Positions 1-64,000 of a stretch of DNA of 64,000 bases are shown piece by piece. The stretch covers positions 496,001-560,000 of the forward strand of contig OY282446.1 in the NCBI GenBank assembly GCA_958295975.1, written 5' to 3'. The notes beneath the pieces were generated by a model. That model searched no databases. It was given only the letters and a program-made list of their open reading frames with translations, and was not told the origin of the DNA. This stretch comes from Tepidiformaceae bacterium (GTDB lineage Bacteria; Chloroflexota; Dehalococcoidia; Tepidiformales; Tepidiformaceae). Numbering within the stretch: the stretch's first letter is position 1; each line of letters begins with the position of its first letter. Both the position numbers and the translations under genes were made by a program.

Positions 1-54
1 GGGCGGCACGATACGGCGGCGGCGGCGCGACGGCAAGCGCAGTACCGTCGGGAC

Positions 55-1773
55 TCACTGCTCCAGGACCCGAACGCTGATGTCACCATAGCGGTAGCGT
101 CCCGACTCGCTCAGACCACTCATATCGAGCGGAATCGTGCCCAACGTCTGCCATGATCCTTCCAGGGGGCGAGCGCTGACATACAGACTCAGCGCAGCGG
201 CCACATTCTGCCACACGCGAACCTCAACGCTCGCCGAATCTCCTACAATCGGGAGCTCAAGCACAATGTCGCCATGGCGAAAGCGGCCCGATTCGCTCAG
301 TCCTCTCATATCGAGGGGAATGGTACCAAGATCCTGCCAAGAACTTCCCTCCAGACGAGCACTAATATACAGTCGTCGAGCATCGGATATGCCTTGCCAC
401 ACACGAACCTCAATATTAGTACATTCGGGAAGATCGATCGAAAAGACGTCAGTGAACGGGACAGCATGAAGTTGAACAGGCACGCAACCTTCAAAGTCGT
501 TCCCTGCCAGAAAAAGTTCATTCAGTTCAGTCAAGTGACCAATTTGATTTTGGATTTCACCTGTCAGATGATTACCATGGAGATGCAAGGACAGCAATCC
601 GGAGATGGCAGTGATCTCCACGGGGATAGCACCCGTTAATTGGTTGCCATGAAGCCAGGCAACACGAAGCCGAAGCAATTTTCCGATTGAAGAAGGAATT
701 TCCCCAGATAGCGAATTGTGGTTCAGATGGAGAGAGACCAAGCTACTCAGGTTGCCAATGGATTCTGGAATATTACCTGTCAGCTGATTGTTATCCAGCA
801 AAAGATCATAGAGTTCGTACAGGTTACCAATTTCCTCAGGAATACTCCCCGTCAAGAAGTTATCACCCAGCCATAGTTGTCGCAGATTCTGAAGATTTCC
901 AAGCTCTGGCGGAATGCTGCCCTCGAGGAGATTCCCGGACAGTATCAGAGAACGCAGGCGAGAAAGTTTCCCAAGTTCCGGAGGTATTTCCCCGGAGATC
1001 TGATTGTCTCTGGCCCAGAATTGACCCAATCTCGGCATATTTCCGATCTCTCGTGGTATGGTTCCGTGCAATTCATTCGTGCCCAATAGCAGACTCTCCA
1101 TCCTCAACAACTTACCCAGCTCCTTCGGAATCGTTCCCGTGAGACGATTACTGTACAAATGAAGAGTCTCGAGGCGACGCAAGTGCGCCAATTCTCGAGG
1201 AATCGTCCCTGTTAGGCTATTTCCATTAAGATCAAGAATACGGAGTCTCCAGATTTCAGAGAGCTCTGCGGGAATCTCTCCTTGCAAAATATTATCCGAC
1301 AGGTTCAGCTCTTGCAGGCTATCCAGTTGCCCTATTTCCGCCGGGATTTTACCAGTCAACTCATTATGGGAGAGGTCCAGCACTGTCGGTCCGGACAGTC
1401 TGGCAAGCGCTGGCGGTATCTGGCCCGACAGGTCTGGCCCACTCCTGAACAACCCCACCAAGCGTATTCTGTCTACTCGATTGCTTATACTGTCAAGTTG
1501 AACCGTGACGCCCTCCCACTCCCCGATCGGCTTGTCCGCGCTCCAGTCGAGCGTGGCATCGCCCGCGAGCGTGTCCCGAATCTCCAGGAGGACCGCGCAG
1601 TCGTTGACCAGCCCCGGGTTCTCCTCGGGGTCGGGGACGGCGATGCCGTTCGAGCACGCCGGGATGGTGTGCTCCGACGCTCCGGCGGGCGACGCCATGA
1701 GCGCGATGCCCACGGCCAACAGGAGCGCCAGCATGCGCCCCGTCCGCCATCGCGCCACAGCTTCGGAGACCAT
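55..1773 (-). CDS. Secreted leucine-rich-repeat protein with a duplicated C-terminal module
   Basis: A 572-residue protein. Residues 1 to about 33 form a signal peptide (hydrophobic core after RTGRM, Ala-x-Ala-like cleavage region). An N-terminal LRR cap follows, with the W-x-GVT pattern, and then about 13 LRRs of 24 residues of the plant-like LxxLxLxxNxLxGxIPxx type, closed by a Cys-containing cap near residue 450. Residues 453-514 and 515-572 are two copies of a module that begins EVRVWQ and contains LGTIPLDM and LSESGR. The start was chosen at the ATG directly before the signal peptide; longer upstream reading runs antisense through the P450. The repeat region is clearly AT-richer than its surroundings, suggesting transfer or relaxed composition. 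The likely role is extracellular binding; the ligand is unknown. Confidence 0.85.
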   Translation of the reverse strand: MVSEAVARWRTGRMLALLLAVGIALMASPAGASEHTIPACSNGIAVPDPEENPGLVNDCAVLLEIRDTLAGDATLDWSADKPIGEWEGVTVQLDSISNRVDRIRLVGLFRSGPDLSGQIPPALARLSGPTVLDLSHNELTGKIPAEIGQLDSLQELNLSDNILQGEIPAELSEIWRLRILDLNGNSLTGTIPRELAHLRRLETLHLYSNRLTGTIPKELGKLLRMESLLLGTNELHGTIPREIGNMPRLGQFWARDNQISGEIPPELGKLSRLRSLILSGNLLEGSIPPELGNLQNLRQLWLGDNFLTGSIPEEIGNLYELYDLLLDNNQLTGNIPESIGNLSSLVSLHLNHNSLSGEIPSSIGKLLRLRVAWLHGNQLTGAIPVEITAISGLLSLHLHGNHLTGEIQNQIGHLTELNELFLAGNDFEGCVPVQLHAVPFTDVFSIDLPECTNIEVRVWQGISDARRLYISARLEGSSWQDLGTIPLDMRGLSESGRFRHGDIVLELPIVGDSASVEVRVWQNVAAALSLYVSARPLEGSWQTLGTIPLDMSGLSESGRYRYGDISVRVLEQ

Positions 1774-1814
1774 TTCTTCGCGCGCGAGGGTAGCACGCCG
1801 CCGAACGCGCCGCG

Positions 1815-1820
1815 TAGGAT
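1815..1820 (+). promoter_or_regulatory. -10 box of the P450 gene
   Basis: TAGGAT lies about 38 bases before the P450 ATG, leaving a short leader that contains the GGAGGA ribosome-binding site at about 1846-1852. No convincing -35 is seen. Confidence 0.45.
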
Positions 1821-1857
1821 GCGCACCACAGCGGCGACGCGCCGCCGGAGGACAGCC

Positions 1858-3207
1858 ATGCAGCGACCGACCGCGGAGGCGCCCCACGCCACCGGCCACC
1901 GCGTGGACCAGATCAGCGAGTGCCCCGTGCAGCTGGACGACGTCGACCTCTTCTCGCCCGGGGCGCAGGAGTACTGGTTCGACTCCTACCGCATCCTGCA
2001 CGAGCAGGCGCCGGTGCACCGCATCCCCGGCGAGGGCGGGCTGCCGGGCACGGACGCCTTCATCCTGAGCAAGTACGACGACATCGCCATGGTCGTGCGC
2101 GATCCGGACACGTACGAGTTCTACAACGCCGCCGAGGGCGACGAGGCCGCGCAGGCCATCTTCCGCGAGCAGGGCTTCGGCACGCTGGGCGACACCTGGG
2201 ATTCGCTGCGCCCCACGATGGAGGAGCACAAGCGCCACCGCATGGAGCTGACCGACCCGTGGGTGGCGCTGCCCGCCGCGGAGCGGCACACGCCCATGAT
2301 CGAGCGGGCCGCGCACGACCTCATGGACCGCTGGATCGACGACGGCGCGGTGGAGTTCGTGAAGGCCTTCGCCGCGCCCCTGCCGCAGACGGTGATCACC
2401 ACCATCCTGGGCTTCCCGCTGGAGGACATGCCCATGACGCGGCAGTGGGAGGAGGAGCAGGTCAAGCGCTTCGTCTACGGCTTCAGCCACAAGAACCTGC
2501 TGAGCGTGGAGGACGAGAAGGCGAACGCGGAGGCGCTGGTCGCCTTCCAGCACTACATCGGCGAGCAGATCGAGGAGAAGCGGCGCAACCCGAAGGACGA
2601 CATGATCACGTTCCTGCTCAACGTCGAGTACGGGCCGGAGAAGCGGCGGCTGAGCGACGCCGAGGTCGTGAGCGTCGTCTACGGCATGCACATCGGCGGG
2701 AACGAGACGACGCAGTACGCGCTCACGGCGGAGGCCATGCTGCTGGCGCAGCAGCCGGAGCTGGTGGAGGAGCTGCGCGCCGACCGCTCGAAGGTGCGCT
2801 TCTTCGTGGAGGAGGCGCTGCGCCTGTTCGCGCCCACGCAGGGGCTCTCCACGCGCATCGTCACGAAGGACGTGACCATCCGCGGCGTGGACGTCCCGAA
2901 GGGCTCGATGCTGCACCTGCGCTACGGGGCGGCCAACCGCGACCCGGACCTCTGCCCGGCCACGGACGCCATCGACCTGACGCGCAAGAACCCGGGGCGG
3001 CACCTGACCTTCTCCATGGGGCCGCGCGTCTGCCCGGGCGCGGGGCTTTCGCGGCTGGAGCAGAACGTCGCCGTGAACGTGATGCTGGACCGGCTCGACG
3101 GCCTGCGGCTGGCCCCCGGCGCGAACGACCTCACGCATCAGCCGGGCATCATGCTGGGGCTGTGGGAGCTGCACCTCGAGTTCGCGAAGCGGGGGGGCCT
3201 GGACTGA
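1858..3207 (+). CDS. Cytochrome P450
   Basis: A 449-residue soluble bacterial P450 monooxygenase. Visible motifs are the I-helix oxygen-binding segment GGNETT, the K-helix ExxR (EEALR), and the heme loop FSMGPRVCPG with the thiolate ligand at about Cys392. The ATG is preceded by a strong GGAGGA. The stop overlaps the next start as TGATG, so the small downstream gene is translationally coupled. A three-cysteine ferredoxin and a flavoprotein dehydrogenase lie just downstream on the other strand and the same strand respectively, so this P450 probably receives electrons through that ferredoxin. The substrate cannot be read from sequence; steroid, terpenoid or alicyclic compounds are plausible given the neighbours. 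Confidence 0.95.
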   Translation: MQRPTAEAPHATGHRVDQISECPVQLDDVDLFSPGAQEYWFDSYRILHEQAPVHRIPGEGGLPGTDAFILSKYDDIAMVVRDPDTYEFYNAAEGDEAAQAIFREQGFGTLGDTWDSLRPTMEEHKRHRMELTDPWVALPAAERHTPMIERAAHDLMDRWIDDGAVEFVKAFAAPLPQTVITTILGFPLEDMPMTRQWEEEQVKRFVYGFSHKNLLSVEDEKANAEALVAFQHYIGEQIEEKRRNPKDDMITFLLNVEYGPEKRRLSDAEVVSVVYGMHIGGNETTQYALTAEAMLLAQQPELVEELRADRSKVRFFVEEALRLFAPTQGLSTRIVTKDVTIRGVDVPKGSMLHLRYGAANRDPDLCPATDAIDLTRKNPGRHLTFSMGPRVCPGAGLSRLEQNVAVNVMLDRLDGLRLAPGANDLTHQPGIMLGLWELHLEFAKRGGLD

Positions 3208-3521
3208 TGGGGGAACGAGCGCTGGAAGCCGCCCGCCGCCGCGCCGCCGACCTGCTGGAGCGGGGCGAGACGCCCGACCTGATCGCCATCCTGCGCGAGG
3301 AGTGCGCGCTGGAGCCGCGCGACGCCTACGACCGCGCCATCCGCGCCATCGCGGAGACGGCGGCGCGGGCGGGCGGCGACGGCGAGGAGGCGGTGGCGCG
3401 CTGGGCGCGGAGCGTGCGCGCGGGGGCCTCGCTCTACCTGGCGCTGGGCGAGGCCGTCGCCTGGCTGCGCGAGCACGCCGCCGAGGGCGGGGAGCGGGAA
3501 CAGCCGCCGCTGGCGGTCTAG
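3207..3521 (+). CDS. Small helical protein coupled to P450
   Basis: A 104-residue, Ala/Arg/Glu-rich protein with no signal peptide, membrane segment or cysteine motif. It is predicted to be mostly helical. Its ATG overlaps the P450 stop (TGATG), so the two are almost certainly co-expressed. I do not recognise the family. Its stop codon overlaps that of the convergent ferredoxin gene in a CTAG palindrome. Confidence 0.65.
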   Translation: MGERALEAARRRAADLLERGETPDLIAILREECALEPRDAYDRAIRAIAETAARAGGDGEEAVARWARSVRAGASLYLALGEAVAWLREHAAEGGEREQPPLAV

Positions 3522-3718
3522 CGCTCCTCGCGGCTGAGGCTGATGGCGTTCCCGGGGCAGACGCGCACGGCGTCCTCGGCGTCCTCGACCTGATCGCCCG
3601 AGGGCTCCTCCACGACGACCACGGGAAAGCCGTCGTCGCGCGCGCGGAACAGTTCGGCATGGTAGGTCGAGCACTCCGCCGCCTTGATGCAGCGGTCGAG
3701 ATTCACGGAGAGTTTCAT
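3518..3718 (-). CDS. Three-cysteine ferredoxin, probable P450 redox partner
   Basis: A 66-residue ferredoxin with Cys10, Cys16 and a C-terminal Cys-Pro (VCPGNAIS), the arrangement of single [3Fe-4S] or alternative [4Fe-4S] ferredoxins that serve bacterial P450s. It is acidic, as expected for a carrier. The ATG at 3718 fits the usual N-terminus (beta strand, then the first Cys at residue 10). It converges on the P450 operon with a 4-base overlap, a common arrangement in actinobacterial and Chloroflexota P450 loci. It should carry electrons from a reductase to the P450; the reductase is not obvious in the window. Confidence 0.9.
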   Translation of the reverse strand: MKLSVNLDRCIKAAECSTYHAELFRARDDGFPVVVVEEPSGDQVEDAEDAVRVCPGNAISLSREER

Positions 3719-3872
3719 CGCGTCCTCCCGGTGCGACAGAGGATGGAAGCTCCTGCGCGGCGATTATCGGGCACGCGGCCATGTGCGCGCCAGCGCTTGA
3801 CGCGCCCGCCCGCGCCGCCCACGATGCGGCCAGGGCGGGCCGTCGGGCCGGCGGCCGCCGCGGGAGGACGGC

Positions 3873-5258
3873 ATGGAACGCGACTACGACGTCGTCGTCA
3901 TCGGATCGGGAGCGGCCGGGCTGGCGGCGGCGGTGACGGCCGCCGACGCGGGCGCGAGCGTCATCGTCCTCGAGGCGGACGACAAGGTGGGCGGCTCCTC
4001 GCGCCTCTCCGGCGGGCACTTCTACGCCGCGGGCACGAGCGTGCAGCGCGAGGCCGGCATCCTCGACGACACGCCCGACGACATGTTCAGCTACTACATG
4101 ACGCTCAACCAGTGGAACGTGGAGCCGGCGGTGGCGCGCGCCTACTGCGACAACGCCGCCCCCACCTTCGAGTGGCTGCGCGGCATGGGCGTCGTCTACA
4201 GGCCCGAGCGCGTCTACATCTCCGGCATCGACACCGTGCCGCGCGGCCATCCGCCCGAGGGCGAGGGGCTGGCGGTGGTGCGCACGCTCGACGCGGAGCG
4301 CATCCGGCGCGCCGTCGACCTCGCCCTCATGACCCGCGCCGACCGCCTGATCGAGGAGGACGGCGCCATCGTGGGCGTGGCCGCGGGCGGCCAGGAGGTG
4401 CGCTGCGGGGCCGTCGTCATCGCCTCCGGCGGCTTCGGCCACAACAAGGAGTTCATCGAGAAGTACTGGCCCGACGCGCACGAGCAGGGCGACGGCGTGT
4501 GGGCCATCTCCGGGCCGAAGTCGATGGGCGACGGCATCACCCTCGGCCAGCAGGTGGGCGCGACCCTCGGCGGCCACAACCGCGGCCTGCTGCTGCTCAC
4601 GCCCGGCTTCACGCGGGACCTCGAGGTGGCCGTGCCGCCGTGGGTCATCCTCGTCAGCCGCGAGGGGCGGCGCTTCTGCAGCGAGATGGCCCCCTACACC
4701 GTCATGGCCGGGCTCTTCAAGCGGAACGGCGGCATGGCCTGCGCCATCTTCGACGAGGCCGCCCGCCTCGACGCCGACGCCACGCCCGTCGGCCCCAGCT
4801 GGACGTCGGAGAACCTCGCGGCCCGCGCCGACAGCGGCGAAGTTCTGCGCGCGGACACGCTCGACGAGCTCGCGCGGCTGGCCAAGATCAACCCCGAACC
4901 GCTGGCCGGGACCGTGCGCAAGTACAACGAGGATTGCGCGCGGGGCGTGGACAGCGCCTACCTCAAGCCCATGGGGCTGCGCCCGATCGGGACGCCGCCG
5001 TTCTACGCCGTGGAGGTGCGCCCCGCGATCATCGCCTGGACGGGCTGCGGGCTGCGCGTGGACGCGGAGACGCAGGTGATCGCTGGGAACGAGGCGCCCA
5101 TCGGGAACCTGTTCGCGGCGGGCGAGGCCATGGGCACGCTGCACGGGGACCGCTACATCGGCGGGGGCGGCTCGTACGGTCCGGCGGTCACCTTCGGGCG
5201 CATCGCCGGGCGCAACGCCGCCACCGCGGCCGCCCGTGGCGCGGGCCTGATGGAGTAG
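3873..5258 (+). CDS. FAD-dependent oxidoreductase, fumarate reductase/ketosteroid dehydrogenase family
   Basis: A 461-residue flavoprotein. The N-terminus has the FAD Rossmann motif (VVIGSGAAGLAAA, residues about 7-19), followed by the substrate-domain pattern of the FAD_binding_2 family, and the C-terminus has the FAD-contacting GxGGSYGPAxTFGRIAG segment. This family includes fumarate reductases, 3-ketosteroid delta-1-dehydrogenases and related C-C desaturases. The ATG follows GGGAGGA at the proper spacing. Its position beside a P450 and ferredoxin favours a catabolic dehydrogenase over a respiratory enzyme, and no cytochrome or Fe-S subunit accompanies it. Exact substrate unknown. Confidence 0.85.
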   Translation: MERDYDVVVIGSGAAGLAAAVTAADAGASVIVLEADDKVGGSSRLSGGHFYAAGTSVQREAGILDDTPDDMFSYYMTLNQWNVEPAVARAYCDNAAPTFEWLRGMGVVYRPERVYISGIDTVPRGHPPEGEGLAVVRTLDAERIRRAVDLALMTRADRLIEEDGAIVGVAAGGQEVRCGAVVIASGGFGHNKEFIEKYWPDAHEQGDGVWAISGPKSMGDGITLGQQVGATLGGHNRGLLLLTPGFTRDLEVAVPPWVILVSREGRRFCSEMAPYTVMAGLFKRNGGMACAIFDEAARLDADATPVGPSWTSENLAARADSGEVLRADTLDELARLAKINPEPLAGTVRKYNEDCARGVDSAYLKPMGLRPIGTPPFYAVEVRPAIIAWTGCGLRVDAETQVIAGNEAPIGNLFAAGEAMGTLHGDRYIGGGGSYGPAVTFGRIAGRNAATAAARGAGLME

Positions 5259-5275
5259 CGCGCCGCGCCCTGGCG

Positions 5276-8200
5276 CTAGCGGGCGCCCGCGAAGGCCTCG
5301 GCGGCGCGCGCCTCCTCCTCGGGGACGCCGTCGATGAGGACGATGGCGCGGCCCCCCTGCGCGGGGACGCGCGGCACGGGGATGACCGAGCCGGTCAGGT
5401 TCACGGGGTCGACCGCGCGCACGACCACGCGCTCGCCCGCCTTCGGCTCGGTGCGCGTGCGGCGCAGCTGCTCGACGGCCTCGACGAGGGCGTACTGCTC
5501 GCCCACGACGCCCGCGACGAAGCGCCCGCCGCGCACGTCGCCGCGCGCCTCCATCATGCGCAGGGCGCGCAGCACGGCTCGCCAGGGCACGGTGAAGCGC
5601 TCGTGGGCGGCGAGGTCGCGGAAGACGACGCCGTACCGTTCGAGCAGCACGCCCGCGACGAGCGCCGCCAGCTCCTCCTCGCGCGCGGGATCGGCGGGCG
5701 GCGCCTCGACGAGCGACCAGCGCCCCGGCGGCCCGCCCAGCACGAGGCCCAGGCGGTAGCTGGCGAAGGGGCGGCGCACGGGCGCGCGGCGGCGCGACTG
5801 GGACGTGCGCGCGAAGATGCGGCGCACCCCCTCGAAGCCGTCGGAGGCGACCAGCCCGGCGGCGATAAGCTCGCGCAGCGCGTCCTCGGTCTGGCTGGCG
5901 AGCGCGCCCGTCTCCCGCACCAGCTCGTCGAAGAACAGGGCGCCGCGGTCCCGCAGCAGCGCGACGATGGCGGCGGCCCCGGAGGGCGCGGGCGCGGGCC
6001 CGACGCCGTAGCGGGCGGCGGCCAGCAGGTCGGGGAAGGCGCGGCGGGCGACGAGCGCGATGGGCGTGGCGCGCGTGGCCGGAGCGGCGCGCGCGGGGGC
6101 CTCCGCCGCCCCGTTCCCGCGGACGCCGAGGCGCGCCCAGGCGATCTCGCCGCCGAGGCAGAGTTCGTCGAGCCAGCCCGGCTCGTAGTCGCGCACGCGC
6201 GGGCGCAGCAGGTCGTCCTCCCAGGAACCGGCGGGGGCCTCGAAGCCCTGCAGCCGTTCGAGCGCGCGGCGCAGCCCGGGCCGCCCGCCCAGCACGGCCC
6301 CGGGCGCGAGCCCCTGCCAACGCGTGAGGAAGCGCACGTAGTCCGCGCGGGAGACGGGGGCGACGCCCTTGCGCAGCCCCTCGAGCGTGTAGCGATGGAT
6401 GCGGGCGAGCAGGCGGCGATCGCAGAATTCGTCCTCGGGCGCGCCGGGCGTGAAGCGCCCGCGCAGCAGGTGGCCCGCTGCCTCCGCGGCCCGCAGCCCG
6501 TAGTCCGCGGCCCGTTCGGCGAGGCCCGTGCGCCGCGCGAGGACGGCGGGCGTGGCCGGACCGAGGCAGTCGGCGTGGCCGCGCACGAGGGCCAGGCGCG
6601 CCGCTTCGCGGTCGGCGGCCTCGATCAGCGCCGCGGCGGGCACGGCGGGGGCGGGAACGTCCGCGTCGGGATGGAGCAGGCGCACGGACGGCAGGTGTTC
6701 GACCGCGAACCAGAAGGCACGCCCGTCGAGGCGGAGGCGCGCGGCGCGGCCCGCCGTCTCCAGCTCGTCCAGCCACGGACGCCAGCCCGGCGCGTCCTCC
6801 TCCGCCAGCGCGACGAACCCGAGGAGCGCGTCGTGCGTCTCCTCGGCGTCGCGCGGCTCCGGCCAGGCCTCCTCGCGCACGCGCGCGATGGCGTCGGGCG
6901 AGAGGGCGGCGAGGTCGCGGGCGGAATCGGGCAGTGTGCGGCGCAGGGAGACGGCGCGCGTGCGGCGCTCCTCGATGGGGGCGTCGTCGAGGTAGGTGTA
7001 GGGCCGCCCGCTCACGATCTCGTGGGCCATGGGCGAGGGCTCGACGGTATCGACGGCGTGGAGGCGCACGCCGCCCGCCTCCACGCGCGCCAGCACCTCC
7101 TCGAGGCCGCGCACGTCCATGGCCTCGTAGAGGCAGTCGTCGCGCGTCTGCCGCATGAGCGGGTGGTCGGGCAGCGTGAGGGGGGCGTCGAGGTGCTCCT
7201 GGCAGCCGACCTGGGCGGGGAAGACTGCGGCCATGAGGTCGTCCGCCTTCATGCGCTGCAGGAAGGGGGGCACGCGCCTGCCGTTGCGCTGACGGGCGAT
7301 GGCCAGCGCGCGCGAGGCGTTCCAGCGCCAGCGCGTGGGGAAGAGGGGGATGTAGAAGATCGATTTCTCCACCAGCGCGGCGGCGTTGCGCGGCGTCACC
7401 CAGGCGAACGCCTCCTCCAGCCGCCACGAGTGCTGCGGCCCCGCCGAGAGCAGGATGGCGTCGTCGTTGGCCGCCGCCTGCAGCTCGAAATCGAAGGTGG
7501 TGCAGAACTGCTTGCGCAGGGCCAGCCCCCAGGCGCGGTTCACGCGCGCGCCGAAGGGGGCGTGCACCACCAGCTGCATCCCGCCGGTGTCGTCGAAGAA
7601 GCGCTCGAAGACGACCTCGGCGTCGGAGGGCACGAGGCCGAGGCCGTCGCGCGTGGCGCGCACGTAGGCGGCCAGCTGCCGCGCGCCCGTCGCGGAGAGG
7701 GCGCATTCCCCGCGCAGCCACCGGACGAGCGCGTCCTCGTCGTCCAGCCCGTCCGCGACCTCGCGGCGCAGGCGGCCCACTTCCCCCGAGAGCTCGATCG
7801 TGCGCCCGGGCGCTTCCCCCAGCCAGAAGGGCACCGTGGGCGGCGCGCCGTGCGCATCGACCACGCGCACGGTGCTCTGCTCCACGCGGCGGATGCGCCA
7901 GGAGGTCGAGCCCAGCAGGAAGATGTCCCCGGCGGCGCTCTCCATGGCGAAATCCTCGTTCACGGTACCGACGGGGATGTCCTCCGGCTCGGCCACGACG
8001 CGGTAGTCGCCCATCTCGGGGATGACGCCGCCGTTGTTGAGGGCGGCCAGCCGCGCCCCCCGCCGCCCGCGCACGACGCCGTTGATGCGGTCGCGGTGGA
8101 TGAGCGGCGGCGCGCCGCCGGGGCCCTCGCCGATGCCCTGCGCCAGCATGGCCACGATCTCGTCGAACGGCCCGCGCGCGAGCGACTCGTAGGGCGCGGC

Positions 8201-9538
8201 CTCGCGCGCGAGCGCATACAGGGCGTCCTCCGTCCAGGGTTCGCAGGCGCACTCCGCCACGATCTGCTGGGCCAGCACGTCGAGCGGCGCGGCGGGCGGC
8301 GCGATGCGGTCGAGCCGTCCCGCGCGCACGGCCCGCACGAGCGCCGCGCATTCCACCAGCTCGTCGCGCGTGGTGGGGAAGAGGCGCCCGTGCGGACGCA
8401 GCCCGAGGGCATGGCCGGAGCGCCCGATGCGCTGCAGCAGCGTGGCGATGCCGCGCGGCGAGCCCACCTGGCAGACGAGGTCGATGGCGCCGATGTCGAT
8501 GCCCAGCTCCAGCGAGGCGGTGGCCACCAGCGCGCGCAGGTCGCCCGCCTTCAGCCGCCGCTCCACCTGCAGGCGGCGCTCCTTCGCGATGCTGCCGTGG
8601 TGGCTGGCCACCGCATCCTCGCCCAGCCGCTCGGCCAAGTTCTGGGCGATGCGTTCGGAGAGCGCGCGCGTGTTCACGAACACGAGCGTCGTGCGGTGCT
8701 CCCGCACCAGCTCCGCGAGGCGGTCGTAGATGTCGGTCCACTGCTCGCGCGCGGGCACGGCCTCGAGGTCGCCCGGCGGCGTCTCCACGTGCAGGTCGAG
8801 GTCACGCTGGTGGCCGCGGTCGACGATGGCGGCGGAGCGCCCCGAGCCGGCGAGAAAGCGCGCGATCAGCTCAATCGGGCGCTGCGTGGCGGAGAGCCCG
8901 ATGCGCACGGGCGGGCGCTCCGCGATGTGGTCGAGCCGCGCCAGGCTGAGCGCGAGGTGGCTGCCGCGCCGATCGCGGGCGAGCGCGTGAATCTCGTCCA
9001 CGATGACCGTGCGCACGCCCCGCAGGTTCGCGCGGCTGCGCTCCGCCGTGAGCATGAGGAAGAGCGATTCGGGCGTGGTCACGAGGATGTGCGGCGGACG
9101 GCGCACCATCGCCTGCCGCATGGAGGCGGGCGTGTCGCCGGTGCGCACGGAGACCGTGATCGGCGGCAGTTCGCGGCCCGTCTCCGCCGCCAGCGCGCGC
9201 ATCTCCGCCAGCGGCTCCTCGAGGTTGCGCTGGATGTCGTTGCCCAGCGCCTTCAGGGGCGAGACGTAGACGATGCGCGTGACCGCCTCCAGCTCGCCCG
9301 CCCCGGCCTCGCGCACGAGCTGGTCGATGCCGGCGAGAAAGGCGGCGAGCGTCTTGCCGGAGCCGGTGGGCGCGGCCACGAGCGTCGTCTCGCCCGCGAG
9401 GATGCGGGGCCAGCCCTCGGCCTGCGCGTCGGTGGGGCGCTCGAAGCGGCGCTCGAACCAGGCGCGCACGACGGGGTGGAAGGCGGCCAGCGGCCCGGCG
9501 CCGGAGGGCGCATCGGCGGGGGCGTCGCGCTCGAACAT
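5276..9538 (-). CDS. lhr: Lhr-family DEAD/DEAH-box helicase
   Basis: A 1420-residue superfamily 2 helicase of the length expected for Lhr. Walker A APTGSGKT lies at residues 56-63, followed by a DEIHALA Walker B box and an SAT motif III. The RecA-like second domain contains an arginine-finger-type RIGRSGH motif. The long C-terminal half is typical of large helicase-related proteins, with winged-helix and Lhr-core regions. Lhr enzymes are 3'-5' translocases acting in DNA repair. Start set at ATG 9538, because a TATCAT box lies nine bases upstream; an extension to 9622 would cover that promoter. Confidence 0.9.
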   Translation of the reverse strand: MFERDAPADAPSGAGPLAAFHPVVRAWFERRFERPTDAQAEGWPRILAGETTLVAAPTGSGKTLAAFLAGIDQLVREAGAGELEAVTRIVYVSPLKALGNDIQRNLEEPLAEMRALAAETGRELPPITVSVRTGDTPASMRQAMVRRPPHILVTTPESLFLMLTAERSRANLRGVRTVIVDEIHALARDRRGSHLALSLARLDHIAERPPVRIGLSATQRPIELIARFLAGSGRSAAIVDRGHQRDLDLHVETPPGDLEAVPAREQWTDIYDRLAELVREHRTTLVFVNTRALSERIAQNLAERLGEDAVASHHGSIAKERRLQVERRLKAGDLRALVATASLELGIDIGAIDLVCQVGSPRGIATLLQRIGRSGHALGLRPHGRLFPTTRDELVECAALVRAVRAGRLDRIAPPAAPLDVLAQQIVAECACEPWTEDALYALAREAAPYESLARGPFDEIVAMLAQGIGEGPGGAPPLIHRDRINGVVRGRRGARLAALNNGGVIPEMGDYRVVAEPEDIPVGTVNEDFAMESAAGDIFLLGSTSWRIRRVEQSTVRVVDAHGAPPTVPFWLGEAPGRTIELSGEVGRLRREVADGLDDEDALVRWLRGECALSATGARQLAAYVRATRDGLGLVPSDAEVVFERFFDDTGGMQLVVHAPFGARVNRAWGLALRKQFCTTFDFELQAAANDDAILLSAGPQHSWRLEEAFAWVTPRNAAALVEKSIFYIPLFPTRWRWNASRALAIARQRNGRRVPPFLQRMKADDLMAAVFPAQVGCQEHLDAPLTLPDHPLMRQTRDDCLYEAMDVRGLEEVLARVEAGGVRLHAVDTVEPSPMAHEIVSGRPYTYLDDAPIEERRTRAVSLRRTLPDSARDLAALSPDAIARVREEAWPEPRDAEETHDALLGFVALAEEDAPGWRPWLDELETAGRAARLRLDGRAFWFAVEHLPSVRLLHPDADVPAPAVPAAALIEAADREAARLALVRGHADCLGPATPAVLARRTGLAERAADYGLRAAEAAGHLLRGRFTPGAPEDEFCDRRLLARIHRYTLEGLRKGVAPVSRADYVRFLTRWQGLAPGAVLGGRPGLRRALERLQGFEAPAGSWEDDLLRPRVRDYEPGWLDELCLGGEIAWARLGVRGNGAAEAPARAAPATRATPIALVARRAFPDLLAAARYGVGPAPAPSGAAAIVALLRDRGALFFDELVRETGALASQTEDALRELIAAGLVASDGFEGVRRIFARTSQSRRRAPVRRPFASYRLGLVLGGPPGRWSLVEAPPADPAREEELAALVAGVLLERYGVVFRDLAAHERFTVPWRAVLRALRMMEARGDVRGGRFVAGVVGEQYALVEAVEQLRRTRTEPKAGERVVVRAVDPVNLTGSVIPVPRVPAQGGRAIVLIDGVPEEEARAAEAFAGAR

Positions 9539-9547
9539 GCGTACGCG

Positions 9548-9553
9548 ATGATA
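9548..9553 (-). promoter_or_regulatory. -10 box of lhr, leaderless type
   Basis: On the minus strand TATCAT sits nine bases before the chosen ATG and no Shine-Dalgarno sequence lies between them, so transcription should begin at or next to the start codon. Confidence 0.5.
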
Positions 9554-9669
9554 CCGGAATCGCGCCGCTCGCGCGAGCGCGCCGGGCCGCGCCCCATGCC
9601 CGCATGGCCTACCCTGGTTCATCCTCTCCGCCCTCGCCTGTGCTATCCCTCCGTTCGTATGACAGACGG

Positions 9670-10644
9670 TCAGGAGGGCGCGGGAACGTCCCAGGGGAGC
9701 GCCCCCGCGGGGGCGTCGAGCGCCACGCGCACGCGCCCGTCGGCCACCACCGCGATGAGGTCGTAGCCCGCGTGCAGGGTGGGGTCCATGCCGCGCAGCG
9801 CCCAGGAGACCTTCTCGTCGGCCAGTTCGGTGGCGGCGGCGAGCACCACCAGCGCGCGCGCGTCCGCCCCGGCGGAGGCGTCCCGCCGCTCGCGGGCCTC
9901 ACGCAGCAGGGCGCGGAGCGTGCGCCGCAGACGGGCGCTGGCCTCGTCGCCCTCCGGCGCGGGCGAGCCGATGACGATGGCGCGGTCCCCGAGCCGGTTC
10001 GCCGTCCACACGTCCTCGGCGGGAATGGCGAGGGAGTCGTCGACATCGGGCTGGCCCGCGGCCAGCACGACGCGCTCGATCAGCGCCTCGCGCTCCTCCT
10101 CCGAAGCGGGCAGGCGGTGCAGATCGCGCGCGTTCAGCTGGAAGGAGCCGGGCACGCGGTTCGTGAATTGCGCCCAGAGCGGGCTGAGCCCGCCGAGCAC
10201 GGTGACGACGGAGCCCTCCGTATCGACGCGGCGCAGGTGGATGCGGACGGGGCGGCGCACTTCGAGGGGGCCGTCCTCGCCGAGGGGGCGCGCTTCATGG
10301 GCGGCCAGCGCGAGCTGGCTGAGGCCGGGCTCGCCCGCGGGCAGCTCCGCGCCGCGCGGCAGCCACAGCGCGAGCGGCAGCCCCTCCAGATCGAGGCGGC
10401 GCTCGACGGCGGCGCGGGCGGCCTCGAAGGGGAGGTCGGCCTCGCCGTGCACGACGCTGACGAGCGTGCAGGCCAGTTCCCAGCGGCGTCCGACGCGGAC
10501 GCGGACCGCGCGCAGGGCCTCCCCCGCGGGCGACTGCGCGACGGGGCGCGCGCTGCGGGCGTAGCGCCGCCCGAACCAGTCGAGAAAGAGCTGGAGCGCC
10601 GCGTCCGCGGGGTCGGATGGCCAGGAGCGCTCGTCGTCGGGCAC
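9670..10644 (-). CDS. Conserved hypothetical protein downstream of rplY
   Basis: A 324-residue soluble protein with a GTG start 12 bases after rplY, so probably in its transcript. No transmembrane segments or recognisable catalytic motifs. The middle is rich in beta-type segments and contains a Leu/Arg-rich helical stretch. I do not recognise the family. The roughly 130 bases between this gene and lhr hold a GC-rich inverted repeat (around 9571-9588) but no gene that I can support. Confidence 0.7.
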   Translation of the reverse strand: MPDDERSWPSDPADAALQLFLDWFGRRYARSARPVAQSPAGEALRAVRVRVGRRWELACTLVSVVHGEADLPFEAARAAVERRLDLEGLPLALWLPRGAELPAGEPGLSQLALAAHEARPLGEDGPLEVRRPVRIHLRRVDTEGSVVTVLGGLSPLWAQFTNRVPGSFQLNARDLHRLPASEEEREALIERVVLAAGQPDVDDSLAIPAEDVWTANRLGDRAIVIGSPAPEGDEASARLRRTLRALLREARERRDASAGADARALVVLAAATELADEKVSWALRGMDPTLHAGYDLIAVVADGRVRVALDAPAGALPWDVPAPS

Positions 10645-10656
10645 GGCGGGCGGGGC

Positions 10657-11322
10657 CTAGCCCTCGGCGGCGGCCTCTTCCGCCGCGCCGCCCGCGGCGT
10701 CGGCCTCGAAGGCTTCGCCCGCGCCCTCCTCGTCCGCGCCCGGCGCGCCCTCGATCTGGAGCCGGGGCGCGTCCACGGTGGCGATGCCGATGTCGGGCGC
10801 GGAGAGCACCTCCACGCGCTCGGGAACCCGCAGGTCGCCCACCGTGAGGCTCGTCTCGAAGTCCGTGAGCGCGCTCACGTCGAGCTCGATGGCGTCGGGA
10901 ATGTCGAGCGGCAGGCAGCGGATGGCGACGGTCTCGAGGTTCTGGAGCAGCGTCCCGCCGAGGTCGTCGACGGCGGGCGCGACGCCCGTGAGGTGGATGG
11001 CCACGGTCGTCTGGATGGGCCGCCCCAGGTCGACCTGGTAGAAGTCGACGTGGATGGGGTCGCCGGTGCCGCCCTCGCGGTCGAGGCCGCGCACGAGCAC
11101 GTGGCGGGGCTCGCCCTCGCCCTCGATGGCCAGCTCGAACATGCTGCGCACGCCCGCCTGGCGGATGACGCGGCGGAAGGCGCGGCCATCCAGCTGGATG
11201 GCGGTCGAGTCGAGGCCGCGCCCGTAGACGTTGGCGGGCAGCAGCCCCTCGCGGCGCAGCCGCCGGACCTTCTTGCCGAGCACCGTACGGGGGGTCGCGC
11301 TCAGGGTGCGTCGCTCTGCCAC
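10657..11322 (-). CDS. rplY: 50S ribosomal protein L25/CTC
   Basis: A 221-residue CTC-type L25, which binds 5S rRNA in the large subunit. The N-terminal L25 domain shows the conserved pattern around KxxRRLRxEGLLPANVYG. It is followed by the TL5/CTC beta domain (residues about 95-185) and an acidic Ala/Glu-rich tail. The GTG start is preceded by AGGAGG at 5-base spacing. It is followed closely by a hypothetical gene on the same strand. Confidence 0.95.
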   Translation of the reverse strand: MAERRTLSATPRTVLGKKVRRLRREGLLPANVYGRGLDSTAIQLDGRAFRRVIRQAGVRSMFELAIEGEGEPRHVLVRGLDREGGTGDPIHVDFYQVDLGRPIQTTVAIHLTGVAPAVDDLGGTLLQNLETVAIRCLPLDIPDAIELDVSALTDFETSLTVGDLRVPERVEVLSAPDIGIATVDAPRLQIEGAPGADEEGAGEAFEADAAGGAAEEAAAEG

Positions 11323-11396
11323 GGGGGCCTCCTGGGCGGCGCGCTCGATACGCGCCGCGGCCTCATGCGGGCCGGGTCGGGATCAGCCGCGCGCGC

Positions 11397-11684
<288 letters not shown>

Positions 11685-11737
11685 GCTCGCGGATTCCTCC
11701 CGCCTCTGGCTTTGGTCGCCCCTGAGCGGCCACGCGC

Positions 11738-11766
11738 ATACTACAGCGCGCGCCCCGTTGTGTGAA
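11738..11766 (-). promoter_or_regulatory. Sigma70-like promoter of the ferredoxin gene
   Basis: On the minus strand TTCACA (complement of 11761-11766) and TAGTAT (complement of 11738-11743) are separated by 17 bases, upstream of a ribosome-binding site. Spacing is ideal; the -35 is a moderate match. Confidence 0.5.
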
Positions 11767-11783
11767 GCAAGCCCCGCACGCGC

Positions 11784-12464
11784 TCAGCCGCGCTGGCCGA
11801 TGGAGACGGGGAAGGGCACGGGCTCGCCGCCGCGCAGGTCCACGGCGTGGAAGCGTCCGGCCTTGATCTCGGCGATGAGCGCGCGCTCGTCGCGCACCTC
11901 GCGCTCGAAGTAGGTGGCGCACTTGCCGATGTCGCTGATGGCGTGGGAATCGGTGCCGCCCGTGCCCGGCATGTCCAGCCGTTCGCAGAGGCGGCGCGAG
12001 AACTCGTTCTCGTTGTCGCTGCCGCGCCCGTTGAGGGCCTCCAGCGCATTGCAGAACTCGTAGGCGGGGTTGCGGCCCGCCTTCGCCAGCGCTTCCTCGT
12101 ACTTGTCCTCGCTGCGCGTGAACCAGGGCATCTGGCGGCGGTAGGGGTGGGCCGCGACCATGGCGCCGCCGCCCTGCTCCACGTAGTTCGCCAGCTCCGG
12201 CGCGCGGTGCATGCCGAAGACGTAGCGGTCGATGCCGAAGGCGAGGATGTGGCCGTCGTCGGTGCTGATCTCGACGCCCGCGAGCACGAGGAAATCGTGC
12301 TTCGCGCGCATCTCCTCGATGTCGCGCTGGTCCCACACGGTGTCGTGCTCGGTGAAGCAGATGGCGTCGAGGCCCGCCGTTTTGGCGCGCGCCACGAGGT
12401 CGTCGGGGTTCAGCACGCTGTCGTGCGAACGCGGCCACGTGTGCGAGTGCAGGTCGATCAGCAT
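11784..12464 (-). CDS. PHP-domain metal-dependent phosphoesterase
   Basis: A 226-residue PHP domain protein. Metal-binding motifs are visible: DLHSHT at the N-terminus, TEHDT in the second motif, a GVEIS segment, AAHPYR, and GTGGTDSHA near the C-terminus. Such stand-alone PHP proteins hydrolyse phosphoesters, for example histidinol phosphate or nucleotides. The start is the ATG two residues before the first motif; a TAGCAT box lies ten bases upstream. It is divergent from pth, and the 58 bases between the two genes carry both promoters. Confidence 0.9.
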   Translation of the reverse strand: MLIDLHSHTWPRSHDSVLNPDDLVARAKTAGLDAICFTEHDTVWDQRDIEEMRAKHDFLVLAGVEISTDDGHILAFGIDRYVFGMHRAPELANYVEQGGGAMVAAHPYRRQMPWFTRSEDKYEEALAKAGRNPAYEFCNALEALNGRGSDNENEFSRRLCERLDMPGTGGTDSHAISDIGKCATYFEREVRDERALIAEIKAGRFHAVDLRGGEPVPFPVSIGQRG

Positions 12465-12509
12465 CGCGGGGCCGATGCTACCACGTTCGACGCTTCCATC
12501 CGCCGGGGA

Positions 12510-12515
12510 TAGCGT
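12510..12515 (+). promoter_or_regulatory. -10 box of pth, leaderless type
   Basis: TAGCGT is followed by seven bases and then the pth ATG; there is no ribosome-binding site. Confidence 0.5.
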
Positions 12516-12522
12516 GGGGCGC

Positions 12523-13188
12523 ATGAACCTGCGCGGGGCCCTGCGGCGGGAACGCGCCCACGCCGCCGGCTGGGCGGTGATCGGGCTCGGCAACCCCGGC
12601 GAGGCGTACGCCCGCAACCGGCACAACGCCGGCGCCTGGACCGTGAACGAGCTGGCGCGGCGGGCGGGCGCGACGTTGCGCGCCGAGGGACGCTCCATCC
12701 GCATCGCCGTGGCCGCGCTGGCGGGCGAGCGCGTGGCGCTCGTGCGTCCGCGCGTCTACGTGAACGAGAGCGGGCGCGCCGCGGCCCAGACGCTGCGCGC
12801 CAGCGGCGTCCCCCCCGACCGCCTCATCGTCGTCTACGACGAGCTCGACCTGCCGCCGGGCGCGCTGCGGCTGCGGCGGGGCGGGGGCGCGGGCGGGCAC
12901 AACGGCCTCAAGTCGATCATCGCGGAGGCGGGCGCGGACTTCCTGCGCGTGCGCCTCGGCATCGGGCGCCCGCTGGACGGCGGCGAACCCACACGCGACC
13001 CCGACCTCGTGGCGGACTACGTGCTCTCCAACCCCGCGGGCGCGGAGCGCGAGACGCTGGAGGCCAGCGCGCGGCGCGCCGCGGACGCCGTCGCCGCCAT
13101 CGTCGCCGAGGGGCTGGAGGCGGCGGGCGCGCGCTTCAACCGGCGCGGCCCCGGGGGCGCGCCTGACGAAGCGCGGCGAGGCGTGTAG
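12523..13188 (+). CDS. pth: Peptidyl-tRNA hydrolase
   Basis: A 221-residue Pth, which frees tRNA from prematurely released peptidyl-tRNA. Signature segments are VIGLGNPGEAYARNRHNAG (catalytic His in the last part), YDELDLPPG and GGGAGGHNGLKSI. An N-terminal extension of about 16 residues precedes the usual start; the ATG chosen is supported by a TAGCGT box seven bases upstream. The C-terminus is slightly longer than usual and basic. Confidence 0.95.
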   Translation: MNLRGALRRERAHAAGWAVIGLGNPGEAYARNRHNAGAWTVNELARRAGATLRAEGRSIRIAVAALAGERVALVRPRVYVNESGRAAAQTLRASGVPPDRLIVVYDELDLPPGALRLRRGGGAGGHNGLKSIIAEAGADFLRVRLGIGRPLDGGEPTRDPDLVADYVLSNPAGAERETLEASARRAADAVAAIVAEGLEAAGARFNRRGPGGAPDEARRGV

Positions 13189-13233
13189 ATTCGCCCCATA
13201 CGGACGGCGGAAACGCCATACGGAGGCAGCGGG

Positions 13234-14181
13234 ATGGCCGGAAGGCTCGAAGGCAAGGTCGCGATCGTGACGGGCGCGGGGCGCGGCATCGGACGGGGCG
13301 AGGCCATGCTCCTCGCGCGCGAGGGCGCGAGGGTCGTCGTCAACGACCTCGGCGGGGGCACCGCGGGCGAGGGCGAGGACCAGTCGCCCGCCGACGCCGT
13401 CGTCGCCGAGATCAGGGCCGCGGGCGGCGAGGCCGTCGCCAACTACGACTCCGTGGCCACCATGGAGGGCGGCGAGCGCATCGTGCGCACGGCCATCGAC
13501 GCCTTCGGGGGGCTCGACATCCTCGTCAATAACGCGGGCATCCTGCGCGACCGCATGGTCTTCAACATGACCGAGGAAGAGTGGGACTCCGTCATCGACG
13601 TGCACCTCAAGGGGCATTTCTCCACGACCAAACACGCGGGCCTCGTCTTCCGCCAGCAGCGCTCGGGGCGCATCGTCAACACCTCCTCGGAGTCGGGGCT
13701 GGGGAACATGGGGCAGGCCAACTACGCGGCGGCCAAGGAGGGGATCGTGGGCATGACGCGCACCTGCGCGCTCGACCTCGGCCGCTACGGCGCCACCGTG
13801 AACGCCATCCGCCCGCGCGCGGGCACGCGCCTCACGCTCTCGCCGGAGATGGAGGAGGCGCGCGCGCGGCGGCTGGCGGCGCGCCGGGAACGCGGGGACG
13901 CGGACGCCGCGCAGGCCGCCTCGCCCGTCGACGCGCTCGATCCCGACCTCGTGGCCCCGCTCGTCGTCTACCTCTGCACCGACGCGGCGGCGGACGTGAA
14001 CGGGCGCGACTTCCTCGTCGGCGGCGACGAGATCTCGCTCATGTCGATGCCCGTGCGCGAGCGCACCATCCAGCGCGAGGGCGGCTGGACGCTCGACGCG
14101 CTGGAGCGCGTCTTCCCGCGCACCCTGGGCGCGGGCCTGACGAACCCGGCCACGCCGGCGACGCCGAAAGCGGCCTCCTGA
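13234..14181 (+). CDS. Short-chain dehydrogenase/reductase, multifunctional-enzyme-like
   Basis: A 315-residue SDR. The NAD(P) motif is TGAGRGIGRG (residues about 12-21), then NNAGILRD, a catalytic Ser in the TSSESG segment and the YxxxK motif as Y-A-A-A-K. The loop NMTEEEWDSVIDVHLKGHF is typical of (3R)-hydroxyacyl-CoA dehydrogenase domains of multifunctional enzyme type 2. It therefore likely acts in beta-oxidation or side-chain degradation. The ATG follows a CGGAGG site. The neighbouring enoyl-CoA hydratase on the other strand supports the acyl-CoA context. Confidence 0.9.
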   Translation: MAGRLEGKVAIVTGAGRGIGRGEAMLLAREGARVVVNDLGGGTAGEGEDQSPADAVVAEIRAAGGEAVANYDSVATMEGGERIVRTAIDAFGGLDILVNNAGILRDRMVFNMTEEEWDSVIDVHLKGHFSTTKHAGLVFRQQRSGRIVNTSSESGLGNMGQANYAAAKEGIVGMTRTCALDLGRYGATVNAIRPRAGTRLTLSPEMEEARARRLAARRERGDADAAQAASPVDALDPDLVAPLVVYLCTDAAADVNGRDFLVGGDEISLMSMPVRERTIQREGGWTLDALERVFPRTLGAGLTNPATPATPKAAS

Positions 14182-14194
14182 GGCCCGCCCGCGG

Positions 14195-14941
14195 GTGACG
14201 CCGCCGCCGCGGCGCATCGTCTCGCTCGTTCCGAGCCTGACGGAGCTGGTGTGGGCGCTGGGCCGCGCCGATGCGCTCGCCGGACGCACGCGCTTCTGCA
14301 CCGAGCCCGCGGGCGCGATCGAGCGCGTGCCCGCCATCGGCGGCACGAAGACGCCCGACCTGGACGCCATCGCCGCGCTCGCGCCCGACCTCGTCATCGC
14401 CAACCGCGAGGAGAACCGGCGCGAGGACGTGGAGGCGCTGCGCGCGGCCGGGATCGAGGTGCTGCTCACCGACCCCAACGGCGTGGACGAGGCGCTGGAC
14501 ATGATCGCCGCGCTGGGCCGCCTGCTGGAGTGCGAAGCGGAGGCGGCTCGGCTCGTGACGGAGACGCGCGCGGCCATTGCCGAGGGCGGTCCCGCCGGGG
14601 GCGCGCGGCCCGCCGTCTTCGCGCCCGTCTGGCGCAACCCGCTCATGGGGCTGGGCGACGCGACCTACGGGGCGTCCGTGCTGGAGGCGGCGGGCGCGGC
14701 CAACGCCCTCGCCGGACGCGCGCGCTACCCGCGGCTGACGATGGACGAGGCGGCGGCGCTCCGCCCCGACGCGATCCTGCTGCCGGACGAGCCGTACCGC
14801 TTCGACGAACGGCACGTGCCCGCCTTCGCCGCCATCGCCCCGACGGCGGTGATCGACGGCAGGCTGCTGTGGTGGTACGGCCCGCGCATGGCGGGGGCCA
14901 TCCGCGAGCTGCGCGCGATCGTGCGCGGGCTGGTCGGCTAG
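14195..14941 (+). CDS. Helical-backbone metal-receptor/BtuF-like protein without a signal peptide
   Basis: A 248-residue protein of the TroA/BtuF fold. The N-terminus reads RIVSLVPSLTELVWALG, followed by GRTRFC, an IGGTKTPDLDAIAALAPDLVIA segment and a central helix, as in vitamin B12 and iron-complex binding proteins. It has neither signal peptide nor lipobox, so it should stay in the cytoplasm. No ABC permease is adjacent. It starts at GTG 13 bases after the SDR stop without a clear ribosome-binding site. A cofactor-binding role is inferred from fold alone. Confidence 0.75.
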   Translation: MTPPPRRIVSLVPSLTELVWALGRADALAGRTRFCTEPAGAIERVPAIGGTKTPDLDAIAALAPDLVIANREENRREDVEALRAAGIEVLLTDPNGVDEALDMIAALGRLLECEAEAARLVTETRAAIAEGGPAGGARPAVFAPVWRNPLMGLGDATYGASVLEAAGAANALAGRARYPRLTMDEAAALRPDAILLPDEPYRFDERHVPAFAAIAPTAVIDGRLLWWYGPRMAGAIRELRAIVRGLVG

Positions 14942-15732
14942 CGCCCGCGGAAGACGGGCTCGCGCTTCTCCAGGAAGGAGCGCCGCCCCTCCTCCACGTC
15001 CTCGGTCTCGCGCGTATGGGACTGGTAGTGGTGCTCCAGCTCCACGCTGTCCTCGAGCGTGCGGTGCAGGCCCTCGCGCGCGAGCCGCTTCGTGAGCTCG
15101 ATGGCGACGGAGGGGCCGCGCGCGATCTCGCGGGCCACCTCTCCCGAGCGGGCGGCCAGCTCGTCGGGCGCGACCACCTCGCTCACGAGGCCGATCTCCT
15201 TCGCCTCGGCGGCCCCCACCATGCGGCCCGTGTACATCATCCTGAGGGCGTGTTCCATGCCCACCAGCCGCGGCAGGAACCAGGTGGCCCCGTTGTCGGG
15301 CACGATCGCGCGCTTCACGAAGATGGAGCTGAAGCGCGCCTCCGCGGAGGCGATGCGGATGTCGCAGGAGAGCGCGAGCGAGAAGCCCGCGCCCACGCAC
15401 ACGCCGTTCACGGCGGCGATGACGGGCTTGGCGCAGGCGTGGATGAAGGCGGGGGCCATCATGGAGCTGCGCGTGCGCCCGGCGCGGCCGGGGAAGGGCC
15501 GCTCGACACGCTCCCCGCCCCGCGCGGTGAGGTCCGTGCCGGAGCTGAAGCCGCGCCCCGCGCCCGTGATCAGCACCACGCGCACGTCGTCGTCGCGGTT
15601 GGCGATGGCGATGGCCTGCTCGATCTCGGCCACCGTGTCGAGGCTGATGGCGTTCAGCTTCTCCGGCTTGTTGAGCGTGAGCCGCGCGACGCCGTCGACG
15701 TCGATCTCCCAGAGGATGTCCCGGAACTCCAT
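14938..15732 (-). CDS. Enoyl-CoA hydratase/isomerase family protein
   Basis: A 264-residue crotonase. The CoA-binding and oxyanion regions are visible as SSGTDL and the GVCVGAGFSLALSCDIRIAS block. The later LPRLVG segment and a C-terminal FLEKREPVFRGR tail are typical of the family. The catalytic glutamate positions are not both standard: the region after IVPDNGATW carries Asp, as in isomerase or dienoyl-CoA branches. The ATG at 15732 gives the usual N-terminus. It converges on the BtuF-like gene with overlapping stops. Confidence 0.9.
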   Translation of the reverse strand: MEFRDILWEIDVDGVARLTLNKPEKLNAISLDTVAEIEQAIAIANRDDDVRVVLITGAGRGFSSGTDLTARGGERVERPFPGRAGRTRSSMMAPAFIHACAKPVIAAVNGVCVGAGFSLALSCDIRIASAEARFSSIFVKRAIVPDNGATWFLPRLVGMEHALRMMYTGRMVGAAEAKEIGLVSEVVAPDELAARSGEVAREIARGPSVAIELTKRLAREGLHRTLEDSVELEHHYQSHTRETEDVEEGRRSFLEKREPVFRGR

Positions 15733-15766
15733 TGGCCGCCTCGCTGGTCGGAATGCCGCCAGCCTA

Positions 15767-16120
15767 CTACGGGCGCACGACCACGCGCAGGCGCATCTGC
15801 GGGTGGTAGTCGCAGGTGACGGCGTGGTCGCCCGCCTCCGCGAAGCGCCAGACGAACAGGTCGCCCGCCTCCATGTCGGGCGACCGCGCGACGCCGTCGA
15901 ACACGAGGTTGTGCACCGCCGTCTCGCCGTTCCAGAACCAGACGCGCTCGCCCGCGCGCACGCGCAGCGTTTGCGGGGAGAAGGCGAGGCCATCCTGGGC
16001 GACGAAGGGCGCGCCCGCGGGCACGCCCACGGGGTCGGGCACGCGCGACTCGGCGCAGCCCCCGGCCAGCAGCAGGAGCGCGAGGAGCGCGAGGAGCGCG
16101 GGCGCGGCACGCGGGATCAT
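15767..16120 (-). CDS. Cupredoxin-like lipoprotein
   Basis: A 117-residue exported protein. The signal peptide ends in the lipobox LAGGC, so it should be lipid-anchored. The mature part is a plastocyanin-type beta domain: an AVHNLVF segment supplies a His, and CDYHPQM supplies Cys, His and Met. That is the complete type 1 copper ligand set. The likely role is an electron carrier on the outer face of the membrane. It begins six bases after the AT-rich hypothetical gene, so the two may share a transcript. Confidence 0.9.
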   Translation of the reverse strand: MIPRAAPALLALLALLLLAGGCAESRVPDPVGVPAGAPFVAQDGLAFSPQTLRVRAGERVWFWNGETAVHNLVFDGVARSPDMEAGDLFVWRFAEAGDHAVTCDYHPQMRLRVVVRP

Positions 16121-16125
16121 GCGCC

Positions 16126-16536
16126 TTATGCAATGGAAACGGGGAAAACAGGCCCAATCTCCACCAGCCAGCGAAAGAAAGCTTCGCTAATCTTGACTAG
16201 AATTTTCAACAATTTATCAAGAAATTCCGGGTGCTCCATGACACTATTGAGCAGTTCATTAATGACAGAATGTTCTTCAGCATCGAAAATTTCACTATAT
16301 TCCTCCACAATTTCCCGAACTCCACTGATCATTTCCGAGGTCAGTTTATTGTAGCAGACGATGATCTTCTTCATCGCATCCACCCTCAGAAGGATGGGAC
16401 CAGCGAGATCGGGGGCAATATCGAAGGATTCTTCGCTCGCTTTCACGCCAAGCTCAAACACAAGGTCGGGGATGTAGCGGACATCCAGAGAGTAGTCTCG
16501 AAGAGAAGAACTAAAGGCATCCGAATACTCAGACAT
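16126..16536 (-). CDS. AT-rich hypothetical protein
   Basis: A 136-residue acidic, all-helical protein with no signal peptide or membrane segment. The codon use is far AT-richer than adjacent genes (frequent AAA, ATA, TTA), suggesting acquisition. A GGGAG sequence lies eight bases before the ATG. A strong hairpin separates it from the upstream aquaporin gene. The family is not recognised. Its stop lies six bases before the cupredoxin start. Confidence 0.6.
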   Translation of the reverse strand: MSEYSDAFSSSLRDYSLDVRYIPDLVFELGVKASEESFDIAPDLAGPILLRVDAMKKIIVCYNKLTSEMISGVREIVEEYSEIFDAEEHSVINELLNSVMEHPEFLDKLLKILVKISEAFFRWLVEIGPVFPVSIA

Positions 16537-16553
16537 TGGTCAATCTCCCAATT

Positions 16554-16588
16554 CCGGTGGTGCATCGGGCTAGCCGATGCACCACCGG
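16554..16588. terminator. 15-bp hairpin between aquaporin and the AT-rich gene
   Basis: A perfect inverted repeat with 15-bp arms (left arm 16554-16568, right arm 16574-16588) and a 5-base loop. On the plus strand a T-rich run (TTGTTTCTT) follows directly. On the minus strand, the direction of the flanking genes, an A-rich run precedes the stem and only AATT follows. It probably ends aquaporin transcription and may work in both directions. Confidence 0.7.
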
Positions 16589-16603
16589 TTGTTTCTTGAC
16601 GAA

Positions 16604-17329
16604 CTAGCTGTCGTCCGCTTCCTTTTCGAGGTCGTCGCCGAGCCTGCGCCAGCCCCACCAGGCGCCAGCCACGGCGAGGGCGCCGAGGACCGGCCCGATG
16701 ATGTAGACGTCGAAGTCGGTCCACGAGTTGGCGACGAGCGCCGGGCCGAGCGAGCGGGCGGGGTTCACGGACGCGCCCGTGAACGGCACGGCGGCGAAGT
16801 GGATGACGATGACGGCGAGGCCGATGGCGAGCGGGGCGCTGATGTGCATGCCGCCCCGCTTGTTGAGGACCACGTTGTAGATGACGAGCAGGAGGAAGGC
16901 GGTGAGGAGCAGCTCCGTGAGGATGCCCTCGCCGTAGGCGATGGCGGGATTGAGCGCATGGGCGCCGAGGTTGAGGTTGCCCTCGAACATGGCCCCGGTG
17001 GACCACTTCAGCAGGAGCGAACCCAGGATCGCGCCCACGCACTGGGCCACGATGTAGACCGCGCCCAGCAGCGGCTTGATGTGCCGCGTCGCGATCATGG
17101 CGAGGGAGACGACGGGGTTGATGTGCCCGCCGCTGATGCCCGCCGTCCAGGCCACGGCCACGATGATGCCGATGCCGTGGCCGAGGGAGATCGTGAGCAG
17201 ACTCGCCCCGGCGTCCATCTTGAACGTGTTGGCGGCGACGACGGAGCCCGTGCCCACGAAGACGAAGAACATCATCCCCAGGAGCTCGGCCAGCGCCGCG
17301 CGGATGTCGTTGAGGGAGAGCATTCCCAT
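16604..17329 (-). CDS. MIP-family channel (aquaporin/glycerol facilitator)
   Basis: A 241-residue six-helix membrane channel. The two half-helix motifs are GGHINPV (first) and SVNPARS (second), so the first box is NPV instead of NPA. The length and the second-box Arg agree with the family. The start at 17329 has AAGGGGG upstream on the minus strand; a second ATG two codons later is possible. It should conduct water or small neutral solutes. The NPV substitution may change selectivity. Confidence 0.9.
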   Translation of the reverse strand: MGMLSLNDIRAALAELLGMMFFVFVGTGSVVAANTFKMDAGASLLTISLGHGIGIIVAVAWTAGISGGHINPVVSLAMIATRHIKPLLGAVYIVAQCVGAILGSLLLKWSTGAMFEGNLNLGAHALNPAIAYGEGILTELLLTAFLLLVIYNVVLNKRGGMHISAPLAIGLAVIVIHFAAVPFTGASVNPARSLGPALVANSWTDFDVYIIGPVLGALAVAGAWWGWRRLGDDLEKEADDS

Positions 17330-17375
17330 GGCGTTTGGCCCCCTTGCGCGTTTCCGATGCGTTTCGGATGCGCGC

Positions 17376-17405
17376 ATTCTGGGGAACCGCGGTTAAGGTT
17401 GTCAA
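17376..17405 (-). promoter_or_regulatory. Promoter of the aquaporin gene with a palindrome in the spacer
   Basis: On the minus strand TTGACA (complement of 17400-17405) and CAGAAT (complement of 17376-17381) are 18 bases apart. The spacer contains the perfect 10-bp palindrome AACCGCGGTT at 17385-17394, a plausible operator. Confidence 0.6.
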
Positions 17406-17442
17406 TCCGATCAGGCGCCTACGCGCATGGACGGGAACGGCG

Positions 17443-17448
17443 TAGGAT
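17443..17448 (+). promoter_or_regulatory. -10 box of the small zinc-ribbon gene, leaderless type
   Basis: TAGGAT is followed by seven bases and a GTG. It overlaps the upstream ATG at 17447, which therefore cannot be the main start. Confidence 0.5.
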
Positions 17449-17455
17449 GCGGACC

Positions 17456-17575
17456 GTGGCTGGCGACGCCATTCCGCTGCAGGCGTGCCCCCGCTGCCTG
17501 GGGCCGCTGTCCGCGATCAAGGGATCGCGGCTGGCCGTCTGCCGGCGTTGCGGCTACAAGGACGACTGCTGCTAG
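17456..17575 (+). CDS. Small zinc-ribbon protein
   Basis: A 39-residue protein with CPRC and, 14 residues after it, CRRC, a four-cysteine zinc ribbon, ending in a Cys-Cys pair. The GTG start is chosen from the TAGGAT box seven bases upstream; the alternative ATG at 17447 lies inside that box. The stop overlaps the greA stop on the other strand. Function unknown; small ribbons of this kind often bind nucleic acid or protein partners. Confidence 0.6.
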   Translation: MAGDAIPLQACPRCLGPLSAIKGSRLAVCRRCGYKDDCC

Positions 17576-18399
17576 ACGCGGGTGACGGCGGTGACGCGGA
17601 ACTGGACCGCGCCGGAGGGGGCGGAGACGGTGACCTCGTCGCCCGGGCGGCGTCCCAGCAGCCCCTTGCCCACGGGCGATTCCACCGAAATCTTGCGGTC
17701 GGCAGCGTTGGCCTCGCGCGCGCTCACGAGCACGTAGGCGACCTCGCGCCCGCTGTCGAGGCGCGTCACGCGCACGGTGGAGCCGATGGTGGAGCGGCCG
17801 TCGTCGCGCCCCGCCTCCCCGGCGGTCACGGCGCGGCGCAGGATGGCGGTGATCTCGCGGCGGCGGGTCTCGTTGAAGGCGAGCGCCTCGCGCGCCGCCT
17901 CGAGGGGGGCGTTCTCGCGGAAATCCTTGTCCTCGCGCGCCACCGAGATGGCCTTCACGAGGTCGGGCACGTCCGCCTCCAGCCGCTCCAGGTCGGCGCG
18001 CAGCGCGGCGATGCCCTCGGCGGTCATCTCGATGGGCTCCTCGTTGACGGCGCGGACGGCGCGCCCCCCGCGCGCGGCGGGACGGCGCAGGCGCACGTGC
18101 ACGCCGTGGTTCTTCTCGGCGTAGCCGCGCTTCTTCAGGTACTGGAACCAGGCCTTGAGCGCCTTCACGCGGCGAGGCGCGGCGGGGTCCGAGATCTGGA
18201 TGCTGGCCTCGGCGAAGGACTCGACGCGCGCGCCCGTGACGGCGGCGACGGCGGTGTCGCCGCCCGCGTGCTCGACGTAGCGGCGCACGAAGGGCGACTC
18301 GGTATTGTGGGCCTCGGGGGAGAGCGTGGCGAGGTATTCGCCCAGCGCCTCCTCCAGCGTAATGGCGGGGGCGCTGGCCTCGTCCGGCAGGTCGCTCAT
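17572..18399 (-). CDS. greA: GreA-type transcription elongation factor with an extra N-terminal domain
   Basis: A 275-residue protein, over 100 residues longer than ordinary GreA. Residues about 123-200 form the Gre coiled coil, with the tip motif DKDFREN carrying the acidic residues that reach the RNA polymerase active site. Residues about 205-275 are the FKBP-like C-terminal domain. Residues 13-107 are all-helical and resemble the SAM-like core-binding domain of tyrosine recombinases (LEEALGEYLATL at the start, FVRRYVEH, then VKALKAWFQYLKKRG). A TACGAT box six bases before the ATG supports this long start, so the extension should be real. It rescues backtracked polymerase; the added domain may bind DNA. 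Confidence 0.85.
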   Translation of the reverse strand: MSDLPDEASAPAITLEEALGEYLATLSPEAHNTESPFVRRYVEHAGGDTAVAAVTGARVESFAEASIQISDPAAPRRVKALKAWFQYLKKRGYAEKNHGVHVRLRRPAARGGRAVRAVNEEPIEMTAEGIAALRADLERLEADVPDLVKAISVAREDKDFRENAPLEAAREALAFNETRRREITAILRRAVTAGEAGRDDGRSTIGSTVRVTRLDSGREVAYVLVSAREANAADRKISVESPVGKGLLGRRPGDEVTVSAPSGAVQFRVTAVTRV

Positions 18400-18405
18400 G
18401 CCAGC

Positions 18406-18411
18406 ATCGTA
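18406..18411 (-). promoter_or_regulatory. -10 box of greA, leaderless type
   Basis: On the minus strand TACGAT is six bases before the ATG, with no ribosome-binding site. Confidence 0.5.
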
Positions 18412-18444
18412 CCATCTCCGCCGGAGAGGCGCGCGCCGACGCAC

Positions 18445-19173
18445 ATGCTGGCCTGGGAATCGCTGCCGGAACTCTTCCCCCAATTCCCGCGCCCGGAGCG
18501 CTGGCTGCCGCTGCTGCGCCGCCACGCCGAGCTGCTGGAGGCGTCGCCCGTGCGCACGACGACGGTGACGGGCGCGGCGGCGGTGGCGCGCCACTACGCC
18601 GAATCGCTGGAGGCCTTCCGCCTGGCGGGCGCGCCGCAGGAGGGCGCGGTCGCGGACGTGGGCGCGGGCGGCGGCTTCCCCGGGATCGTCGTCGCCGCCG
18701 TCGCGCCCGCGCTGGAGGTGCATCTGGTGGAGGCGCAGCGGCGGCGCGCGGCGCTGCTGGCCGAGCTGGCGGCGGCGCTGGGGCTGGCGCGCGTGACCGT
18801 GCACGCGCAGCGCGCGGAGGAGGCGGGACGGGGGCCGCTGCGCGACGGCGCGGACCTCGTGCTGGCGCGCGCGCTCGCGCCCCTGCCCGTGTTGCTGGAG
18901 TACTGCGCGCCGCTGGCCGCGCCGGGCGCGCTGGTGGCGGCGGTGAAGGGATCGCGCGGCGAGGAGGAGCTGGCGCGCGCGGACGCCGCCGTGGCCGCCC
19001 TCGCCTGCGAGTTCGCGGGCGCGGCGCCGATGCGCGCGGCCATCGCCCCGCCCATGCGCGTGCTCCGCTTCCGCAAGCTGGGGCCCACGCCCGCGCGCTG
19101 GCCGCGCCGTGCGGGGATGCCCGCGAAGCGCCCCATCGCCGCCCCCCGGGGACGCGCGGGCGGCCTGTGCTAG
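18445..19173 (+). CDS. rsmG: 16S rRNA (guanine527-N7)-methyltransferase
   Basis: A 242-residue RsmG (GidB). The S-adenosylmethionine motif is DVGAGGGFPGIV, the acidic ligand follows in LVEAQRRRAALL, and LVLARALAPLPVLLEY matches the substrate-binding region. A basic C-terminal tail is present. It methylates N7 of G527 in 16S rRNA. GGAGAGG occurs 15 bases before the ATG. It is divergent from greA. Confidence 0.92.
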   Translation: MLAWESLPELFPQFPRPERWLPLLRRHAELLEASPVRTTTVTGAAAVARHYAESLEAFRLAGAPQEGAVADVGAGGGFPGIVVAAVAPALEVHLVEAQRRRAALLAELAAALGLARVTVHAQRAEEAGRGPLRDGADLVLARALAPLPVLLEYCAPLAAPGALVAAVKGSRGEEELARADAAVAALACEFAGAAPMRAAIAPPMRVLRFRKLGPTPARWPRRAGMPAKRPIAAPRGRAGGLC

Positions 19174-19222
19174 GATGTGCGGGCCCGGGCGGAGCGCGCG
19201 GGCGGCGACGGGGGCCCGGCGC

Positions 19223-19882
19223 ATGAACCGACGATTCGCGCGGGAGCGGCTGCGGCCCGCCCTGACGGAGCTGCTCCGGCGGCTACACCTGAATCCGCGG
19301 CTCGTGCTGCAGCGGCTGCTGCGGCTGGCCCGCCTCGACACGGGCGTCTTCGACGAGGTGCGCGACGACGAGCGCGAGCTGGCCCCGGCGCTGATCGTGG
19401 CCGCTGTCTCCTGCCTGCTCGCGGGCTTCGGCGCGTGGATGTACTGGGAGGTGCGCGCGCCCACGCCGGACGACGCCTTCGTCAACGCCTTCCTGCTCGG
19501 CTCCATCTTCCTCGCGGCCATGTACGCGGCCGCCGTCCTCATCGTGTACGTGGTGCTGGTGCAGTTCTTCCGCGTGCCCGTGGACCTGCCGCCGCTGGCG
19601 CGCACGATGGGCTACGCGGCCTCGCCGCTGGCGCTCTCGGCGGGGATGCTGATCCCCGTGCTCCATCCCCTGCTGGCGCTGATGCCGGTGGCGCTGCTGC
19701 TGGTGGCCATGATCTACGCGGCGCAGGCGGCCACGCACGCCGAGCCCGGGCAGGTGGTGGCGGCCTGCCTGATCGGCTTCGGCGTCATGGCGCTGGTGCT
19801 GGGCGTGGTGGCCTACTCCTCCTCCGGGCCGGGCGTGCCCATCGGCGCGGGGCAGTTCGGGCTCTACGGCGACTTCCCCTAG
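19223..19882 (+). CDS. Yip1-like integral membrane protein
   Basis: A 219-residue protein with a basic, helical N-terminus (about 60 residues) and five hydrophobic segments. The pattern (APALIVAAVSCLLAGFGAW, a TM pair, LARTMGYAASPLA, a TM pair) fits the Yip1/DUF1282 membrane family. Role unknown. It lies 49 bases after rsmG; a TAGGAT sequence at the rsmG stop could give it its own promoter. Confidence 0.7.
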   Translation: MNRRFARERLRPALTELLRRLHLNPRLVLQRLLRLARLDTGVFDEVRDDERELAPALIVAAVSCLLAGFGAWMYWEVRAPTPDDAFVNAFLLGSIFLAAMYAAAVLIVYVVLVQFFRVPVDLPPLARTMGYAASPLALSAGMLIPVLHPLLALMPVALLLVAMIYAAQAATHAEPGQVVAACLIGFGVMALVLGVVAYSSSGPGVPIGAGQFGLYGDFP

Positions 19883-19911
19883 ATACCGGGCCGCGTTCGC
19901 GAGGCCTCTGC

Positions 19912-19917
19912 TACGCT
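19912..19917 (+). promoter_or_regulatory. -10 box of the cysteine desulfurase gene, leaderless type
   Basis: TACGCT is followed by eight bases and the GTG start, without a Shine-Dalgarno sequence. Confidence 0.45.
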
Positions 19918-19925
19918 GGAGCGCC

Positions 19926-21101
19926 GTGGTCTACCTCGATCATGCGGCCACCACGCCCCTGCGCGCGGAAGCGCGGGAGGCGATGCTGCCCTTTCTCGGC
20001 GAGCGCTTCGGCAACCCCAGCGGGCTCTACGCCGAGGGGCGGGAGGCGCAGCGGGCGCTGGACGCGGCGCGCGCCGCCACGGCGGAGCGGCTGAACGCGC
20101 GGCCCTCCGAGATCCTGTTCACGAGCGGGGGCACGGAGGCCATCAACACGGCCATGCTCGGCATCGCCTACGCCATGCGGCGGGCGGGCGCGGGCGCGCA
20201 CGTGATCACGACCGCCATCGAGCACCACGCCGGCATCCACGCCGCCCAGCAGCTGGAGGAACTCGGCTTCGAGACGACCACGCTCGGCTGCGACGGCGCG
20301 GGCCGCGTGAGCGTGGACGAATTCGCGCGCGCGCTGCGCCCCGACACCGTGCTGGCCAGCGTGATGCTCGCCAACAACGAGGTGGGAACCATCCAGCCGC
20401 TGGCCGAGCTGGCCGCCATCCTGCGCGAGTACGCCGCCCGCCAGCGCCACCGCGTGATGCTGCACAGCGACGCCGTGCAGGCGCCCGGCTGGATGGCGGT
20501 GGACGCGCGCGCGCTGGGCGTGGACGCGCTCAGCCTCTCCGCGCACAAGTTCGGCGGGCCGAAGGGCAGCGGCGTCCTCTTCCTGCGGCGGGCCACGCCC
20601 TTCCGCCCGCTGCTGCTGGGCGGGGGGCAGGAGATGCAGAAGCGCGCGGGCACGGAGAACGTGGCGGGCATCGCGGGCACGGCGGCGGCGCTGGCGCTGG
20701 CCTGCGAGGGCGTGGCCGAACGGGTCGCGCGCGTGCGCGCCCTGCGCGAGCGGCTGCGCGAGGGCATCCTCGCCGCCGTCCCCGACGCCGCCGTCAATGG
20801 CTGCCGCACGCACTGCCTGCCCAACAACCTCAACGTGTCCTTCGACGGCATCGAGAGCGACGATCTGGTGGCGCGGCTGGACGCGCGCGGCATCGCGGCC
20901 AGCACGGGCAGCGCCTGCTCGAACGCCATGTGGGAGCCCTCGCACGTGCTGCTGGCCATGGGCGTGCCCATCCGCCGCGCCGCCGGCAGCGTGCGCTTCA
21001 GCCTGGGCGAGGGCACCGACGGGGCCGACGTCGAGGCCGTGCTGGCGGCGCTGCCCGGGGAAGTCGAGCGCGCCCGCCGCGCCGTCGCGGCCGCCCGCTA
21101 G
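19926..21101 (+). CDS. Cysteine desulfurase (NifS/IscS family)
   Basis: A 391-residue PLP enzyme. YLDHAATTPLR opens the protein, SAHKFGGPKGSG carries the PLP lysine (about Lys208), and STGSACSN holds the persulfide cysteine (about Cys331) in the flexible loop. It supplies sulfur for Fe-S clusters and for tRNA or cofactor thiolation. GTG start without ribosome-binding site but with a TACGCT box eight bases upstream. No iscU follows; instead a convergent small gene shares the stop region. Confidence 0.93.
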   Translation: MVYLDHAATTPLRAEAREAMLPFLGERFGNPSGLYAEGREAQRALDAARAATAERLNARPSEILFTSGGTEAINTAMLGIAYAMRRAGAGAHVITTAIEHHAGIHAAQQLEELGFETTTLGCDGAGRVSVDEFARALRPDTVLASVMLANNEVGTIQPLAELAAILREYAARQRHRVMLHSDAVQAPGWMAVDARALGVDALSLSAHKFGGPKGSGVLFLRRATPFRPLLLGGGQEMQKRAGTENVAGIAGTAAALALACEGVAERVARVRALRERLREGILAAVPDAAVNGCRTHCLPNNLNVSFDGIESDDLVARLDARGIAASTGSACSNAMWEPSHVLLAMGVPIRRAAGSVRFSLGEGTDGADVEAVLAALPGEVERARRAVAAAR

Positions 21102-21436
21102 CGCCGATCGCCGCGCAGGGCCCGCTCGGCGGCGTCCACGGCGGCGGCCGCGTCGGCGTCGTGCGCCTCGCGCCGCAGGACGGCGCAGTGGCGACAGCTG
21201 CCGCCCGCGCCCGCGAGCCGCAGGAAGAGGTGCAGATCGTGCCGCCCGCACGAGGGCTCGTCCGGCGCGGGCGGGCGCTCCCGCGGCGCCTCGCCCGGCG
21301 GGAAGGAGCGCGCATTCGACGCCTTCGCATCGACGACCCGCGCCCGCTCCCCCAGCCGCATGGCCACGTACTGGCGCAGGAGCAGCCAGAAGAGGGCCAG
21401 CAGCCCGGGCAGCAGCAGGAGCAGCAGCAAGCGCAT
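21098..21436 (-). CDS. Small membrane-anchored protein with a CxxC pair
   Basis: A 112-residue protein with one strongly hydrophobic N-terminal segment (residues 2-20), then a polar domain containing CGRHDLHLFLRL and later SCRHCAVLRR. These Cys and His residues could form a metal site or a redox pair. The ATG is six bases after a TACCAT box. The stop overlaps the cysteine desulfurase stop. Family not recognised. Confidence 0.6.
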   Translation of the reverse strand: MRLLLLLLLPGLLALFWLLLRQYVAMRLGERARVVDAKASNARSFPPGEAPRERPPAPDEPSCGRHDLHLFLRLAGAGGSCRHCAVLRREAHDADAAAAVDAAERALRGDRR

Positions 21437-21442
21437 GCCGCC

Positions 21443-21448
21443 ATGGTA
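21443..21448 (-). promoter_or_regulatory. -10 box of the small membrane gene, leaderless type
   Basis: On the minus strand TACCAT is six bases before the ATG. Confidence 0.45.
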
Positions 21449-21499
21449 GCGCGTGCACGGGGATGCGCGCGCGCGACGCGGTTCGCCAGCAGTCGTACC

Positions 21500-21586
21500 C
21501 TAGCGGTAGGGCGGCGCGTAGAGCAGGCCGCCTTCCGTGTGGAGGGCGTTCGGCGTCCCCTCGCGGGCGATGCCGATCGCCAGCAT
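21500..21586 (-). pseudogene. Orphan 3' fragment of an amino-acid ABC transporter binding-protein gene
   Basis: The minus strand encodes 28 codons ending in GGLLYAPPYR and a TAG stop. This matches the last residues of the three intact binding proteins at 48243-51577, which all end in LYAPPYR after an NAL segment. The rest of the gene is absent: the ribD stop begins 10 bases upstream. It therefore looks like a relic left by recombination or deletion. It could be translated from its own ATG, but a functional peptide is unlikely. Confidence 0.8.
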
Positions 21587-21596
21587 ACCCCCGTGC

Positions 21597-22712
21597 CTAC
21601 GGCAGCTCCGGCGACCACGCGCCCGCGTAGCCGCGCACGAGCACGTCCTCGCCGAGCCGCTCGATGGCCACGTCGCGCAGACGCATGGCGTCCGCCGCGC
21701 GCGTCACGCTGAGCGCGCCCGCCGCCGCCACGCCGTCGCCGCCGATGATGGCGGGCGCGAGGAAGGCCCGGACCTCGTCCACGTGCCCCCCGGCGAGGAG
21801 CGAGCCGAGCAGCGCGCCGCCCCCTTCCGCCCACACGGAGAGCACGCCGCGCGCGGCCAGCGCCGCCAGCAGCTGGTCGAGGTTCAGCCCCCCGCCGTCG
21901 CGCTCGCACTCGATCACGCGCGCCCCCGTGGCCGCGATGGCCCCCTTCCAGCCCGCGCCGGCCTCGCGCGCGGTGGCCACGAGCGCGCGCCCGGGCTCGC
22001 GGAAAATGCGCGCCGTGGGGGGGATGCGCCCGCGCCCGTCGAGCGCCACGCGCAGGGGCTGGCGCTCCGCGATGCGCCCGCCGGGCCGCGCCGTCAGCGC
22101 CGGGTCGTCGGCCAGCACCGTGCCGCTGCCCACCAGCACGGCGTCCACCCACGCGCGCTCCTGATGCGCCCGTTCGCGCGCGGCCTCGCCCGTGATCCAG
22201 CGCGAGTCGCCGCCCGCCGCCGCGATGCGCCCGTCGAGGCTGGCCGCGAACTTGGCGATAACGTACGGTCGCCCCGTGGCGCGCTGCTTCAGGTAGGGGC
22301 GCAGCAGGTCCGCCGCCTCCGCCGCGCCGTCGCCGACCTCCACGGCCACGCCCGCCTCGCGCAGGATGGCCGCGCCCCGCCCCCGCACGCGCGGCTCGGC
22401 GTCGGGCAGGGCCGCGACCACGCGCGCCACGCCCGCCGCCGCGATGGCCTCCGCGCAGGGCCGCGTGCGCTTGCCCGCGAAGGGCGCGCAGGGTTCGAGC
22501 GTGACGTAGAGCGTGGCGCCCATCGCGCGGTCGCCCGCCGCCGCCAGCGCGCGCGCCTCCGCGTGGGGGCCGCCGTCGGGGGCGGTCGCGCCCTCGCCCA
22601 CGATCTTCCCGCCGCGCACGAGCACGGCCCCGACCCAGGGATTGGGGCTGGCGCGTCCGCGCGCCGCCAGCGCCGCCACCAGCGCCCGCCGCATGAAGGG
22701 GGATGCCGCCAT
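21597..22712 (-). CDS. ribD: Bifunctional riboflavin deaminase/reductase
   Basis: A 371-residue RibD. The N-terminal zinc deaminase has PNPWVGAV, HAE and PC-x8-C (PCAPFAGKRTRPC). The C-terminal reductase begins near FAASLDGRIAA, with the SRWITGEAARERAHQ segment and an EGGGALLGSLL segment. It performs the second and third steps of riboflavin synthesis. Start set at 22712, preceded by AGGATGG. The further upstream ATG at 22751 lies inside the TATCAT promoter box and would add 13 residues of poor quality. No other rib genes are nearby. Confidence 0.92.
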   Translation of the reverse strand: MAASPFMRRALVAALAARGRASPNPWVGAVLVRGGKIVGEGATAPDGGPHAEARALAAAGDRAMGATLYVTLEPCAPFAGKRTRPCAEAIAAAGVARVVAALPDAEPRVRGRGAAILREAGVAVEVGDGAAEAADLLRPYLKQRATGRPYVIAKFAASLDGRIAAAGGDSRWITGEAARERAHQERAWVDAVLVGSGTVLADDPALTARPGGRIAERQPLRVALDGRGRIPPTARIFREPGRALVATAREAGAGWKGAIAATGARVIECERDGGGLNLDQLLAALAARGVLSVWAEGGGALLGSLLAGGHVDEVRAFLAPAIIGGDGVAAAGALSVTRAADAMRLRDVAIERLGEDVLVRGYAGAWSPELP

Positions 22713-22749
22713 GCCGCCATCCTGTCCGCCCGTGGGCCGCGACCGGCCC

Positions 22750-22759
22750 ATGATACACT
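22750..22759. promoter_or_regulatory. Divergent overlapping -10 boxes of ribD and tRNA-Arg
   Basis: The minus-strand box TATCAT (complement of 22750-22755) and the plus-strand box TACACT (22754-22759) share two bases. The first serves ribD, giving a leader of about 30 bases; the second lies eight bases before the mature tRNA 5' end. Confidence 0.6.
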
Positions 22760-22767
22760 GCCAGCGG

Positions 22768-22843
22768 GCCTCCGTAGCTCAATGGAGAGAGCGCCTGGCT
22801 TCGGACCAGGAGGTTGTGGGTTCGACTCCTGCCGGGGGCGCCA
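22768..22843 (+). tRNA. tRNA-Arg (anticodon UCG)
   Basis: A 76-base cloverleaf. The 7-bp acceptor stem pairs GCCTCCG with CGGGGGC (one G-U pair). The D arm is present, the anticodon stem CCTGG/CCAGG encloses the loop CTTCGGA, giving anticodon TCG, and the T loop is TTCGACT. Discriminator G and a genomically encoded CCA follow. It reads CGA and probably other CGN codons. Confidence 0.97.
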
Positions 22844-22852
22844 GCCTCCGCC

Positions 22853-22858
22853 TACAAT
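22853..22858 (+). promoter_or_regulatory. -10 box of cofD, leaderless type
   Basis: TACAAT is followed by six bases and the GTG start. It begins ten bases after the tRNA CCA end. Confidence 0.6.
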
Positions 22859-22864
22859 GGACCC

Positions 22865-23791
22865 GTGACGCCCGCCTTCACCGTGCTCGCCGGCGGCGTC
22901 GGGGCCGCCCGCTTCCTGCAGGGCCTCGTGCGCGTGGCCGACCCCGCCGCCGTGACCGTCGTCTCCAACGTGGCCGACGACGTGGAGATGTTCGGGCTGC
23001 ACGTGTCCCCCGACGTCGACATCGTCATCTACTCCCTCGCGGGCGTGGTCAACCCCGAAACGGGCTGGGGCCTCGCGGGCGACAGCTTCGCCGTGGCCGA
23101 CGCCCTGCGCCGCTTCGGCTACGACCGCTGGTTCAACCTCGGCGACCGCGACCTCGCCACCGCCGTGCACCGCACGCGCCTCCTGCGCGAAGGCCGCCCC
23201 ATGCACGAGGTCGTGGCCGAACTGGCGCGCGCCTTCGGCGTGGGCGCGACCATCCTGCCCGCCGCCGACGGGCGCGTCGCCACCTTCGTGCTGACGGCGG
23301 ACGGCGAGCTCGCCTTCCAGGACTACATGGTGCGCCTCGCCGCGGAACCGGAGGTCACGGGCCTGCGCTTCGCGGGCGCGGAGGAGGCCGTCCCCGCCCC
23401 CGGCGCGCTCGACGCCATCCGCGACGCGGAGCGGCTCGTGATCGCGCCCAGCAACCCCTTCCTCAGCATCGGCCCCATCCTCGCCGTGCCCGGCCTGCGC
23501 GAGGCCGTGGCCGCGAGCCGCGCCCGCCGCATCGCCGTCAGCCCCATCGTCGGCGGCGAGGCCGTGAAGGGCCCGGCGGCGCGGATGCTGGCCAGCCTCG
23601 GCCACGAGGTCTCCGCCGCGGGCGTGGCCGCCATCTACCGCGGCCTCATCGACGTCATGGTCATCGACGAGCGCGACCGCGCGCTCGCGCCGCGCATCGA
23701 GGCGCTGGGCCTCGCCTGCGCCGTGACGGACACCATGATGACCAGCCCCGAACGCAAGGCCGCGCTGGCGGAGTTCGTGGCGGGCCTCTGA
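22865..23791 (+). CDS. cofD: 2-phospho-L-lactate (or phosphoenolpyruvate) transferase
   Basis: A 308-residue CofD, which joins the activated C3 acid to the deazaflavin Fo in coenzyme F420 synthesis. Signature elements are LAGGVGAARFLQGL at the N-terminus, SNVADDVEMFGLHVSPDVDIVIY, GDRDLATAVHRT and SPIVGGEAVKGPAARML. The GTG start is placed by the TACAAT box six bases upstream. No cofC, cofE or cofGH lies in the window, so the pathway is scattered. Its presence implies F420-dependent enzymes in this organism. Confidence 0.95.
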   Translation: MTPAFTVLAGGVGAARFLQGLVRVADPAAVTVVSNVADDVEMFGLHVSPDVDIVIYSLAGVVNPETGWGLAGDSFAVADALRRFGYDRWFNLGDRDLATAVHRTRLLREGRPMHEVVAELARAFGVGATILPAADGRVATFVLTADGELAFQDYMVRLAAEPEVTGLRFAGAEEAVPAPGALDAIRDAERLVIAPSNPFLSIGPILAVPGLREAVAASRARRIAVSPIVGGEAVKGPAARMLASLGHEVSAAGVAAIYRGLIDVMVIDERDRALAPRIEALGLACAVTDTMMTSPERKAALAEFVAGL

Positions 23792-23877
23792 CGCCGTCGC
23801 GGTCCTGCGCGCGCGGCGGGGGCGAATTCCGCGCGGCGGGGCGGTAAGATGCGCCCACCAGGCGAAGGAGCCTCCCC

Positions 23878-24969
23878 ATGCCCACCCCCTCCCGCGTCGT
23901 CGTCTGCCCCGCCGAACCCGGCCCCCTCCGCATCGACGAGATCGCGCTGCCCGACCCCGGCCCCCACCAGGTCGTCGTGCAGCAGTTCGCCAGCGGCATC
24001 TGCCACTCGCAGCTGCACCAGATGCACGGCCCGCGCGCGATGCCCCAGCTGCTCGGCCACGAATCGACGGGCACGGTCGTGGCCGCCGGTTCGGAGGTGA
24101 GCCACGTGCGCGAGGGCGACCGCGTGATGGTCACGTGGGTGCCGCGCCGCCCCGACCTCGGCCGCCGCCCCAATCCCGTCGCGCTCGAACTGGCCGACGG
24201 CTCGACCGCCGTCTCGCAGGGCGTCTTCACCTGGGCCGACAACACCATCGCCGACGAGCAGTTCATCGTGCCCATGCCCGACGACGTGGCCACCGACGTG
24301 ACCGCCATCATCGGCTGCGCGGTCATGACCGGCGCGGGCGCCGCCTACCACACCGCGGGCGTGCAGCAGGGCGACAGCGTGGCCGTCTTCGGCGTGGGCG
24401 GCGTGGGCCTCTCCGCCATCGTCGCCGCCGCCGTCATCGGCGCGGACCCCATCATCGCCGTGGACCTCAGCGACGAGAAGCTGGAGTTCGCCAAACGCTT
24501 CGGGGCCACCATCGGCGTCAACGCTTCCGACGGCGACGCCGTCGAGCAGGTCCGCGCGCTCACCACGAAGGAGGGCGAACTCACCTTCATCGGCACCCCC
24601 GTGGCGGGCGTGGACTACGCCTTCGACTGCATCGGCCTGAAGCAGACGATGGAGCAGATCCTGCCCGCCGCGCGTCCGGGCGTGCTGGGCGTGCGCACGG
24701 GCGGCACCGCCGTGCTCGTGGGCGTGCCCGCCGCCAACGTCGAGCTGGACGCGCGCGACCTGCTCATCACGGAGAAGAAGTACATCGGCAGCATCGGCGG
24801 CTCCTGCAGCCCCGAGCGCGACTTCCCCATGTTCATCCGCTGGTACAAGGAGGGCGACCTCGACCTCGACGCGATGGTGACGGCGCGCTACGAGCTGGAC
24901 GCCATCAACGAGGCCACGGACGCGCTCACGGCGGGTCAGATTTCGGGCCGCTCCATCATCCAGCTGTAG
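23878..24969 (+). CDS. Zinc-type medium-chain dehydrogenase
   Basis: A 363-residue MDR superfamily enzyme. Catalytic zinc ligands are seen in GICHSQ, the GHE box and the GCAVMTG segment. The cofactor motif is GVGGVGLSAI followed by an acidic VDLSDEK, indicating NAD(H). The lobe that normally binds the structural zinc lacks its four cysteines. It is of the same broad type as class III-like and NDMA-dependent alcohol dehydrogenases. GAAGGAG precedes the ATG. Substrate unknown; alcohols are likely. Confidence 0.9.
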   Translation: MPTPSRVVVCPAEPGPLRIDEIALPDPGPHQVVVQQFASGICHSQLHQMHGPRAMPQLLGHESTGTVVAAGSEVSHVREGDRVMVTWVPRRPDLGRRPNPVALELADGSTAVSQGVFTWADNTIADEQFIVPMPDDVATDVTAIIGCAVMTGAGAAYHTAGVQQGDSVAVFGVGGVGLSAIVAAAVIGADPIIAVDLSDEKLEFAKRFGATIGVNASDGDAVEQVRALTTKEGELTFIGTPVAGVDYAFDCIGLKQTMEQILPAARPGVLGVRTGGTAVLVGVPAANVELDARDLLITEKKYIGSIGGSCSPERDFPMFIRWYKEGDLDLDAMVTARYELDAINEATDALTAGQISGRSIIQL

Positions 24970-24980
24970 GACGGCGGCGA

Positions 24981-25409
24981 TCAGGGCGCCAGCCGCGCGC
25001 GCACTTCCGCCGCCAGCGAGTCCAGCGTGGCGCGCGGGGACGGGCGTGGCGGCGTCCCGCCGTAGACGCGGAAGAGGCCGTCGCCGGCGCGGCGCGGCAT
25101 CACGTGCAGGTGCAGGTGGAAGACCTCCTGTCCGGCGGCGGCGCCCGTCGATTGCCAGACGTTGAGGCCGTCCGGCGCGAAGGCGTCCGCCACCGCCCGC
25201 GCGACGCGCGCCACGCCCGCCATCAGCGCCGCGCCGGTGGCGTCGTCGAGCCCGAGCAGGTCGGGCACGTGCGCGCGCGGGATCACGAGCGCGTGCCCCG
25301 CGTGCGGCTGGCGCAGGTCCATGAAGGCGAGCGCGCGCGCATCCTCCCAGACGACGCTGGCCGGTTCGCGGCCCGCGGCGATGGCGCAGAAGGGGCACGG
25401 CGCGGCCAT
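24981..25409 (-). CDS. HIT-family hydrolase
   Basis: A 142-residue histidine-triad protein. CPFCAIA at the N-terminus forms part of the zinc site of the bacterial branch, and the catalytic triad is HLHLHV near residue 105. Such proteins hydrolyse nucleoside phosphoramidates or dinucleoside polyphosphates. The ATG at 25409 is the usual start, seven bases after a GAGACT box. The antisense extension to 27542 is not coding. Confidence 0.93.
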   Translation of the reverse strand: MAAPCPFCAIAAGREPASVVWEDARALAFMDLRQPHAGHALVIPRAHVPDLLGLDDATGAALMAGVARVARAVADAFAPDGLNVWQSTGAAAGQEVFHLHLHVMPRRAGDGLFRVYGGTPPRPSPRATLDSLAAEVRARLAP

Positions 25410-25451
25410 GCCGCCCAGTCTCGCACGGGGGCCGCGTATCCTCGCGCGCGC

Positions 25452-26177
25452 ATGGCCGCGCCGCTCGTGATCGCGCACGCCGCCGCCGCGGGCGAGGCCC
25501 CCGCCAACACGCTCGCGGGCGTGCGCGCCGCGCTGGAATCCGCCGACGCCGTCGAGATCGACCTGCGCCTCTGCGCGGACGGCGCGCCCGTGCTGCTGCA
25601 CGACGAGACGCTGGAGCGCGCGACGGACCTCTCCGGCCCCGTGCGCGAGGCGTCCCTCGCGCGGCTGGCGCGCGCCGACGCGGGCGGCGGCGAGCCCGTG
25701 CCCGCGCTGGACGAGGCGCTGGCGCTCGTGGCGGGGCGCATGGCCGTGTTCTGCGAGCTGAAGGCCGCGCCCGCCCGCCGCGACGAATGCGAGGCCCTGC
25801 TCGACGCCGTGCTCGCCGTCGTCCGCCGCCGCGGGGCGGAGGGCTGGACCGCGCTGCATTCGTTCGACCGCGCGCTGGTGGAGCGCGCGCGGCGGCTCGC
25901 GCCCGACGTGGAGGCGGCGTTCATCGCCCAGCCCCCGCCGCCGGTGGAACTGGAGGCGCTTTGCGCGCGCGCCGCCGCGCACGGCGTCGGCGCCATCTCG
26001 CTCCGGCGCGAGGCCACGGACGCGCGGGCGGTGGCGACGGCGCGCCGCCACGGGCTGCGGCTGTGGGTGTGGACCGCCGACGAGCCCGCGCACTGGCGGC
26101 GGCTGGCCCTGGACGGGGCGGACGGCATCGCCACGAACCATCCCGCGCGGCTGCGCGCCTGGCTGCGTTCCCGCTGA
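25452..26177 (+). CDS. Glycerophosphodiester phosphodiesterase family protein
   Basis: A 241-residue GDPD TIM barrel. IAHAAAAGEAPANT at the N-terminus corresponds to the usual HRG segment, with Ala in place of Arg-Gly. EIDLRLCADGAPVLLHDETLERAT holds the catalytic acids and His. CELKA, a WTALHSF segment and GLRLWVWTAD match later motifs, and DGIATNHPARL closes the barrel. The change at the first motif may lower activity. A TATCCT box lies nine bases before the ATG. Confidence 0.9.
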   Translation: MAAPLVIAHAAAAGEAPANTLAGVRAALESADAVEIDLRLCADGAPVLLHDETLERATDLSGPVREASLARLARADAGGGEPVPALDEALALVAGRMAVFCELKAAPARRDECEALLDAVLAVVRRRGAEGWTALHSFDRALVERARRLAPDVEAAFIAQPPPPVELEALCARAAAHGVGAISLRREATDARAVATARRHGLRLWVWTADEPAHWRRLALDGADGIATNHPARLRAWLRSR

Positions 26178-26273
26178 TTGGCGGGGCCGTTCGCAGACAA
26201 CGCGCGCCGCGCCCGTTATGATCCGCCTTCGCCGCGGGCGGCGCGGACCGCCCAGCCTTCCGAAGGATTGTTC

Positions 26274-27146
26274 ATGAAGGAGATCGACTACCTGGCGCCG
26301 GCCTCGCTCGACGAGGCGTACGCGGCCCTCCAGAACGGCAAGACCTCGGCCTTCCTCGCGGGCGGCACGGACATCATCGTGCAGCTGCGGGAAGGCCGGA
26401 AGCAGGTCGACCAGCTCATCGACGTCAAACACATCCCCGAGCTCATGCGCTACGGCTGGACGGACGGGGGCGGGCTCGCCATCGGCGCGTCCGTGCCCTT
26501 CGCCGAGATCTACGAGGACGCGGAGATCGCGCGCCGCCTGCCCTGCCTCATCGACTGCGCCACGCTGGTGGGGGGCATCCAGATCCAGAGCCGCGCCTGC
26601 TTCGGCGGCAACATCGGCAACTCCGGTCCCGCCGCCGACACCGTGCCCGCGCTCATCGCGCTGGGGGCCACGCTCACGCTGGGCTCGCGCGAGGGGACGC
26701 GCGAGCTGCCCCTGGAGGCGTTCTTCACGGGCCCGGGCCAGAACGTGCTCGCCCCCGGCGAGCTCATCGTGACCGTGAACGTGCCCCCGCAGCCCGCGCG
26801 CTCGGGCGCGTTCTTCCACCGCTTCATCCCCCGCAACGAGATGGACATCGCCGTCGTCAACGTGGGCGCGCGGCTCGAGCTGGACGCCGCGGGCGAACGC
26901 ATCGCGGGCGCGCGCGTGTCCGTCGGCGCGGTCGCGCCCACGCCCCTCTTCGTGGAGGAGGCGGGCGCGGCGCTGGTCGGGCAGGCGCCCGGCGAGGAGG
27001 CCTTCGCCCGCGCGGCGGACGCCGCCGCCGCCGCCGCGCGCCCCATCACGGACATGCGCGGCTCCATCGCCCAGCGCGTCCACCTCACGCGCGTCCTCAC
27101 CGTCCGCGCCCTCCGGCGGGCGCTCGAACGAGCCCGGGAGGCCTAA
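26274..27146 (+). CDS. Molybdenum hydroxylase FAD-binding subunit (CoxM-like)
   Basis: A 290-residue FAD subunit of the xanthine dehydrogenase/CO dehydrogenase family. AGGTDIIVQLR is the first FAD loop, and SRACFGGNIGNSGPAADT is the second. A CO_deh_flav_C domain follows, with NEMDIAVVNVGARLEL. It passes electrons from the Fe-S subunit to an acceptor. First gene of a three-subunit operon with 3- and 4-base junctions. The ATG follows a GAAGGA site. Confidence 0.93.
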   Translation: MKEIDYLAPASLDEAYAALQNGKTSAFLAGGTDIIVQLREGRKQVDQLIDVKHIPELMRYGWTDGGGLAIGASVPFAEIYEDAEIARRLPCLIDCATLVGGIQIQSRACFGGNIGNSGPAADTVPALIALGATLTLGSREGTRELPLEAFFTGPGQNVLAPGELIVTVNVPPQPARSGAFFHRFIPRNEMDIAVVNVGARLELDAAGERIAGARVSVGAVAPTPLFVEEAGAALVGQAPGEEAFARAADAAAAAARPITDMRGSIAQRVHLTRVLTVRALRRALERAREA

Positions 27147-27149
27147 GGA

Positions 27150-27635
27150 ATGCCCATGCGTCGGTCGCACGTTCAGACCACCCTCAACGGCGAGGAGATC
27201 GATTTCCTCTGCGAGCCCCGCCAGAGCCTGCTCGAGGTGCTGCGCGACGAGCTCGGCCTCACCGGCACCAAGGAAGGCTGCAACAACGGCAACTGCGGGG
27301 CCTGCAGCGTCATCCTCAACGGGCGCGTGACGAACGCCTGCTGCGTGCTCGGCGTCGAGGCCGAGGGCGCGTCCGTGGTCACCATCGAGGGCGTCGCCGA
27401 GGGCGACCGCCTCCACCCCCTGCAGCAGGCCTTCCTCGAGGAGGCCGCCCTGCAGTGCGGCGTCTGCACGCCCGGCTTCATCGTGGCCGCCAAGGCGCTG
27501 CTCGACGCCGAGCCCAACCCCGACGAGGGCCGCGTGCGCCACTGGCTGGCGGGCAACCTCTGCCGCTGCACCGGCTACGACAAGATCGTTCGCGCCGTCC
27601 TGAAGGCGTCGGACGCGCAGGAGGTCACCGCATGA
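27150..27635 (+). CDS. Molybdenum hydroxylase 2Fe-2S subunit (CoxS-like)
   Basis: A 161-residue small subunit with two [2Fe-2S] clusters. The plant-ferredoxin cluster uses GCNNGNCGACS plus a downstream Cys. The second, helical domain uses QCGVCTPGF and CRCTGY. It starts three bases after the FAD subunit and its stop overlaps the large-subunit start as ATGA. An in-frame ATG two codons downstream could be used instead. Confidence 0.95.
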   Translation: MPMRRSHVQTTLNGEEIDFLCEPRQSLLEVLRDELGLTGTKEGCNNGNCGACSVILNGRVTNACCVLGVEAEGASVVTIEGVAEGDRLHPLQQAFLEEAALQCGVCTPGFIVAAKALLDAEPNPDEGRVRHWLAGNLCRCTGYDKIVRAVLKASDAQEVTA

Positions 27636-29896
27636 CGACCATCGAGAAGCCCGCCTACAAGGTCATCGGCACGCGCCCCATCCGCCCCGACGGCGTCGAG
27701 AAGGTCACGGGCAAGGCGCTCTACGGCGCTGACGTCCACCTGCCCGACCTGGTGCACGGGGCCGTGCTGCGCAGCCCCCACGCCCACGCCCGCATCCGTT
27801 CCATCGACACGAGCGCCGCCGAGGCCCTGCCCAGCGTGCTCGCCGTGGTGACGCACGCCGACCTGCCCGCCGTGGCGGACACGGTGATCGACACGGGCGA
27901 GGGCGTGACCCGCGCCTCGGACATGAGCCTGAACGTGCTCGCCGGGGACAAGGCCCTCTACCGCGGCCATGCCGTGGCCGCCGTGGCCGCGACCAGCGCG
28001 CACGAGGCGCTGGCCGCCCTCGACGCCATCGCGGTCGACTACGAGCCCCTGCCGCCGGTGCTCTCCGTGCGCGACGCCATGCGCGCGGACGCGCCCCTGC
28101 TCGACGAGAACCGCCGCACGAAGCAGCCCGACGGCGCACTCTCGGACGGGCCCAGCAACGTGGCCGCCCACTCCCGCTTCGAGGGCGGCGACCTGGAGGC
28201 GGCCTTCGCCGACGCCGACGCCGTGGTCGAGCGCGAGTTCGATACGAAGATGGTCCACCAGGGCTACATCGAGCCCCACAACGGCACCGCCAACTGGAAC
28301 CCGGACGGCACGCTCACGGTGTGGACGAGCACGCAGGGGGCCTTCGCCGTGCGCGCCATGCTGGCCGAGCTGCTGCGCCTGCCCGTCTCCCGCATCCGCG
28401 TCGTCCCCATGGAGATCGGCGGCGGCTTCGGCGGCAAGATCGGCATCTACCTGGAGCCGCTGGCGGCGCTGCTCTCGCGCGAGTGCGGGCGCCCCGTGCA
28501 GCTCACCATGGACCGCACCGACGTGTTCCAGGCCACCGGCCCCACCAGCGGCGGGCACATGAAGGGCCGGCTGGCCGTGAAGGACGGCGTCATCACCGCC
28601 GCCGAGGTGAGCCTCGCTTTCGAGGCCGGGGCCTTCCCGGGCTCTCCCGTCATGGCCGGGGCCATGTGCATGCTCTCGCCCTACGACGTGGCCAACTTCC
28701 GCGTGGACGCCTACGACGTGGTGGTGAACAAGCCCAAGGTGGCCGCCTACCGCGCCCCCGGCGCGCCCAACGCCGCCTTCTGCGTGGAGCAGCTGATCGA
28801 CGAGCTGGCGCGCGAGGCCAACGCCGATCCGCTCGCCTTCCGCCTGCGGAACAGCGCCCGCGAGGGCACGCGCATGATCACCGGCGTGGCCCATCCCCGC
28901 ATCGGCCACGAGGAGACGATCGGGGCCGCCCGCGACTCCGACCACTACCAGTCGCCCATCGAGGGGCCCAACCGCGGGCGCGGCGTGGCCAGCGGCTTCT
29001 GGTTCAACGCGGGCATGCAGTCCTCCGTGGTCGCCTCCGTCAACCCCGACGGCACGGTCAACCTGATCGAGGGCTCGACCGACATCGGCGGCACGCGCGC
29101 CTCCCTCGCCATGCAGCTGGCGGAGACGCTCGGCATCCCCTACGACGACGTGCGTCCCACCGTCGCCGATACCGACTCCGTCGGCCACAACGACGTGACC
29201 GGCGGCTCGCGCACGGCCTACGCCAGCGGCCAGGCCGTCTACGAGGCGGGCCTCGACATCCAGCGCCAGCTGGTCGAGCGCGCCGCCCGGCTCTGGGAGT
29301 GCGAGGCCGAGGACGTGTCCTTCGTCGATGGCGAGCTGCGCCACGCCTCCGACGCCGACCGGCGCCTGACCTTCGCCGAACTGGCGGGCAAGCAGATGGA
29401 GACGGGCGGGCCCCTGCAGGGCCGCGGCTCCGTCGTCGCCCGCAGCCCCGGCGCGGCCTACGGCGTGCACGTCGTCGACGTCGAGGTCGACCCCGACACC
29501 GGCAAGGTCGACATCCTGCGCTACACCATCGCCCAGGACGCGGGCACCGCCGTGCACCCCGCCTACGTGGAGGGGCAGATGCAGGGCGGCGTCGTGCAGG
29601 GCATCGGCTGGGCGCTCAACGAGGAGTACTACTACAACGAGGACGGGCGCATGGAGAACGCCTCCTTCCTCGACTACCGCATGCCCACCTCGCTCGACCT
29701 GCCCATGATCGACACGATCATCGTGGAAGTGCCGAACCCGGGGCATCCCTACGGCGTGCGCGGCGTGGGGGAGGTGCCGATCGTGCCGCCGCTGGCGGCC
29801 ATCGCCAACGCCATCCACGACGCCACCGGCCACCGCTTCACGGAGCTGCCCATCTCCCCGCGCCGCGTGGTGGAGGAGCTCCACCACCTGCGCTAG
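27632..29896 (+). CDS. Molybdenum hydroxylase large subunit (xanthine/aldehyde dehydrogenase-like)
   Basis: A 754-residue Moco subunit. GGGFGGKIG and the later cofactor loops are present, and the catalytic glutamate is in GVRGVGEVPIVPPL. The active-site loop reads AYRAPGAPN. It lacks the Cys of true CO dehydrogenase (AYRCSFR) and also differs from the AYRGAGR of form II proteins. The substrate is therefore more likely an N-heterocycle, aldehyde or aromatic acyl compound. Translationally coupled to the 2Fe-2S subunit. The following MoaD-like gene starts five bases after its stop. Confidence 0.93.
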   Translation: MTTIEKPAYKVIGTRPIRPDGVEKVTGKALYGADVHLPDLVHGAVLRSPHAHARIRSIDTSAAEALPSVLAVVTHADLPAVADTVIDTGEGVTRASDMSLNVLAGDKALYRGHAVAAVAATSAHEALAALDAIAVDYEPLPPVLSVRDAMRADAPLLDENRRTKQPDGALSDGPSNVAAHSRFEGGDLEAAFADADAVVEREFDTKMVHQGYIEPHNGTANWNPDGTLTVWTSTQGAFAVRAMLAELLRLPVSRIRVVPMEIGGGFGGKIGIYLEPLAALLSRECGRPVQLTMDRTDVFQATGPTSGGHMKGRLAVKDGVITAAEVSLAFEAGAFPGSPVMAGAMCMLSPYDVANFRVDAYDVVVNKPKVAAYRAPGAPNAAFCVEQLIDELAREANADPLAFRLRNSAREGTRMITGVAHPRIGHEETIGAARDSDHYQSPIEGPNRGRGVASGFWFNAGMQSSVVASVNPDGTVNLIEGSTDIGGTRASLAMQLAETLGIPYDDVRPTVADTDSVGHNDVTGGSRTAYASGQAVYEAGLDIQRQLVERAARLWECEAEDVSFVDGELRHASDADRRLTFAELAGKQMETGGPLQGRGSVVARSPGAAYGVHVVDVEVDPDTGKVDILRYTIAQDAGTAVHPAYVEGQMQGGVVQGIGWALNEEYYYNEDGRMENASFLDYRMPTSLDLPMIDTIIVEVPNPGHPYGVRGVGEVPIVPPLAAIANAIHDATGHRFTELPISPRRVVEELHHLR

Positions 29897-29900
29897 CGCC

Positions 29901-30167
29901 GTGGCGACGGTGATCGTGCCGTCGCCGCTGCGCCCGCTCTGCGAGGGCGCCGCGACCGTCGAGGCCGCGGGCGCCACGCTCGGCGAGCTGCTGCGCGCCG
30001 TGGACGCCATCTGCCCGGGCTTCTGGGAACGCACCGTGGAGGACGGGCGCGTGCGCCCCGAGCTCTCCATCGCCCTCAACGGCCACGCCCACCGCTACGG
30101 CCTGAGCGAGCCCATCGCCCCGCGCGACGAGGTGGCCATCGTGCCCGCCCTCGGCGGCGGGCGTTGA
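29901..30167 (+). CDS. MoaD/ThiS-like ubiquitin-fold protein ending GGGR
   Basis: An 88-residue beta-grasp protein. The pattern ATLGELLRAV, a middle ALNGHAHRYG segment and DEVAIVPALGGG match MoaD-like sulfur carriers. The final residue after the glycines is Arg, so the C-terminal Gly-Gly is masked by one residue. GTG start five bases after the large subunit. Its place at the end of the molybdenum hydroxylase operon suggests a role in cofactor synthesis or sulfuration. Confidence 0.85.
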   Translation: MATVIVPSPLRPLCEGAATVEAAGATLGELLRAVDAICPGFWERTVEDGRVRPELSIALNGHAHRYGLSEPIAPRDEVAIVPALGGGR

Positions 30168-30212
30168 AGCGCGGCCCGCGCGCCTGTAGAGTGATGGAGA
30201 AGGAGCGGTCCG

Positions 30213-30437
30213 ATGTCTGACTTCCTGTTCGCCCGCCCCAGCTTCTGGGAAGGTCTCGGGCGGCTCATCGACTTCGGCGGCACGCTGACGGAGTTCAACA
30301 GCTCGCCCAGCGGCCCGCAGGCCGACCGCCTCGCGCTGGAACAGGACTGGCGGATGGTCGGTAACGACCTGCGCGCGGCGATGGGCGTGTACGAGGTCAC
30401 CATCAAGGCCGAGCCGGTGAACACCGACCGCCCGTGA
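30213..30437 (+). CDS. Small hypothetical protein
   Basis: A 74-residue protein with a Trp/Phe-rich N-terminus (FLFARPSFWEGLGRLIDFG) and a helical middle containing ALEQDWRMVGNDLRAAM. No signal peptide. GGAGAAGGAG precedes the ATG. A TAGAGT box is seen at about 30185. It overlaps a 28-codon ORF by GTGA. I do not recognise a function. Confidence 0.65.
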   Translation: MSDFLFARPSFWEGLGRLIDFGGTLTEFNSSPSGPQADRLALEQDWRMVGNDLRAAMGVYEVTIKAEPVNTDRP

Positions 30438-30520
30438 GCCAGGAGAACGACTCCCGGCAGTTGGAGCAGGGTTCCGACATTGGTGGCCTCATCGGGCTCT
30501 TCATAGCCGCAGCATTGTAA
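30434..30520 (+). CDS. Possible 28-residue coupled small protein
   Basis: A GTG overlapping the upstream stop (GTGA) opens 28 codons. The product is polar at first and ends in a hydrophobic IGGLIGLFIAAAL stretch, which could insert in a membrane. GGGGAGAG follows directly after its TAA and serves the next ORF. Evidence is context only; it is shorter than most annotated genes. Confidence 0.35.
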   Translation: MSQENDSRQLEQGSDIGGLIGLFIAAAL

Positions 30521-30530
30521 GGGGAGAGAT

Positions 30531-30730
30531 TTGAGCACGACCGATACCCAAGTCAACATCTCAATCATTCAGAACAACGCCGTGAAGGATACCGCCAGGG
30601 TCACTGGAAAGATTCCCCCCAAGCCGATGCGGAAGAGGTTGCGACGATCATTCGTGGAGCCCTGCGGAAAACTTATGGCGAAGACTTTGAGGAGACTGAA
30701 GGGCTCGATTTGGAAGTTTCCAATCCCTAG
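30531..30730 (+). pseudogene. Small gene with a frame change at a C6 run
   Basis: A TTG start with GGGGAGAG two bases upstream opens a reading frame (MSTTDTQVNISIIQNNAVKD). At the run of six C at 30615-30620 the protein-like signal moves to the -1 frame (ADAEEVATIIRGALRKTYGE onward) and ends at TAG 30728. One more C would give a continuous 66-residue protein. Either this is a sequencing error, a real frameshift mutation, or slippage on CCCCCC. Base composition is AT-richer than the neighbours. The family is not recognised. Confidence 0.5.
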
Positions 30731-30752
30731 AGGCGCTTCAAGCGCTGCGGCG

Positions 30753-33500
30753 CTACAGCTCGGCCCAGTTCCGCCCGCGCTTCAGGTCCACCTTCAGCGG
30801 CACCGCCAGCTCCAGGCTCGCGGGCATGATCTCCGCCAGCAGCGCCGCCACCTCGTCCGCCTCCGCCGCCGGGCCCTCGAAGATGAGCTCGTCGTGCACC
30901 TGCAGGATCATGCGGCTGCGCAGCTCGCGTTCGCGGACGGCGGCGGCGATGCGGATCATGGCCACCTTGATGATGTCCGCCGCCGTGCCCTGCACGGGCA
31001 TGTTGATGGCCTCGCGCTCGGCGGCGGCGCGCGCCTGGTGGTTCCGGCTGTGGATGGCGGGCAGATGGCGCCGCCGCCCGAAGAGCGTCTCCGCGTAGCC
31101 GCGTTCGCGCGTCGAGCCGAGCACCGCGTCCTGCCACGTCCTGATGCCCGGGAAGCTGGCGTAGTAGGCGTCGATGAAGGCGCTCGCCTCCTCGCGCGTG
31201 AGGCCCGTGCGATCGCTCAGCCCGAAGGCCCCCATGCCGTAGGCGATGCCGAAGTTCACCATCTTGGCCGTGTCCCGCATCTGGCGCGTGACCGCGTCGG
31301 GCGTGACGCCGTAGACGCTGGCCGCCGTGGACTGGTGGATGTCGGCGTCGGCGAGGAAGGCGTCGATCAGCCCCCGGTCCTGCGTCAGGTGGGCGAGCAC
31401 GCGCAGCTCGATCTGGGAGTAGTCGGCGGCCACGTAGACGGCGTCGTCGTGGCCGCGGGCGACGAAGGCGCGGCGGATGTCGCGGCCCTGCTCCGTGCGC
31501 ACGGGGATGTTCTGCAGGTTGGGGTTGACGCTGCTCAGCCGCCCCGTGGCCGCCACGTTCTGCTGGAAATCGGTGTGGATGCGGCCGTCTTCGGAGGAGA
31601 CGGTCCCGGGCAGGGCGTCGAGGTAGGTGGACTTGAGCTTCGTCAGCTGCCGCCAGGTGAAGATGGCCTCGATGACGGGATGGGCCTCGCGCAGCCCCTC
31701 GAGGGCGCGCTGGTCGGTGCTGTGGCCCTGCTTCATGCGGCGCGTGGGCGGCAGCCCCAGCTCCTTGAAGAGGATGTCGCTCAGCTGCTGCGGGCTGCCG
31801 ATGTTGAACTCGCGCCCGGCGTGCTCGTAGACGGCGCGCTCCGCGATTTCGATCTCGCCCGTGAGCGACGCCGAGATGTCGCGCAGCACGTCCGCGTCGA
31901 TGGCCACGCCCGCCGCCTCCATCTCCGCCAGCACGGGCACGAGGGGCAGCTCCATCTCCTCGTAGAGCGCCCACTGGCCGCGCTCGCGCAGCTGCGCCTC
32001 CAGCCCCGGGCGCAGCCGCAGCAGGAAGTCGGCCTGCCGGCAGGCCAGCTCGCCCGCCGCCTCCGGGTCCACCTGCGCGAGGGGCACGGCCTTGCGCCCC
32101 GTGCCCGTCAGCGCCGTCACGGGGCGCAGCTCCACGCCCAGCCGCTCGGTGGCGAGGCTGGCCAGCGTCTGCGAGGTCTCGCCCAGCAGGAACGCCATCA
32201 GGCTGGCCTCGGCGACGACGCCGTCGAGCGTCATGCCCGCCCGCGCGAACTGGTGCAGCAGGTACTTCGCGCCGTGGGCCGTCTTCGGCAGCGCGGGGTC
32301 GGCCAGCAGCGGGCCCAGCGCCTCGCGCACGGCGGCCAGCGGCAGCTGCCCGGCGTCGCCGTCGTCGAGCCGCGGCGCGTGGCCGAGGGGCACGTACCAG
32401 GCGCGTCCGGGCGCGTCGGCGAAAGCCAGCCCCAGCAGCAGCGGGTGCGCCCCGTCGCCCGCCGTGGACAGGGCGCTGACGGCGAATCCCCCGGACGCGC
32501 GCAGCGTCTCCGCCAGCGCGCGCAGCCCGCGTTCGTCGGTGACGGTGGCGTACTCGCCCGCGGGGTGCGGCTCGTCGGGCGCGTCGGACGGCGTCGCGGA
32601 GGCGCCCGCCGGTTCGGGAAGGCGGTCGATGAGGCTGCGGAACTCCAGCTCGCGGAAGAGCGCGACCACGCGTTCGCGGTCGTAGGCGCGCGCCTCGCAG
32701 GCCGCGAAGTCGAATTCGCAGGGCACGTCCGTGCGGATGGTGATGAGGCGCTTGTTCTCCAGCGCGTCCGCGCGCCTGCCCTCCAGCTTCGCGCGCACCG
32801 ATTTGGAGGCCACCTCGTCGAGCCGCGCGAAGAGGTCCTCGATGGGGCCGAACTGGCGGATGAGGGCGGCGGCGGTCTTGTCGCCGATGCCCTTGATGCC
32901 CGCGATGTTGTCGCTGGCGTCGCCGCGCAGCGCCTTGAAATCGGTCATGTGATGCGGGCTGAAGCCCCAGCGCTCGCTCGCCGCCGTCGTGTCGTACGCC
33001 ACCGTGTCGCGCTGGCGGGGGCGGAACATGAAGAGGCTCAGGTTGGGCCGGATGAGCTGCACGAAATCGGTGTCCAGCGTCACGATCCAGGTCTCGATGC
33101 CCTCGGCGGCGGCGCCCGTGGCGATGGTGCCGGCCACGTCGTCGGCCTCGAAGCCGGGGGCCTCGTAGACGGGGATGGCGAAGGCGTCGAGCAGCTCGCG
33201 CACGCGCGCCATCTGCGGCGGCAGCTCCTCCGGCGTCTCGCGGCGCGTGGCCTTGTAGTCCGCGCGCGCCTCGTGCCGGAAGGTCTTGCCGCCCGCGTCC
33301 CAGGCCGCGCACAGATGCGTCGGACGCAGCTGGTCGAACACGCGCAGCAGCGACTCCGCGTAGCCGTAGGTGGCGAAGGTGAGTTCGCCGCGGCTGGTCA
33401 TCATGGGGCTGGGCGCGGACCCCAGCGCGAAGAAGGCGCGGTAGAGGATGCCGTGCGAATCGAGGATCACGAGGCGCTGCGCGGCGCCGCCAGCGGTCAC
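30753..33500 (-). CDS. polA: DNA polymerase I
   Basis: A 915-residue family A polymerase. The 5' nuclease domain comes first (LVILDSHGILYRAFFAL, then the GDASDNIAGIKGIGDKTA helix-hairpin-helix). The central domain has an exonuclease fold but the DxE of motif I is missing, so proofreading is probably lost. The polymerase domain shows ADYSQIELRVLAH, the O helix with K and Y around MVNFGIAYGMGAFGL, and VHDELIFE. The GTG start is placed by TATACT six bases upstream. It acts in Okazaki fragment processing and repair. Confidence 0.96.
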   Translation of the reverse strand: MTAGGAAQRLVILDSHGILYRAFFALGSAPSPMMTSRGELTFATYGYAESLLRVFDQLRPTHLCAAWDAGGKTFRHEARADYKATRRETPEELPPQMARVRELLDAFAIPVYEAPGFEADDVAGTIATGAAAEGIETWIVTLDTDFVQLIRPNLSLFMFRPRQRDTVAYDTTAASERWGFSPHHMTDFKALRGDASDNIAGIKGIGDKTAAALIRQFGPIEDLFARLDEVASKSVRAKLEGRRADALENKRLITIRTDVPCEFDFAACEARAYDRERVVALFRELEFRSLIDRLPEPAGASATPSDAPDEPHPAGEYATVTDERGLRALAETLRASGGFAVSALSTAGDGAHPLLLGLAFADAPGRAWYVPLGHAPRLDDGDAGQLPLAAVREALGPLLADPALPKTAHGAKYLLHQFARAGMTLDGVVAEASLMAFLLGETSQTLASLATERLGVELRPVTALTGTGRKAVPLAQVDPEAAGELACRQADFLLRLRPGLEAQLRERGQWALYEEMELPLVPVLAEMEAAGVAIDADVLRDISASLTGEIEIAERAVYEHAGREFNIGSPQQLSDILFKELGLPPTRRMKQGHSTDQRALEGLREAHPVIEAIFTWRQLTKLKSTYLDALPGTVSSEDGRIHTDFQQNVAATGRLSSVNPNLQNIPVRTEQGRDIRRAFVARGHDDAVYVAADYSQIELRVLAHLTQDRGLIDAFLADADIHQSTAASVYGVTPDAVTRQMRDTAKMVNFGIAYGMGAFGLSDRTGLTREEASAFIDAYYASFPGIRTWQDAVLGSTRERGYAETLFGRRRHLPAIHSRNHQARAAAEREAINMPVQGTAADIIKVAMIRIAAAVRERELRSRMILQVHDELIFEGPAAEADEVAALLAEIMPASLELAVPLKVDLKRGRNWAEL

Positions 33501-33506
33501 GCCCCC

Positions 33507-33512
33507 AGTATA
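33507..33512 (-). promoter_or_regulatory. -10 box of polA, leaderless type
   Basis: On the minus strand TATACT, one mismatch from TATAAT, is six bases before the GTG start. A plus-strand TATACT at about 33550 drives the divergent gene. Confidence 0.6.
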
Positions 33513-33584
33513 GGCGCGCCGCCGCGCCCCGCGGGCCGCCGCCGCCGGGCTATACTGCGCGCACCCTGCCGTGGGAGCGCCGCC

Positions 33585-34769
33585 GTGGCCCGTCCCGTTC
33601 TGCGCACCGCCTTCTGCGACCTCGTTGGCGTCGAGTACCCCGTCGCGCTCGCGGGCATGGGGCCGGTGGCGGGCGGCATCGTCGGCCCCGTGGCCACCGC
33701 CGAGCTGGCCGCCGCCGTCTCCAACGCGGGCGGCCTCGGCGTCATCGGCGGCAGCGGCTACGGACCGGAGCGCCTGCGCGAGGAGATCGCCCGCGTCCGC
33801 GCCCTCACGGACAAGCCCTTCGGCGTGGACCTGCTGCTGCCCGCCAACTACCTCGGCGAGGCCGCCGACCGGCCCCCGCCCGCCGACCCGCGCGAGCTCG
33901 TGCCCGCCGAGGTCCGGGAGGGCTTCCGCGCCATGCTCGCCGCGCTGGACGTTCCCTGGCTGGAGGCCCCGTCCGTTTCCACCGCCACCCGTCCCGCCCT
34001 GCGGGGCCGCGGCGGCGGCATGTCGGACGCGCAGATGGAGGTGGTGATCGAGGAGCGCGTGCCCGTCTTCGCCTCCGGCCTCGGCAGCCCCGCGCCCTGG
34101 CTCGACCGCCTGCACGCCAACGGCGCCGTCGTGCTCTCGCTCGTGGGCAACGTGAAGAACGCGCGCCGCCTGGCCGGGGCGGGCGTCGATGCGATCGTGG
34201 CGCAGGGCACGGAGGCGGGCGGCCACACGGGCCGCATCGGCACGCTGCCCCTCGTCACGCAGGTCATCCGCGCGGTCGCGCCGCTGCCGGTGGTCGCCGC
34301 CGGGGGCATCGGCGACGGGCGCGGCGCGGCGGCCATGCTGGCCGCGGGCGCGGTCGGCGTCTGGTGCGGCACCGCCTTCCTCGTCGCGGAGGAGGCCAAC
34401 CAGCCGCGCGCGCAGCTCGAACGCATCCTCGCCGCCACCGAGGAGGACACGCGGATCACGCGCCTCTACAGCGGCAAGACCATGCGCAACATCCGCAACC
34501 CCCTCATCGACGCCTGGGAGGCCAGCGGCATCCGCGCCCTGCCCATGGGCGTGCAGGGCATCGTCATCCGCGACGTGGTCCACTCCCTGCGCGCGGCGGG
34601 GCGCGACGACCTGCTCATGAACGCCGCCGGCCAGATCGCGGGAATGCTCACGGAGACGCGCCCCGCCGCCGCCATCCTCGCGGGCATCGTGGCCGAGACC
34701 GTCGAAATCCTGACCGAAGGCCTGCCCGCCGCGGTCACGGCGCGCGCGGGGAACGGCGGCCATGCCTGA
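33585..34769 (+). CDS. Nitronate monooxygenase-like FMN protein
   Basis: A 394-residue TIM-barrel flavoprotein of the 2-nitropropane dioxygenase family. VALAGMGPVAGG at the N-terminus, SNAGGLGVIGGSGY, then AQGTEAGGHTG (with the conserved His) and VVAAGGIGDGRGAAAMLAAGAVGVW are typical FMN-binding segments. GGGAG precedes the GTG. Its stop overlaps the CaiB start, so they form an operon. The substrate may be a nitroalkane or an enoyl compound. Confidence 0.88.
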   Translation: MARPVLRTAFCDLVGVEYPVALAGMGPVAGGIVGPVATAELAAAVSNAGGLGVIGGSGYGPERLREEIARVRALTDKPFGVDLLLPANYLGEAADRPPPADPRELVPAEVREGFRAMLAALDVPWLEAPSVSTATRPALRGRGGGMSDAQMEVVIEERVPVFASGLGSPAPWLDRLHANGAVVLSLVGNVKNARRLAGAGVDAIVAQGTEAGGHTGRIGTLPLVTQVIRAVAPLPVVAAGGIGDGRGAAAMLAAGAVGVWCGTAFLVAEEANQPRAQLERILAATEEDTRITRLYSGKTMRNIRNPLIDAWEASGIRALPMGVQGIVIRDVVHSLRAAGRDDLLMNAAGQIAGMLTETRPAAAILAGIVAETVEILTEGLPAAVTARAGNGGHA

Positions 34770-37278
34770 GGGGCCGCTCGCGGGCGTGCGCGTCCTCGAG
34801 CTGACGGACGAGCCGGGCTCCTACTGCGGCAAGCTGCTCGCCGACCTGGGGGCCGACGTGCTCAAGGTGGAGCCTCCCGGCGGCGGTCGCCTGCGCCGCA
34901 TGCCGCCCTTCCTCGCGGGCGAGCCGCCCGACCCCGACCGCGCCATCCCTTTCTGGGCGCGCAACACCTCCAAGCGCTCCCTCGTGCTCGACCTGGAGGC
35001 GGAGGCCGACCGCGACCGCGCGCGGTCGCTCGCGCGCGACGCCGACGCGATCGTCGAGGACCATCCGCCGGGGACGCTCGCGCGCTACGGCCTGGGCTAC
35101 GACGACCTGCGCGGCGAGCGCCCCGCCCTCGTCTACACGTCCGTCACGGGCTTCGGCCAGAGCGGCCCGCACGCGGGCTTCGCCCACGCCGACATCGTGG
35201 CGCAGGCCATGGCGGGCGTGATGACGCTGGCGGGCATGCCCGAGGATCCGCCCAACCTCATCTACGGCAGGCAGGCCGACGTGTGCGCGGGCATCCAGGC
35301 CGCGCTGGGCACGCTCCTCGCCCTGCGCCACGCGGAGCGCACGGGCCGGGGCCAGCACGTCGACGTGTCCGCGCAGGAGGCGCTCTCTCCGGCGCAGGAG
35401 ACGGCCATGATGATGTGGGACCTGCAGCGCGTGAACCGCGTGCGCACCGGCCCTCTCGGCCTGCTGCGCGCGCCCATCCCCGGCGTCGGCGTCTACGACA
35501 CGCGGGCGGGCCACCTGATGGCCTACGTCACCGCCCCGGGCGGGGCCGATTTCTCCGAACTGGTCGTCTGGATGGACGAGGCGGGCTTCGCGCACGACCT
35601 CCACGAGGAGCCGTACGCCGCCATCGTGGCCGGGATGGACCTGCGCTTCCTCGCGCGCGTGCTGGCCGACCCCGACGAGGCCGCGCGCATTGGCCCGCAG
35701 CTCGCGCACATCCGCGAGACCGTGGCCGCCTTCTTCGCCGGCATGACGGCCCGCGACGCCTACGAGGAGGGGCAGCGCCGCCGCCTGCTCGTGGGGCTCG
35801 TGTCCACCCCCGCCGACCTCGTGGCGAGCGCGCAGCTGCGGGCGCGCGACTGGTACCGGCCGGTCGCGGTGGCCGGGCGCGAGGTCGAGTTCCCGGGCCC
35901 GCCCTACCGTCTTTCGGCCACGCCCGCGCGGGTGGGCGCGCCGCCCCGCCTGGGCGAACACGCGGACGCCGCCTGGCGCCCCCGCGCGGCCCCCGCGCCG
36001 CCTCCCGCCGCCGCCTCCGGCGCGCCCGCGCTCCCGCTGGAGGGGCTGCGCGTGGCCGATTTCTCCTGGTTCGGCGCGGGCCCCATCGCCGCGCAGACGC
36101 TGGCCGCCTTCGGCGCGGAGGTCGTGCGCGTCGAGTCCGAGGCGCGCATCGATTCCCTGCGCGTCGTGCAGCCGGTCGCGCTCAACGAGGACGGCTCCCA
36201 CAAGACCGGCTACAACGCCTCCGGCTACTTCAACAACTTCAACGCGGGCAAGCTCAGCCTGCTGCTGGACCTGAACCGCGCGCGCGGCCAGGCCATCGCC
36301 CGCCGCCTGATCGAGCGCTCCGACGTGTTCATGACGAACTTCACGCCGCGCGTGCTGACCAGGTGGCAGCTGCTGCCGGAGCAGGTGCGCGCCGTCAATC
36401 CGCGCATCGTGGCCGCCTATGCGCCCATGCAGGGCATGACCGGGCCGCACCGCGACTTCCTCGGCTTCGGCGCGGTGCTCACGCCCATCACCGGCATCAG
36501 CGAGCTCTCCGGCTTCCCCCATCGCCCGCCCATCGGCGTCGGCACCAACTACCCCGACTACGTGATCAACCCAGGGCACCTCGTCATCGCCATGCTGGCC
36601 GCCCTGCGCCACCGCGAGCGCACGGGCGAGGGCCAGCTGGTGGAGATGCCGCAGATCGAGTCCGTGGTGAACGCGCTCGCGCCCGCCATCCTCGATTTCA
36701 CCGCCAACGGCGCGGTGCAGACGCGCGCGGGCAACCGCAGCCCCGTGGCCGCGCCCCACGGGGCCTTCCGCTGCGCCGACGCCCCCGAACCGTCCGGCCC
36801 GGAGGAGCGCTGGGCGGTCGTCGCCTGCCGCGACGACGGCGAGTGGGCGGCGCTCTGCGAGGCCCTCGGCCACGGCGAGGCCGCCAACGACCCCCGCTTC
36901 GCCACGCACGCGGCGCGCAAGGCCAACGAGGACGCGCTCGAGGCGCTGGTGGGCGAATGGACGCGCGATCGGCGCGCGGAGGACGTGATGGCGGCGCTGC
37001 AGGCGCGCGGCGTGCCCGCGGGCGTCGTGCAGAACGCGCGCGACATGCTCGAACGCGACCCCCACATGCGCGCGCGCGGCTACTACCAGTACCTCGACCA
37101 CGCGGAGACGGGCCGCAGCGCCTACGAGGGCTTCTGCGCGCGGCTGGGCCTCACGCCGGGCCGCCATCGCGCGCCCGCGCCCCTCTTCGGCGAGCACACG
37201 GAGGACGTCTGCCGCCGCATCCTCGGCTTGGACGGCGACGAAATCGCGGACCTGCTGGCGGAGGGCGTGCTGGCCTAG
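34762..37278 (+). CDS. Double CaiB/BaiF family III CoA-transferase
   Basis: An 838-residue protein of two full family III CoA-transferase domains in tandem. The first begins at PLAGVRVLELTDEPGSYCGKLLADLGADVLKVE. The second begins near residue 428 as PLEGLRVADFSWFGAGP. The catalytic Asp region in the first is GQHVDVSAQEAL; in the second it is GQLVEMPQIES, with Glu in place of Asp. The enzyme moves CoA between acids. It overlaps the monooxygenase-like gene by eight bases. The two halves probably form one intramolecular dimer. Confidence 0.93.
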   Translation: MPEGPLAGVRVLELTDEPGSYCGKLLADLGADVLKVEPPGGGRLRRMPPFLAGEPPDPDRAIPFWARNTSKRSLVLDLEAEADRDRARSLARDADAIVEDHPPGTLARYGLGYDDLRGERPALVYTSVTGFGQSGPHAGFAHADIVAQAMAGVMTLAGMPEDPPNLIYGRQADVCAGIQAALGTLLALRHAERTGRGQHVDVSAQEALSPAQETAMMMWDLQRVNRVRTGPLGLLRAPIPGVGVYDTRAGHLMAYVTAPGGADFSELVVWMDEAGFAHDLHEEPYAAIVAGMDLRFLARVLADPDEAARIGPQLAHIRETVAAFFAGMTARDAYEEGQRRRLLVGLVSTPADLVASAQLRARDWYRPVAVAGREVEFPGPPYRLSATPARVGAPPRLGEHADAAWRPRAAPAPPPAAASGAPALPLEGLRVADFSWFGAGPIAAQTLAAFGAEVVRVESEARIDSLRVVQPVALNEDGSHKTGYNASGYFNNFNAGKLSLLLDLNRARGQAIARRLIERSDVFMTNFTPRVLTRWQLLPEQVRAVNPRIVAAYAPMQGMTGPHRDFLGFGAVLTPITGISELSGFPHRPPIGVGTNYPDYVINPGHLVIAMLAALRHRERTGEGQLVEMPQIESVVNALAPAILDFTANGAVQTRAGNRSPVAAPHGAFRCADAPEPSGPEERWAVVACRDDGEWAALCEALGHGEAANDPRFATHAARKANEDALEALVGEWTRDRRAEDVMAALQARGVPAGVVQNARDMLERDPHMRARGYYQYLDHAETGRSAYEGFCARLGLTPGRHRAPAPLFGEHTEDVCRRILGLDGDEIADLLAEGVLA

Positions 37279-38381
37279 CCAGTACGGTCGTAAGCAGCAA
37301 AATCATCCAGTGTCTTGCGGTATTTGTTAATAAAACCCGAAATTCGAGAGGCTCCGTAATAGAACACTTCCGAATCAACACCATCTTCCTCAGACAGCTT
37401 CAAATCTTTGCGTATTTTAGAAATGCTTTCTCCACTGATTTCATGTCCATCGTTTCGTGCTCCAGTGTAAGAGACAAGGTTTCCCCGGCGGATCGTAATC
37501 TTGTTGCCGCGCTTCCGATCCACATCACATCCATAGGATATCAGAGTGGAACGGAGATCCATCCACTGCATGTTTTCTGCTCGCTTGCTGAGCTTCCTCG
37601 ATTTACTCCTGATCCACAGAGAGATTGTATGCATCTCTTTATCGTCACGGAGCGAAGAGTTGTCTTCTTCAACTATCTGGTGACTGGCAATCTTGAGAAC
37701 AGTATTAAAAAGATCATCTTCTTCCCCAGTAAAAACAAAATTGTTCTGGTCAAGAAAAACCAAAAGGGAAACGATGGCAGTCCTCTTATTCCCATCATGA
37801 AAAGGATGATCCTGAACCATTGCATGCATAAGGGCAGCTGCGGCCATTTCCACGGTAGGATACTTAAGTCGTCCTCCTGCCGAAGTATGCGGACGAGTAA
37901 GTGCTGCATCGAGGATCGCGCCCTGATCTCGTTCGCCACTGTCAATCGGATCTTCGCTGGTCTGATAATCCTTTTCCAGTTGATCATAAATCGCACGAAC
38001 CATAGAAATGCTAAGGTGCTTGATATCATTCGAGGGGTGTCCAACCAAGGGCAGATCATATTGGTGGCCCACAGGCCCCTTCATTCCCGATTCCGATTCT
38101 TTCACGCTTGGTGCCACAGTCACAGGGGCTCGGGCAGGAGGAGCGATGCTGGAGATGGGGGGAGTGGGGGGAGGGTTGAGCGTACCAATGGTTGCGCTCG
38201 GCTGGTGTGCCGTCGGTTGGGCAAGACCAAGTGCCACCTGCGCCTGGAGAAGGTCGGAGCGCGCCACGCTCTGCGAAACCTGTTTCTGGGGCAGACCAGC
38301 GGCCTGGAGGCGAGCGAGCGCATCATCGGGCGTGATGCCAGCCTGCGCGGCAAGGTTGCGGATGCTGCGGGGACTAGACAT
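37275..38381 (-). CDS. Fic/Doc-family protein with an N-terminal IF2-N-like domain
   Basis: A 368-residue multidomain protein. Residues 6-50 (IRNLAAQAGITPDDALARLQAAG and on) resemble the small IF2 N-terminal domain. A Pro/Ser-rich linker spans 55-105. The Fic core follows, with the active-site motif HPFHDGNKR at residues 192-200, closest to the Doc-like branch (HxFxDxNKR) that can phosphorylate or AMPylate a target. The C-terminal 100 residues carry basic ITIRRG and SISKIRKDL segments, perhaps a binding domain. TAAGGTGG precedes the ATG. The second half is AT-rich, suggesting mosaic origin. No antitoxin gene is evident beside it. Confidence 0.88.
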   Translation of the reverse strand: MSSPRSIRNLAAQAGITPDDALARLQAAGLPQKQVSQSVARSDLLQAQVALGLAQPTAHQPSATIGTLNPPPTPPISSIAPPARAPVTVAPSVKESESGMKGPVGHQYDLPLVGHPSNDIKHLSISMVRAIYDQLEKDYQTSEDPIDSGERDQGAILDAALTRPHTSAGGRLKYPTVEMAAAALMHAMVQDHPFHDGNKRTAIVSLLVFLDQNNFVFTGEEDDLFNTVLKIASHQIVEEDNSSLRDDKEMHTISLWIRSKSRKLSKRAENMQWMDLRSTLISYGCDVDRKRGNKITIRRGNLVSYTGARNDGHEISGESISKIRKDLKLSEEDGVDSEVFYYGASRISGFINKYRKTLDDFAAYDRTG

Positions 38382-38435
38382 CGGAAGCCACCTTACCACA
38401 AGGACGGTGGGCGTGGGCGCCCATACCCGCACCGC

Positions 38436-38759
38436 CTAGCCGCGCCAGCGGGCGGCGCCCGCGCGCGCCCAGCTCCGCAGCCGTCCGCCGCCCGCCCGCG
38501 CCCGCGCCATCACCGCTTCGAACCTGAAGAGCAGCCAGTGCAGCGCCACGCCCACTGCGGCGCTGCCGCCCATGAAGAGCGCGAATCCGAGCAGGGACGG
38601 ATTGACGCCTTCGTCGTGAATCGCCAGCACGACCGCAACCCATGCCGCCGCGGTGAGCGGAATGATCCACCAGCGCCCGATCAGGATGCCCGCGATGAAC
38701 CCGGTCCAGGGGAGAAGCATCGACACGAGCAACAGCGCGGGTTCCGGCTGCTCGGCCAT
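38436..38759 (-). CDS. Small membrane protein, copy A of a tandem duplication
   Basis: A 107-residue protein with three hydrophobic segments (LLLVSMLLPWTGFIAGILIG, IIPLTAAAWVAVVLAI, FALFMGGSAAVGVAL) and a basic C-terminus. It is a close copy of the next gene upstream; 12 codons of its N-terminal hydrophobic part are missing relative to copy B. GAGGGGAAGC precedes the ATG. Family unknown. Confidence 0.7.
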   Translation of the reverse strand: MAEQPEPALLLVSMLLPWTGFIAGILIGRWWIIPLTAAAWVAVVLAIHDEGVNPSLLGFALFMGGSAAVGVALHWLLFRFEAVMARARAGGGRLRSWARAGAARWRG

Positions 38760-38805
38760 GCTTCCCCTCTTCCGCATCCAGCGTGCCGCAGCCGCGCGCT
38801 CCCCG

Positions 38806-39150
38806 TCAACGCCCCGCGCGCATCCAGCCCCGCAGCCGTCCGCCGGCCGCGCGCGCGCGCGCCATCACCGCTTCGGGCTTGAAGAACAGCCAGTGCAGCG
38901 CCACGCCCACCGCGGCGCTGCCGCCCATGAAGAGCGCGAATCCGAACAGGGACGGATTGACGCCTTCGTCGTGAATCGCCAGCAGGACCGCAACCCATGC
39001 CGCCGCGGTGAGCGGAATGATCCACCAGCGTCCGAACAGGATACCCGCGATGAACCCGGTCCAGGGGAGAAGCATCGACACGGCGAGGAGCAGCCACGTC
39101 GCCAGCGCCCCCGCGGCGGGCAACAGCGCGAGTTCCGGCTGCTCGGCCAT
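38806..39150 (-). CDS. Small membrane protein, copy B of a tandem duplication
   Basis: A 114-residue protein almost identical to copy A over its length, with an extra LPAAGALATWLLLA stretch. It lies 46 bases upstream of copy A on the same strand, and the homology includes the upstream leader. It is probably the ancestral full-length copy. Function unknown; likely an inner membrane protein. Confidence 0.7.
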   Translation of the reverse strand: MAEQPELALLPAAGALATWLLLAVSMLLPWTGFIAGILFGRWWIIPLTAAAWVAVLLAIHDEGVNPSLFGFALFMGGSAAVGVALHWLFFKPEAVMARARAAGGRLRGWMRAGR

Positions 39151-39200
39151 GCTTCCCCTCCCCCGCATCCAGCGTGCCGCCGCCGCGCGCTTCCCGTCAA

Positions 39201-39250
39201 CGCGCCGCGCCCGTATCCGCGCCGCGCCCGTATCCGCGCCGCGCCGTATC
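39201..39250 (+). repeat. Tandem 17-bp repeats
   Basis: Two exact copies of CGCGCCGCGCCCGTATC (39201-39217, 39218-39234) and one with a single C missing (39235-39250). They lie between the duplicated membrane gene and the HpaB-like gene. Each unit ends in GTATC, so they may add promoter-like or binding sites. Confidence 0.85.
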
Positions 39251-39287
39251 ATGGCCGCTCGCATACCTGCCAACGGGAGCCGCTCAC

Positions 39288-40724
39288 ATGGGCCTGCGCA
39301 CGCCTGCCGAGTACGTCGAATCGCTCAGGGACGGGCGCACCGTCTTCTACCGCGGCGAGCGCGTGCCCGACGTGACCGCCCACCCCGTCATCGCCAAGGC
39401 CGTGCGCCACGCCTGCGTCGATTACGAGATGGCCGAGGACCCGGACACGCGCGAGCTCGCCGTGGTGGCGGACGAGGGCGAGCCCTACGCGCGCTACTTC
39501 AAGGCGCCCCGCAGCACGGACGACCTGCGCCTGCGCTCGCAGCTGATCGAGGCTTCCACGGCGCGGGGCCGGACGCTCGTGCCGCTGGTGAAGGAGATCG
39601 GCTCGGACGCGCTCTTCGGCCTCATGCGCGTGACGCGCGCCATCGACGAGGCCCGCGGCACGGCCTACCGCGCGCGCGTGGACGCCTTCCATCGCCACTG
39701 CCGCGACAACGACCTCACCATGTCCGTGGCGCAGACGGACGTGAAGGGCGACCGCTCCGCCGGGCCGGGCGGCCAGCCCCATCCCGACTACTACCTGCGC
39801 ATCGTGGAGCGCCGCCCCGACGGCATCGTCGTGCGCGGGGCCAAGGCGCACACGAGCTGCACGACCAACGTGAACGAGGTCATCGTGCTGCCCACGCGGG
39901 CCATGCGGGAGGCGGACGCGGACTACGCCGTGGCCTTCGCCGTGCCCGCCGACGCGCCCGGCCTCACGCTCGTGGCCAGCCCCTACGGCGGGGCCCCGCG
40001 CAACGACTTCGAGGCCCCCCTCAGCGCGAACCGCAAGATGATGGAGACGACCACCATCTTCGACGACGTGTTCGTGCCGAATGAGCGTGTGTTCATGGCC
40101 GGGGAGCACGAGTTCACGGGCCCGCTGGCGCTCGGCTTCGTCGAGTACCACCGCTTCACCGCCGTCTCCTACAAGCTGCCGCTGGTGGACGCGCTGGTGG
40201 GCGCGGGCCAGCTGCTGGCCGACCTGAACGGCGTCGCGCGCGCGGCCCACGTGCGCGAGAAGCTGGTCTGGCTGGTGAGCTACGCGCAGACGGTGCGCGC
40301 CCTCATCGAGATGGCGGCCCTGCGCGGCGCGCCCGACGCGGAGGGCATCCACGCCCCCGACGCCATGACCACGAACATCGCCAAGTACCACTTCGCCCAC
40401 CACTACCACGAGGCCCTGCAGCACGTGCAGGACATCGCCGGGGGGCTGCTGGTGACGGCGCCGGGCGAGGAGGATTTCGCCAACCCCGAGACGGGCGAGC
40501 TGCTGCGCCGCTACCTCGGCGGGCGCGAGGGCGTGGACGGCGAGACGCGCATCCGCGCCATGAACATGGTGAGCGACCTCACCACCGGCGACTTCGGCGG
40601 CTACCACGCCGTCCTCGCCATCCACGCCGAGGGCTCGCTGGAGGCGGAGAAGCTGATGATCGCGCGCGCCTACGACGGCGGGCGCACGCTCGCCTACGCG
40701 AAACGGCTGGCGGGCATCGGCTAG
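39288..40724 (+). CDS. 4-hydroxyphenylacetate 3-hydroxylase (HpaB)-family flavoprotein
   Basis: A 478-residue member of the HpaB/4-hydroxybutyryl-CoA dehydratase family. The N-terminus YVESLRDGRTVFYRGERV and the block FHRHCRDNDLTMSVAQTDVKGDR are typical. In the dehydratase AbfD the cluster ligands include H-x6-C; here His288 is followed by Tyr295 at the Cys position (YHRFTAVSYK), and the two N-terminal cluster cysteines are absent. So it is more likely a flavin monooxygenase or isomerase than a radical dehydratase. GGGAG precedes the ATG. No HpaC-like reductase is adjacent. Confidence 0.88.
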   Translation: MGLRTPAEYVESLRDGRTVFYRGERVPDVTAHPVIAKAVRHACVDYEMAEDPDTRELAVVADEGEPYARYFKAPRSTDDLRLRSQLIEASTARGRTLVPLVKEIGSDALFGLMRVTRAIDEARGTAYRARVDAFHRHCRDNDLTMSVAQTDVKGDRSAGPGGQPHPDYYLRIVERRPDGIVVRGAKAHTSCTTNVNEVIVLPTRAMREADADYAVAFAVPADAPGLTLVASPYGGAPRNDFEAPLSANRKMMETTTIFDDVFVPNERVFMAGEHEFTGPLALGFVEYHRFTAVSYKLPLVDALVGAGQLLADLNGVARAAHVREKLVWLVSYAQTVRALIEMAALRGAPDAEGIHAPDAMTTNIAKYHFAHHYHEALQHVQDIAGGLLVTAPGEEDFANPETGELLRRYLGGREGVDGETRIRAMNMVSDLTTGDFGGYHAVLAIHAEGSLEAEKLMIARAYDGGRTLAYAKRLAGIG

Positions 40725-40735
40725 CGCCCGCGCGG

Positions 40736-40741
40736 TAGACT
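40736..40741 (+). promoter_or_regulatory. -10 box of the LON-domain gene, leaderless type
   Basis: TAGACT is followed by six bases and the GTG at 40748, directly after the upstream stop. Confidence 0.55.
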
Positions 40742-40747
40742 GGGGCC

Positions 40748-41410
40748 GTGGCCGGACTCGAGATCCCGCTCTTCCCCCTGCGCACGGTGCTCTTCCCCGG
40801 GCACGCGCTGCCCCTGCAGATCTTCGAGGAGCGCTACCAGACGATGACGCGCGAGCTCATCGAGAGCGGCGGCGTCTTCGGCGTGCTCCTCATCAAGAGC
40901 GGGCGCGAGACGGGCGGCGGCGCCGTGCCCCACGACGTCGGCGCCACCGCCGTCATCGAGGAGTACCGCGAGCTGCCCGGCGGGCGCTTCCAGCTGGACG
41001 CGCGCGGGCGCGACCGCTTCCGCCTCGTGCGGATGCTCGAACCGCGCCCCTACCCCTACGGCGAAATCGAGTTCCTCGACGAGCGCTGGGAGCGCGGCGA
41101 CCCGCAGGTGAAGGCCGCCTTCGAGACGGCGCGCGCCACCTTCCCCCTCTACCTGCGCCTGGCGCTGGCCCTCTCCGACCAGTGGGCGCGCGACCTCTCC
41201 CTGCCGCGCGACCCGCACCGCTTCGTGAACACGGTCGCGCCCTGGCTGCAGCTGGAGGAGGAGGGCAAGCAGCGGCTGCTGGAGATCGAGCCCGCGGCGG
41301 AGCGTCTCGCGCACCTGGCGGAGCTGCTGGACGGCCTCGTGACGCGCGTGCGCGAGCAGGTGGACGGCCACCACCGCCGCCGCTTCGCCAGCCTCGCCGC
41401 CGTCAGCTAG
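40748..41410 (+). CDS. Stand-alone LON substrate-binding domain protein
   Basis: A 220-residue protein consisting only of the Lon N-terminal (LON/PUA-like) domain. IPLFPLRTVLFPGHALPLQIFEERYQ is the classical opening, followed by FGVLLIK and the ARGRDRFRLV segment. There is no ATPase or protease domain. Such proteins are widespread, with a suspected role in protein quality control. GTG start defined by TAGACT six bases upstream. Confidence 0.9.
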   Translation: MAGLEIPLFPLRTVLFPGHALPLQIFEERYQTMTRELIESGGVFGVLLIKSGRETGGGAVPHDVGATAVIEEYRELPGGRFQLDARGRDRFRLVRMLEPRPYPYGEIEFLDERWERGDPQVKAAFETARATFPLYLRLALALSDQWARDLSLPRDPHRFVNTVAPWLQLEEEGKQRLLEIEPAAERLAHLAELLDGLVTRVREQVDGHHRRRFASLAAVS

Positions 41411-41440
41411 CGCCCCCGCGGCGGGCCCGTCGCGCTCGCG

Positions 41441-41446
41441 TAGACT
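41441..41446 (+). promoter_or_regulatory. -10 box of the antiporter gene, leaderless type
   Basis: TAGACT is followed by eight bases and GTG 41455, with no Shine-Dalgarno sequence. Confidence 0.55.
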
Positions 41447-41454
41447 GCGCTTCC

Positions 41455-43314
41455 GTGGAAGTCGACGCCGCCCTGCGCGCCGCCGCCGTCATCGCCGGGG
41501 CCGCCGCGCTCGGCCAGATCGTCTGCCGCCGCGTCCCCATCCCCCTGCCCCTCTTCCTGCTGGCCGCGGGGCTGCTCTTCGGGCACGACGGCCTCGGGCT
41601 GGTGGAGACGCGCGAGCTCGAGGAGCTGGTGCGCGTGGTGGTGGTGCTGGCGGTGGCGCTGATCGTGTTCGAGGGGGGCGCGGCCCTGCGCCTGGCCTCG
41701 CTGCGCACGCTCGCGCCGGTCGTGCGCAACGTGGTGCTGCTAGGGCTGGTGGTGACGCCCGCCGTGGGGGCGCTGGCGGCGTGGCTGTTCCTCGATTTCG
41801 ACTGGCGCGCGGCCTTCCTCTTCGGGGCGCTCGTGTGCGTCACGGGGCCGAGCGTGCTCACGCCCCTGCTGCGCTCCATCCGCGTGGACAACCGCCTGCG
41901 CGACATCCTCGCCAGCGAGGGCGTCATCATCGACCCGCTGGGGGCGCTGCTCACGCTCTTCCTGCTGCAGATCGCGGTGGCGGAGACGTTCGACCCGGCG
42001 GGGCCGACGGGCTGGGCGCTGCAGCGGCTCGGCATCGGCATCGGCATCGGCGCGGCGGGCGCGTTCCTCGTGTGGGCGCTGACGCGGCTGGTGCGGCGGC
42101 TGAGCGGGCGCGAGATGGCCCTGCTCGTCATCGGCGCCGCCGTGGCCGCCTTCGCCACGGCGGAATCGCTGGGGCGCGAATCGGGCCTCGTGGCCATGGT
42201 CGTCATGGCCATCGCCATCGGCAACCTGCGCCTGCCCCAGCGCGAGCGCGTGGAGGACTTTCAGGAGTCCATCACCGCCTGGCTCATCGCCAGCGTGTAC
42301 GTGCTGCTGGCGGCTGGCATCAGCCTCGACGACCTCGCCGGGCTGTGGCCGGAGGGCATCATCGTGGCGGCCATCCTCGCCTTCGTGGGGCGGCCCCTGC
42401 TGATCGTGCTGGCCAGCTGGCGCTCGGGGCTGAACTGGCGGGAGCAGGCGTTCCTCTCGGCGGTGGCCCCGCGCGGCGTGGTGGCCGCCTCCCTCGCGGG
42501 CGTGGTGGCCGTCGAGGCCAGCGCCTTCGCGGGCGACACGGGCCAGCGCCTGGTGGCCATGGTGTTCGTCGTCATCCTGCTCACCATCGGCATACAATCG
42601 GCCTATGCGGGACCGCTGGCGCGGCTGTTGCGGGTGCGGCCCATGACCACCGTGGTGGCGGGCGCGGGCGAGGTGGGCAGGCGCGTGGCCACGCTGCTGG
42701 CGGGCTCCGGCGAGCCCGTGCTCGTCGTCGAAACCGACGAGGAGGCCGTCATGCGCGCCCGCGAGGACGGCCTCGAGGTGCTCATCGGCGACATCTCCGA
42801 CGCCGACGTGCTGCGCCGGGCCGGGCTGGACGAGGCGAAGGCCCTGCTGCTGGCCACGCCCGACGATGCGCGCAACCTGCTCGCCGCCCAGCTGGCGCGC
42901 TCCCGCTTCAACTGCGAGACCGTCTACGTGCGCGTGAACGACGCCGCCAACGTGGAGGCCTTCCAGAAGCTCGGCGTCGTGCCCGTGAGCCAGTCCGAGG
43001 CCGTCGCCTCCGAGCTGGCGCGGCTGGTGGCCGGACCCGTCTTCGAGGACATCCTCGCGCAGGTGGCCGAGGACGTGACCGTGGCGCGCGTGGTCGTCAC
43101 CTCCGCCTCCGCGCAGCGCCCCATCCAGTCCATCCCCGAACTGCAGGGCACGCTCGTGGTGCTGGTCACGCGCGGGCGCGACTCCGTCATCCCCAACGGG
43201 CGCACGGAGCTGCGCCTGGGCGACATCGTCACCGTCTTCGGCAGCCTCAACGACCTGGCCGTGGCGCGCGGGGGCCTCTCCGTCATCCCCCAGACGACGC
43301 CCATCATCTCCTGA
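41455..43314 (+). CDS. CPA1-type cation/proton antiporter with C-terminal TrkA domains
   Basis: A 619-residue protein. The first ~390 residues form about 12 membrane helices of the Na+/H+ exchanger family, including FGALVCVTGPSVLTPLLRS and SEGVIIDPLGALLTL, where the ion-binding Asp lies, and an SAVAPRGVVAASLAGVVA block. The rest is a TrkA-N Rossmann domain (VVAGAGEVGRRVATLL, then VETDEEAVMRAREDG) and a TrkA-C domain. The regulatory domains should sense nucleotide. It controls pH or cation balance across the membrane. GTG start with a TAGACT box upstream. Confidence 0.93.
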   Translation: MEVDAALRAAAVIAGAAALGQIVCRRVPIPLPLFLLAAGLLFGHDGLGLVETRELEELVRVVVVLAVALIVFEGGAALRLASLRTLAPVVRNVVLLGLVVTPAVGALAAWLFLDFDWRAAFLFGALVCVTGPSVLTPLLRSIRVDNRLRDILASEGVIIDPLGALLTLFLLQIAVAETFDPAGPTGWALQRLGIGIGIGAAGAFLVWALTRLVRRLSGREMALLVIGAAVAAFATAESLGRESGLVAMVVMAIAIGNLRLPQRERVEDFQESITAWLIASVYVLLAAGISLDDLAGLWPEGIIVAAILAFVGRPLLIVLASWRSGLNWREQAFLSAVAPRGVVAASLAGVVAVEASAFAGDTGQRLVAMVFVVILLTIGIQSAYAGPLARLLRVRPMTTVVAGAGEVGRRVATLLAGSGEPVLVVETDEEAVMRAREDGLEVLIGDISDADVLRRAGLDEAKALLLATPDDARNLLAAQLARSRFNCETVYVRVNDAANVEAFQKLGVVPVSQSEAVASELARLVAGPVFEDILAQVAEDVTVARVVVTSASAQRPIQSIPELQGTLVVLVTRGRDSVIPNGRTELRLGDIVTVFGSLNDLAVARGGLSVIPQTTPIIS

Positions 43315-43404
43315 CGCACGGCGATGCGAACCGTCGCGCGGGGCGTTTGCCCCGAAGCGGCGGCGGGCAGTAGGATTGCGCCATCACGGGCTGGGGTGGC
43401 GGAC

Positions 43405-43614
43405 ATGGAAGCATTTCCTCCTTGCCGTCGCTGTCGCGACGAGGATCGCGACGGCGATCTGGTGCCGCTCTCGGACTTCGGCAGTCAGGGAGCGCCCATT
43501 CACTACAAGGCGTGGGTCTGCACGAACCCGAAGTGCGACTACAACATCAAGATCCGGAATGGCGACGTGATTCTGGACGAGCCGATCAACGACGGCTACG
43601 CGCCCCGGCGCTAG
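43405..43614 (+). CDS. Small zinc-ribbon-like protein upstream of nuoB
   Basis: A 69-residue protein with CRRC near the N-terminus and C-x4-C (VCTNPKC) in the middle, a four-Cys ribbon. ATG 43405 was chosen because it follows GGGGTGG and a TAGGAT box at about 43371; a longer ATG start at 43324 lies before that box. Function not recognised. Confidence 0.7.
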   Translation: MEAFPPCRRCRDEDRDGDLVPLSDFGSQGAPIHYKAWVCTNPKCDYNIKIRNGDVILDEPINDGYAPRR

Positions 43615-43634
43615 CGCGCCGCCCGCCGTCGCCG

Positions 43635-43640
43635 TAGGCT
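43635..43640 (+). promoter_or_regulatory. -10 box of nuoB, leaderless type
   Basis: TAGGCT is followed by seven bases and the nuoB ATG. Confidence 0.5.
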
Positions 43641-43647
43641 GAGGGCC

Positions 43648-44313
43648 ATGCCGGAACATCCGACGAAGGTCTACGAGCCGCTGCGCCTCCACGATTTCAC
43701 CAGCGTGGAGGAGGAGGTGCGGCAGAACGTGCTCGTGACCAGCGTGGACCAGGTGCTGAACTGGGCGCGGCGCTCGTCGCTGTGGCCGGCCATGTTCGGG
43801 CTGGCCTGCTGCGCCATGGAGATGATCGCGACGGCCATGCCGCGCTACGACATCGCGCGCTTCGGGGCCGAGATCTTCCGCGCCTCGCCGCGCCAGGCGG
43901 ACCTGCTCATCGTGCCCGGCACCGTCACCTGGAAGATGGCCCCCGCCATCCGCCGCGTGTGGCTGCAGATGCCGGAGCCGAAGTGGGCCATCGCCATGGG
44001 CGGCTGCGCCACCATGGGCGGCCCCTTCGCCTACGCCTACAGCGTGACGCCGGGCGTGAACGTGCTGCTGCCGGTGGACGTGTACGTGCCGGGCTGCCCG
44101 CCACGCCCGGAGTCGCTGCTCACGGGCCTCATGCTGCTCCAGGACAAGATCAAGGAGGACAGCATCGCGGACGGCTGGCAGCGGCGGGACGTGGAGCCGC
44201 AGTTCCACCGCTACCTGCCGGAGGGCGACCCCATCCGCCGCGAGCTGGAGTCGCTCTGGCCCCCCTACCTCGACTACGACAAGCCGCCCACGGACCCGTT
44301 CGAGAACGGCTAG
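43648..44313 (+). CDS. nuoB: NADH-quinone oxidoreductase subunit B
   Basis: A 221-residue NuoB. The N2 cluster ligands are visible in [11 protein letters not shown] (tandem Cys), GGCATMGG and VPGCPPRPE. The C-terminus is extended by about 40 residues. NuoB carries the final cluster that reduces quinone in complex I. It is unusual that no nuoA or nuoC is adjacent: neighbours are a zinc ribbon and purF, and it has its own TAGGCT promoter box. It could be a second copy or part of a scattered complex I. Confidence 0.95.
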
Positions 44314-44394
44314 CGGCCGGGGCCGCCGCTGGCGCGGGGGGCGCTATACTGGGCGGGCGCGGCGGCTAGCCCGCGCGGCGAGGCGGGACGGCCC

Positions 44395-45852
44395 GTGAAC
44401 GACGGCGGCGACCATCCGCGCGAGGCCTGCGGCGTGTTCGGCGTCTACGGGCCGGGCGAGGATGTCGCGCGCCTCACCTTCTACGGCCTCTTCTCCCTGC
44501 AGCACCGCGGCCAGGAGAGCGCGGGCATCGCCGCCGGCGACGGGCGCGAGGTGCGGCTGAGCACGGGCATGGGGCTCGTGTCGCAGGTGTTCGACGAGGA
44601 GAAGCTCGGCCACCTGCGCGGCCATCTGGCCATCGGCCACACGCGCTACAGCACGGCGGGCGGCTCCTTCGCGCGCAACGCCCAGCCCATCGTCGTGCGC
44701 GACGGCGGGAACGGGCGGGAGATCGCGGTCGCGCACAACGGCAACCTCGTGAACGCGGGCGTGCTGCGGGAGGACGTGCAGGCGGCGGGGGCGACGCTGC
44801 GGGGGGACGCGGACACGGAGCTGATCGCGCACCTGCTGGCGCTCGCGCCCGCGGGGGACTGGGAGGGGCGCTTCGCCTACATGATGCGCCGCGCCCACGG
44901 GGCCTGGTCGCTGGCCATCATGACGCCGGACACGCTCTTCGCGGCGCGCGACCCGCTGGGCGTGCGGCCCCTCTGCCTGGGGCGGCTGGGGAAGAGCTGG
45001 ATCGTGGCCTCGGAGAGCTGCGCGCTCGAGCACCTGGGCGCGGCCATGGAGCGCGAGGTGGAGCCGGGCGAGGTGATCCGCATCGACGAGACGGGGGCGC
45101 ACAGCTTCTTCCCCCTGGGGCGGTCGGGGCGCACGGCGGGCTGCACGCTGGAGTACGTGTACTTCGCGCGGCCCGACAGCCGCCTGTCGGGGGAGCTGAT
45201 CTACCTCGCGCGCGAGCGGCTGGGGGAGGAGCTGGCGCGCGAACGGCCACCGCCGGACAGCGCCGACCTCGTCATCGGCGTGCCCGATTCGGGCATTCCC
45301 GCGGCCATCGGCTTCGCGCGCGCGGCGGGGCTGCCCTACCGCGACGGGCTGGTGAAGAACCGCTACGTGGGGCGCACCTTCATCCAGCCCGACCAGCGCA
45401 TCCGCGAGGCGGGCGTGGCGCTCAAGCTGAACGCCATGCGCGAGGTGCTGGACGGGCGGCGCGTGGTGGTGGTGGACGATTCGATCGTGCGGGGCACGAC
45501 GAAGCCGCGCGTGATGGAGCTGTTGCGGCGGGCGGGGGCGGAGGAGGTGCACGTGCGCATCGCCTCGCCGCCCATCGTCGCGCCCTGCCACCTGGGCGTG
45601 GACATGGCCACGCGCGCGGAGCTGATCGCGGCCAACAACACCGTGCCCGAGATTCGCGCCCACATCGGCGCCGATTCGCTCGGCTACCTGAGCGTGGACG
45701 GGCTGGTGCGCGCCACGCGCCGCCCGGCGGACGCGCTCTGCAACGGCTGCTTCACGAACCGCTACCCCCTGGACGTGCAGGACCAGCTGCCGCTGGTGGC
45801 CCCGCGCGCCGAGCCCGCCGTCGCGGCGCCCGGCCCGCGCGCGGAGGGCTAG
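44395..45852 (+). CDS. purF: Amidophosphoribosyltransferase
   Basis: A 485-residue PurF, which catalyses the first committed step of purine synthesis. The nucleophile is in EACGVFG after an 11-residue propeptide, as in B. subtilis-type enzymes. The glutaminase domain includes HTRYSTAGG and HNGNLVN, and the PRPP loop is VVDDSIVRGTT. Cys in GCTLEYV, APCHLGV and LCNGC match the four ligands of the [4Fe-4S] cluster. GTG start; a TATACT box lies at 44345-44350. No other pur genes are near. Confidence 0.96.
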   Translation: MNDGGDHPREACGVFGVYGPGEDVARLTFYGLFSLQHRGQESAGIAAGDGREVRLSTGMGLVSQVFDEEKLGHLRGHLAIGHTRYSTAGGSFARNAQPIVVRDGGNGREIAVAHNGNLVNAGVLREDVQAAGATLRGDADTELIAHLLALAPAGDWEGRFAYMMRRAHGAWSLAIMTPDTLFAARDPLGVRPLCLGRLGKSWIVASESCALEHLGAAMEREVEPGEVIRIDETGAHSFFPLGRSGRTAGCTLEYVYFARPDSRLSGELIYLARERLGEELARERPPPDSADLVIGVPDSGIPAAIGFARAAGLPYRDGLVKNRYVGRTFIQPDQRIREAGVALKLNAMREVLDGRRVVVVDDSIVRGTTKPRVMELLRRAGAEEVHVRIASPPIVAPCHLGVDMATRAELIAANNTVPEIRAHIGADSLGYLSVDGLVRATRRPADALCNGCFTNRYPLDVQDQLPLVAPRAEPAVAAPGPRAEG

Positions 45853-46226
45853 CGCGGCCAGCCGCCGAGGGCCAGCCAGACGGCGGCGGCGGCGAACAGG
45901 CCCACGAGCACGAGCGCCATGCCCGCCCAGAAGAGGGCGGCCCCCTGCCCCACGAGCCCCTGCGTGCCGCGGCGGCGGGCGGTGACGGTGCTGAGCGCGA
46001 CGGCGGGCAGCACGACCGCCAGCCAGGCCACGGTGGCGGCGAAGAGCAGAATGGCCCAGACGCGCAGGGCGCCGCGCGCGAGGTCCTGCGCCGCGGCGTT
46101 GAAGGCCCCGCCCCAGGCGGCCACGGCGAGGGCCAGGGGGGCGACGACGGCGAGCACGATGGCCCACTGCCAGAGCGGACCGAGCAGCACGCGACGCGCG
46201 CCGCGGGGAGGAGCGTCTCTCGTCAT
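45849..46226 (-). CDS. Hypothetical membrane protein
   Basis: A 125-residue protein with three hydrophobic segments (WQWAIVLAVVAPLALAVAAW, VWAILLFAATVAWLAVVLPAV, ALFWAGMALVLVGLFAAAAVWLAL). No known motif. A TACGAT box lies seven bases before the ATG. It converges on purF with overlapping stops. Confidence 0.65.
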   Translation of the reverse strand: MTRDAPPRGARRVLLGPLWQWAIVLAVVAPLALAVAAWGGAFNAAAQDLARGALRVWAILLFAATVAWLAVVLPAVALSTVTARRRGTQGLVGQGAALFWAGMALVLVGLFAAAAVWLALGGWPR

Positions 46227-46233
46227 CCGCGCG

Positions 46234-46239
46234 ATCGTA
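46234..46239 (-). promoter_or_regulatory. -10 box of the hypothetical membrane gene, leaderless type
   Basis: On the minus strand TACGAT is seven bases before the ATG. Confidence 0.5.
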
Positions 46240-46275
46240 CCGCCGAAGGGGCGCGGGCGCGTGGCCCGCCGCGCG

Positions 46276-46569
46276 TCAGGCCTCCACGCGGTCCTTGAGG
46301 TTGCGCGCGGGCTTGAAGGCCGGGGCGCGCCGCGCGGGCACGTGCACGCTCTCGCCCGTGGCCGGGTTGCGCGCCTCGCGGGCGCCGCGTTCGCGCGTCT
46401 CGAACTTGCCGAAGCCGCCGATGGAGACGTCGCCGCCCGAAGCGAGCTCCGCGGCGATGAGCCCCTGACCGGGGATGGTGCTGAAGAGGGCGTCGACCGC
46501 CTCCCCCGCCTGGGCGTTGGTGAGGCTGGTGCTCCTGGCCAGCGCGGTCGCCAGCTCGGTCTTGTTCAT
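46276..46569 (-). CDS. HU-family DNA-binding protein
   Basis: A 97-residue HU/IHF protein. NKTELATALA at the N-terminus, GGDVSIGGFGKFETRER in the beta arm and ARNPATGE at the tip match the family, as does KPARNLKDRV at the C-terminus. It compacts DNA as a dimer. GGAGGGAG precedes the ATG at good spacing, and a leader of some 40 bases is likely. Monocistronic. Confidence 0.95.
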   Translation of the reverse strand: MNKTELATALARSTSLTNAQAGEAVDALFSTIPGQGLIAAELASGGDVSIGGFGKFETRERGAREARNPATGESVHVPARRAPAFKPARNLKDRVEA

Positions 46570-46715
46570 GGCGTCTGCTCCCTCCGTGAGGCGTCGAAAC
46601 TGTAGGAATACTAACGCACTTGATCGTTTCCGGCCAGAGCGGCGCGCGCGCGGCGCGGGTATGATTCCGGCGCGCCGCCGCGGGCCGCGGGCCGGACGGC
46701 GGCGCGGGAGGGGCC

Positions 46716-47180
46716 GTGCGACCGACGACCGACGAATTGATCGCGGGGATGCGCAACGTGCTGGAGGACGTGCTCGCGCCCGAGCTGGAGTCCGACTGGG
46801 CGCGGACGATGGGCACGCAGATGGCGCTCATGCTGCGGCACCTGGAGGGGCGCGCCGAGCGCGAGCCGCGGCTGCTGGAGGAGGAGAACGCGCGGCTGGC
46901 GGCGGCGCTGGCGCGGGCCAACGCCGCCCTCGGCGAGCGCGCCGTGGCCGCGCCCGCCGAGCCGGACGGGGCGTCGCTCGACGACCTGCGCGCGCGCAAC
47001 GAGGCCCTGCGCGAGGCCATGAGCGCGGCGCTGGCGGCGGAGGCCGCGCGCGAGGGCGCCGATCCCGCCGCCCTGCCCGCCGACCGCCTCGGCGTGACGG
47101 ACGACCTGTTCGCCATCATCGATGCGCGCGCCGAGTTCTGGCGGCCCATCGGCTTCAGCTACCCCGGACGGCGGAGGTAA
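46716..47180 (+). CDS. Helical protein paired with a phosphotransferase (LvaB/DUF6285-like)
   Basis: A 154-residue acidic helical protein. It begins RPTTDELIAGMRNVLEDVLAPEL, with a conserved-looking Met/Leu-rich helix and a later Ala/Glu-rich coiled region. This resembles the small helical partners encoded beside APH-like acyl-CoA kinases, as in the levulinate LvaA/LvaB pair; that match is from memory of the family and not certain. GTG start; six bases separate it from the phosphotransferase gene. Confidence 0.6.
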   Translation: MRPTTDELIAGMRNVLEDVLAPELESDWARTMGTQMALMLRHLEGRAEREPRLLEEENARLAAALARANAALGERAVAAPAEPDGASLDDLRARNEALREAMSAALAAEAAREGADPAALPADRLGVTDDLFAIIDARAEFWRPIGFSYPGRRR

Positions 47181-47186
47181 CGCGCC

Positions 47187-48167
47187 ATGCCCTATCAGCC
47201 GGAGCAACGCCGGGAAGAGGCCGCCGCCTTCCTCACGCACGCGCTGGGCAGGCCCGTGCGCGTGACGGAGCTGCGCCGCCTCGCCTCGGGGCAGTCGCGC
47301 GAGACGCTGGTGGTGCGCACGGACCAGCCGCGCGAGCCGGAGCTCGTCTTCCGCATCGAGCAGGGGGGCGTGCTGGGCACGTCGAGCGAGCCCGAATTCC
47401 GGCTGCTGCGGGCGCTCCACGGGGGGCCCGTGCCCGTGCCCAGGCCGCGCTGGCTGGAGGACGACCCGCGCTGGTTCGGCTACCCCTTCATGGTCACGGA
47501 GCTCGTGGAGGGCGACGGCGGCTTCGGCTACCTGGCCGAGCCGGAGCGGGCGCGGGAGGTGCTGCGTACGTACATCGCCTCCATCGGGGAGCTGCACCGC
47601 CATTCGCCGGAGGAGCTGGGGCTGGAGGGGCTCGGCATTCCCGCGGACACGCGCGAGAGCACGCACCAGCAGCTCGACCTGTGGGAGGGGCGCTACGAGC
47701 GCTACCGCTACGAGCGCGAGCCCCTGCTGGACGAGGCCATCGCCTGGCTGCGGCGCAACGCGCCCGCGCCCGCGCGCCCCGTGCGCCTCAACCACGGCGA
47801 CCTGAGCGCGGGCAACTTCATCCTGCGCGAAGGGAAGATCGTCGCGCACGTGGACTGGGAGTGGTCGAACCTGGGCGATCCGATGGAGGACGTGGCCTTC
47901 TTCGCCTACATCAAGGGGCGCATGTTCGGGCCGCCGGAGACGATCCTCGAGCTGCTGCGGGAGGTGGAGGCGTTCGACATCGGGGGCGAGGAGCTGCGCT
48001 ACTGGGAGGTCTTCAACTACATGAAGGCGGCCTGCGCCAACATCGCCACGCTCAAGGTGTTCAACGAGGGGCGCAACCACGGCCTGAACATGGTGGCCAT
48101 CGGCACGGGCGGCTTCCTCGGCTTCACGCGGCGCACGGCGGAGGCGCTGCGCGCGCCCCTCGCCTGA
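47187..48167 (+). CDS. APH-family phosphotransferase
   Basis: A 326-residue kinase-like protein. NHGDLSAGNFIL holds the catalytic Asp and Asn, and HVDWEWSNLGDP the metal-binding Asp. The N-lobe has the glycine-loop region near RLASGQSRETLVVR. This branch is close to the acyl-CoA-metabolism kinases (ACAD10/11 and LvaA types) and not to resistance enzymes. GGAGG precedes the ATG. It should act with the gene six bases upstream. Confidence 0.85.
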   Translation: MPYQPEQRREEAAAFLTHALGRPVRVTELRRLASGQSRETLVVRTDQPREPELVFRIEQGGVLGTSSEPEFRLLRALHGGPVPVPRPRWLEDDPRWFGYPFMVTELVEGDGGFGYLAEPERAREVLRTYIASIGELHRHSPEELGLEGLGIPADTRESTHQQLDLWEGRYERYRYEREPLLDEAIAWLRRNAPAPARPVRLNHGDLSAGNFILREGKIVAHVDWEWSNLGDPMEDVAFFAYIKGRMFGPPETILELLREVEAFDIGGEELRYWEVFNYMKAACANIATLKVFNEGRNHGLNMVAIGTGGFLGFTRRTAEALRAPLA

Positions 48168-48194
48168 GGGGCTGGCGCATTGGCGCGCGGGGTG

Positions 48195-48200
48195 TAGACT
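48195..48200 (+). promoter_or_regulatory. -10 box of the amino-acid transporter operon
   Basis: TAGACT sits 43 bases before the first binding-protein start. The leader between them carries a strong CAGGAGG site. Confidence 0.5.
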
Positions 48201-48242
48201 GCGCCGCTACACGGGCGCGGGAACGCGCAACAGGAGGCCTTC

Positions 48243-49334
48243 GTGGCACGGACGCGCATTGGGCTGTTCGCGGTCGCGATCATGGCGATGGTTGCCATGG
48301 TGGCGGTGGCTTGCGGCGACGACAACGATGACGGAGAGGGCGGTGGCGGCAACACGCTGCAGACGGTGATCGACCGTGGCGAGCTGCTGTGCGGCGTCAA
48401 GGACAGCCAGGCGGGCTTCGGCATCGTCGGGGCGGACGGCATCTTCTCCGGCTTCGACGTGGAGTTCTGCAAGGGCATCGCGGCCGCGGTGCTGGACGAC
48501 GCGAGCAAGGTGAGGTTCGTGCCGGCGTCGGCGGCGAACCGCTTCGAGCTGCTCTCCTCGGGCCAGATCGACGTGCTCATCCGCACGACCACGGTGACGG
48601 CCGAGCGCGACGCCGGTCGCGCCGTCGATTTCGCGCAGACCACCTTCTACACGGGCCAGGGCTTCGCCGTGCACGCCGACTCGGGGTTCAACTCCACGGC
48701 GGACATGGAAGGCGCCACCATCTGCGTCCAGTCGGGCACCACCACGGAGCAGAACCTGGACGACCACTTCAACGAGCTGGGCTTCGCCTACACGCCGCTG
48801 GGCGGCGAGGACCAGGATACGCAGGAGGCCTTTGTGGCGCGCCGCTGCGAGGTGTGGACGGCGGACCAGAGCAACCTGGCCTCGCGCATCTCGCAGCTGG
48901 AGAACCCCTCGCAGTACCGCGTGCTGGGCCAGATCATCTCGAAGGAGCCGCTGGCCCCGGGCGTGCGCGACAACGACAGCGAGTGGAAGGACGTGGTCAA
49001 CTGGGTCGTCTACGGCCTCATCAACGCCGAGGAACTCGGCGTCACGGGGGCCAACGTGGGGGCCATGGCCAGCAACCCGCCGAACGCCGCCGTGGCGCGC
49101 CTGCTGGGCGTGGCCTTCCAGGGCGGCGAGGTGGCGAACCTCGGCTTCGACGTGGACCCGCAGTTCGTCCAGCGCGCGCTCAGGGCCGTGGGCAACTACG
49201 GCGACATCTACGAGCGCACGGTGGCCGAGGTGGGCATCGACCGCGCCTGCACCCTGAACGCCCTCTACACGGAGGACAAGCGCAGCTGCCCGCCGGGCTC
49301 CGGCGGCATCCTCTACGCGCCGCCCTACCGCTAG
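48243..49334 (+). CDS. aapJ: Amino-acid ABC transporter binding lipoprotein 1 (AapJ-like)
   Basis: A 363-residue solute-binding lipoprotein. The signal peptide ends at MVAVACG, so Cys is lipidated, and an Asp/Gly-rich linker follows. The mature domain matches the AapJ/BztA family: GFSGFDVEFCKGIA-like segment, IDVLIRTTTVTAERD, DQSNLASRIS and the C-terminal YAPPYR. It differs from its two paralogs by an insert with two Cys before the end. Strong AGGAGG at the GTG start. It captures polar amino acids for the permease encoded downstream. Confidence 0.95.
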   Translation: MARTRIGLFAVAIMAMVAMVAVACGDDNDDGEGGGGNTLQTVIDRGELLCGVKDSQAGFGIVGADGIFSGFDVEFCKGIAAAVLDDASKVRFVPASAANRFELLSSGQIDVLIRTTTVTAERDAGRAVDFAQTTFYTGQGFAVHADSGFNSTADMEGATICVQSGTTTEQNLDDHFNELGFAYTPLGGEDQDTQEAFVARRCEVWTADQSNLASRISQLENPSQYRVLGQIISKEPLAPGVRDNDSEWKDVVNWVVYGLINAEELGVTGANVGAMASNPPNAAVARLLGVAFQGGEVANLGFDVDPQFVQRALRAVGNYGDIYERTVAEVGIDRACTLNALYTEDKRSCPPGSGGILYAPPYR

Positions 49335-49358
49335 GCGACGCGGCCGGAACGAACGACG

Positions 49359-49396
49359 CGGGAGCGGGCGGCCGGACGACCGGTCGCCCGCTCCCG
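49359..49396 (+). terminator. Intercistronic hairpin between binding proteins 1 and 2
   Basis: A 12-bp perfect stem (49359-49370 with 49385-49396) around a 14-base loop that itself contains CCGG repeats. No T-run follows. It could partly terminate transcription or protect the upstream mRNA, giving an excess of binding protein 1. Confidence 0.55.
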
Positions 49397-49416
49397 TCGC
49401 ATGAGAAGGGAACGCC

Positions 49417-50475
49417 ATGACGCGCAGGCGGTGGGGACTGGCCATCGTGGCCGCGATCGCGCTGCTGGCGGCGGCCTGTGGCGGCGGAAGCGGCGGCGGG
49501 GACGACGCCGACGGCGAGGTGCTGCGCTCCGTGCTCGACCGGGGCGAACTGCGCTGCGGCGTGAAGGGCTCGCACCCGGGCTTCAGCTTCGCCAACCCCG
49601 ACGGCTCCTTCTCCGGGTTCGACGTGGAGTTCTGCCGGGCGATCGCGGCGGCGGTGCTGGGCAACGACGGCGAGGACGTGGCGTTCGTGCAGGTGCCGTC
49701 GGCCACCCGCTTCGAGCTGCTCAACACGCGCCAGATCGATGTGCTCATCCGCACCACCACGGTGACGGCGGAGCGCGACGCGAGCCTGGGGCTGGAGTTC
49801 GGGCCCATCACCTTCTACACCGGCCAGAGCTTCGCCGTGCGCGCCGACTCCGGCATCCGCTCCACGGCGGACATGGACGGCATCACCATCTGCGTGCAGT
49901 CGGCGACGACGACCGAGCAGAACCTGAGCGACCACTTCAACGAGCTGGGCTACGACTACACGCCGCTGGGGGGCGAGGACCAGGAGAATCAGGACGCCTT
50001 CGCGACGGGCCGCTGCGACGCCTGGACGGGCGACCAGAGCAACCTCATCTCGCGCATCTCGCAGCTGCCGAACGCGGACGAATTCCGCGTGGTGGACCAG
50101 CTCATCTCGAAGGAGCCGCTGGCGCCGTTCGTGATCGACGGCGACCGCCAGTGGAAGGACGTCGTCAGCTGGGTGGTCTACGGGCTGATCAACGCCGAGG
50201 AGCTGGGCGTCACGCGGGAGAACGCGGCGGCATTGGCGGCGGACCCGCCGAACGCCGCCGTGGCGCGCCTGCTGGGGGCGCCCTTCAAGGGGGGCGAGGT
50301 GGCCGACCACGGCTTCGCCGTAGACCCGCAATTCCTCCGGCGCGCCCTGCTGGCCACGGGCAACTACGGCGAGATCTACGAGCGCACGGTGGCGCGCGTG
50401 GGCGTCCCCCGCGAGGGCACGCTGAACGCGCTCGTGCGCGACGGCGGCGTGCTCTACGCGCCGCCCTACCGCTAG
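49417..50475 (+). CDS. Amino-acid ABC transporter binding lipoprotein 2
   Basis: A 352-residue paralog of its neighbours. The lipobox is LLAAACG. The ligand-domain segments GFDVEFCRAIAAAV, DVLIRTTTVTAERD and DQSNLISRIS are kept, and it ends LYAPPYR. It is somewhat more diverged than the other two (ARVGVPREGT near the end), and may prefer other amino acids. GAAGGGA precedes the ATG. Confidence 0.94.
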   Translation: MTRRRWGLAIVAAIALLAAACGGGSGGGDDADGEVLRSVLDRGELRCGVKGSHPGFSFANPDGSFSGFDVEFCRAIAAAVLGNDGEDVAFVQVPSATRFELLNTRQIDVLIRTTTVTAERDASLGLEFGPITFYTGQSFAVRADSGIRSTADMDGITICVQSATTTEQNLSDHFNELGYDYTPLGGEDQENQDAFATGRCDAWTGDQSNLISRISQLPNADEFRVVDQLISKEPLAPFVIDGDRQWKDVVSWVVYGLINAEELGVTRENAAALAADPPNAAVARLLGAPFKGGEVADHGFAVDPQFLRRALLATGNYGEIYERTVARVGVPREGTLNALVRDGGVLYAPPYR

Positions 50476-50518
50476 CATGGCGGCGGGCGCGAGTCCCGTC
50501 GCGCAAAAGGAGCACACG

Positions 50519-51577
50519 ATGACGCGCAAGCGATGGGCACTGGCCGCCGCCACGGCGATGGCGGTGATCGCGCTGCTGGCGGCGGCCTGCGGCGGCGACG
50601 GCAACGGCGAGGAGGGCGGCGGCACCCTGCAGACGGTGCTGGACCGCGGCGAGCTGAAGTGCGGCGTGACGGACTCGCTGCCGGGCTTCGGCTTCAAGGA
50701 CCCGAACAGCGTCTACTCGGGCTTCGACATCGAGTTCTGCAAGGCCATCGCGGCGGCGGTGCTGGGCGACGCGGAGCAGGTCCAGTACGTGCCGGCCTCC
50801 TCGCAGGCGCGCTTCGAGCTGCTGGCCAGCGGCGAGGTGGACATCCTCGTGCGCGTGACCACGATCACGGCGCAGCGCGACGTGAGCCGCGGGGTCGATT
50901 TCGCGCAGACCACCTTCTACGACGGCCAGGGCTTCGTGGTGCACGCCGACTCCGACATCCGCACGGCGGAGGACATGGCGGGCACCACCATCTGCGTGGC
51001 CGCGGGCACGACCACGGAGCAGAACCTGGACGACTTCTTCAACGCGCGGGGGCTGGCCTACACGCCCCTCCAGGGCGACTGGCCGGACCCGCAGGACCAG
51101 TTCCTGGAGCGCCGCTGCGACGTGCTCACGAGCGACAAGTCGGGGCTGGCGGCGCGCATCTCGGCGCTGCCCAATCCGGAGGACTACCGCTTCCTGCCGC
51201 TGACCATCTCGAAGGAGCCGCTGGCGCCGGGCGTGCGCGACGGCGACACGCGCTGGAAGGACGTGGTCAACTGGGTGGTCTACGGCCTCATCAACGCCGA
51301 GGAGCTCGGCGTCACGCGGGACAACGTGGCGGCCATGGCCGCGGACCCGCCGAACGCCGCCGTGGCGCGCCTGCTGGGGGAGCCCTTCAAGGGCAGCGAG
51401 GTGGCGGACCTCGGCTTCGGCGTGGACGCGCAGTTCATCCAGCGCGCGCTCATGGCCGTGGGCAACTACGGCGACATCTACGCGCGCACGATCGAGCAGC
51501 TGGGCATCACGCGCGCGGGCACGCTCAACGCCCTCTACACGGAGGGCGGCATCCTCTACGCGCCGCCCTACCGCTAG
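50519..51577 (+). CDS. Amino-acid ABC transporter binding lipoprotein 3
   Basis: A 352-residue third paralog. It has the lipobox LLAAACG and a short acidic linker. In the conserved strand it reads VDILVRVTTITAQRD, with substitutions at positions that are invariant in the other two, which could shift ligand choice. ATG 50519 follows AAAAGGAG; an earlier in-frame ATG at 50477 would add a non-signal-like tail. It ends YTEGGILYAPPYR, closest to the orphan fragment at 21500. Confidence 0.94.
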   Translation: MTRKRWALAAATAMAVIALLAAACGGDGNGEEGGGTLQTVLDRGELKCGVTDSLPGFGFKDPNSVYSGFDIEFCKAIAAAVLGDAEQVQYVPASSQARFELLASGEVDILVRVTTITAQRDVSRGVDFAQTTFYDGQGFVVHADSDIRTAEDMAGTTICVAAGTTTEQNLDDFFNARGLAYTPLQGDWPDPQDQFLERRCDVLTSDKSGLAARISALPNPEDYRFLPLTISKEPLAPGVRDGDTRWKDVVNWVVYGLINAEELGVTRDNVAAMAADPPNAAVARLLGEPFKGSEVADLGFGVDAQFIQRALMAVGNYGDIYARTIEQLGITRAGTLNALYTEGGILYAPPYR

Positions 51578-51628
51578 GGTCGCCGGGGCGCGCGGCGGGA
51601 CGGGCGTCCGTTCCGCGCGCGCGTCCGG

Positions 51629-51634
51629 TATGGT
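51629..51634 (+). promoter_or_regulatory. Internal -10 box before the permease gene
   Basis: TATGGT is followed by seven bases and the ATG of an 11-codon ORF. It would supply a promoter for the permease and ATPase genes independent of the binding proteins. Confidence 0.55.
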
Positions 51635-51641
51635 TCGCGCC

Positions 51642-51677
51642 ATGAAACCCCTGAACGGCCACGCGGGCGCCGCATGA
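51642..51677 (+). CDS. Leaderless 11-residue mini-ORF coupled to the permease
   Basis: ATG AAA CCC CTG AAC begins an 11-codon ORF (MKPLNGHAGAA) whose TGA overlaps the permease ATG as ATGA. It lies seven bases downstream of TATGGT, so it would be translated from the transcript end, and ribosomes could then reinitiate on the permease, which lacks its own Shine-Dalgarno sequence. It may be an attenuator or simply an entry point. Confidence 0.5.
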   Translation: MKPLNGHAGAA

Positions 51678-52873
51678 CGACCATGACCGGCGGTCTGCCG
51701 CCGCCCGCGCCCACGCCGCTCTTCTTCCGTCGCGGCTTCCGCAACCTGCTGGCGCAGGGCGTCTACGTGGGCGTCACGGCGCTGGTCATCTTCTACGTGG
51801 TGCAGGCGCTGGGCGGGCGCGAGTACGGCTTCGGCTTCCTCAACCAGCCCGCCGCCTTCGACGTGGGCAACCAGTGGCTCATCAACGTGGACGGCACGAC
51901 CAACACGCGCTTCACCATGTACCTGGTGGGCATCTGGGCGACGGCGCGGGTGGTGATGGTCACGCTTCTGCTGTCCACGGTGCTGGGCGTGGCGGTGGGA
52001 GTGGCGCGGCTCTCCCCGAACTGGCTCCTCTCGAAGATGGCCATGCTGTTCGTGGAGATATTCCGCAACATGCCCCTCTTCGTGCAGATCGTGCTGTGGT
52101 ACGCGATCGTGCTCTTCGGCCTGCCGCAGATACAGAACGCGCTCGACCTCGGCGACACCTTCTTCCTCTCGAACCGGGGCATCGCCGTTCCCTGGCCGGA
52201 GCCGGACGGGGGCCTCTACGGCGGACCGGAGTGGCTGACGGCGGTGTGGGCGGCGGCGGTGGCGGCGGCGGCGGTGGCGGCCTGGTTCGTGCGGCGGCGG
52301 CGGCAGGAACTGGAGCGCGAAACGGGGCAGCCGCATTACCCCAACCGCTGGGGCATCCGGCTGTTCGCGGGGGGAGCGCTGGTCAGCTTCCTGGCGCTGG
52401 GACTGCCGCTCACGATCGACGTGCCCGTGCTCAGCGGCACGGACTACGCGGAGGGGCTGACGCTGCGCCCGGAGTTCACGGCGCTGACGCTGGGGCTCAC
52501 CATCTACACGGCCTCGTTCATCGCGGAGATCGTGCGCGCCAGCATCCAGGCCCTGCCGAAGGGGCAGACGGAGGCGGCCAACGCCATCGGCCTCTCCGGC
52601 TACCAGCGGCTGACGCTGGTGATCCTGCCGCAGGCGCTGCGCCAGATGATCCCGTCGGTGACGAACCAGTACCTGAACGCGAGCAAGAATTCGAGCCTGG
52701 CCTACGGCGTGTCCTACGCCGACCTGTTCTTCGTGGCGAACATCATCCAGAACAAGATCGGGCACGCGGTGGAGGTGTTCGCGCTGATCATCGTCACCTA
52801 CATGCTCATGTCGCTGGCCATCTCGGTGGTCATGAATTTCCTCAACTCGCGCCTGACGCTGACGCGGGTGTAG
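51674..52873 (+). CDS. aapQ: Amino-acid ABC transporter permease 1
   Basis: A 399-residue membrane subunit with about eight helices and the large insert typical of AapQ/BztB. The ABC permease signature is ALPKGQTEAANAIGLSGYQRLTLVILPQALRQMIPS, which contacts the ATPase. VEIFRNMPLFVQIVLWY is the conserved helix. The ATG is overlapped by the mini-ORF stop. An Ala/Val-rich stretch near residue 195 is a low-complexity membrane helix. Confidence 0.95.
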   Translation: MTTMTGGLPPPAPTPLFFRRGFRNLLAQGVYVGVTALVIFYVVQALGGREYGFGFLNQPAAFDVGNQWLINVDGTTNTRFTMYLVGIWATARVVMVTLLLSTVLGVAVGVARLSPNWLLSKMAMLFVEIFRNMPLFVQIVLWYAIVLFGLPQIQNALDLGDTFFLSNRGIAVPWPEPDGGLYGGPEWLTAVWAAAVAAAAVAAWFVRRRRQELERETGQPHYPNRWGIRLFAGGALVSFLALGLPLTIDVPVLSGTDYAEGLTLRPEFTALTLGLTIYTASFIAEIVRASIQALPKGQTEAANAIGLSGYQRLTLVILPQALRQMIPSVTNQYLNASKNSSLAYGVSYADLFFVANIIQNKIGHAVEVFALIIVTYMLMSLAISVVMNFLNSRLTLTRV

Positions 52874-52886
52874 GGAGGAGCGAGCG

Positions 52887-54116
52887 ATGACGGAACCGGT
52901 GGCGGGCGCGCGCAAGGTGGTGCTGCCGCCGCATCGCGTGCGCGCGCAGCGCCCCCTGGGGACGCGGGCGCGCGAATGGACGCGCGAGAACCTCTTCCCC
53001 TCGCCCGCGCAGGCGGTGGTGACGCTGCTCGCGCTGGCCTTCGCGACGGCGATCGTGGCCCTCGCCGTCTACCTCGTGCTCGCGGCCGAGTGGCGCGTGA
53101 TCACGGTCAACCGCTGGCTGCTGTTCGCGGGCGGCTTCCCCCAGGACCAGGAGTGGCGGCTGTGGGTGAGCGTGGCGCTGGTCTTCCCCCTCATCGGGGC
53201 GGCCTTCGGGCTCTGGGCCAGCCTCGGGCGGCGCGACCTGCTGTTCATGGCGCTGGCCGCCGGGTTCCTGTTCTTCCTCGCCAGGCACGGGGACGCGGGC
53301 TGGGCCTCGACGGTGTGGGTGGCGGGCTCGCTGGCGCTCTTCTTCGCGGGCTACCTGGTCTGCCGCCTGGTCCCGCGGGAGCCGGGGCGCGCGCGCTCGA
53401 TCGCGACCTGGACCGCGGGCGGCGCGCTGGCGCTGGCGCTGCCCGCCGTGCTGGCCGTGCTGATGGCGGCGGGGGGCGCGCGCACGAACGAATTCAGCGG
53501 CTTCATGATGAACCTGATCCTCGCGCCCGTGGGCATCGCCGGGGGGCTGCTGCTGGCCATCCCGCTGGCGGTGGGGCGGGCCTCCTCGCTGCGCGCCGTC
53601 TCGTGGACGTGCACGGCCTACATCGAGCTCATCCGCGGGGCGCCGCTGATCGGCTGGCTGTTCGTGGCCCTGTTCATCCTCGAGGACGTGATCGCGGGCG
53701 ACCTGATCGTGCGCACGATGGTGGTGCTGGCGGTGTTCACCTCCGCCTACATCGCGGAGTACATCCGCGGGGGGCTGCAGGCGCTGCCGCACGGGCAGAC
53801 GGAGGCGGCGCAGGCCGTGGGGCTGGGGCGAACGCGCACGCTGCAGCTGGTGGTGCTGCCGCAGGCGCTTCGCATCTCCATCCCGCCCATCGTGGGGCAG
53901 GCCATCAGCCTCTGGAAGGACACCGCCCTGATCTCGGCCATCCTGCCCCTGCGCGAGCTGGTGGGGAACTCGAAGGCCGCCATCGCGCAGCCGGAGTTCA
54001 TCGAGAACCGCATCGAGGTCTACGTCTTCGCGGCGGTGCTGTTCTGGATCGTGGCCTTCGTCATGTCGCGCGTCTCGCAGCGCATGGAACGCTCGCTGGG
54101 CATCGGCGAGCGGTAG
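52887..54116 (+). CDS. aapM: Amino-acid ABC transporter permease 2
   Basis: A 409-residue partner permease (AapM/BztC type). The N-terminal region holds additional helices, and IELIRGAPLIGWLFVALFIL and ALPHGQTEAAQAVGLGRTRTLQLVVLPQALRIS are the conserved core and EAA loop. It starts 13 bases after aapQ with GGAGGAGCG upstream. Together with aapQ it forms the membrane channel. Confidence 0.95.
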   Translation: MTEPVAGARKVVLPPHRVRAQRPLGTRAREWTRENLFPSPAQAVVTLLALAFATAIVALAVYLVLAAEWRVITVNRWLLFAGGFPQDQEWRLWVSVALVFPLIGAAFGLWASLGRRDLLFMALAAGFLFFLARHGDAGWASTVWVAGSLALFFAGYLVCRLVPREPGRARSIATWTAGGALALALPAVLAVLMAAGGARTNEFSGFMMNLILAPVGIAGGLLLAIPLAVGRASSLRAVSWTCTAYIELIRGAPLIGWLFVALFILEDVIAGDLIVRTMVVLAVFTSAYIAEYIRGGLQALPHGQTEAAQAVGLGRTRTLQLVVLPQALRISIPPIVGQAISLWKDTALISAILPLRELVGNSKAAIAQPEFIENRIEVYVFAAVLFWIVAFVMSRVSQRMERSLGIGER

Positions 54117-54137
54117 GATTCGGAGAGGAGCGTGAGC

Positions 54138-54896
<759 letters not shown>

Positions 54897-54977
54897 CGCG
54901 CGGCGGTGGCGCGGAGCCGCCCCGACGGCGTACGCTCGGGCCATTCCCGCCCCGCGAGGGCCGCAGGAGCGAATGGC

Positions 54978-56255
54978 ATGGCGCTGGCCGATTTCAACCC
55001 CCTCGACCCGGAGACGCTGGAGTGCCCCTACCCCTTCTACGAGGCGCTGCACGCGGAGGCGCCGGTGCACATGGTGCCGCAGCTGGGGATGGCGGTGGTG
55101 AGCACCTACGACCTCATCCGCGAGGTGGTGCACGACCCCGCCACCTACTCCTCGGCCATGCCCACGGGCCCCGTCGACCTGCCGGGCATGGAGACGGGGC
55201 CGGAGGACGCGGAGCTCGCGGAGCTGCGCGCGCAGACGGCGCGCTCGAGCGCGCCCACGCTGCTGGCGGCGGACCCGCCCTGGCACGCGCGCTACCGCTC
55301 GCTCGTGAACAAGGCCCTCTCGGCGCGGCGCGTGGCCGGCATGGAGGGCTACGTGCGCGAGATCGTGACGGAGCTGATCGACGGCTTCATCGACGACGGC
55401 AAGGCCGATTTCACGAGCCAGTTCGCGGACGAGCTGCCGATGGCGGTGATCGCGGACCAGATCGGGGTGCCGCGCTCGGACCTGCGCGATTTCAAGAAGC
55501 GCGCGGACCTGGCCATCGGCGGCATCGAGCGCACCATTCCGCCCGAGGAGGAGCGCGAGGTGCTGCGCGCGGGGCTGGAGATGCAGGAGTACTTCCTGAT
55601 GCGCGCGGAGGAGCGCCGCCGCGATCCGAAGGACGACATCCTGACCACGCTGGCCACGGCCGAGCTGGAGACGGACGAGGGCCGGCGTCCGCTGAACGAC
55701 GCCGAGATCCTGAGCATCCTGCAGCAGCTGCAGGTGGCGGGGAAGGAGACGACCGCGCACATCATCGGGAGCGCGATGCTGCTGTTCATCGAGAACCCGG
55801 AGCAGCTGGCGAAGGTGCGCGCCAACCCGGAGCTGATCGGGAACATGACGGAGGAGGCGCTGCGCATGGAGTCGCCCGTGCGCGCGCTCTTCCGCACGAC
55901 CACGCGCGAAACCACGCTGGGCGGGGTGACGCTGCCCGCGAAGACGACGCTGATGCTCATCTACCACGCGGCCAACCGCGACGAGCGCGAGTTCGCGGAG
56001 GCGGCGCGCTTCGACGTGGAGCGCGAGAACGCGCGCAACCAGCTGGCCTTCAGCGCGGGGCCGCACTACTGCATCGGGGCGGCCCTGGCGCGGCTGGAGA
56101 TCCGCGTGGCCTTCGAGGAAGTGCTGCGGCGCATGACGAACTTCCGGCTCGACCCCGACCATCCCGCGCCGCGCCACGAGCCCAGCTACATCCTGCGCGG
56201 GCTGGAGGAGCTGCGCATCCTGTTCGACAAGGCGCCGGCGCCGGTTCCGGCGTAG
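54978..56255 (+). CDS. Cytochrome P450
   Basis: A 425-residue bacterial P450. The I-helix motif is VAGKETT, ExxR is EEALRMES, and the heme loop FSAGPHYCIG holds the ligand at about Cys365. It starts FNPLDPETLECPYPFYEALHAEAPV, the classical class I N-terminus. GCAGGAGC precedes the ATG; an earlier in-frame ATG at 54906 overlaps the transporter end region and is less likely. It is not closely similar to the first P450. No ferredoxin lies next to it, so it may share the one at 3518. Confidence 0.95.
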   Translation: MALADFNPLDPETLECPYPFYEALHAEAPVHMVPQLGMAVVSTYDLIREVVHDPATYSSAMPTGPVDLPGMETGPEDAELAELRAQTARSSAPTLLAADPPWHARYRSLVNKALSARRVAGMEGYVREIVTELIDGFIDDGKADFTSQFADELPMAVIADQIGVPRSDLRDFKKRADLAIGGIERTIPPEEEREVLRAGLEMQEYFLMRAEERRRDPKDDILTTLATAELETDEGRRPLNDAEILSILQQLQVAGKETTAHIIGSAMLLFIENPEQLAKVRANPELIGNMTEEALRMESPVRALFRTTTRETTLGGVTLPAKTTLMLIYHAANRDEREFAEAARFDVERENARNQLAFSAGPHYCIGAALARLEIRVAFEEVLRRMTNFRLDPDHPAPRHEPSYILRGLEELRILFDKAPAPVPA

Positions 56256-56258
56256 GGG

Positions 56259-56912
56259 TCAGGCGCCCGGCTTCGCCAGCTGGTCGCGGCGCAGCTCGTC
56301 CGCGAGGCCCGGCGGCAGGTGGGGCGCGGCGCGCTCCTCCACCTCGCGGGCGGCGCGCGCGTGTTCGGCGGCGAGGCGCTCCTCGTTCGAGCCCGGGGCG
56401 AGGCGGGCCACGGCCCCGGCCATGAGCGCGGCCATGGCGGTCGCGCGCACCACGCGGCGGGCGGACAGGTAGGCGGCGAACCGGTCGGAGATGCCCTCCG
56501 CGCGATCGGCCTCGCTTTCGGCGTGGGCGCGATGGACGCGGGCCTTGCCGAGCAGATAGCGCACGGGGGCGGCGGCGATGCGGGCGGCCTCGTCGGAGGA
56601 CTCGCCCGCGGCCTGCGCGTGGCCGATGGACTCCATCAGCAGCTTCGTGGGCTCGTCGGGGTCGATGGCCTCGTAGCCCGCGGCGTTGGCGATGCCGCCG
56701 AGCCCGACGAAGATGGCCTCGCTGCGCGCTTTCGCCTCCCCGGCGTGGCGGGCGGCCATCTCCGACAGCCCGGCGTAGCCTTGGGGCGTGATGCCGCCGT
56801 GCGCGACGCCGTGGCGCAGGTTGCGGAGCGCGTCGGCGGCGTTCGCGGCCTCGCGTTTGGCGGCGGCGAGGTCGCGGCGGGCGGCTTCGATGCGGCTGAC
56901 GGCTTCGGGCAT
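56259..56912 (-). CDS. Helical hypothetical protein
   Basis: A 217-residue Ala/Arg/Glu-rich protein, predicted almost entirely helical with coiled-coil potential at the start (RIEAARRDLAAAKREAANAAD). A moderately hydrophobic ATAMAALMAGAVARLA segment lies near residue 165. No family recognised. A TAATAT box lies six bases before the ATG. Confidence 0.65.
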   Translation of the reverse strand: MPEAVSRIEAARRDLAAAKREAANAADALRNLRHGVAHGGITPQGYAGLSEMAARHAGEAKARSEAIFVGLGGIANAAGYEAIDPDEPTKLLMESIGHAQAAGESSDEAARIAAAPVRYLLGKARVHRAHAESEADRAEGISDRFAAYLSARRVVRATAMAALMAGAVARLAPGSNEERLAAEHARAAREVEERAAPHLPPGLADELRRDQLAKPGA

Positions 56913-56918
56913 GGCTTC

Positions 56919-56924
56919 ATATTA
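56919..56924 (-). promoter_or_regulatory. -10 box of the helical protein gene, leaderless type
   Basis: On the minus strand TAATAT is six bases before the ATG; the alternative CATAAT is eight bases before. Confidence 0.5.
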
Positions 56925-56965
56925 TGTGAACGGAAAGGCAGGGTCAAGACGCGGGGCGGAAGTAT

Positions 56966-56994
56966 GCTGGCACTCGTTTGACAGGAGTGCCAGC
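56966..56994 (+). promoter_or_regulatory. CIRCE operator (HrcA binding site)
   Basis: Inverted repeat GCTGGCACTC-N9-GAGTGCCAGC, matching the CIRCE consensus TTAGCACTC-N9-GAGTGCTAA in both the core and the spacing. The -35 box TTGACA of the hsp20 promoter lies in and next to its loop, so HrcA bound here would block polymerase. Confidence 0.93.
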
Positions 56995-57006
56995 AATCCC
57001 CATACT
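56978..57006 (+). promoter_or_regulatory. Sigma70-type promoter of hsp20
   Basis: TTGACA (56978-56983), a 17-base spacer and CATACT (57001-57006). The best full promoter match in the window. Transcription would start near 57013, leaving a 40-base leader that ends in AAAAGGAGATC. Confidence 0.85.
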
Positions 57007-57051
57007 TGTTTCAACCTTCACAACTGAATTGTGAGAGAAAAGGAGATCAAC

Positions 57052-57486
57052 ATGGCAGAAATCGTCCGCTACGACCCCTTCGACTCGCCCCGGGACTTCT
57101 TCGACCGCTTCTTCAGCCGCGCGCTGGGCGCGATGGACGGCGGCGCCGCCTTCGAGGAGGGCGCGCTGGGCGTGGACATCTCCGAGACGGACAGCGAGCT
57201 GATCGTGCGGGCCTCGCTGCCGGGCTTCAGCCGCGACGAGATCGACGTCCAGCTCCACCAGGGCGTGCTCTCCATCAAGGCGGTGCACGGCGCGGGCGAG
57301 GCCTCCGCAGACGAGCGCTACCACCGCCGCGAGCGGCGCTGGTCGACGCTCAGCCGGCGGCTGGCCCTCCCCGGCGTGCTGCACGACGCGGAGGTGAACG
57401 GCGAGCTCGCCAACGGCGTGCTCACGCTGCGCATCCCCGTGCCCGCCGCGGCCAAGCCGAAGCAGGTCACCATCGCCGTCTCCTGA
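57052..57486 (+). CDS. Hsp20/alpha-crystallin small heat-shock protein
   Basis: A 144-residue small chaperone. The N-terminal arm is Phe/Asp-rich (DPFDSPRDFFDRFF). The alpha-crystallin domain runs from about residue 40 (GVDISETDSELIVRASLPGF) to the LANGVLTLRIPVP beta strand, and KPKQVTIAVS ends the protein. It holds unfolded proteins under stress. The ATG at 57052 follows AAGGAG. Regulated by HrcA through the CIRCE element. A strong terminator follows. Confidence 0.95.
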   Translation: MAEIVRYDPFDSPRDFFDRFFSRALGAMDGGAAFEEGALGVDISETDSELIVRASLPGFSRDEIDVQLHQGVLSIKAVHGAGEASADERYHRRERRWSTLSRRLALPGVLHDAEVNGELANGVLTLRIPVPAAAKPKQVTIAVS

Positions 57487-57518
57487 GGCCCGTCGGGCCC
57501 TTGAGCCAGCCCTCCCCC

Positions 57519-57548
57519 GGAAGCGGGCCGTTCGCGCGGCCCGCTTCC
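57519..57548 (+). terminator. Terminator after hsp20
   Basis: A 12-bp perfect stem (57519-57530 with 57537-57548) and a 6-base loop, followed by CTTTG. GC-rich, with a short T-run. Confidence 0.7.
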
Positions 57549-57578
57549 CTTTGCCCGCGAACGCGCGCGCGGAGGCGC

Positions 57579-57584
57579 TAGACT
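57579..57584 (+). promoter_or_regulatory. -10 box, leaderless type
   Basis: TAGACT is followed by seven bases and the ATG at 57592. This is the same arrangement and nearly the same sequence as at 40736 and 41441. Confidence 0.55.
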
Positions 57585-57591
57585 GGCGGCC

Positions 57592-57987
57592 ATGCCGGTG
57601 AATTTCGAGCTGCCGCCGTCCCTGGGCCACGACCACGACGACGCCGTCTACACCGCCGCCCAGCTGGCGCCGACGATCGCGCGGCTGCGCGCCGCCGTGG
57701 CGGACCTGGGCGAGGGCGCGGCCACGCCCGGGGGGCTGGCGGCGGCGTGGACGCGCGTGGCCGAGCTGCGCCTGCCCCGCAAGGCCGTGCCGGGGGAGGT
57801 GCTCGACGAGGTGGAGGCGCTGGTGGTCGCGTGGGGCGCGCACGGCATGGGCGGCATCGCCCGCCACGCCTGGGCGCTCGCGCCGGAGGAGCGGGAGCGC
57901 GAGGCCGCACGCCTGCGCGCGATGCTGGCGGCGACGGTGGCGGCGGCGGCGAACGCGCCCGCCGCCCCGCTCTACCCCAGCGAGTAG
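57592..57987 (+). CDS. Hypothetical protein
   Basis: A 131-residue soluble, mainly helical protein with a His/Asp-rich N-terminal region (LGHDHDDAVYTA) that could bind metal. Family not recognised. Start set by the TAGACT box seven bases upstream. It is followed after 15 bases by a membrane protein gene on the same strand. Confidence 0.6.
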   Translation: MPVNFELPPSLGHDHDDAVYTAAQLAPTIARLRAAVADLGEGAATPGGLAAAWTRVAELRLPRKAVPGEVLDEVEALVVAWGAHGMGGIARHAWALAPEEREREAARLRAMLAATVAAAANAPAAPLYPSE

Positions 57988-58002
57988 CGGCGCGCGCCGT
58001 CC

Positions 58003-59184
58003 ATGACCGGCGAAACGATCGCGGCCACCGAGGCGTGGTTCCGCCGCCAGGGCATCCCCCATTTCATCGAGGACTACAGCCCGCGCCGCGCCGTGCTCAC
58101 GCGGGGGCTGCCCTTCCTCACCGTCGTCCTCTTCATCGAGGTGCTGACGGTGATCAACACGGACTGGCCGTGGTGGGCCAACGCGCTGACCATGATCGGC
58201 ATGATCGCGGCGGTGGCGATCGCCTGGCAGGGCACGATCTCGCTGCGCCGCCGCAACCCCTTCGGCCTGCCCGCGCAGGTCGGCGTGGCGCAGCTGGCCG
58301 TGTTCGTGCTGGCCCCGTCGCTGCTCACGGGCATCGTGCAGAACCTGTGGGCGTTCGCGGTCTGGCAGGTGCTGCTGAACCTGCTCCTGCTGGGGATCGT
58401 CTACGTGACCGTGAGCTTCGCCCTGCTGCCGGTGGCGAGCTGGGCGGTGCGGCGGCTCTTCCGCGACATGCGCGACGTGATCGGGCTGTTCGCGCGGGCG
58501 CTGCCGCTGCTGCTCCTCTTCCTCACCTTCCTCTTCATCAACGCCGAGGTGTGGAACGTGGCGAGCGGGCTCGAACGCGGCTCCCGCAATGCCGTGATCG
58601 CGGTCTTCGCGCTGATGGGCGGCGCCTTCCTCATCTTCCGCCTGCCCGCCGAGCTGGGGCAGCTGGGGAGCTTCGCCAGCGCGGAGCAGGTGGCGAGGCT
58701 CGTGCGGGGGACGCCGGTGGAGGGCGCGCCCGTGACGAACGCCGTCATCCGGCTGGACGAGCCGCTGGGCCGGCGGCAGTGGCTGAACGCCGGCCTCGTC
58801 GTGCTCTTCGCCCTCTCGCTGCGCGTGCTCTTCGTGAGCGTGCTCGTGGGCGTCTTCCTGCTGATCCTCGGCCTGGCCGCCATCGACGAGGGCCTGATCG
58901 CCTCGTGGAACGGCCGCCCGCCGGAGGTCCTGCTGCGGCTGGGCGGGCCGGAGGGGGCGGTGGTGACGGCGGAGCTGCTGCGCGTGGCGCTCTTCCTGGC
59001 GACCTTCTCGGGCTTCTACTTCACGGTCAGCATCGTCACCAACCGCGAGTACCGCGACGAGTTCTTCGAGGAAGTGGTGGCCGACGTGCGGCAGGCGTTC
59101 GCGGTGCGCGCCGTCTACCTGGGCGCGCTCGCGCAGCGGGAGGCGGAGGCCGCCGCCGGGGCGACCCCCGATCCCGAATCCTGA
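58003..59184 (+). CDS. Multi-spanning membrane protein
   Basis: A 393-residue protein with about eight hydrophobic helices. It starts with a soluble stretch that includes WFRRQGIPHFIEDYSPRRAVLTRGLPF, and it ends in an acidic, Ala-rich tail. No transporter motif is recognised. It follows the hypothetical gene by 15 bases and may be co-transcribed. Confidence 0.75.
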   Translation: MTGETIAATEAWFRRQGIPHFIEDYSPRRAVLTRGLPFLTVVLFIEVLTVINTDWPWWANALTMIGMIAAVAIAWQGTISLRRRNPFGLPAQVGVAQLAVFVLAPSLLTGIVQNLWAFAVWQVLLNLLLLGIVYVTVSFALLPVASWAVRRLFRDMRDVIGLFARALPLLLLFLTFLFINAEVWNVASGLERGSRNAVIAVFALMGGAFLIFRLPAELGQLGSFASAEQVARLVRGTPVEGAPVTNAVIRLDEPLGRRQWLNAGLVVLFALSLRVLFVSVLVGVFLLILGLAAIDEGLIASWNGRPPEVLLRLGGPEGAVVTAELLRVALFLATFSGFYFTVSIVTNREYRDEFFEEVVADVRQAFAVRAVYLGALAQREAEAAAGATPDPES

Positions 59185-59195
59185 GCGCGCGGGCG

Positions 59196-59675
59196 TCAGG
59201 CGCCGGTGATGCTGCCGAGTTCCTTCCAGGGGCGGGCGCGGCGCGCGTTCCAGTGGGCCACCCAGCTGTCGGTGATGCCCTGCACGCCGTGGTGGTAGTC
59301 CACCTCGAGCGTGACCTTGCCCTCGTCGTTGAATTCGAGGCGGGACATGCCCTCGAAGGTGAACCACTTGCCGTAGTGCTCGTGCTCCTCGTCGGCGATC
59401 TGGCCGTAGGCCATCCAGAGCACGGCGACGCCACGGTGGCCCTCGGCCACGTAGAGGTCCTCGACGGGCACGCGCAGGGTGATGCCGACCCGCTTGCTGG
59501 CCCAGAACTCGCGGATCTCCTCGAGGCCGTTGAGCGCCCCGGCGTGGCCGACGATGTCGCGCATGACGGCGTCTTCGGCGAACCACTGGTCGGGGCCATA
59601 GGGGTCGCCGCTGCTCCAGCCGCCTTCCTCGAAGAGCTTGCGGGCGGTTTCGAGATCGTTGGGTCCGACGGGCAC
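59196..59675 (-). CDS. NTF2/SnoaL-like protein
   Basis: A 159-residue alpha+beta barrel protein of the SnoaL/NTF2 type: a helical N-terminal half (DLETARKLFEEGGW, then a WFAEDAVMRDIVGHAG segment) and beta strands with IREFWASKRVGITLRV and SRLEFNDEGKVTLEVDYH. Many such proteins are isomerases or cyclases; the active residues cannot be assigned. The GTG at 59675 follows GAGGAGG; a TACAAT box lies upstream and covers the alternative ATG at 59711. Confidence 0.8.
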   Translation of the reverse strand: MPVGPNDLETARKLFEEGGWSSGDPYGPDQWFAEDAVMRDIVGHAGALNGLEEIREFWASKRVGITLRVPVEDLYVAEGHRGVAVLWMAYGQIADEEHEHYGKWFTFEGMSRLEFNDEGKVTLEVDYHHGVQGITDSWVAHWNARRARPWKELGSITGA

Positions 59676-59709
59676 GGGAGCCTCCTCGTCCGCCACGTGG
59701 CGGGGGCGC

Positions 59710-59715
59710 ATTGTA
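59710..59715 (-). promoter_or_regulatory. -10 box of the NTF2-like gene
   Basis: On the minus strand TACAAT lies 34 bases before the GTG start and overlaps the alternative ATG, which therefore should not be used. Confidence 0.5.
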
Positions 59716-59777
59716 GCGCAGACGGCGGGCGCGCGGCGTCCCCCGCTGGTAGAGTCGCGGGCCAACGGAGGCGGCGC

Positions 59778-60992
59778 ATGAGCACGGAAACGCGAGCCGC
59801 GCTGGGCGAAGCGGCGATCGGGGAGCTTCGCGGGCGCACCAAAGCGTTCATGGACGAGCACATTTACCCCAACGAGGAGGCGCTCTCGGCGGGGGACGAG
59901 GCCGCGGCCGCGCTGATGCGCGACCTGCAGGCGCGGGCGAAGGCGATGGGCATGTGGGCGCCCCACCTGCCCGCGGAGGCGGGCGGCATGGGCATCGGCT
60001 TCATGCCCTACGTGTACATGAACGAGCTGCTGGGGCGGAGCCCGCACGCGCCGCGCGCCTTCGGGGCGCAGGCCCCCGATTCGGGGAACGCCGAAATCCT
60101 CTGGCAGTTCGGCACGCCGGAGCAGCGGCGGCGCTGGATGGAGCCGCTGGTGGCGGGCGAGATCACCTCCTGCTTCTCCATGACCGAGCCGGAGGTGTCG
60201 GGGGCGGACCCCACGAACCTGCAGACGCGGGCCGTGCGCGACGGCGACGAGTGGGTGATCAACGGCCACAAGTGGTTCACGAGCGGGGCCCTCAAGGCCG
60301 CCTTCGCCATCGTCATGTGCGTGACCGAGCCGGAGCAGCCGCCGCACGGGCGCATGAGCCAGATCATCGTGCCCGTGGACACGCCCGGCTTCGACATCAT
60401 CCGCCCCGTGCCCGTGATGGGGGACACGGAGGGGCACCACTGCGAGATTCGCTACCGCGACGCGCGCGTGCCCCTCACGAACGTGCTGGGCGAGCCGGGC
60501 GGGGGCTTCCGCATCGCCCAGAAGCGGCTCGGCCCGGGGCGCATCCACCACTGCATGCGCTGGCTGGGGCAGAGCCAGCGCGCCTTCGAGCTGATGTGCG
60601 AGTACTCCCTCCAGCGGGAGGTCTTCGGCGGGCCGCTGGCCGAGAAGCAGACGGTCCAGAACTGGATCGCCGATTCGTACGTGGAAATCCAGGCGGCGCG
60701 CCTGCTGACGCTGCGGGCGGCGGAGAAGATCGACGCGGGCGACGAGGCGCGCGTGGAGATTTCGGCGATCAAGTTCTTCGGCGCGAAGGTGCTGCACGAC
60801 GTCATCGACCGCGCCATCCAGACGCACGGGGCGCGCGGGGTGAGCGGCGACACGCCCCTCGAATCGATGTACCGCGCGGCCCGCAGCGCGCGCATCTACG
60901 ACGGGCCCGACGAGACGCACCGCATGGTCGTCTCGCGCCGCATCCTGCGCTCCTTCCGCGAGGGCGCGGGCTGGGACTTCGCCACGCTCTAG
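59778..60992 (+). CDS. Acyl-CoA dehydrogenase
   Basis: A 404-residue flavoprotein. CFSMTEPEVSGADPTNLQTRA is the FAD/substrate segment and is typical of the ACAD10/11 branch, and FTSGALKAAF and VFGGPLAEKQTVQ match the family. IYDGPDETHRMVVSRRIL closes it. It introduces the alpha-beta double bond in acyl-CoA or, in the ACAD11-like branch, acts on 4-hydroxy-derived acyl-CoA. CGGAGG precedes the ATG. The kinase-like gene starts 20 bases after its stop, so the two form an operon. Confidence 0.95.
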   Translation: MSTETRAALGEAAIGELRGRTKAFMDEHIYPNEEALSAGDEAAAALMRDLQARAKAMGMWAPHLPAEAGGMGIGFMPYVYMNELLGRSPHAPRAFGAQAPDSGNAEILWQFGTPEQRRRWMEPLVAGEITSCFSMTEPEVSGADPTNLQTRAVRDGDEWVINGHKWFTSGALKAAFAIVMCVTEPEQPPHGRMSQIIVPVDTPGFDIIRPVPVMGDTEGHHCEIRYRDARVPLTNVLGEPGGGFRIAQKRLGPGRIHHCMRWLGQSQRAFELMCEYSLQREVFGGPLAEKQTVQNWIADSYVEIQAARLLTLRAAEKIDAGDEARVEISAIKFFGAKVLHDVIDRAIQTHGARGVSGDTPLESMYRAARSARIYDGPDETHRMVVSRRILRSFREGAGWDFATL

Positions 60993-61012
60993 CGCGCGGG
61001 CGGGAGGCGGCC

Positions 61013-62056
61013 ATGGCGGACGGCGGCGCGGACGGGCTGATCGACGTTCCCGCGCTGGAACGCTTCCTCGCCGCGCGCGTGCCCGGCCCCGCGGCCCCCC
61101 TCGTCTGCGAACGGCACGTGGCCGGCTCCTCCAACCTCACCTACTACGTGACGCGCGGGGAGCGGACGTGGGTGCTGCGCCGCCCGCCCGCCGGCCCCCT
61201 GCTGCCGACGGCGCACGACGTGCTGCGCGAGCACCGCTTCCTGGCGGCGCTGCACGGGCGCGCGCGCACGCCCGCGCCGGTCGTCGCCTGCGAGGACGCC
61301 TCCGTCATCGGCGCGCCCTTCTACCTGATGGAGCGCTGCTTCGGGGCGATGCTGCGCGACGGCGTGCCCGCGGCCTACGACACGCCCGCGGGGCGGCGGC
61401 GCATCGCCGCTGAGCTGGTGGCGGCGCTCGCTGAGCTGCACGCCGTGGACTGGCGCGCGGCGGGGCTGCGGGGGCGCGAGGCGGGCTACCTCGAACGGCA
61501 GCTGCGCCGCTGGACCGGGCAGTGGGAGCTGACCCGCCCGCGCACGCGCGACCTGCCCGGCATCGACGGCATCGTGGCATGGCTGCGGGCGCGCCTGCCG
61601 GAAGACGCGGGCGCGACCGTGGTGCACGGCGACTACCGGCTCGACAACGTGATGTTCGGCGCGGACGAGCCGCGCGTGGTGGCCATCTTCGACTGGGAGA
61701 TGGCCACCATCGGGGACCCGCTGGCGGACGTGGGCTGGCTGCTCTCCTACTGGGGCGATCCGGGCGACCCGCCCCCGCCGCCCGGCTGGGAGGCGCCCGT
61801 GCACCTGAGCGCGGGCGAGGGCTTCCCCGCGCACGAGGAGTTGATCGCCATGTACGAGGAGGCGAGCGGGCGCTCCATGCGGCACGTCACCTTTTACCAC
61901 GTGTTCGCCGTGTTCAAGCTGGCCGTCATCCTCGAGGGGCTTTACATGCAGCATCTGGAGGAGACCGCGGCGAACCCCGACAGCGCGCGCTTCGAGTGGT
62001 TCGTGCCGGTGCTGGTGGAGCGGGCGCGGCGGCTGATGGCGGCGGCGGACGGTTAG
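61013..62056 (+). CDS. APH-family phosphotransferase, ACAD10/11 type
   Basis: A 347-residue kinase-like protein. VVHGDYRLDNVMF holds the catalytic residues and IFDWEMATIGDPLADVGWLLSYW the metal site, exactly the pattern of the kinase part of animal ACAD10/ACAD11. HVAGSSNLTYYV is the glycine-rich loop. GGGAGG precedes the ATG. Next to an acyl-CoA dehydrogenase, it likely phosphorylates 4-hydroxyacyl-CoA so that the dehydrogenase partner can eliminate phosphate. The role is inferred from the family and operon. Confidence 0.9.
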   Translation: MADGGADGLIDVPALERFLAARVPGPAAPLVCERHVAGSSNLTYYVTRGERTWVLRRPPAGPLLPTAHDVLREHRFLAALHGRARTPAPVVACEDASVIGAPFYLMERCFGAMLRDGVPAAYDTPAGRRRIAAELVAALAELHAVDWRAAGLRGREAGYLERQLRRWTGQWELTRPRTRDLPGIDGIVAWLRARLPEDAGATVVHGDYRLDNVMFGADEPRVVAIFDWEMATIGDPLADVGWLLSYWGDPGDPPPPPGWEAPVHLSAGEGFPAHEELIAMYEEASGRSMRHVTFYHVFAVFKLAVILEGLYMQHLEETAANPDSARFEWFVPVLVERARRLMAAADG

Positions 62057-62547
62057 GGCGCGACGGAGCGCACGAGCGCGCGCAGGTCGCCATCCTCCCA
62101 CGGGCCGAGGGCGGCGTAGACGGTCTCGCCGCCAGCGTCCATCACCACGAAGCCGGGCTGGTAGCGGATGCCGTGGGAGAGGGCGAAGGCCCCGCCCTCG
62201 TCGGTATCGCGGTCGACGGTGACGAACTCGATCAGCCCCGCGTACTCCTCCTGCAGGTCCGCCCACACGGGGCGGAGGCGTTCGCACTGCGGTCACCATT
62301 CGGTGTGGATGAAGTAGACCCGGGGCTGGGCCGCGACCGCGGCGGCGGGCGCTTCCGTGGCCGCGGCGGCAGTAGTCGTGGCGGGCGCCTGCGTCGTGGC
62401 GGCGGACGCCTCCGTGGCGGGCGCGGAGTCCGCGGCGGCCGCCTCCGGCGGCGACGGAGCGGCGGGCGTGTCGGCGCTTCCGCCGCAGGCGATCAGCAGC
62501 ACGGCGGCGAACGCGACGGCGGCGGCGATGATGGCGGGCGCGCGCAT
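62053..62547 (-). CDS. Thioredoxin-like lipoprotein with selenocysteine at the active site
   Basis: The minus strand encodes 164 residues when the TGA at 62293-62295 is read through. The start ATG at 62547 opens a signal peptide ending in LLIAC (Cys21, lipidated), then an Ala/Thr/Pro linker (residues 25-75). The domain follows: RVYFIHTEW-U85-PQC88, EFVTVDRD and QPGFVVMD, the thioredoxin fold with UxxC in place of CxxC. The same frame continues without another stop to 62053. Directly after the TGA, a 7-bp stem (bases 17-23 with 29-35 after the TGA) closes on the loop CGTGT, as expected for a bacterial SECIS element. It probably reduces or isomerises disulfides outside the cell membrane. A Cys-to-TGA sequencing error is the main alternative. 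Confidence 0.85.
62258..62278 (-). promoter_or_regulatory. SECIS-like hairpin downstream of the in-frame TGA
   Basis: On the minus strand TCCGCCC and GGGCGGA form seven uninterrupted pairs with a 5-base loop CGTGT. The loop begins 24 bases after the TGA, inside the usual 16-37 window, and carries G-U. GC-rich stems occur by chance here, so it supports the selenocysteine call without proving it. Confidence 0.7.
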
Positions 62548-62619
62548 GGCCCTATGTTCCCGTAATTCGCGGACGCGCGCGAGCGGCGGGGAAAGGAAGC
62601 GGAAACGGCGCGGGACGGG

Positions 62620-62625
62620 CAGAAT
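62620..62625 (+). promoter_or_regulatory. -10-like box of the 28-residue ORF
   Basis: CAGAAT is followed by six bases and GTG 62632. Confidence 0.35.
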
Positions 62626-62631
62626 GGAGGC

Positions 62632-62718
62632 GTGCGCGGCGCGCGGCTGGTCGTGATCATGGTGGCGGCGGCGGCGGGCTTCGTCGTCACCTTCCAGCTG
62701 CTGAGCATGCTGGAGTAG
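62632..62718 (+). CDS. Possible 28-residue membrane miniprotein
   Basis: A GTG-started ORF of 28 codons encoding a single hydrophobic helix (VVIMVAAAAGFVVTFQLLS) with a basic start. The CAGAAT box six bases upstream fits the leaderless pattern used elsewhere in the window. It lies between the selenoprotein-like gene and the large secreted protein. Below normal gene-calling length, so support is moderate. Confidence 0.4.
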   Translation: MRGARLVVIMVAAAAGFVVTFQLLSMLE

Positions 62719-62775
62719 GCGCGGCGCGCATTGACCGCGGACGGGGGGCGCGCGACACTCCCCCGGGAGAGGCCC

Positions 62776-64000
62776 ATGCCCCTGCCCCGCATCCGCTTCC
62801 GTTCCCGCGTCATTCTGGCGGCGCTGGCCCTCCTCCTGCTGGCGGCGGCGGGCAGCGCGGCGGCGGTCGATGGCCCGTCCGCGCCCGACGGCGGCGCGCA
62901 TCCGCGCCCGCATGTGTTCCCCGCGTTGCTGGCGGACAGCGTGGAGAACACGAGCGTCATCGCGCAGAACGACGGCGACGCGCCCTCCGTGATGGTGATG
63001 GACTTCCATACGCCGGGGGGCGTGCTCATCACCGCCGCGAGCCAGGTGTTCACGGACGTGCCGCCGGGCGGATCGCGCACGTTCGCGCACGCGCTCAACG
63101 GGGGGCTGGTGCCGGGCTTCCGCGGCGCGGGCACGCTCTCCAGCGACCAGCCCATGAACGCACTGCTGGCGCGGGAGATCACGGGGCGGGACGGCCAGCG
63201 CTCCTACTCCCTGCACACGGCCAGCGCGCGCGGCGGCACGCGCGTGGCCCTGCCCTACGTGGCCAACCGGCTGGAGGACGAAGCGACGGGGGACACGATC
63301 AACACGCGCCTGGCCATCGCCAACGCGGGCGAGCGCGTGGCCTGCATCCGCCTCACCTACGCCTTCTTCCCCAACCGCGGCAGGCTGGGGCCGGAGGGCC
63401 GGCGCACGGTGACGGATCGCGGGGCGCGCCACCGCGACTGCCCCGGCGGGGGCCGCCCCATCCCCCCCGGCGGCCAGCTCACGCTCGCGCCCACGCGCGT
63501 GGACGGCGCGCTGCCCATGCCCGCGGTGGCGCGCAACACGCTGGCGGCGGTGACCATCGACTCCACGGAGCTGATCACGGTGGCCGCCGACGTCTATCGC
63601 CGCGACGGCCTGCAGCTGGCCGCCTACGACGGCTTCCTCGTGGGAACGCGCGAATCGGCCACCGACGACGTTTCGACGCGCATGATCCTGCCGCTCGCGC
63701 TGAAGACGGCGGACGGCTTCTGGACCGAATACGCCTTCGTCAATCCCTGGAGCCAGCCCGCCACCGCGCGCATCACCTACACGGGCACGGCCGGCAGCGC
63801 ACGCACGCCCGTGCGCGTCACGGTGACGGTGGAGACGCCCGCGGGGGCGGCCCGCGGGCACAGCGTGTTCGACAGCGCGGACCTGCCCGCGGGCTTCCGC
63901 GGCACGGCGGTGATCGAATCCAGCCAGCCGCTGGCCGTCGTGCTGCTGCGCGGCAAGATGACGGAGGCGGGCAGCTTCGAGCGCGAACCCCCCTACGCGG
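62776..64000 (+). CDS. Large secreted protein, C-terminus outside the window
   Basis: At least 408 codons without a stop, running off the end. A signal peptide (RSRVILAALALLLLAAAGSAAA) is followed by repeated beta-type segments. Two similar regions include IAQNDGDAPSVMVMDFHTPGG and YAFVNPWSQPATARITYTG. Both look like Ig-like or similar extracellular beta domains. GGGAGAGG precedes the ATG. It is probably a surface or exported protein; the function is unknown. Confidence 0.8.
   Translation, partial: MPLPRIRFRSRVILAALALLLLAAAGSAAAVDGPSAPDGGAHPRPHVFPALLADSVENTSVIAQNDGDAPSVMVMDFHTPGGVLITAASQVFTDVPPGGSRTFAHALNGGLVPGFRGAGTLSSDQPMNALLAREITGRDGQRSYSLHTASARGGTRVALPYVANRLEDEATGDTINTRLAIANAGERVACIRLTYAFFPNRGRLGPEGRRTVTDRGARHRDCPGGGRPIPPGGQLTLAPTRVDGALPMPAVARNTLAAVTIDSTELITVAADVYRRDGLQLAAYDGFLVGTRESATDDVSTRMILPLALKTADGFWTEYAFVNPWSQPATARITYTGTAGSARTPVRVTVTVETPAGAARGHSVFDSADLPAGFRGTAVIESSQPLAVVLLRGKMTEAGSFEREPPYA

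Follow-up and report, generated by a model that had tools for sequence, protein, structure and literature searches.

Leaderless small ORFs coupled to the gene behind them were described in mycobacteria by Shell et al. 2015 (PMC4633059). An ORF of this class has 5-50 codons, begins with an RTG at the 5' end of the mRNA, and ends in a TGA that overlaps the RTG of the downstream gene (RTGA). Coupled ORFs make up 23 of the 220 leaderless small ORFs there (vs. 32 of 1000 random), and the linkage is kept while the sequence of the peptide changes. Termination-reinitiation at RTGA was itself tested by Huber et al. 2019 (PMC6728339) in 14 overlapping gene pairs (ATGA/TGATG) from two organisms, 13 of the 14 showing strict coupling. 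Zheng et al. 2011 (PMC3160421) used a TANNNT signal just before the start codon to recognise leaderless genes, and a table in that paper records them in no more than 4 of the 12 Chloroflexi genomes, with a mean of 4.7%. A literature search judged by titles, with subscription journals mostly outside it, found no paper on leaderless mini-ORF coupling in Chloroflexota. The kind of element discussed below is already known from mycobacteria; its predicted occurrence in Chloroflexota would, as far as searched, be a new phylum for coupled leaderless mini-ORFs.

The window examined here, a stretch of 64,000 nucleotides, is bases 496001-560000 of a single-contig genome of 2.40 Mb. It carries, on the forward strand, a polar amino-acid ABC transporter locus in which three tandem genes for substrate-binding proteins (48243-51577; individually 48243-49334, 49417-50475, and 50519-51577) precede two permeases and an ATPase (51674-54896). 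The first permease, AapQ-like and 399 codons long (51674-52873), is 70% identical to that of L050, which is among the nearest named records, Dehalococcoidia/Chloroflexota MAGs; the second permease is AapM-like (52887-54116) and the ATPase GlnQ/AapP-like (54138-54896). A binding protein, two long permeases, and a GlnQ-like ATPase stand in the same order in the general L-amino-acid ABC transporter Aap (AapJQMP), from which the window locus differs in having three tandem binding-protein genes. None of the NCBIfam equivalogs reached its cut-off for the five transporter proteins with complete match tables. At this operon the binding-protein gene is single in the eight genus-mates examined (vs. three tandem copies here), and an 18-bp perfect GC hairpin with no T-run lies between copies 1 and 2, at about 49356-49401.

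The first binding-protein gene has an ordinary start, with a leader and a Shine-Dalgarno (SD) sequence behind the -10-like box TAGACT (48195-48200, forward strand, recognised by eye), and the second permease and the ATPase have clear SDs in front of them (GGGAGGAG and GAGAGGAG, respectively, also judged by eye). Ahead of the first permease, past a strong GC hairpin (51582-51629), stands TATGGT (51629-51634), predicted to be the -10 box of a leaderless promoter (TANNNT with a spacer of 7). The spacer TCGCGCC (51635-51641) leads directly into an 11-codon mini-ORF (51642-51677; ATG AAA CCC CTG AAC GGC CAC GCG GGC GCC GCA, or MKPLNGHAGAA) whose TGA (51675-51677) overlaps the permease start as ATGA (51674-51677). 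This layout had been reported in the first-pass annotation, and every detail of it proves exact on direct reading.

With its 11 codons the mini-ORF falls within the size range of the mycobacterial class (Shell et al. 2015, PMC4633059), with which it also shares the TGA overlapping a downstream RTG and the RTGA enrichment described below. A linkage kept while the peptide changes may have a counterpart at this gene in the stop/start overlap of seven of eight genus-mates, there made by a longer and mostly SD-led ORF. An RTG at the 5' end of the mRNA would likewise be common to both, the 5' end here being predicted rather than mapped. The differences from the class as presented in that paper are that the host belongs to Chloroflexota, not Actinobacteria, and that leaderless entry at the permease is found in one species only. 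The ATGA overlap and the predicted coupling also resemble the pairs of Huber et al. 2019 (PMC6728339), in which, however, the upstream partner is a full gene and not an 11-codon leaderless ORF.

Judged from its promoter boxes, the genome plainly uses leaderless starts. Gene starts were predicted with a simple codon-usage gene finder in two samples, the first of 464 kb including the window and the second covering another 400 kb, to which the model trained on sample 1 was applied; pooled, the samples hold 805 predicted genes in 864 kb, and 788 predicted starts entered the start statistics. TANNNT occurs 6, 7, 8, and 9 bases before the start in 35, 11, 8, and 8 of 435 starts in sample 1, and in 17, 16, 7, and 5 of 353 in sample 2, a sharp peak vs. 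the 0-2 starts at each of the spacings 0-5. Its presence in both samples marks this -10/ATG spacing as the leaderless signature of the genome. In all, 107 of the 788 predicted starts (13.6%) have the box at a spacer of 6-9, and their median SD energy is -3.4 kcal/mol, vs. -7.1 for the remaining starts. A high-GC genome with TANNNT just before the start codon is the setting of the leaderless genes of Zheng et al. 2011 (PMC3160421), and 13.6% lies well above the Chloroflexi mean in the table of that paper. The genus-mate G004 has a leaderless peak too (23, 9, 6, and 5 of 378 starts in 400 kb). The earlier suggestion of a leaderless-type promoter before the mini-ORF is supported, TATGGT-N7-ATG fitting the signature of the genome; the box itself is weak, at the 8th percentile among the 107 leaderless boxes, and the spacer TCGCGCC also precedes the ATG of another leaderless start in the genome (L121). 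A consensus sigma-70 scan of 48000-55000, which is uninformative for TANNNT promoters, found nothing.

The permease had also been said to lack a ribosome-binding site of its own, and the weak duplex between its upstream sequence and the anti-SD (-2.6 kcal/mol) agrees; 21% of the 788 predicted starts are equally weak or weaker. We consider it probable that the leaderless mini-ORF delivers ribosomes to this SD-less gene by termination-reinitiation. The promoter with its -10 box at 51629-51634 would start the mRNA at the A at 51642, or within a base or two of it, and ribosomes would bind its 5'-terminal AUG with no need of an SD, read the eleven codons, terminate at the UGA within AUGA, and step back one base to start again at the permease AUG. 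The mini-ORF would act as a ribosome-loading platform for the permease, the sequence of its peptide probably being of no importance, and the second permease and the ATPase would use their own SDs. The permease and ATPase genes would then be entered separately from those of the binding proteins. On a read-through mRNA, where the mini-ORF ATG is internal and lacks an SD, the permease would be translated poorly, so that the permease/ATPase half of the locus would answer mainly to its own promoter. From the sequence we infer an mRNA 5' end at 51642, translation of the mini-ORF, and re-initiation; that the permease depends on the mini-ORF, as the first-pass annotation had envisaged, is likewise inferred for any strict sense of the word.

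A single case ending at RTGA could be chance, since matched pools give 0-27% for each case. Cases were counted across the 864 kb as out-of-frame ATG or GTG codons with a box at a spacer of 6-8, within 150 nt upstream of a gene. Six of the 14 end exactly at RTGA, vs. an expectation of 2.0 from distance- and codon-matched draws of ATG/GTG without a box (P 0.0074), and the over-representation recalls the mycobacterial class; the unboxed out-of-frame ATG/GTG codons end at RTGA in 96 of 719. The two samples contributed 3 of 7 each, the second having been drawn as a test once the result of the first was known. Controls were intergenic-only and distance-matched; they replaced controls at other spacings, into which upstream genes with RTGA overlaps of their own had entered. 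The genome makes free use of RTGA overlaps, and 102 adjacent same-strand gene pairs overlap by exactly 4 nt. A seeming case at L139 was left out of the count, its gene start having moved on re-prediction. In 400 kb of G004 the enrichment is not replicated, only 1 of 9 out-of-frame leaderless starts ending at RTGA, and two of the six cases, at a GNAT gene (L163) and a NUDIX gene (L125), did not hold up.

The permease start region was compared in 17 relatives besides the window, including eight genus-mates (G001-G008). Contigs L045, L046, L048, and L052 were taken to be the same as those of G004, G003, G008, and G006, and were counted once; L053, whose start region is missing, was left out, as were G041 and, at roughly 35-45% identity, L054-L120. 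None of the 17 relatives compared has the leaderless 11-codon ORF, and under the refuting condition set in the first-pass annotation, loss of the ORF in close relatives, it counts as lost, although seven of the eight genus-mates have another upstream ORF (uORF) in the same slot, its stop overlapping the permease start. In these seven (G001-G007) a single binding-protein gene is followed by a strong hairpin, a conserved GTTAT box, and the uORF, which is longer than the mini-ORF, at 29-31 codons, and mostly SD-led; leaderless mini-ORF entry is found only in the window genome. The uORF begins with ATG, TTG, or GTG, its SD energy is -9.7 or better in six of the seven and weak in G005, and the overlap is 10 nt in six and 4 nt, as ATGA, in G002. 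The distance from uORF start to permease start is 80, 83, or 86 nt, always 2 mod 3, like the 32 of the window. In these genomes the permease is itself preceded by an SD (-8.1 to -11.7), given which the uORF coupling there may be dispensable, and no clear sign of purifying selection was found in the uORF peptide (pN about equal to pS).

Other relatives begin the permease in other ways. Two (L043 and L050) have TAGCCT-N6-ATG at the permease itself, making it directly leaderless, and six (G055, L042, L044, L047, L049, and L051) combine a box with what looks like a plain leader, about 45 nt long as judged by eye. No coupled uORF was seen at the permease of G008, and the distant, AT-rich G049 has a box at a spacer of 7 that may be chance. 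The permease tree places the window, G008, G055, L043, and L050 in one fork without branching order, and the initiation modes cannot be ordered on it. The contig of L051 is labelled Gammaproteobacteria; its operon is of the Dehalococcoidia type and groups with that of L042, and the contig is probably mis-binned.

A promoter for the permease side separate from that of the binding proteins, a further element of the first-pass annotation, gains support from the relatives. A hairpin of at least 10 pairs follows the binding-protein gene in 15 of the 16 that have a readable binding-protein end, and a promoter-like box precedes the permease in most. The hairpin of the window (51582-51629), recognised by folding and placed as in the relatives, has an energy of -43.8 kcal/mol over 69 nt (z -2.19) and no T-run. 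Terminators made of a hairpin plus a T-run were found at 2 of 232 convergent gene ends in the window genome, vs. 7 of 115 in G004; with no T-run, and with canonical terminators nearly absent from the genome, the hairpin cannot be classed as a terminator. These facts, and the weakness of the TATGGT box, would suit a reading in which the box is fortuitous and read-through from the three binding-protein genes is the sole source of permease expression. It is made distinctly improbable by the recurrence of the strong hairpin and the promoter-like box among the relatives, and by the consequence that a permease with neither an SD nor a leaderless start would have no entry site. It is also unlikely that the mRNA, begun at about 51642 or somewhat upstream, merely provides a short leader, with an unproductive mini-ORF and a permease AUG that is found directly by an SD-independent route. 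Such a route, or a set of misplaced starts, must exist, as 145 of the 788 predicted genes lack all three of an SD, a leaderless box, and an abutting upstream gene, and the six relatives with what seems to be a plain leader would fit it; but it leaves to coincidence an ATG exactly at leaderless spacing and a stop exactly at the permease start, and RTGA coupling is both enriched in the genome and conserved at other loci.

Two further readings concern the mini-ORF itself. Its ATG could be the true start of a longer permease, thrown out of frame by an assembly indel: the lineage behind the single-contig genome is uncultured, inserting one base would bring the two frames together, and the permeases of L043 and L050 do start directly at a leaderless ATG. 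The permease read from 51674, however, has an N-terminus (MTTMTGG...) that aligns to the starts in G001-G007 (MAVATGS..., MTVAAGS...) and is of normal length. This alignment rules out a frameshift or sequencing error as the main explanation, and with the same ATGA arrangement present in G002 we regard an indel as very improbable. The position of the mini-ORF before an amino-acid transporter gene might bring to mind a sensing leader peptide, or attenuator, that controls the permease by stalling. An attenuator would have a codon run and alternative hairpins in the transcript, but MKPLNGHAGAA contains no run of any amino acid and the strong hairpin (51582-51629) was found upstream of an mRNA predicted to start at 51642, so that this role is scarcely credible.

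Ribosome delivery by termination-reinitiation, the reading we prefer for the permease, can be compared with the five other RTGA cases of the genome, which were followed into the genus. Three of these loci have kept an RTGA-coupled mini-ORF immediately behind a promoter box. At an MFS transporter gene (L132), TACACT-N8-ATG and a GTGA-coupled mini-ORF are present in all 8 genomes with a close ortholog (the best match in G008, at 38% identity, was left out as a non-ortholog), and the mini-ORF, 12 codons long in the window genome, runs to 20 in seven genus-mates; of the three loci, this is the only one with strict leaderless spacing (N6-8) in all orthologs. At an E1 dehydrogenase gene (L164), GTGA coupling behind TACACT is found in 9 of 9 genomes, as N6-ATG in two and N9-GTG in seven, the reading being less certain in five of these seven because an in-frame RTG also lies a few bases from the box. 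At pdxT (L165), GTGA coupling is again found in 9 of 9, with N8-GTG in the window genome and TACAAT-N10-ATG in the other eight. The NUDIX gene has the arrangement in 3 of 9 genomes, with mostly strong SDs, and the GNAT gene was rejected as a case, having a leaderless box of its own at a spacer of 8.

These findings suggest that the leaderless mini-ORF coupling of mycobacteria also operates in a distant phylum. A wider claim can be offered tentatively, as a possibility somewhat short of an even chance: that this Dehalococcoidia lineage has, independently of the Actinobacteria, a general device for loading ribosomes that is under selection and consists of RTGA-coupled mini-ORFs, leaderless or nearly so, and that evolution keeps the coupling slot, with its stop overlapping a start, as the mode of entry (leaderless, near-leaderless, or SD-led) changes freely between species. 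The permease, the MFS transporter, the E1 dehydrogenase, and pdxT are named loci at which orthologs differ in ribosome entry and keep a coupled start, and the four together make a testable system for the evolution of translation entry. They also carry a warning: mini-ORFs of this sort escape gene callers, which may misjudge starts that have no SD as well. The leaderless 20-codon mini-ORF at the MFS gene reads MPSPLLSGQPGGDPERGAHR and variants of it in the seven genus-mates, and the mini-ORF at pdxT, of 14 codons, is conserved as MGPGRERSGGTHTT and variants in eight genus-mates.

Follow-up and report, generated by a model that had tools for sequence, protein, structure and literature searches.

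Gene structure and predicted protein

The window, a stretch of 64,000 nt, spans positions 496001-560000 of a genome that is 2.40 Mb long and assembled as a single contig. On its minus strand, a gene at 62053..62547 runs from an ATG at 62547 to a TAA stop at 62055-62053 and would encode a protein of 164 aa with selenocysteine at position 85 (Sec85). The frame contains exactly one in-frame TGA, at 62295-62293 (codon 85), and a further 79 residues lie between it and the TAA. The translation of the minus strand from 62547 to 62053 reads MRAPAIIAAAVAFAAVLLIACGGS...HTEWUPQCERLRPVWADL...VAP-stop. A first-pass annotation, made from the letters of the DNA, had placed one frame at these coordinates, with a lipobox signal, an Ala/Thr/Pro linker and a thioredoxin-like domain, a TGA where the first catalytic Cys belongs, and 80 open codons behind it; all of these features were recovered here. 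The stop codon of a plus-strand phosphotransferase gene lies at 62054-62056, so that the two genes share four bases (62053-62056) at their 3' ends.

The lipoprotein signal peptide (62485..62547, minus strand) includes the lipobox LIAC (L18-I19-A20-C21); read by eye, VLLIAC fits the lipobox pattern [LVI][ASTVI][GAS]C, and lipoprotein signals are present in most relatives. It is followed by an Ala/Thr/Pro-rich linker (residues 22-74; 62326..62484, minus strand), which differs in sequence from the linkers of relatives, and by a thioredoxin domain (residues 75-164; 62056..62325, minus strand) matching PF00085 with E=1.2e-8 and 35.3 bits against a Pfam gathering cut-off of 23.5. The same architecture is seen in the homologues. 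The UGA codon (62293..62295, minus strand) supplies the leading catalytic residue of the W-U-P-Q-C active site, and the resolving Cys88 of the UxxC motif (62284..62286, minus strand) is Cys in relatives and Sec in the UxxU paralogues described below. Pro131 (62155..62157, minus strand), the invariant P57 of the domain alignment, occupies the position where thioredoxins have their cis-proline; the protein has both the UxxC motif, as WUPQC, and the conserved proline expected of a thioredoxin. In addition, an AlphaFold2 model of the domain has a mean pLDDT of 96.3 and the element order E-H-E-H-E-E-H, and its Foldseek matches in the PDB are thioredoxins, with TM about 0.8.

Selenocysteine machinery of the host

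The Sec reading of the first-pass annotation depended on Sec genes being present in the genome, and the search found them all: a tRNA-Sec with a TCA anticodon (69.6 bits), SelA at 211873-213189 (512.7 bits), SelB at 1400647-1402479 (288 bits) and SelD at 1262122-1263051 (346.8 bits), in genome coordinates. Control genomes give weak signals for tRNA-Sec and SelB; all four Sec genes here exceed the curated cut-offs. The host SelD carries an in-frame TGA of its own in SCGGUASK (L018:1531-1533), the usual Sec position of this protein. The SelD gene is thus itself a selenoprotein gene, and the genome holds at least two such genes.

Conservation of the TGA codon

Stop codons are scarce at about 71% GC, and an open frame in the window sequence alone is therefore modest evidence. 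An antisense open frame of 1111 codons at 52842-56177 on the minus strand, opposite a cytochrome P450-like gene (54906-56255, plus strand), likewise indicates that an open frame says little about coding in a genome so rich in GC. Homologues with one internal TGA were searched for at class level in 294 genomes. They turned up in six of the seven sister species, within the same family also in genera g4, g5 and g9, and beyond it in family f2. In the sister species G251, of the same genus and with a genome of 1.9 Mb, selA is present and no copy of the Sec-thioredoxin lipoprotein was found. Among the aligned homologues, which share 24-63% identity with the window domain, the TGA occupies the same column in 32/32, within motifs such as WUPTC and WUPFC, and the protein downstream of it is under clear constraint. 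In the phylogenetic tree, which is built on a short domain and leaves many forks open, the window protein falls inside an all-Sec clade of 26 rows with a support of 99.

The relatives come from MAGs of environmental and sponge type, those with named records being Dehalococcoidia/Chloroflexi MAGs, and separate assemblies carry the TGA. This bears on whether the codon might be a nonsense mutation, or a miscall of TGC/TGT, in an ordinary WCPQC thioredoxin lipoprotein. TGA is indeed one base away from TGC, TGT and TGG, and Cys forms exist elsewhere; however, a pseudogene or an error does not account for the same TGA in many species, in three diverged paralogues and in separate assemblies, ahead of a constrained downstream protein. 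Since independent assemblies of many species share the codon, sequencing error is in effect excluded, and we regard the chance of either explanation as minute.

SECIS-like hairpin

A hairpin, UCCGCCC[CGUGU]GGGCGGA (62258..62276, minus strand), starts at base 17 past the UGA, which leaves 16 nt from UGA to stem and 23 nt from UGA to loop. Its seven pairs, GU-bearing loop and starting point are those that the first-pass annotation had described. Bacterial SECIS elements have been modelled with a loop of 3-9 nt, a stem of 4-16 bp, a G in the first two loop positions, a spacing of 16-37 nt and an MFE <= -7.5 (PMC13188914). The window hairpin, with a 5-nt CGUGU loop, 7 bp, a spacing of 23 nt and -12.7 kcal/mol, lies within these constraints.

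In single-sequence tests the hairpin is weak, owing to the high GC content and the constraint on the protein. Folded alone, the 19-nt hairpin reaches the above -12.7 kcal/mol with z = -3.68; a region of 51 nt folds no better than its shuffles (z = -0.35), about 17% of synonymous recodings also yield seven pairs, and the region-wide MFE against synonymous recoding gives a mean z of only -0.67. Because region-wide MFE was judged uninformative at high GC, comparisons at the codon level, of covariation, and between Sec and Cys forms were used instead. Rfam searches near the gene returned sub-threshold chance matches only.

A hairpin 16 nt past the UGA is common to 22 subfamily members and identical in most of them. 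Codons that fall within it do not vary (Leu+6 is CUC in 21/21, Pro+8 CCC in 22/22 and Val+9 GUG in 22/22), whereas nearby codons for the same residues vary, with CUG, UUG or CUA at Leu+13, mostly GUC at Val-8, and CCG, CCC or CCA at Pro-10. In other subfamilies the stem is preserved with different letters and GU is retained in the loop, as in GGCCCGU[CGUGN]ACGGGCU, AGCCUGU[CGUGA]ACAGGCU, and GCCCAU[GGUUC]AUGGGC or GUCCAU[GGUUC]AUGGAC with the loop at +27. MAFFT misaligned such short hairpins, and they were compared as gapless 19-mers counted directly. When the 21 distinct hairpins are taken together, standard pairs fill 136 of 147 pair cells; 2000 shuffles gave a mean of 106 and a maximum of 118. 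Two-sided changes are numerous, and sliding the partners by one base lowers pairing to 47-49%. Stem letters that change while pairing is kept, together with a loop that keeps its GU, are the covariation expected of a bacterial SECIS. Meanwhile, hairpins of >=6 bp follow 86% of Sec codons but 46% of Cys codons, and GU occurs in the loop after 92% and 38%, respectively. The SECIS role of the hairpin, as judged from sequence comparison, is thus supported by conservation and covariation. The conserved TGA codon and the conserved, covarying hairpin together put the observation beyond chance.

Exchange of Sec and Cys and its link to selA

In a phylum-wide search, lipoprotein thioredoxins were found with either Cys or Sec at the active-site position, and the Cys that the first-pass annotation had proposed to look for in homologues stands at the TGA site in other genomes. 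On the tree, L087 and L093 (WCGSC) adjoin L098 (WUGSC), and L090 (WCPKC) adjoins L089 and L086 (WUPxC). Among 33 genomes sampled phylum-wide, selA is over the cut-off in 28/28 with the TGA form and in 1/5 with only the Cys form; no formal p-value is claimed for this link, since the genomes are related and the motif was not read for about ten of the 28, which came from a table. At class level, selA is over the cut-off in 19 of 22 TGA-bearing genomes, and the exceptions (G265, G273 and G284) are drafts of 80-83% completeness in which selA is missing or fragmentary.

These data also bear on the identity of the inserted residue, which the open frame alone does not decide. Several results speak against UGA being recoded as Trp or passed by general readthrough: aligned homologues show Cys at the site and not Trp, TGA terminates 23 of the 82 stop-terminated ORFs (defined heuristically) in the studied loci, the genome has a complete set of Sec genes, a covarying SECIS accompanies the codon, and TGA forms track selA. 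Decoding other than as Sec is therefore very improbable. With UGA read as Sec, the locus is in all likelihood a functional gene for a selenoprotein lipoprotein, as far as genome data can tell.

Three of the Cys forms, L092, L094 and L095 (WCTVC, WCAVC), retain, in the usual position, a hairpin resembling a SECIS, such as GCCGCU[CGUGC]AGCGGC at +27, and the genome of L095 is without selA despite the retained hairpin. Such hairpins are possibly relics of a change from Sec to Cys.

Tandem paralogues and the UxxU copy

In sister genomes the gene occurs as three tandem paralogues; these have diverged to about 50% identity, and all three contain TGA. In the third, both active-site positions are TGA (DTUGPUN or DTUPPUN), giving a UxxU thioredoxin that is conserved in seven genomes (L051:7372-7644, minus strand; L052:7801-8073, plus; L053:7426-7698, minus; L054:8367-8639, plus; L055:8233-8505, plus; L056:7246-7518, minus; and L077). 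The UxxU copy has a single hairpin, 23 nt past the first UGA and about 14 nt past the second. We consider it an even chance that these genes represent an undescribed, Chloroflexota-wide family of lipid-anchored selenothioredoxins, which has multiplied into tandem trios and given rise to a thioredoxin of the diselenol (UxxU) type. If so, one SECIS must serve two UGA codons 9 nt apart in the UxxU copy, and the cells would possess several surface thioredoxins of graded redox potential.

Comparison with known selenoproteins

Sec-thioredoxin with UxxC (PF00085) is a listed family in a 2026 inventory, and the window protein resembles it in domain family, in the UxxC motif and in Sec as the nucleophile, but differs in being an exported lipoprotein with a long linker (PMC13188914). 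The word lipoprotein is not used in that inventory, the lipid-anchored subfamily is not among its entries, and UxxU is given for the Prx-like, NF041115 metal-binding and FmdB families and not for PF00085 (PMC13188914). The window protein passes the cut-off of no NCBIfam model: for the thioredoxin equivalog TIGR01068 it scores 28.2 bits against a cut-off of 96.8, NF006898 is also far below its cut-off, and NF047660 (HUIPC motif thioredoxin-like selenoprotein) and SaoT (NF040730) give no match. NF047660 and SaoT are likewise short Sec thioredoxin-like proteins with UxxC; the UxxU paralogue scores only 13 bits against their cut-offs of 105 and 65, respectively.

Trx-like selenoproteins are common in marine surveys, where the GOS clusters Trx-like 1 (COG0526) and Trx-like 3 (cd02950-like) are UxxC Trx-fold selenoproteins from metagenomes, with no mention of a Chloroflexi source (PMC2398784). 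Compared by description, these clusters may include relatives of the window family. In the open-licence literature on SAR202 and Chloroflexota selenoproteins, we found no description of a lipid-anchored family. The kind of protein, a Sec-thioredoxin with UxxC, is thus known; less usual is the lipid-anchored subfamily, with its UxxU members. Through it the bacterial selenoproteome would gain an exported branch with a lipid anchor, in a phylum rich in uncultivated members; genes of this sort are likely to be split or overlooked by standard annotation. In addition, Sec, Cys and UxxU forms occur in the family as a natural series built on a single scaffold, some with the SECIS and some having lost it. 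Such a series lends itself to asking why Sec persists beyond the cytoplasm and by what means a single SECIS might decode two neighbouring UGAs.

Proposed function and gene neighbourhood

Fold and motif point to thiol-disulfide exchange, and the lipobox would place the protein outside the cytoplasm. The first-pass reading of a membrane-anchored selenothioredoxin is therefore supported, the anchoring by the lipobox and the reductase function by the family. With the recoding case, fold, lipobox, Sec machinery and a DsbD_TM-family protein established by computation, a working scheme can be proposed. SelB and tRNA-Sec would insert selenocysteine at UGA codon 85, directed by the hairpin beginning 16 nt further downstream. 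After export and putative lipidation, the linker would hold the Sec-thioredoxin (UPQC) at the outer face of the cytoplasmic membrane, where the Sec85 selenolate most likely acts on extracytoplasmic proteins by attacking their disulfides or other substrates of the oxidised thiol or peroxide kind; Cys88 would then resolve the selenenylsulfide. Electrons from the cytoplasm would return via a CcdA/DsbD-type carrier, for which the DsbD_TM-family protein encoded in the genome is a candidate.

Proteins of the ResA/TlpA/StoA/CcmG type place a Trx fold on a membrane anchor outside the cytoplasm and are re-reduced through CcdA/DsbD, likely the same working arrangement as that of the window protein. However, they are Cys proteins with AhpC-TSA/redoxin-type domains and usually a transmembrane helix, whereas the window protein has a classical PF00085 domain, Sec and a lipobox.

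The window locus itself encodes no conserved redox partner next to the gene, and no Dsb or Ccm genes adjoin it. Its neighbours are unrelated (an acyl-CoA dehydrogenase, an APH phosphotransferase, a divergent protein without a Pfam match, and ABC/FecCD transport), and the reductase role is consequently drawn from knowledge of the family; taken alone, we hold it to be reasonably probable. An oxidase or isomerase, or a protein handling metals or peroxides, is a somewhat unlikely alternative for a real Sec lipoprotein. The Trx fold serves many reactions, and, besides the lack of adjoining Dsb or Ccm genes, the neighbours differ in other genera (a GrdB/PrdB-like selenoprotein in one, a TlpA-like redoxin with DUF3179 in another); on the other hand, the nearest family is the canonical PF00085 thioredoxin and the genome has the DsbD_TM carrier. 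The distant branch L066 is consistent with extracytoplasmic redox work, since its copy of the gene is preceded by the TlpA-like redoxin and the DUF3179 protein.

The divergent neighbour at 62731-64000, which runs beyond the window, encodes about 555 aa and is conserved across the genus. In another genus, the Sec-thioredoxin gene is directly followed by one for a GrdB/PrdB-like protein whose frame also contains a TGA (PAUPDCC; L057:7466-7966, minus strand), placing two selenoprotein genes in a row.
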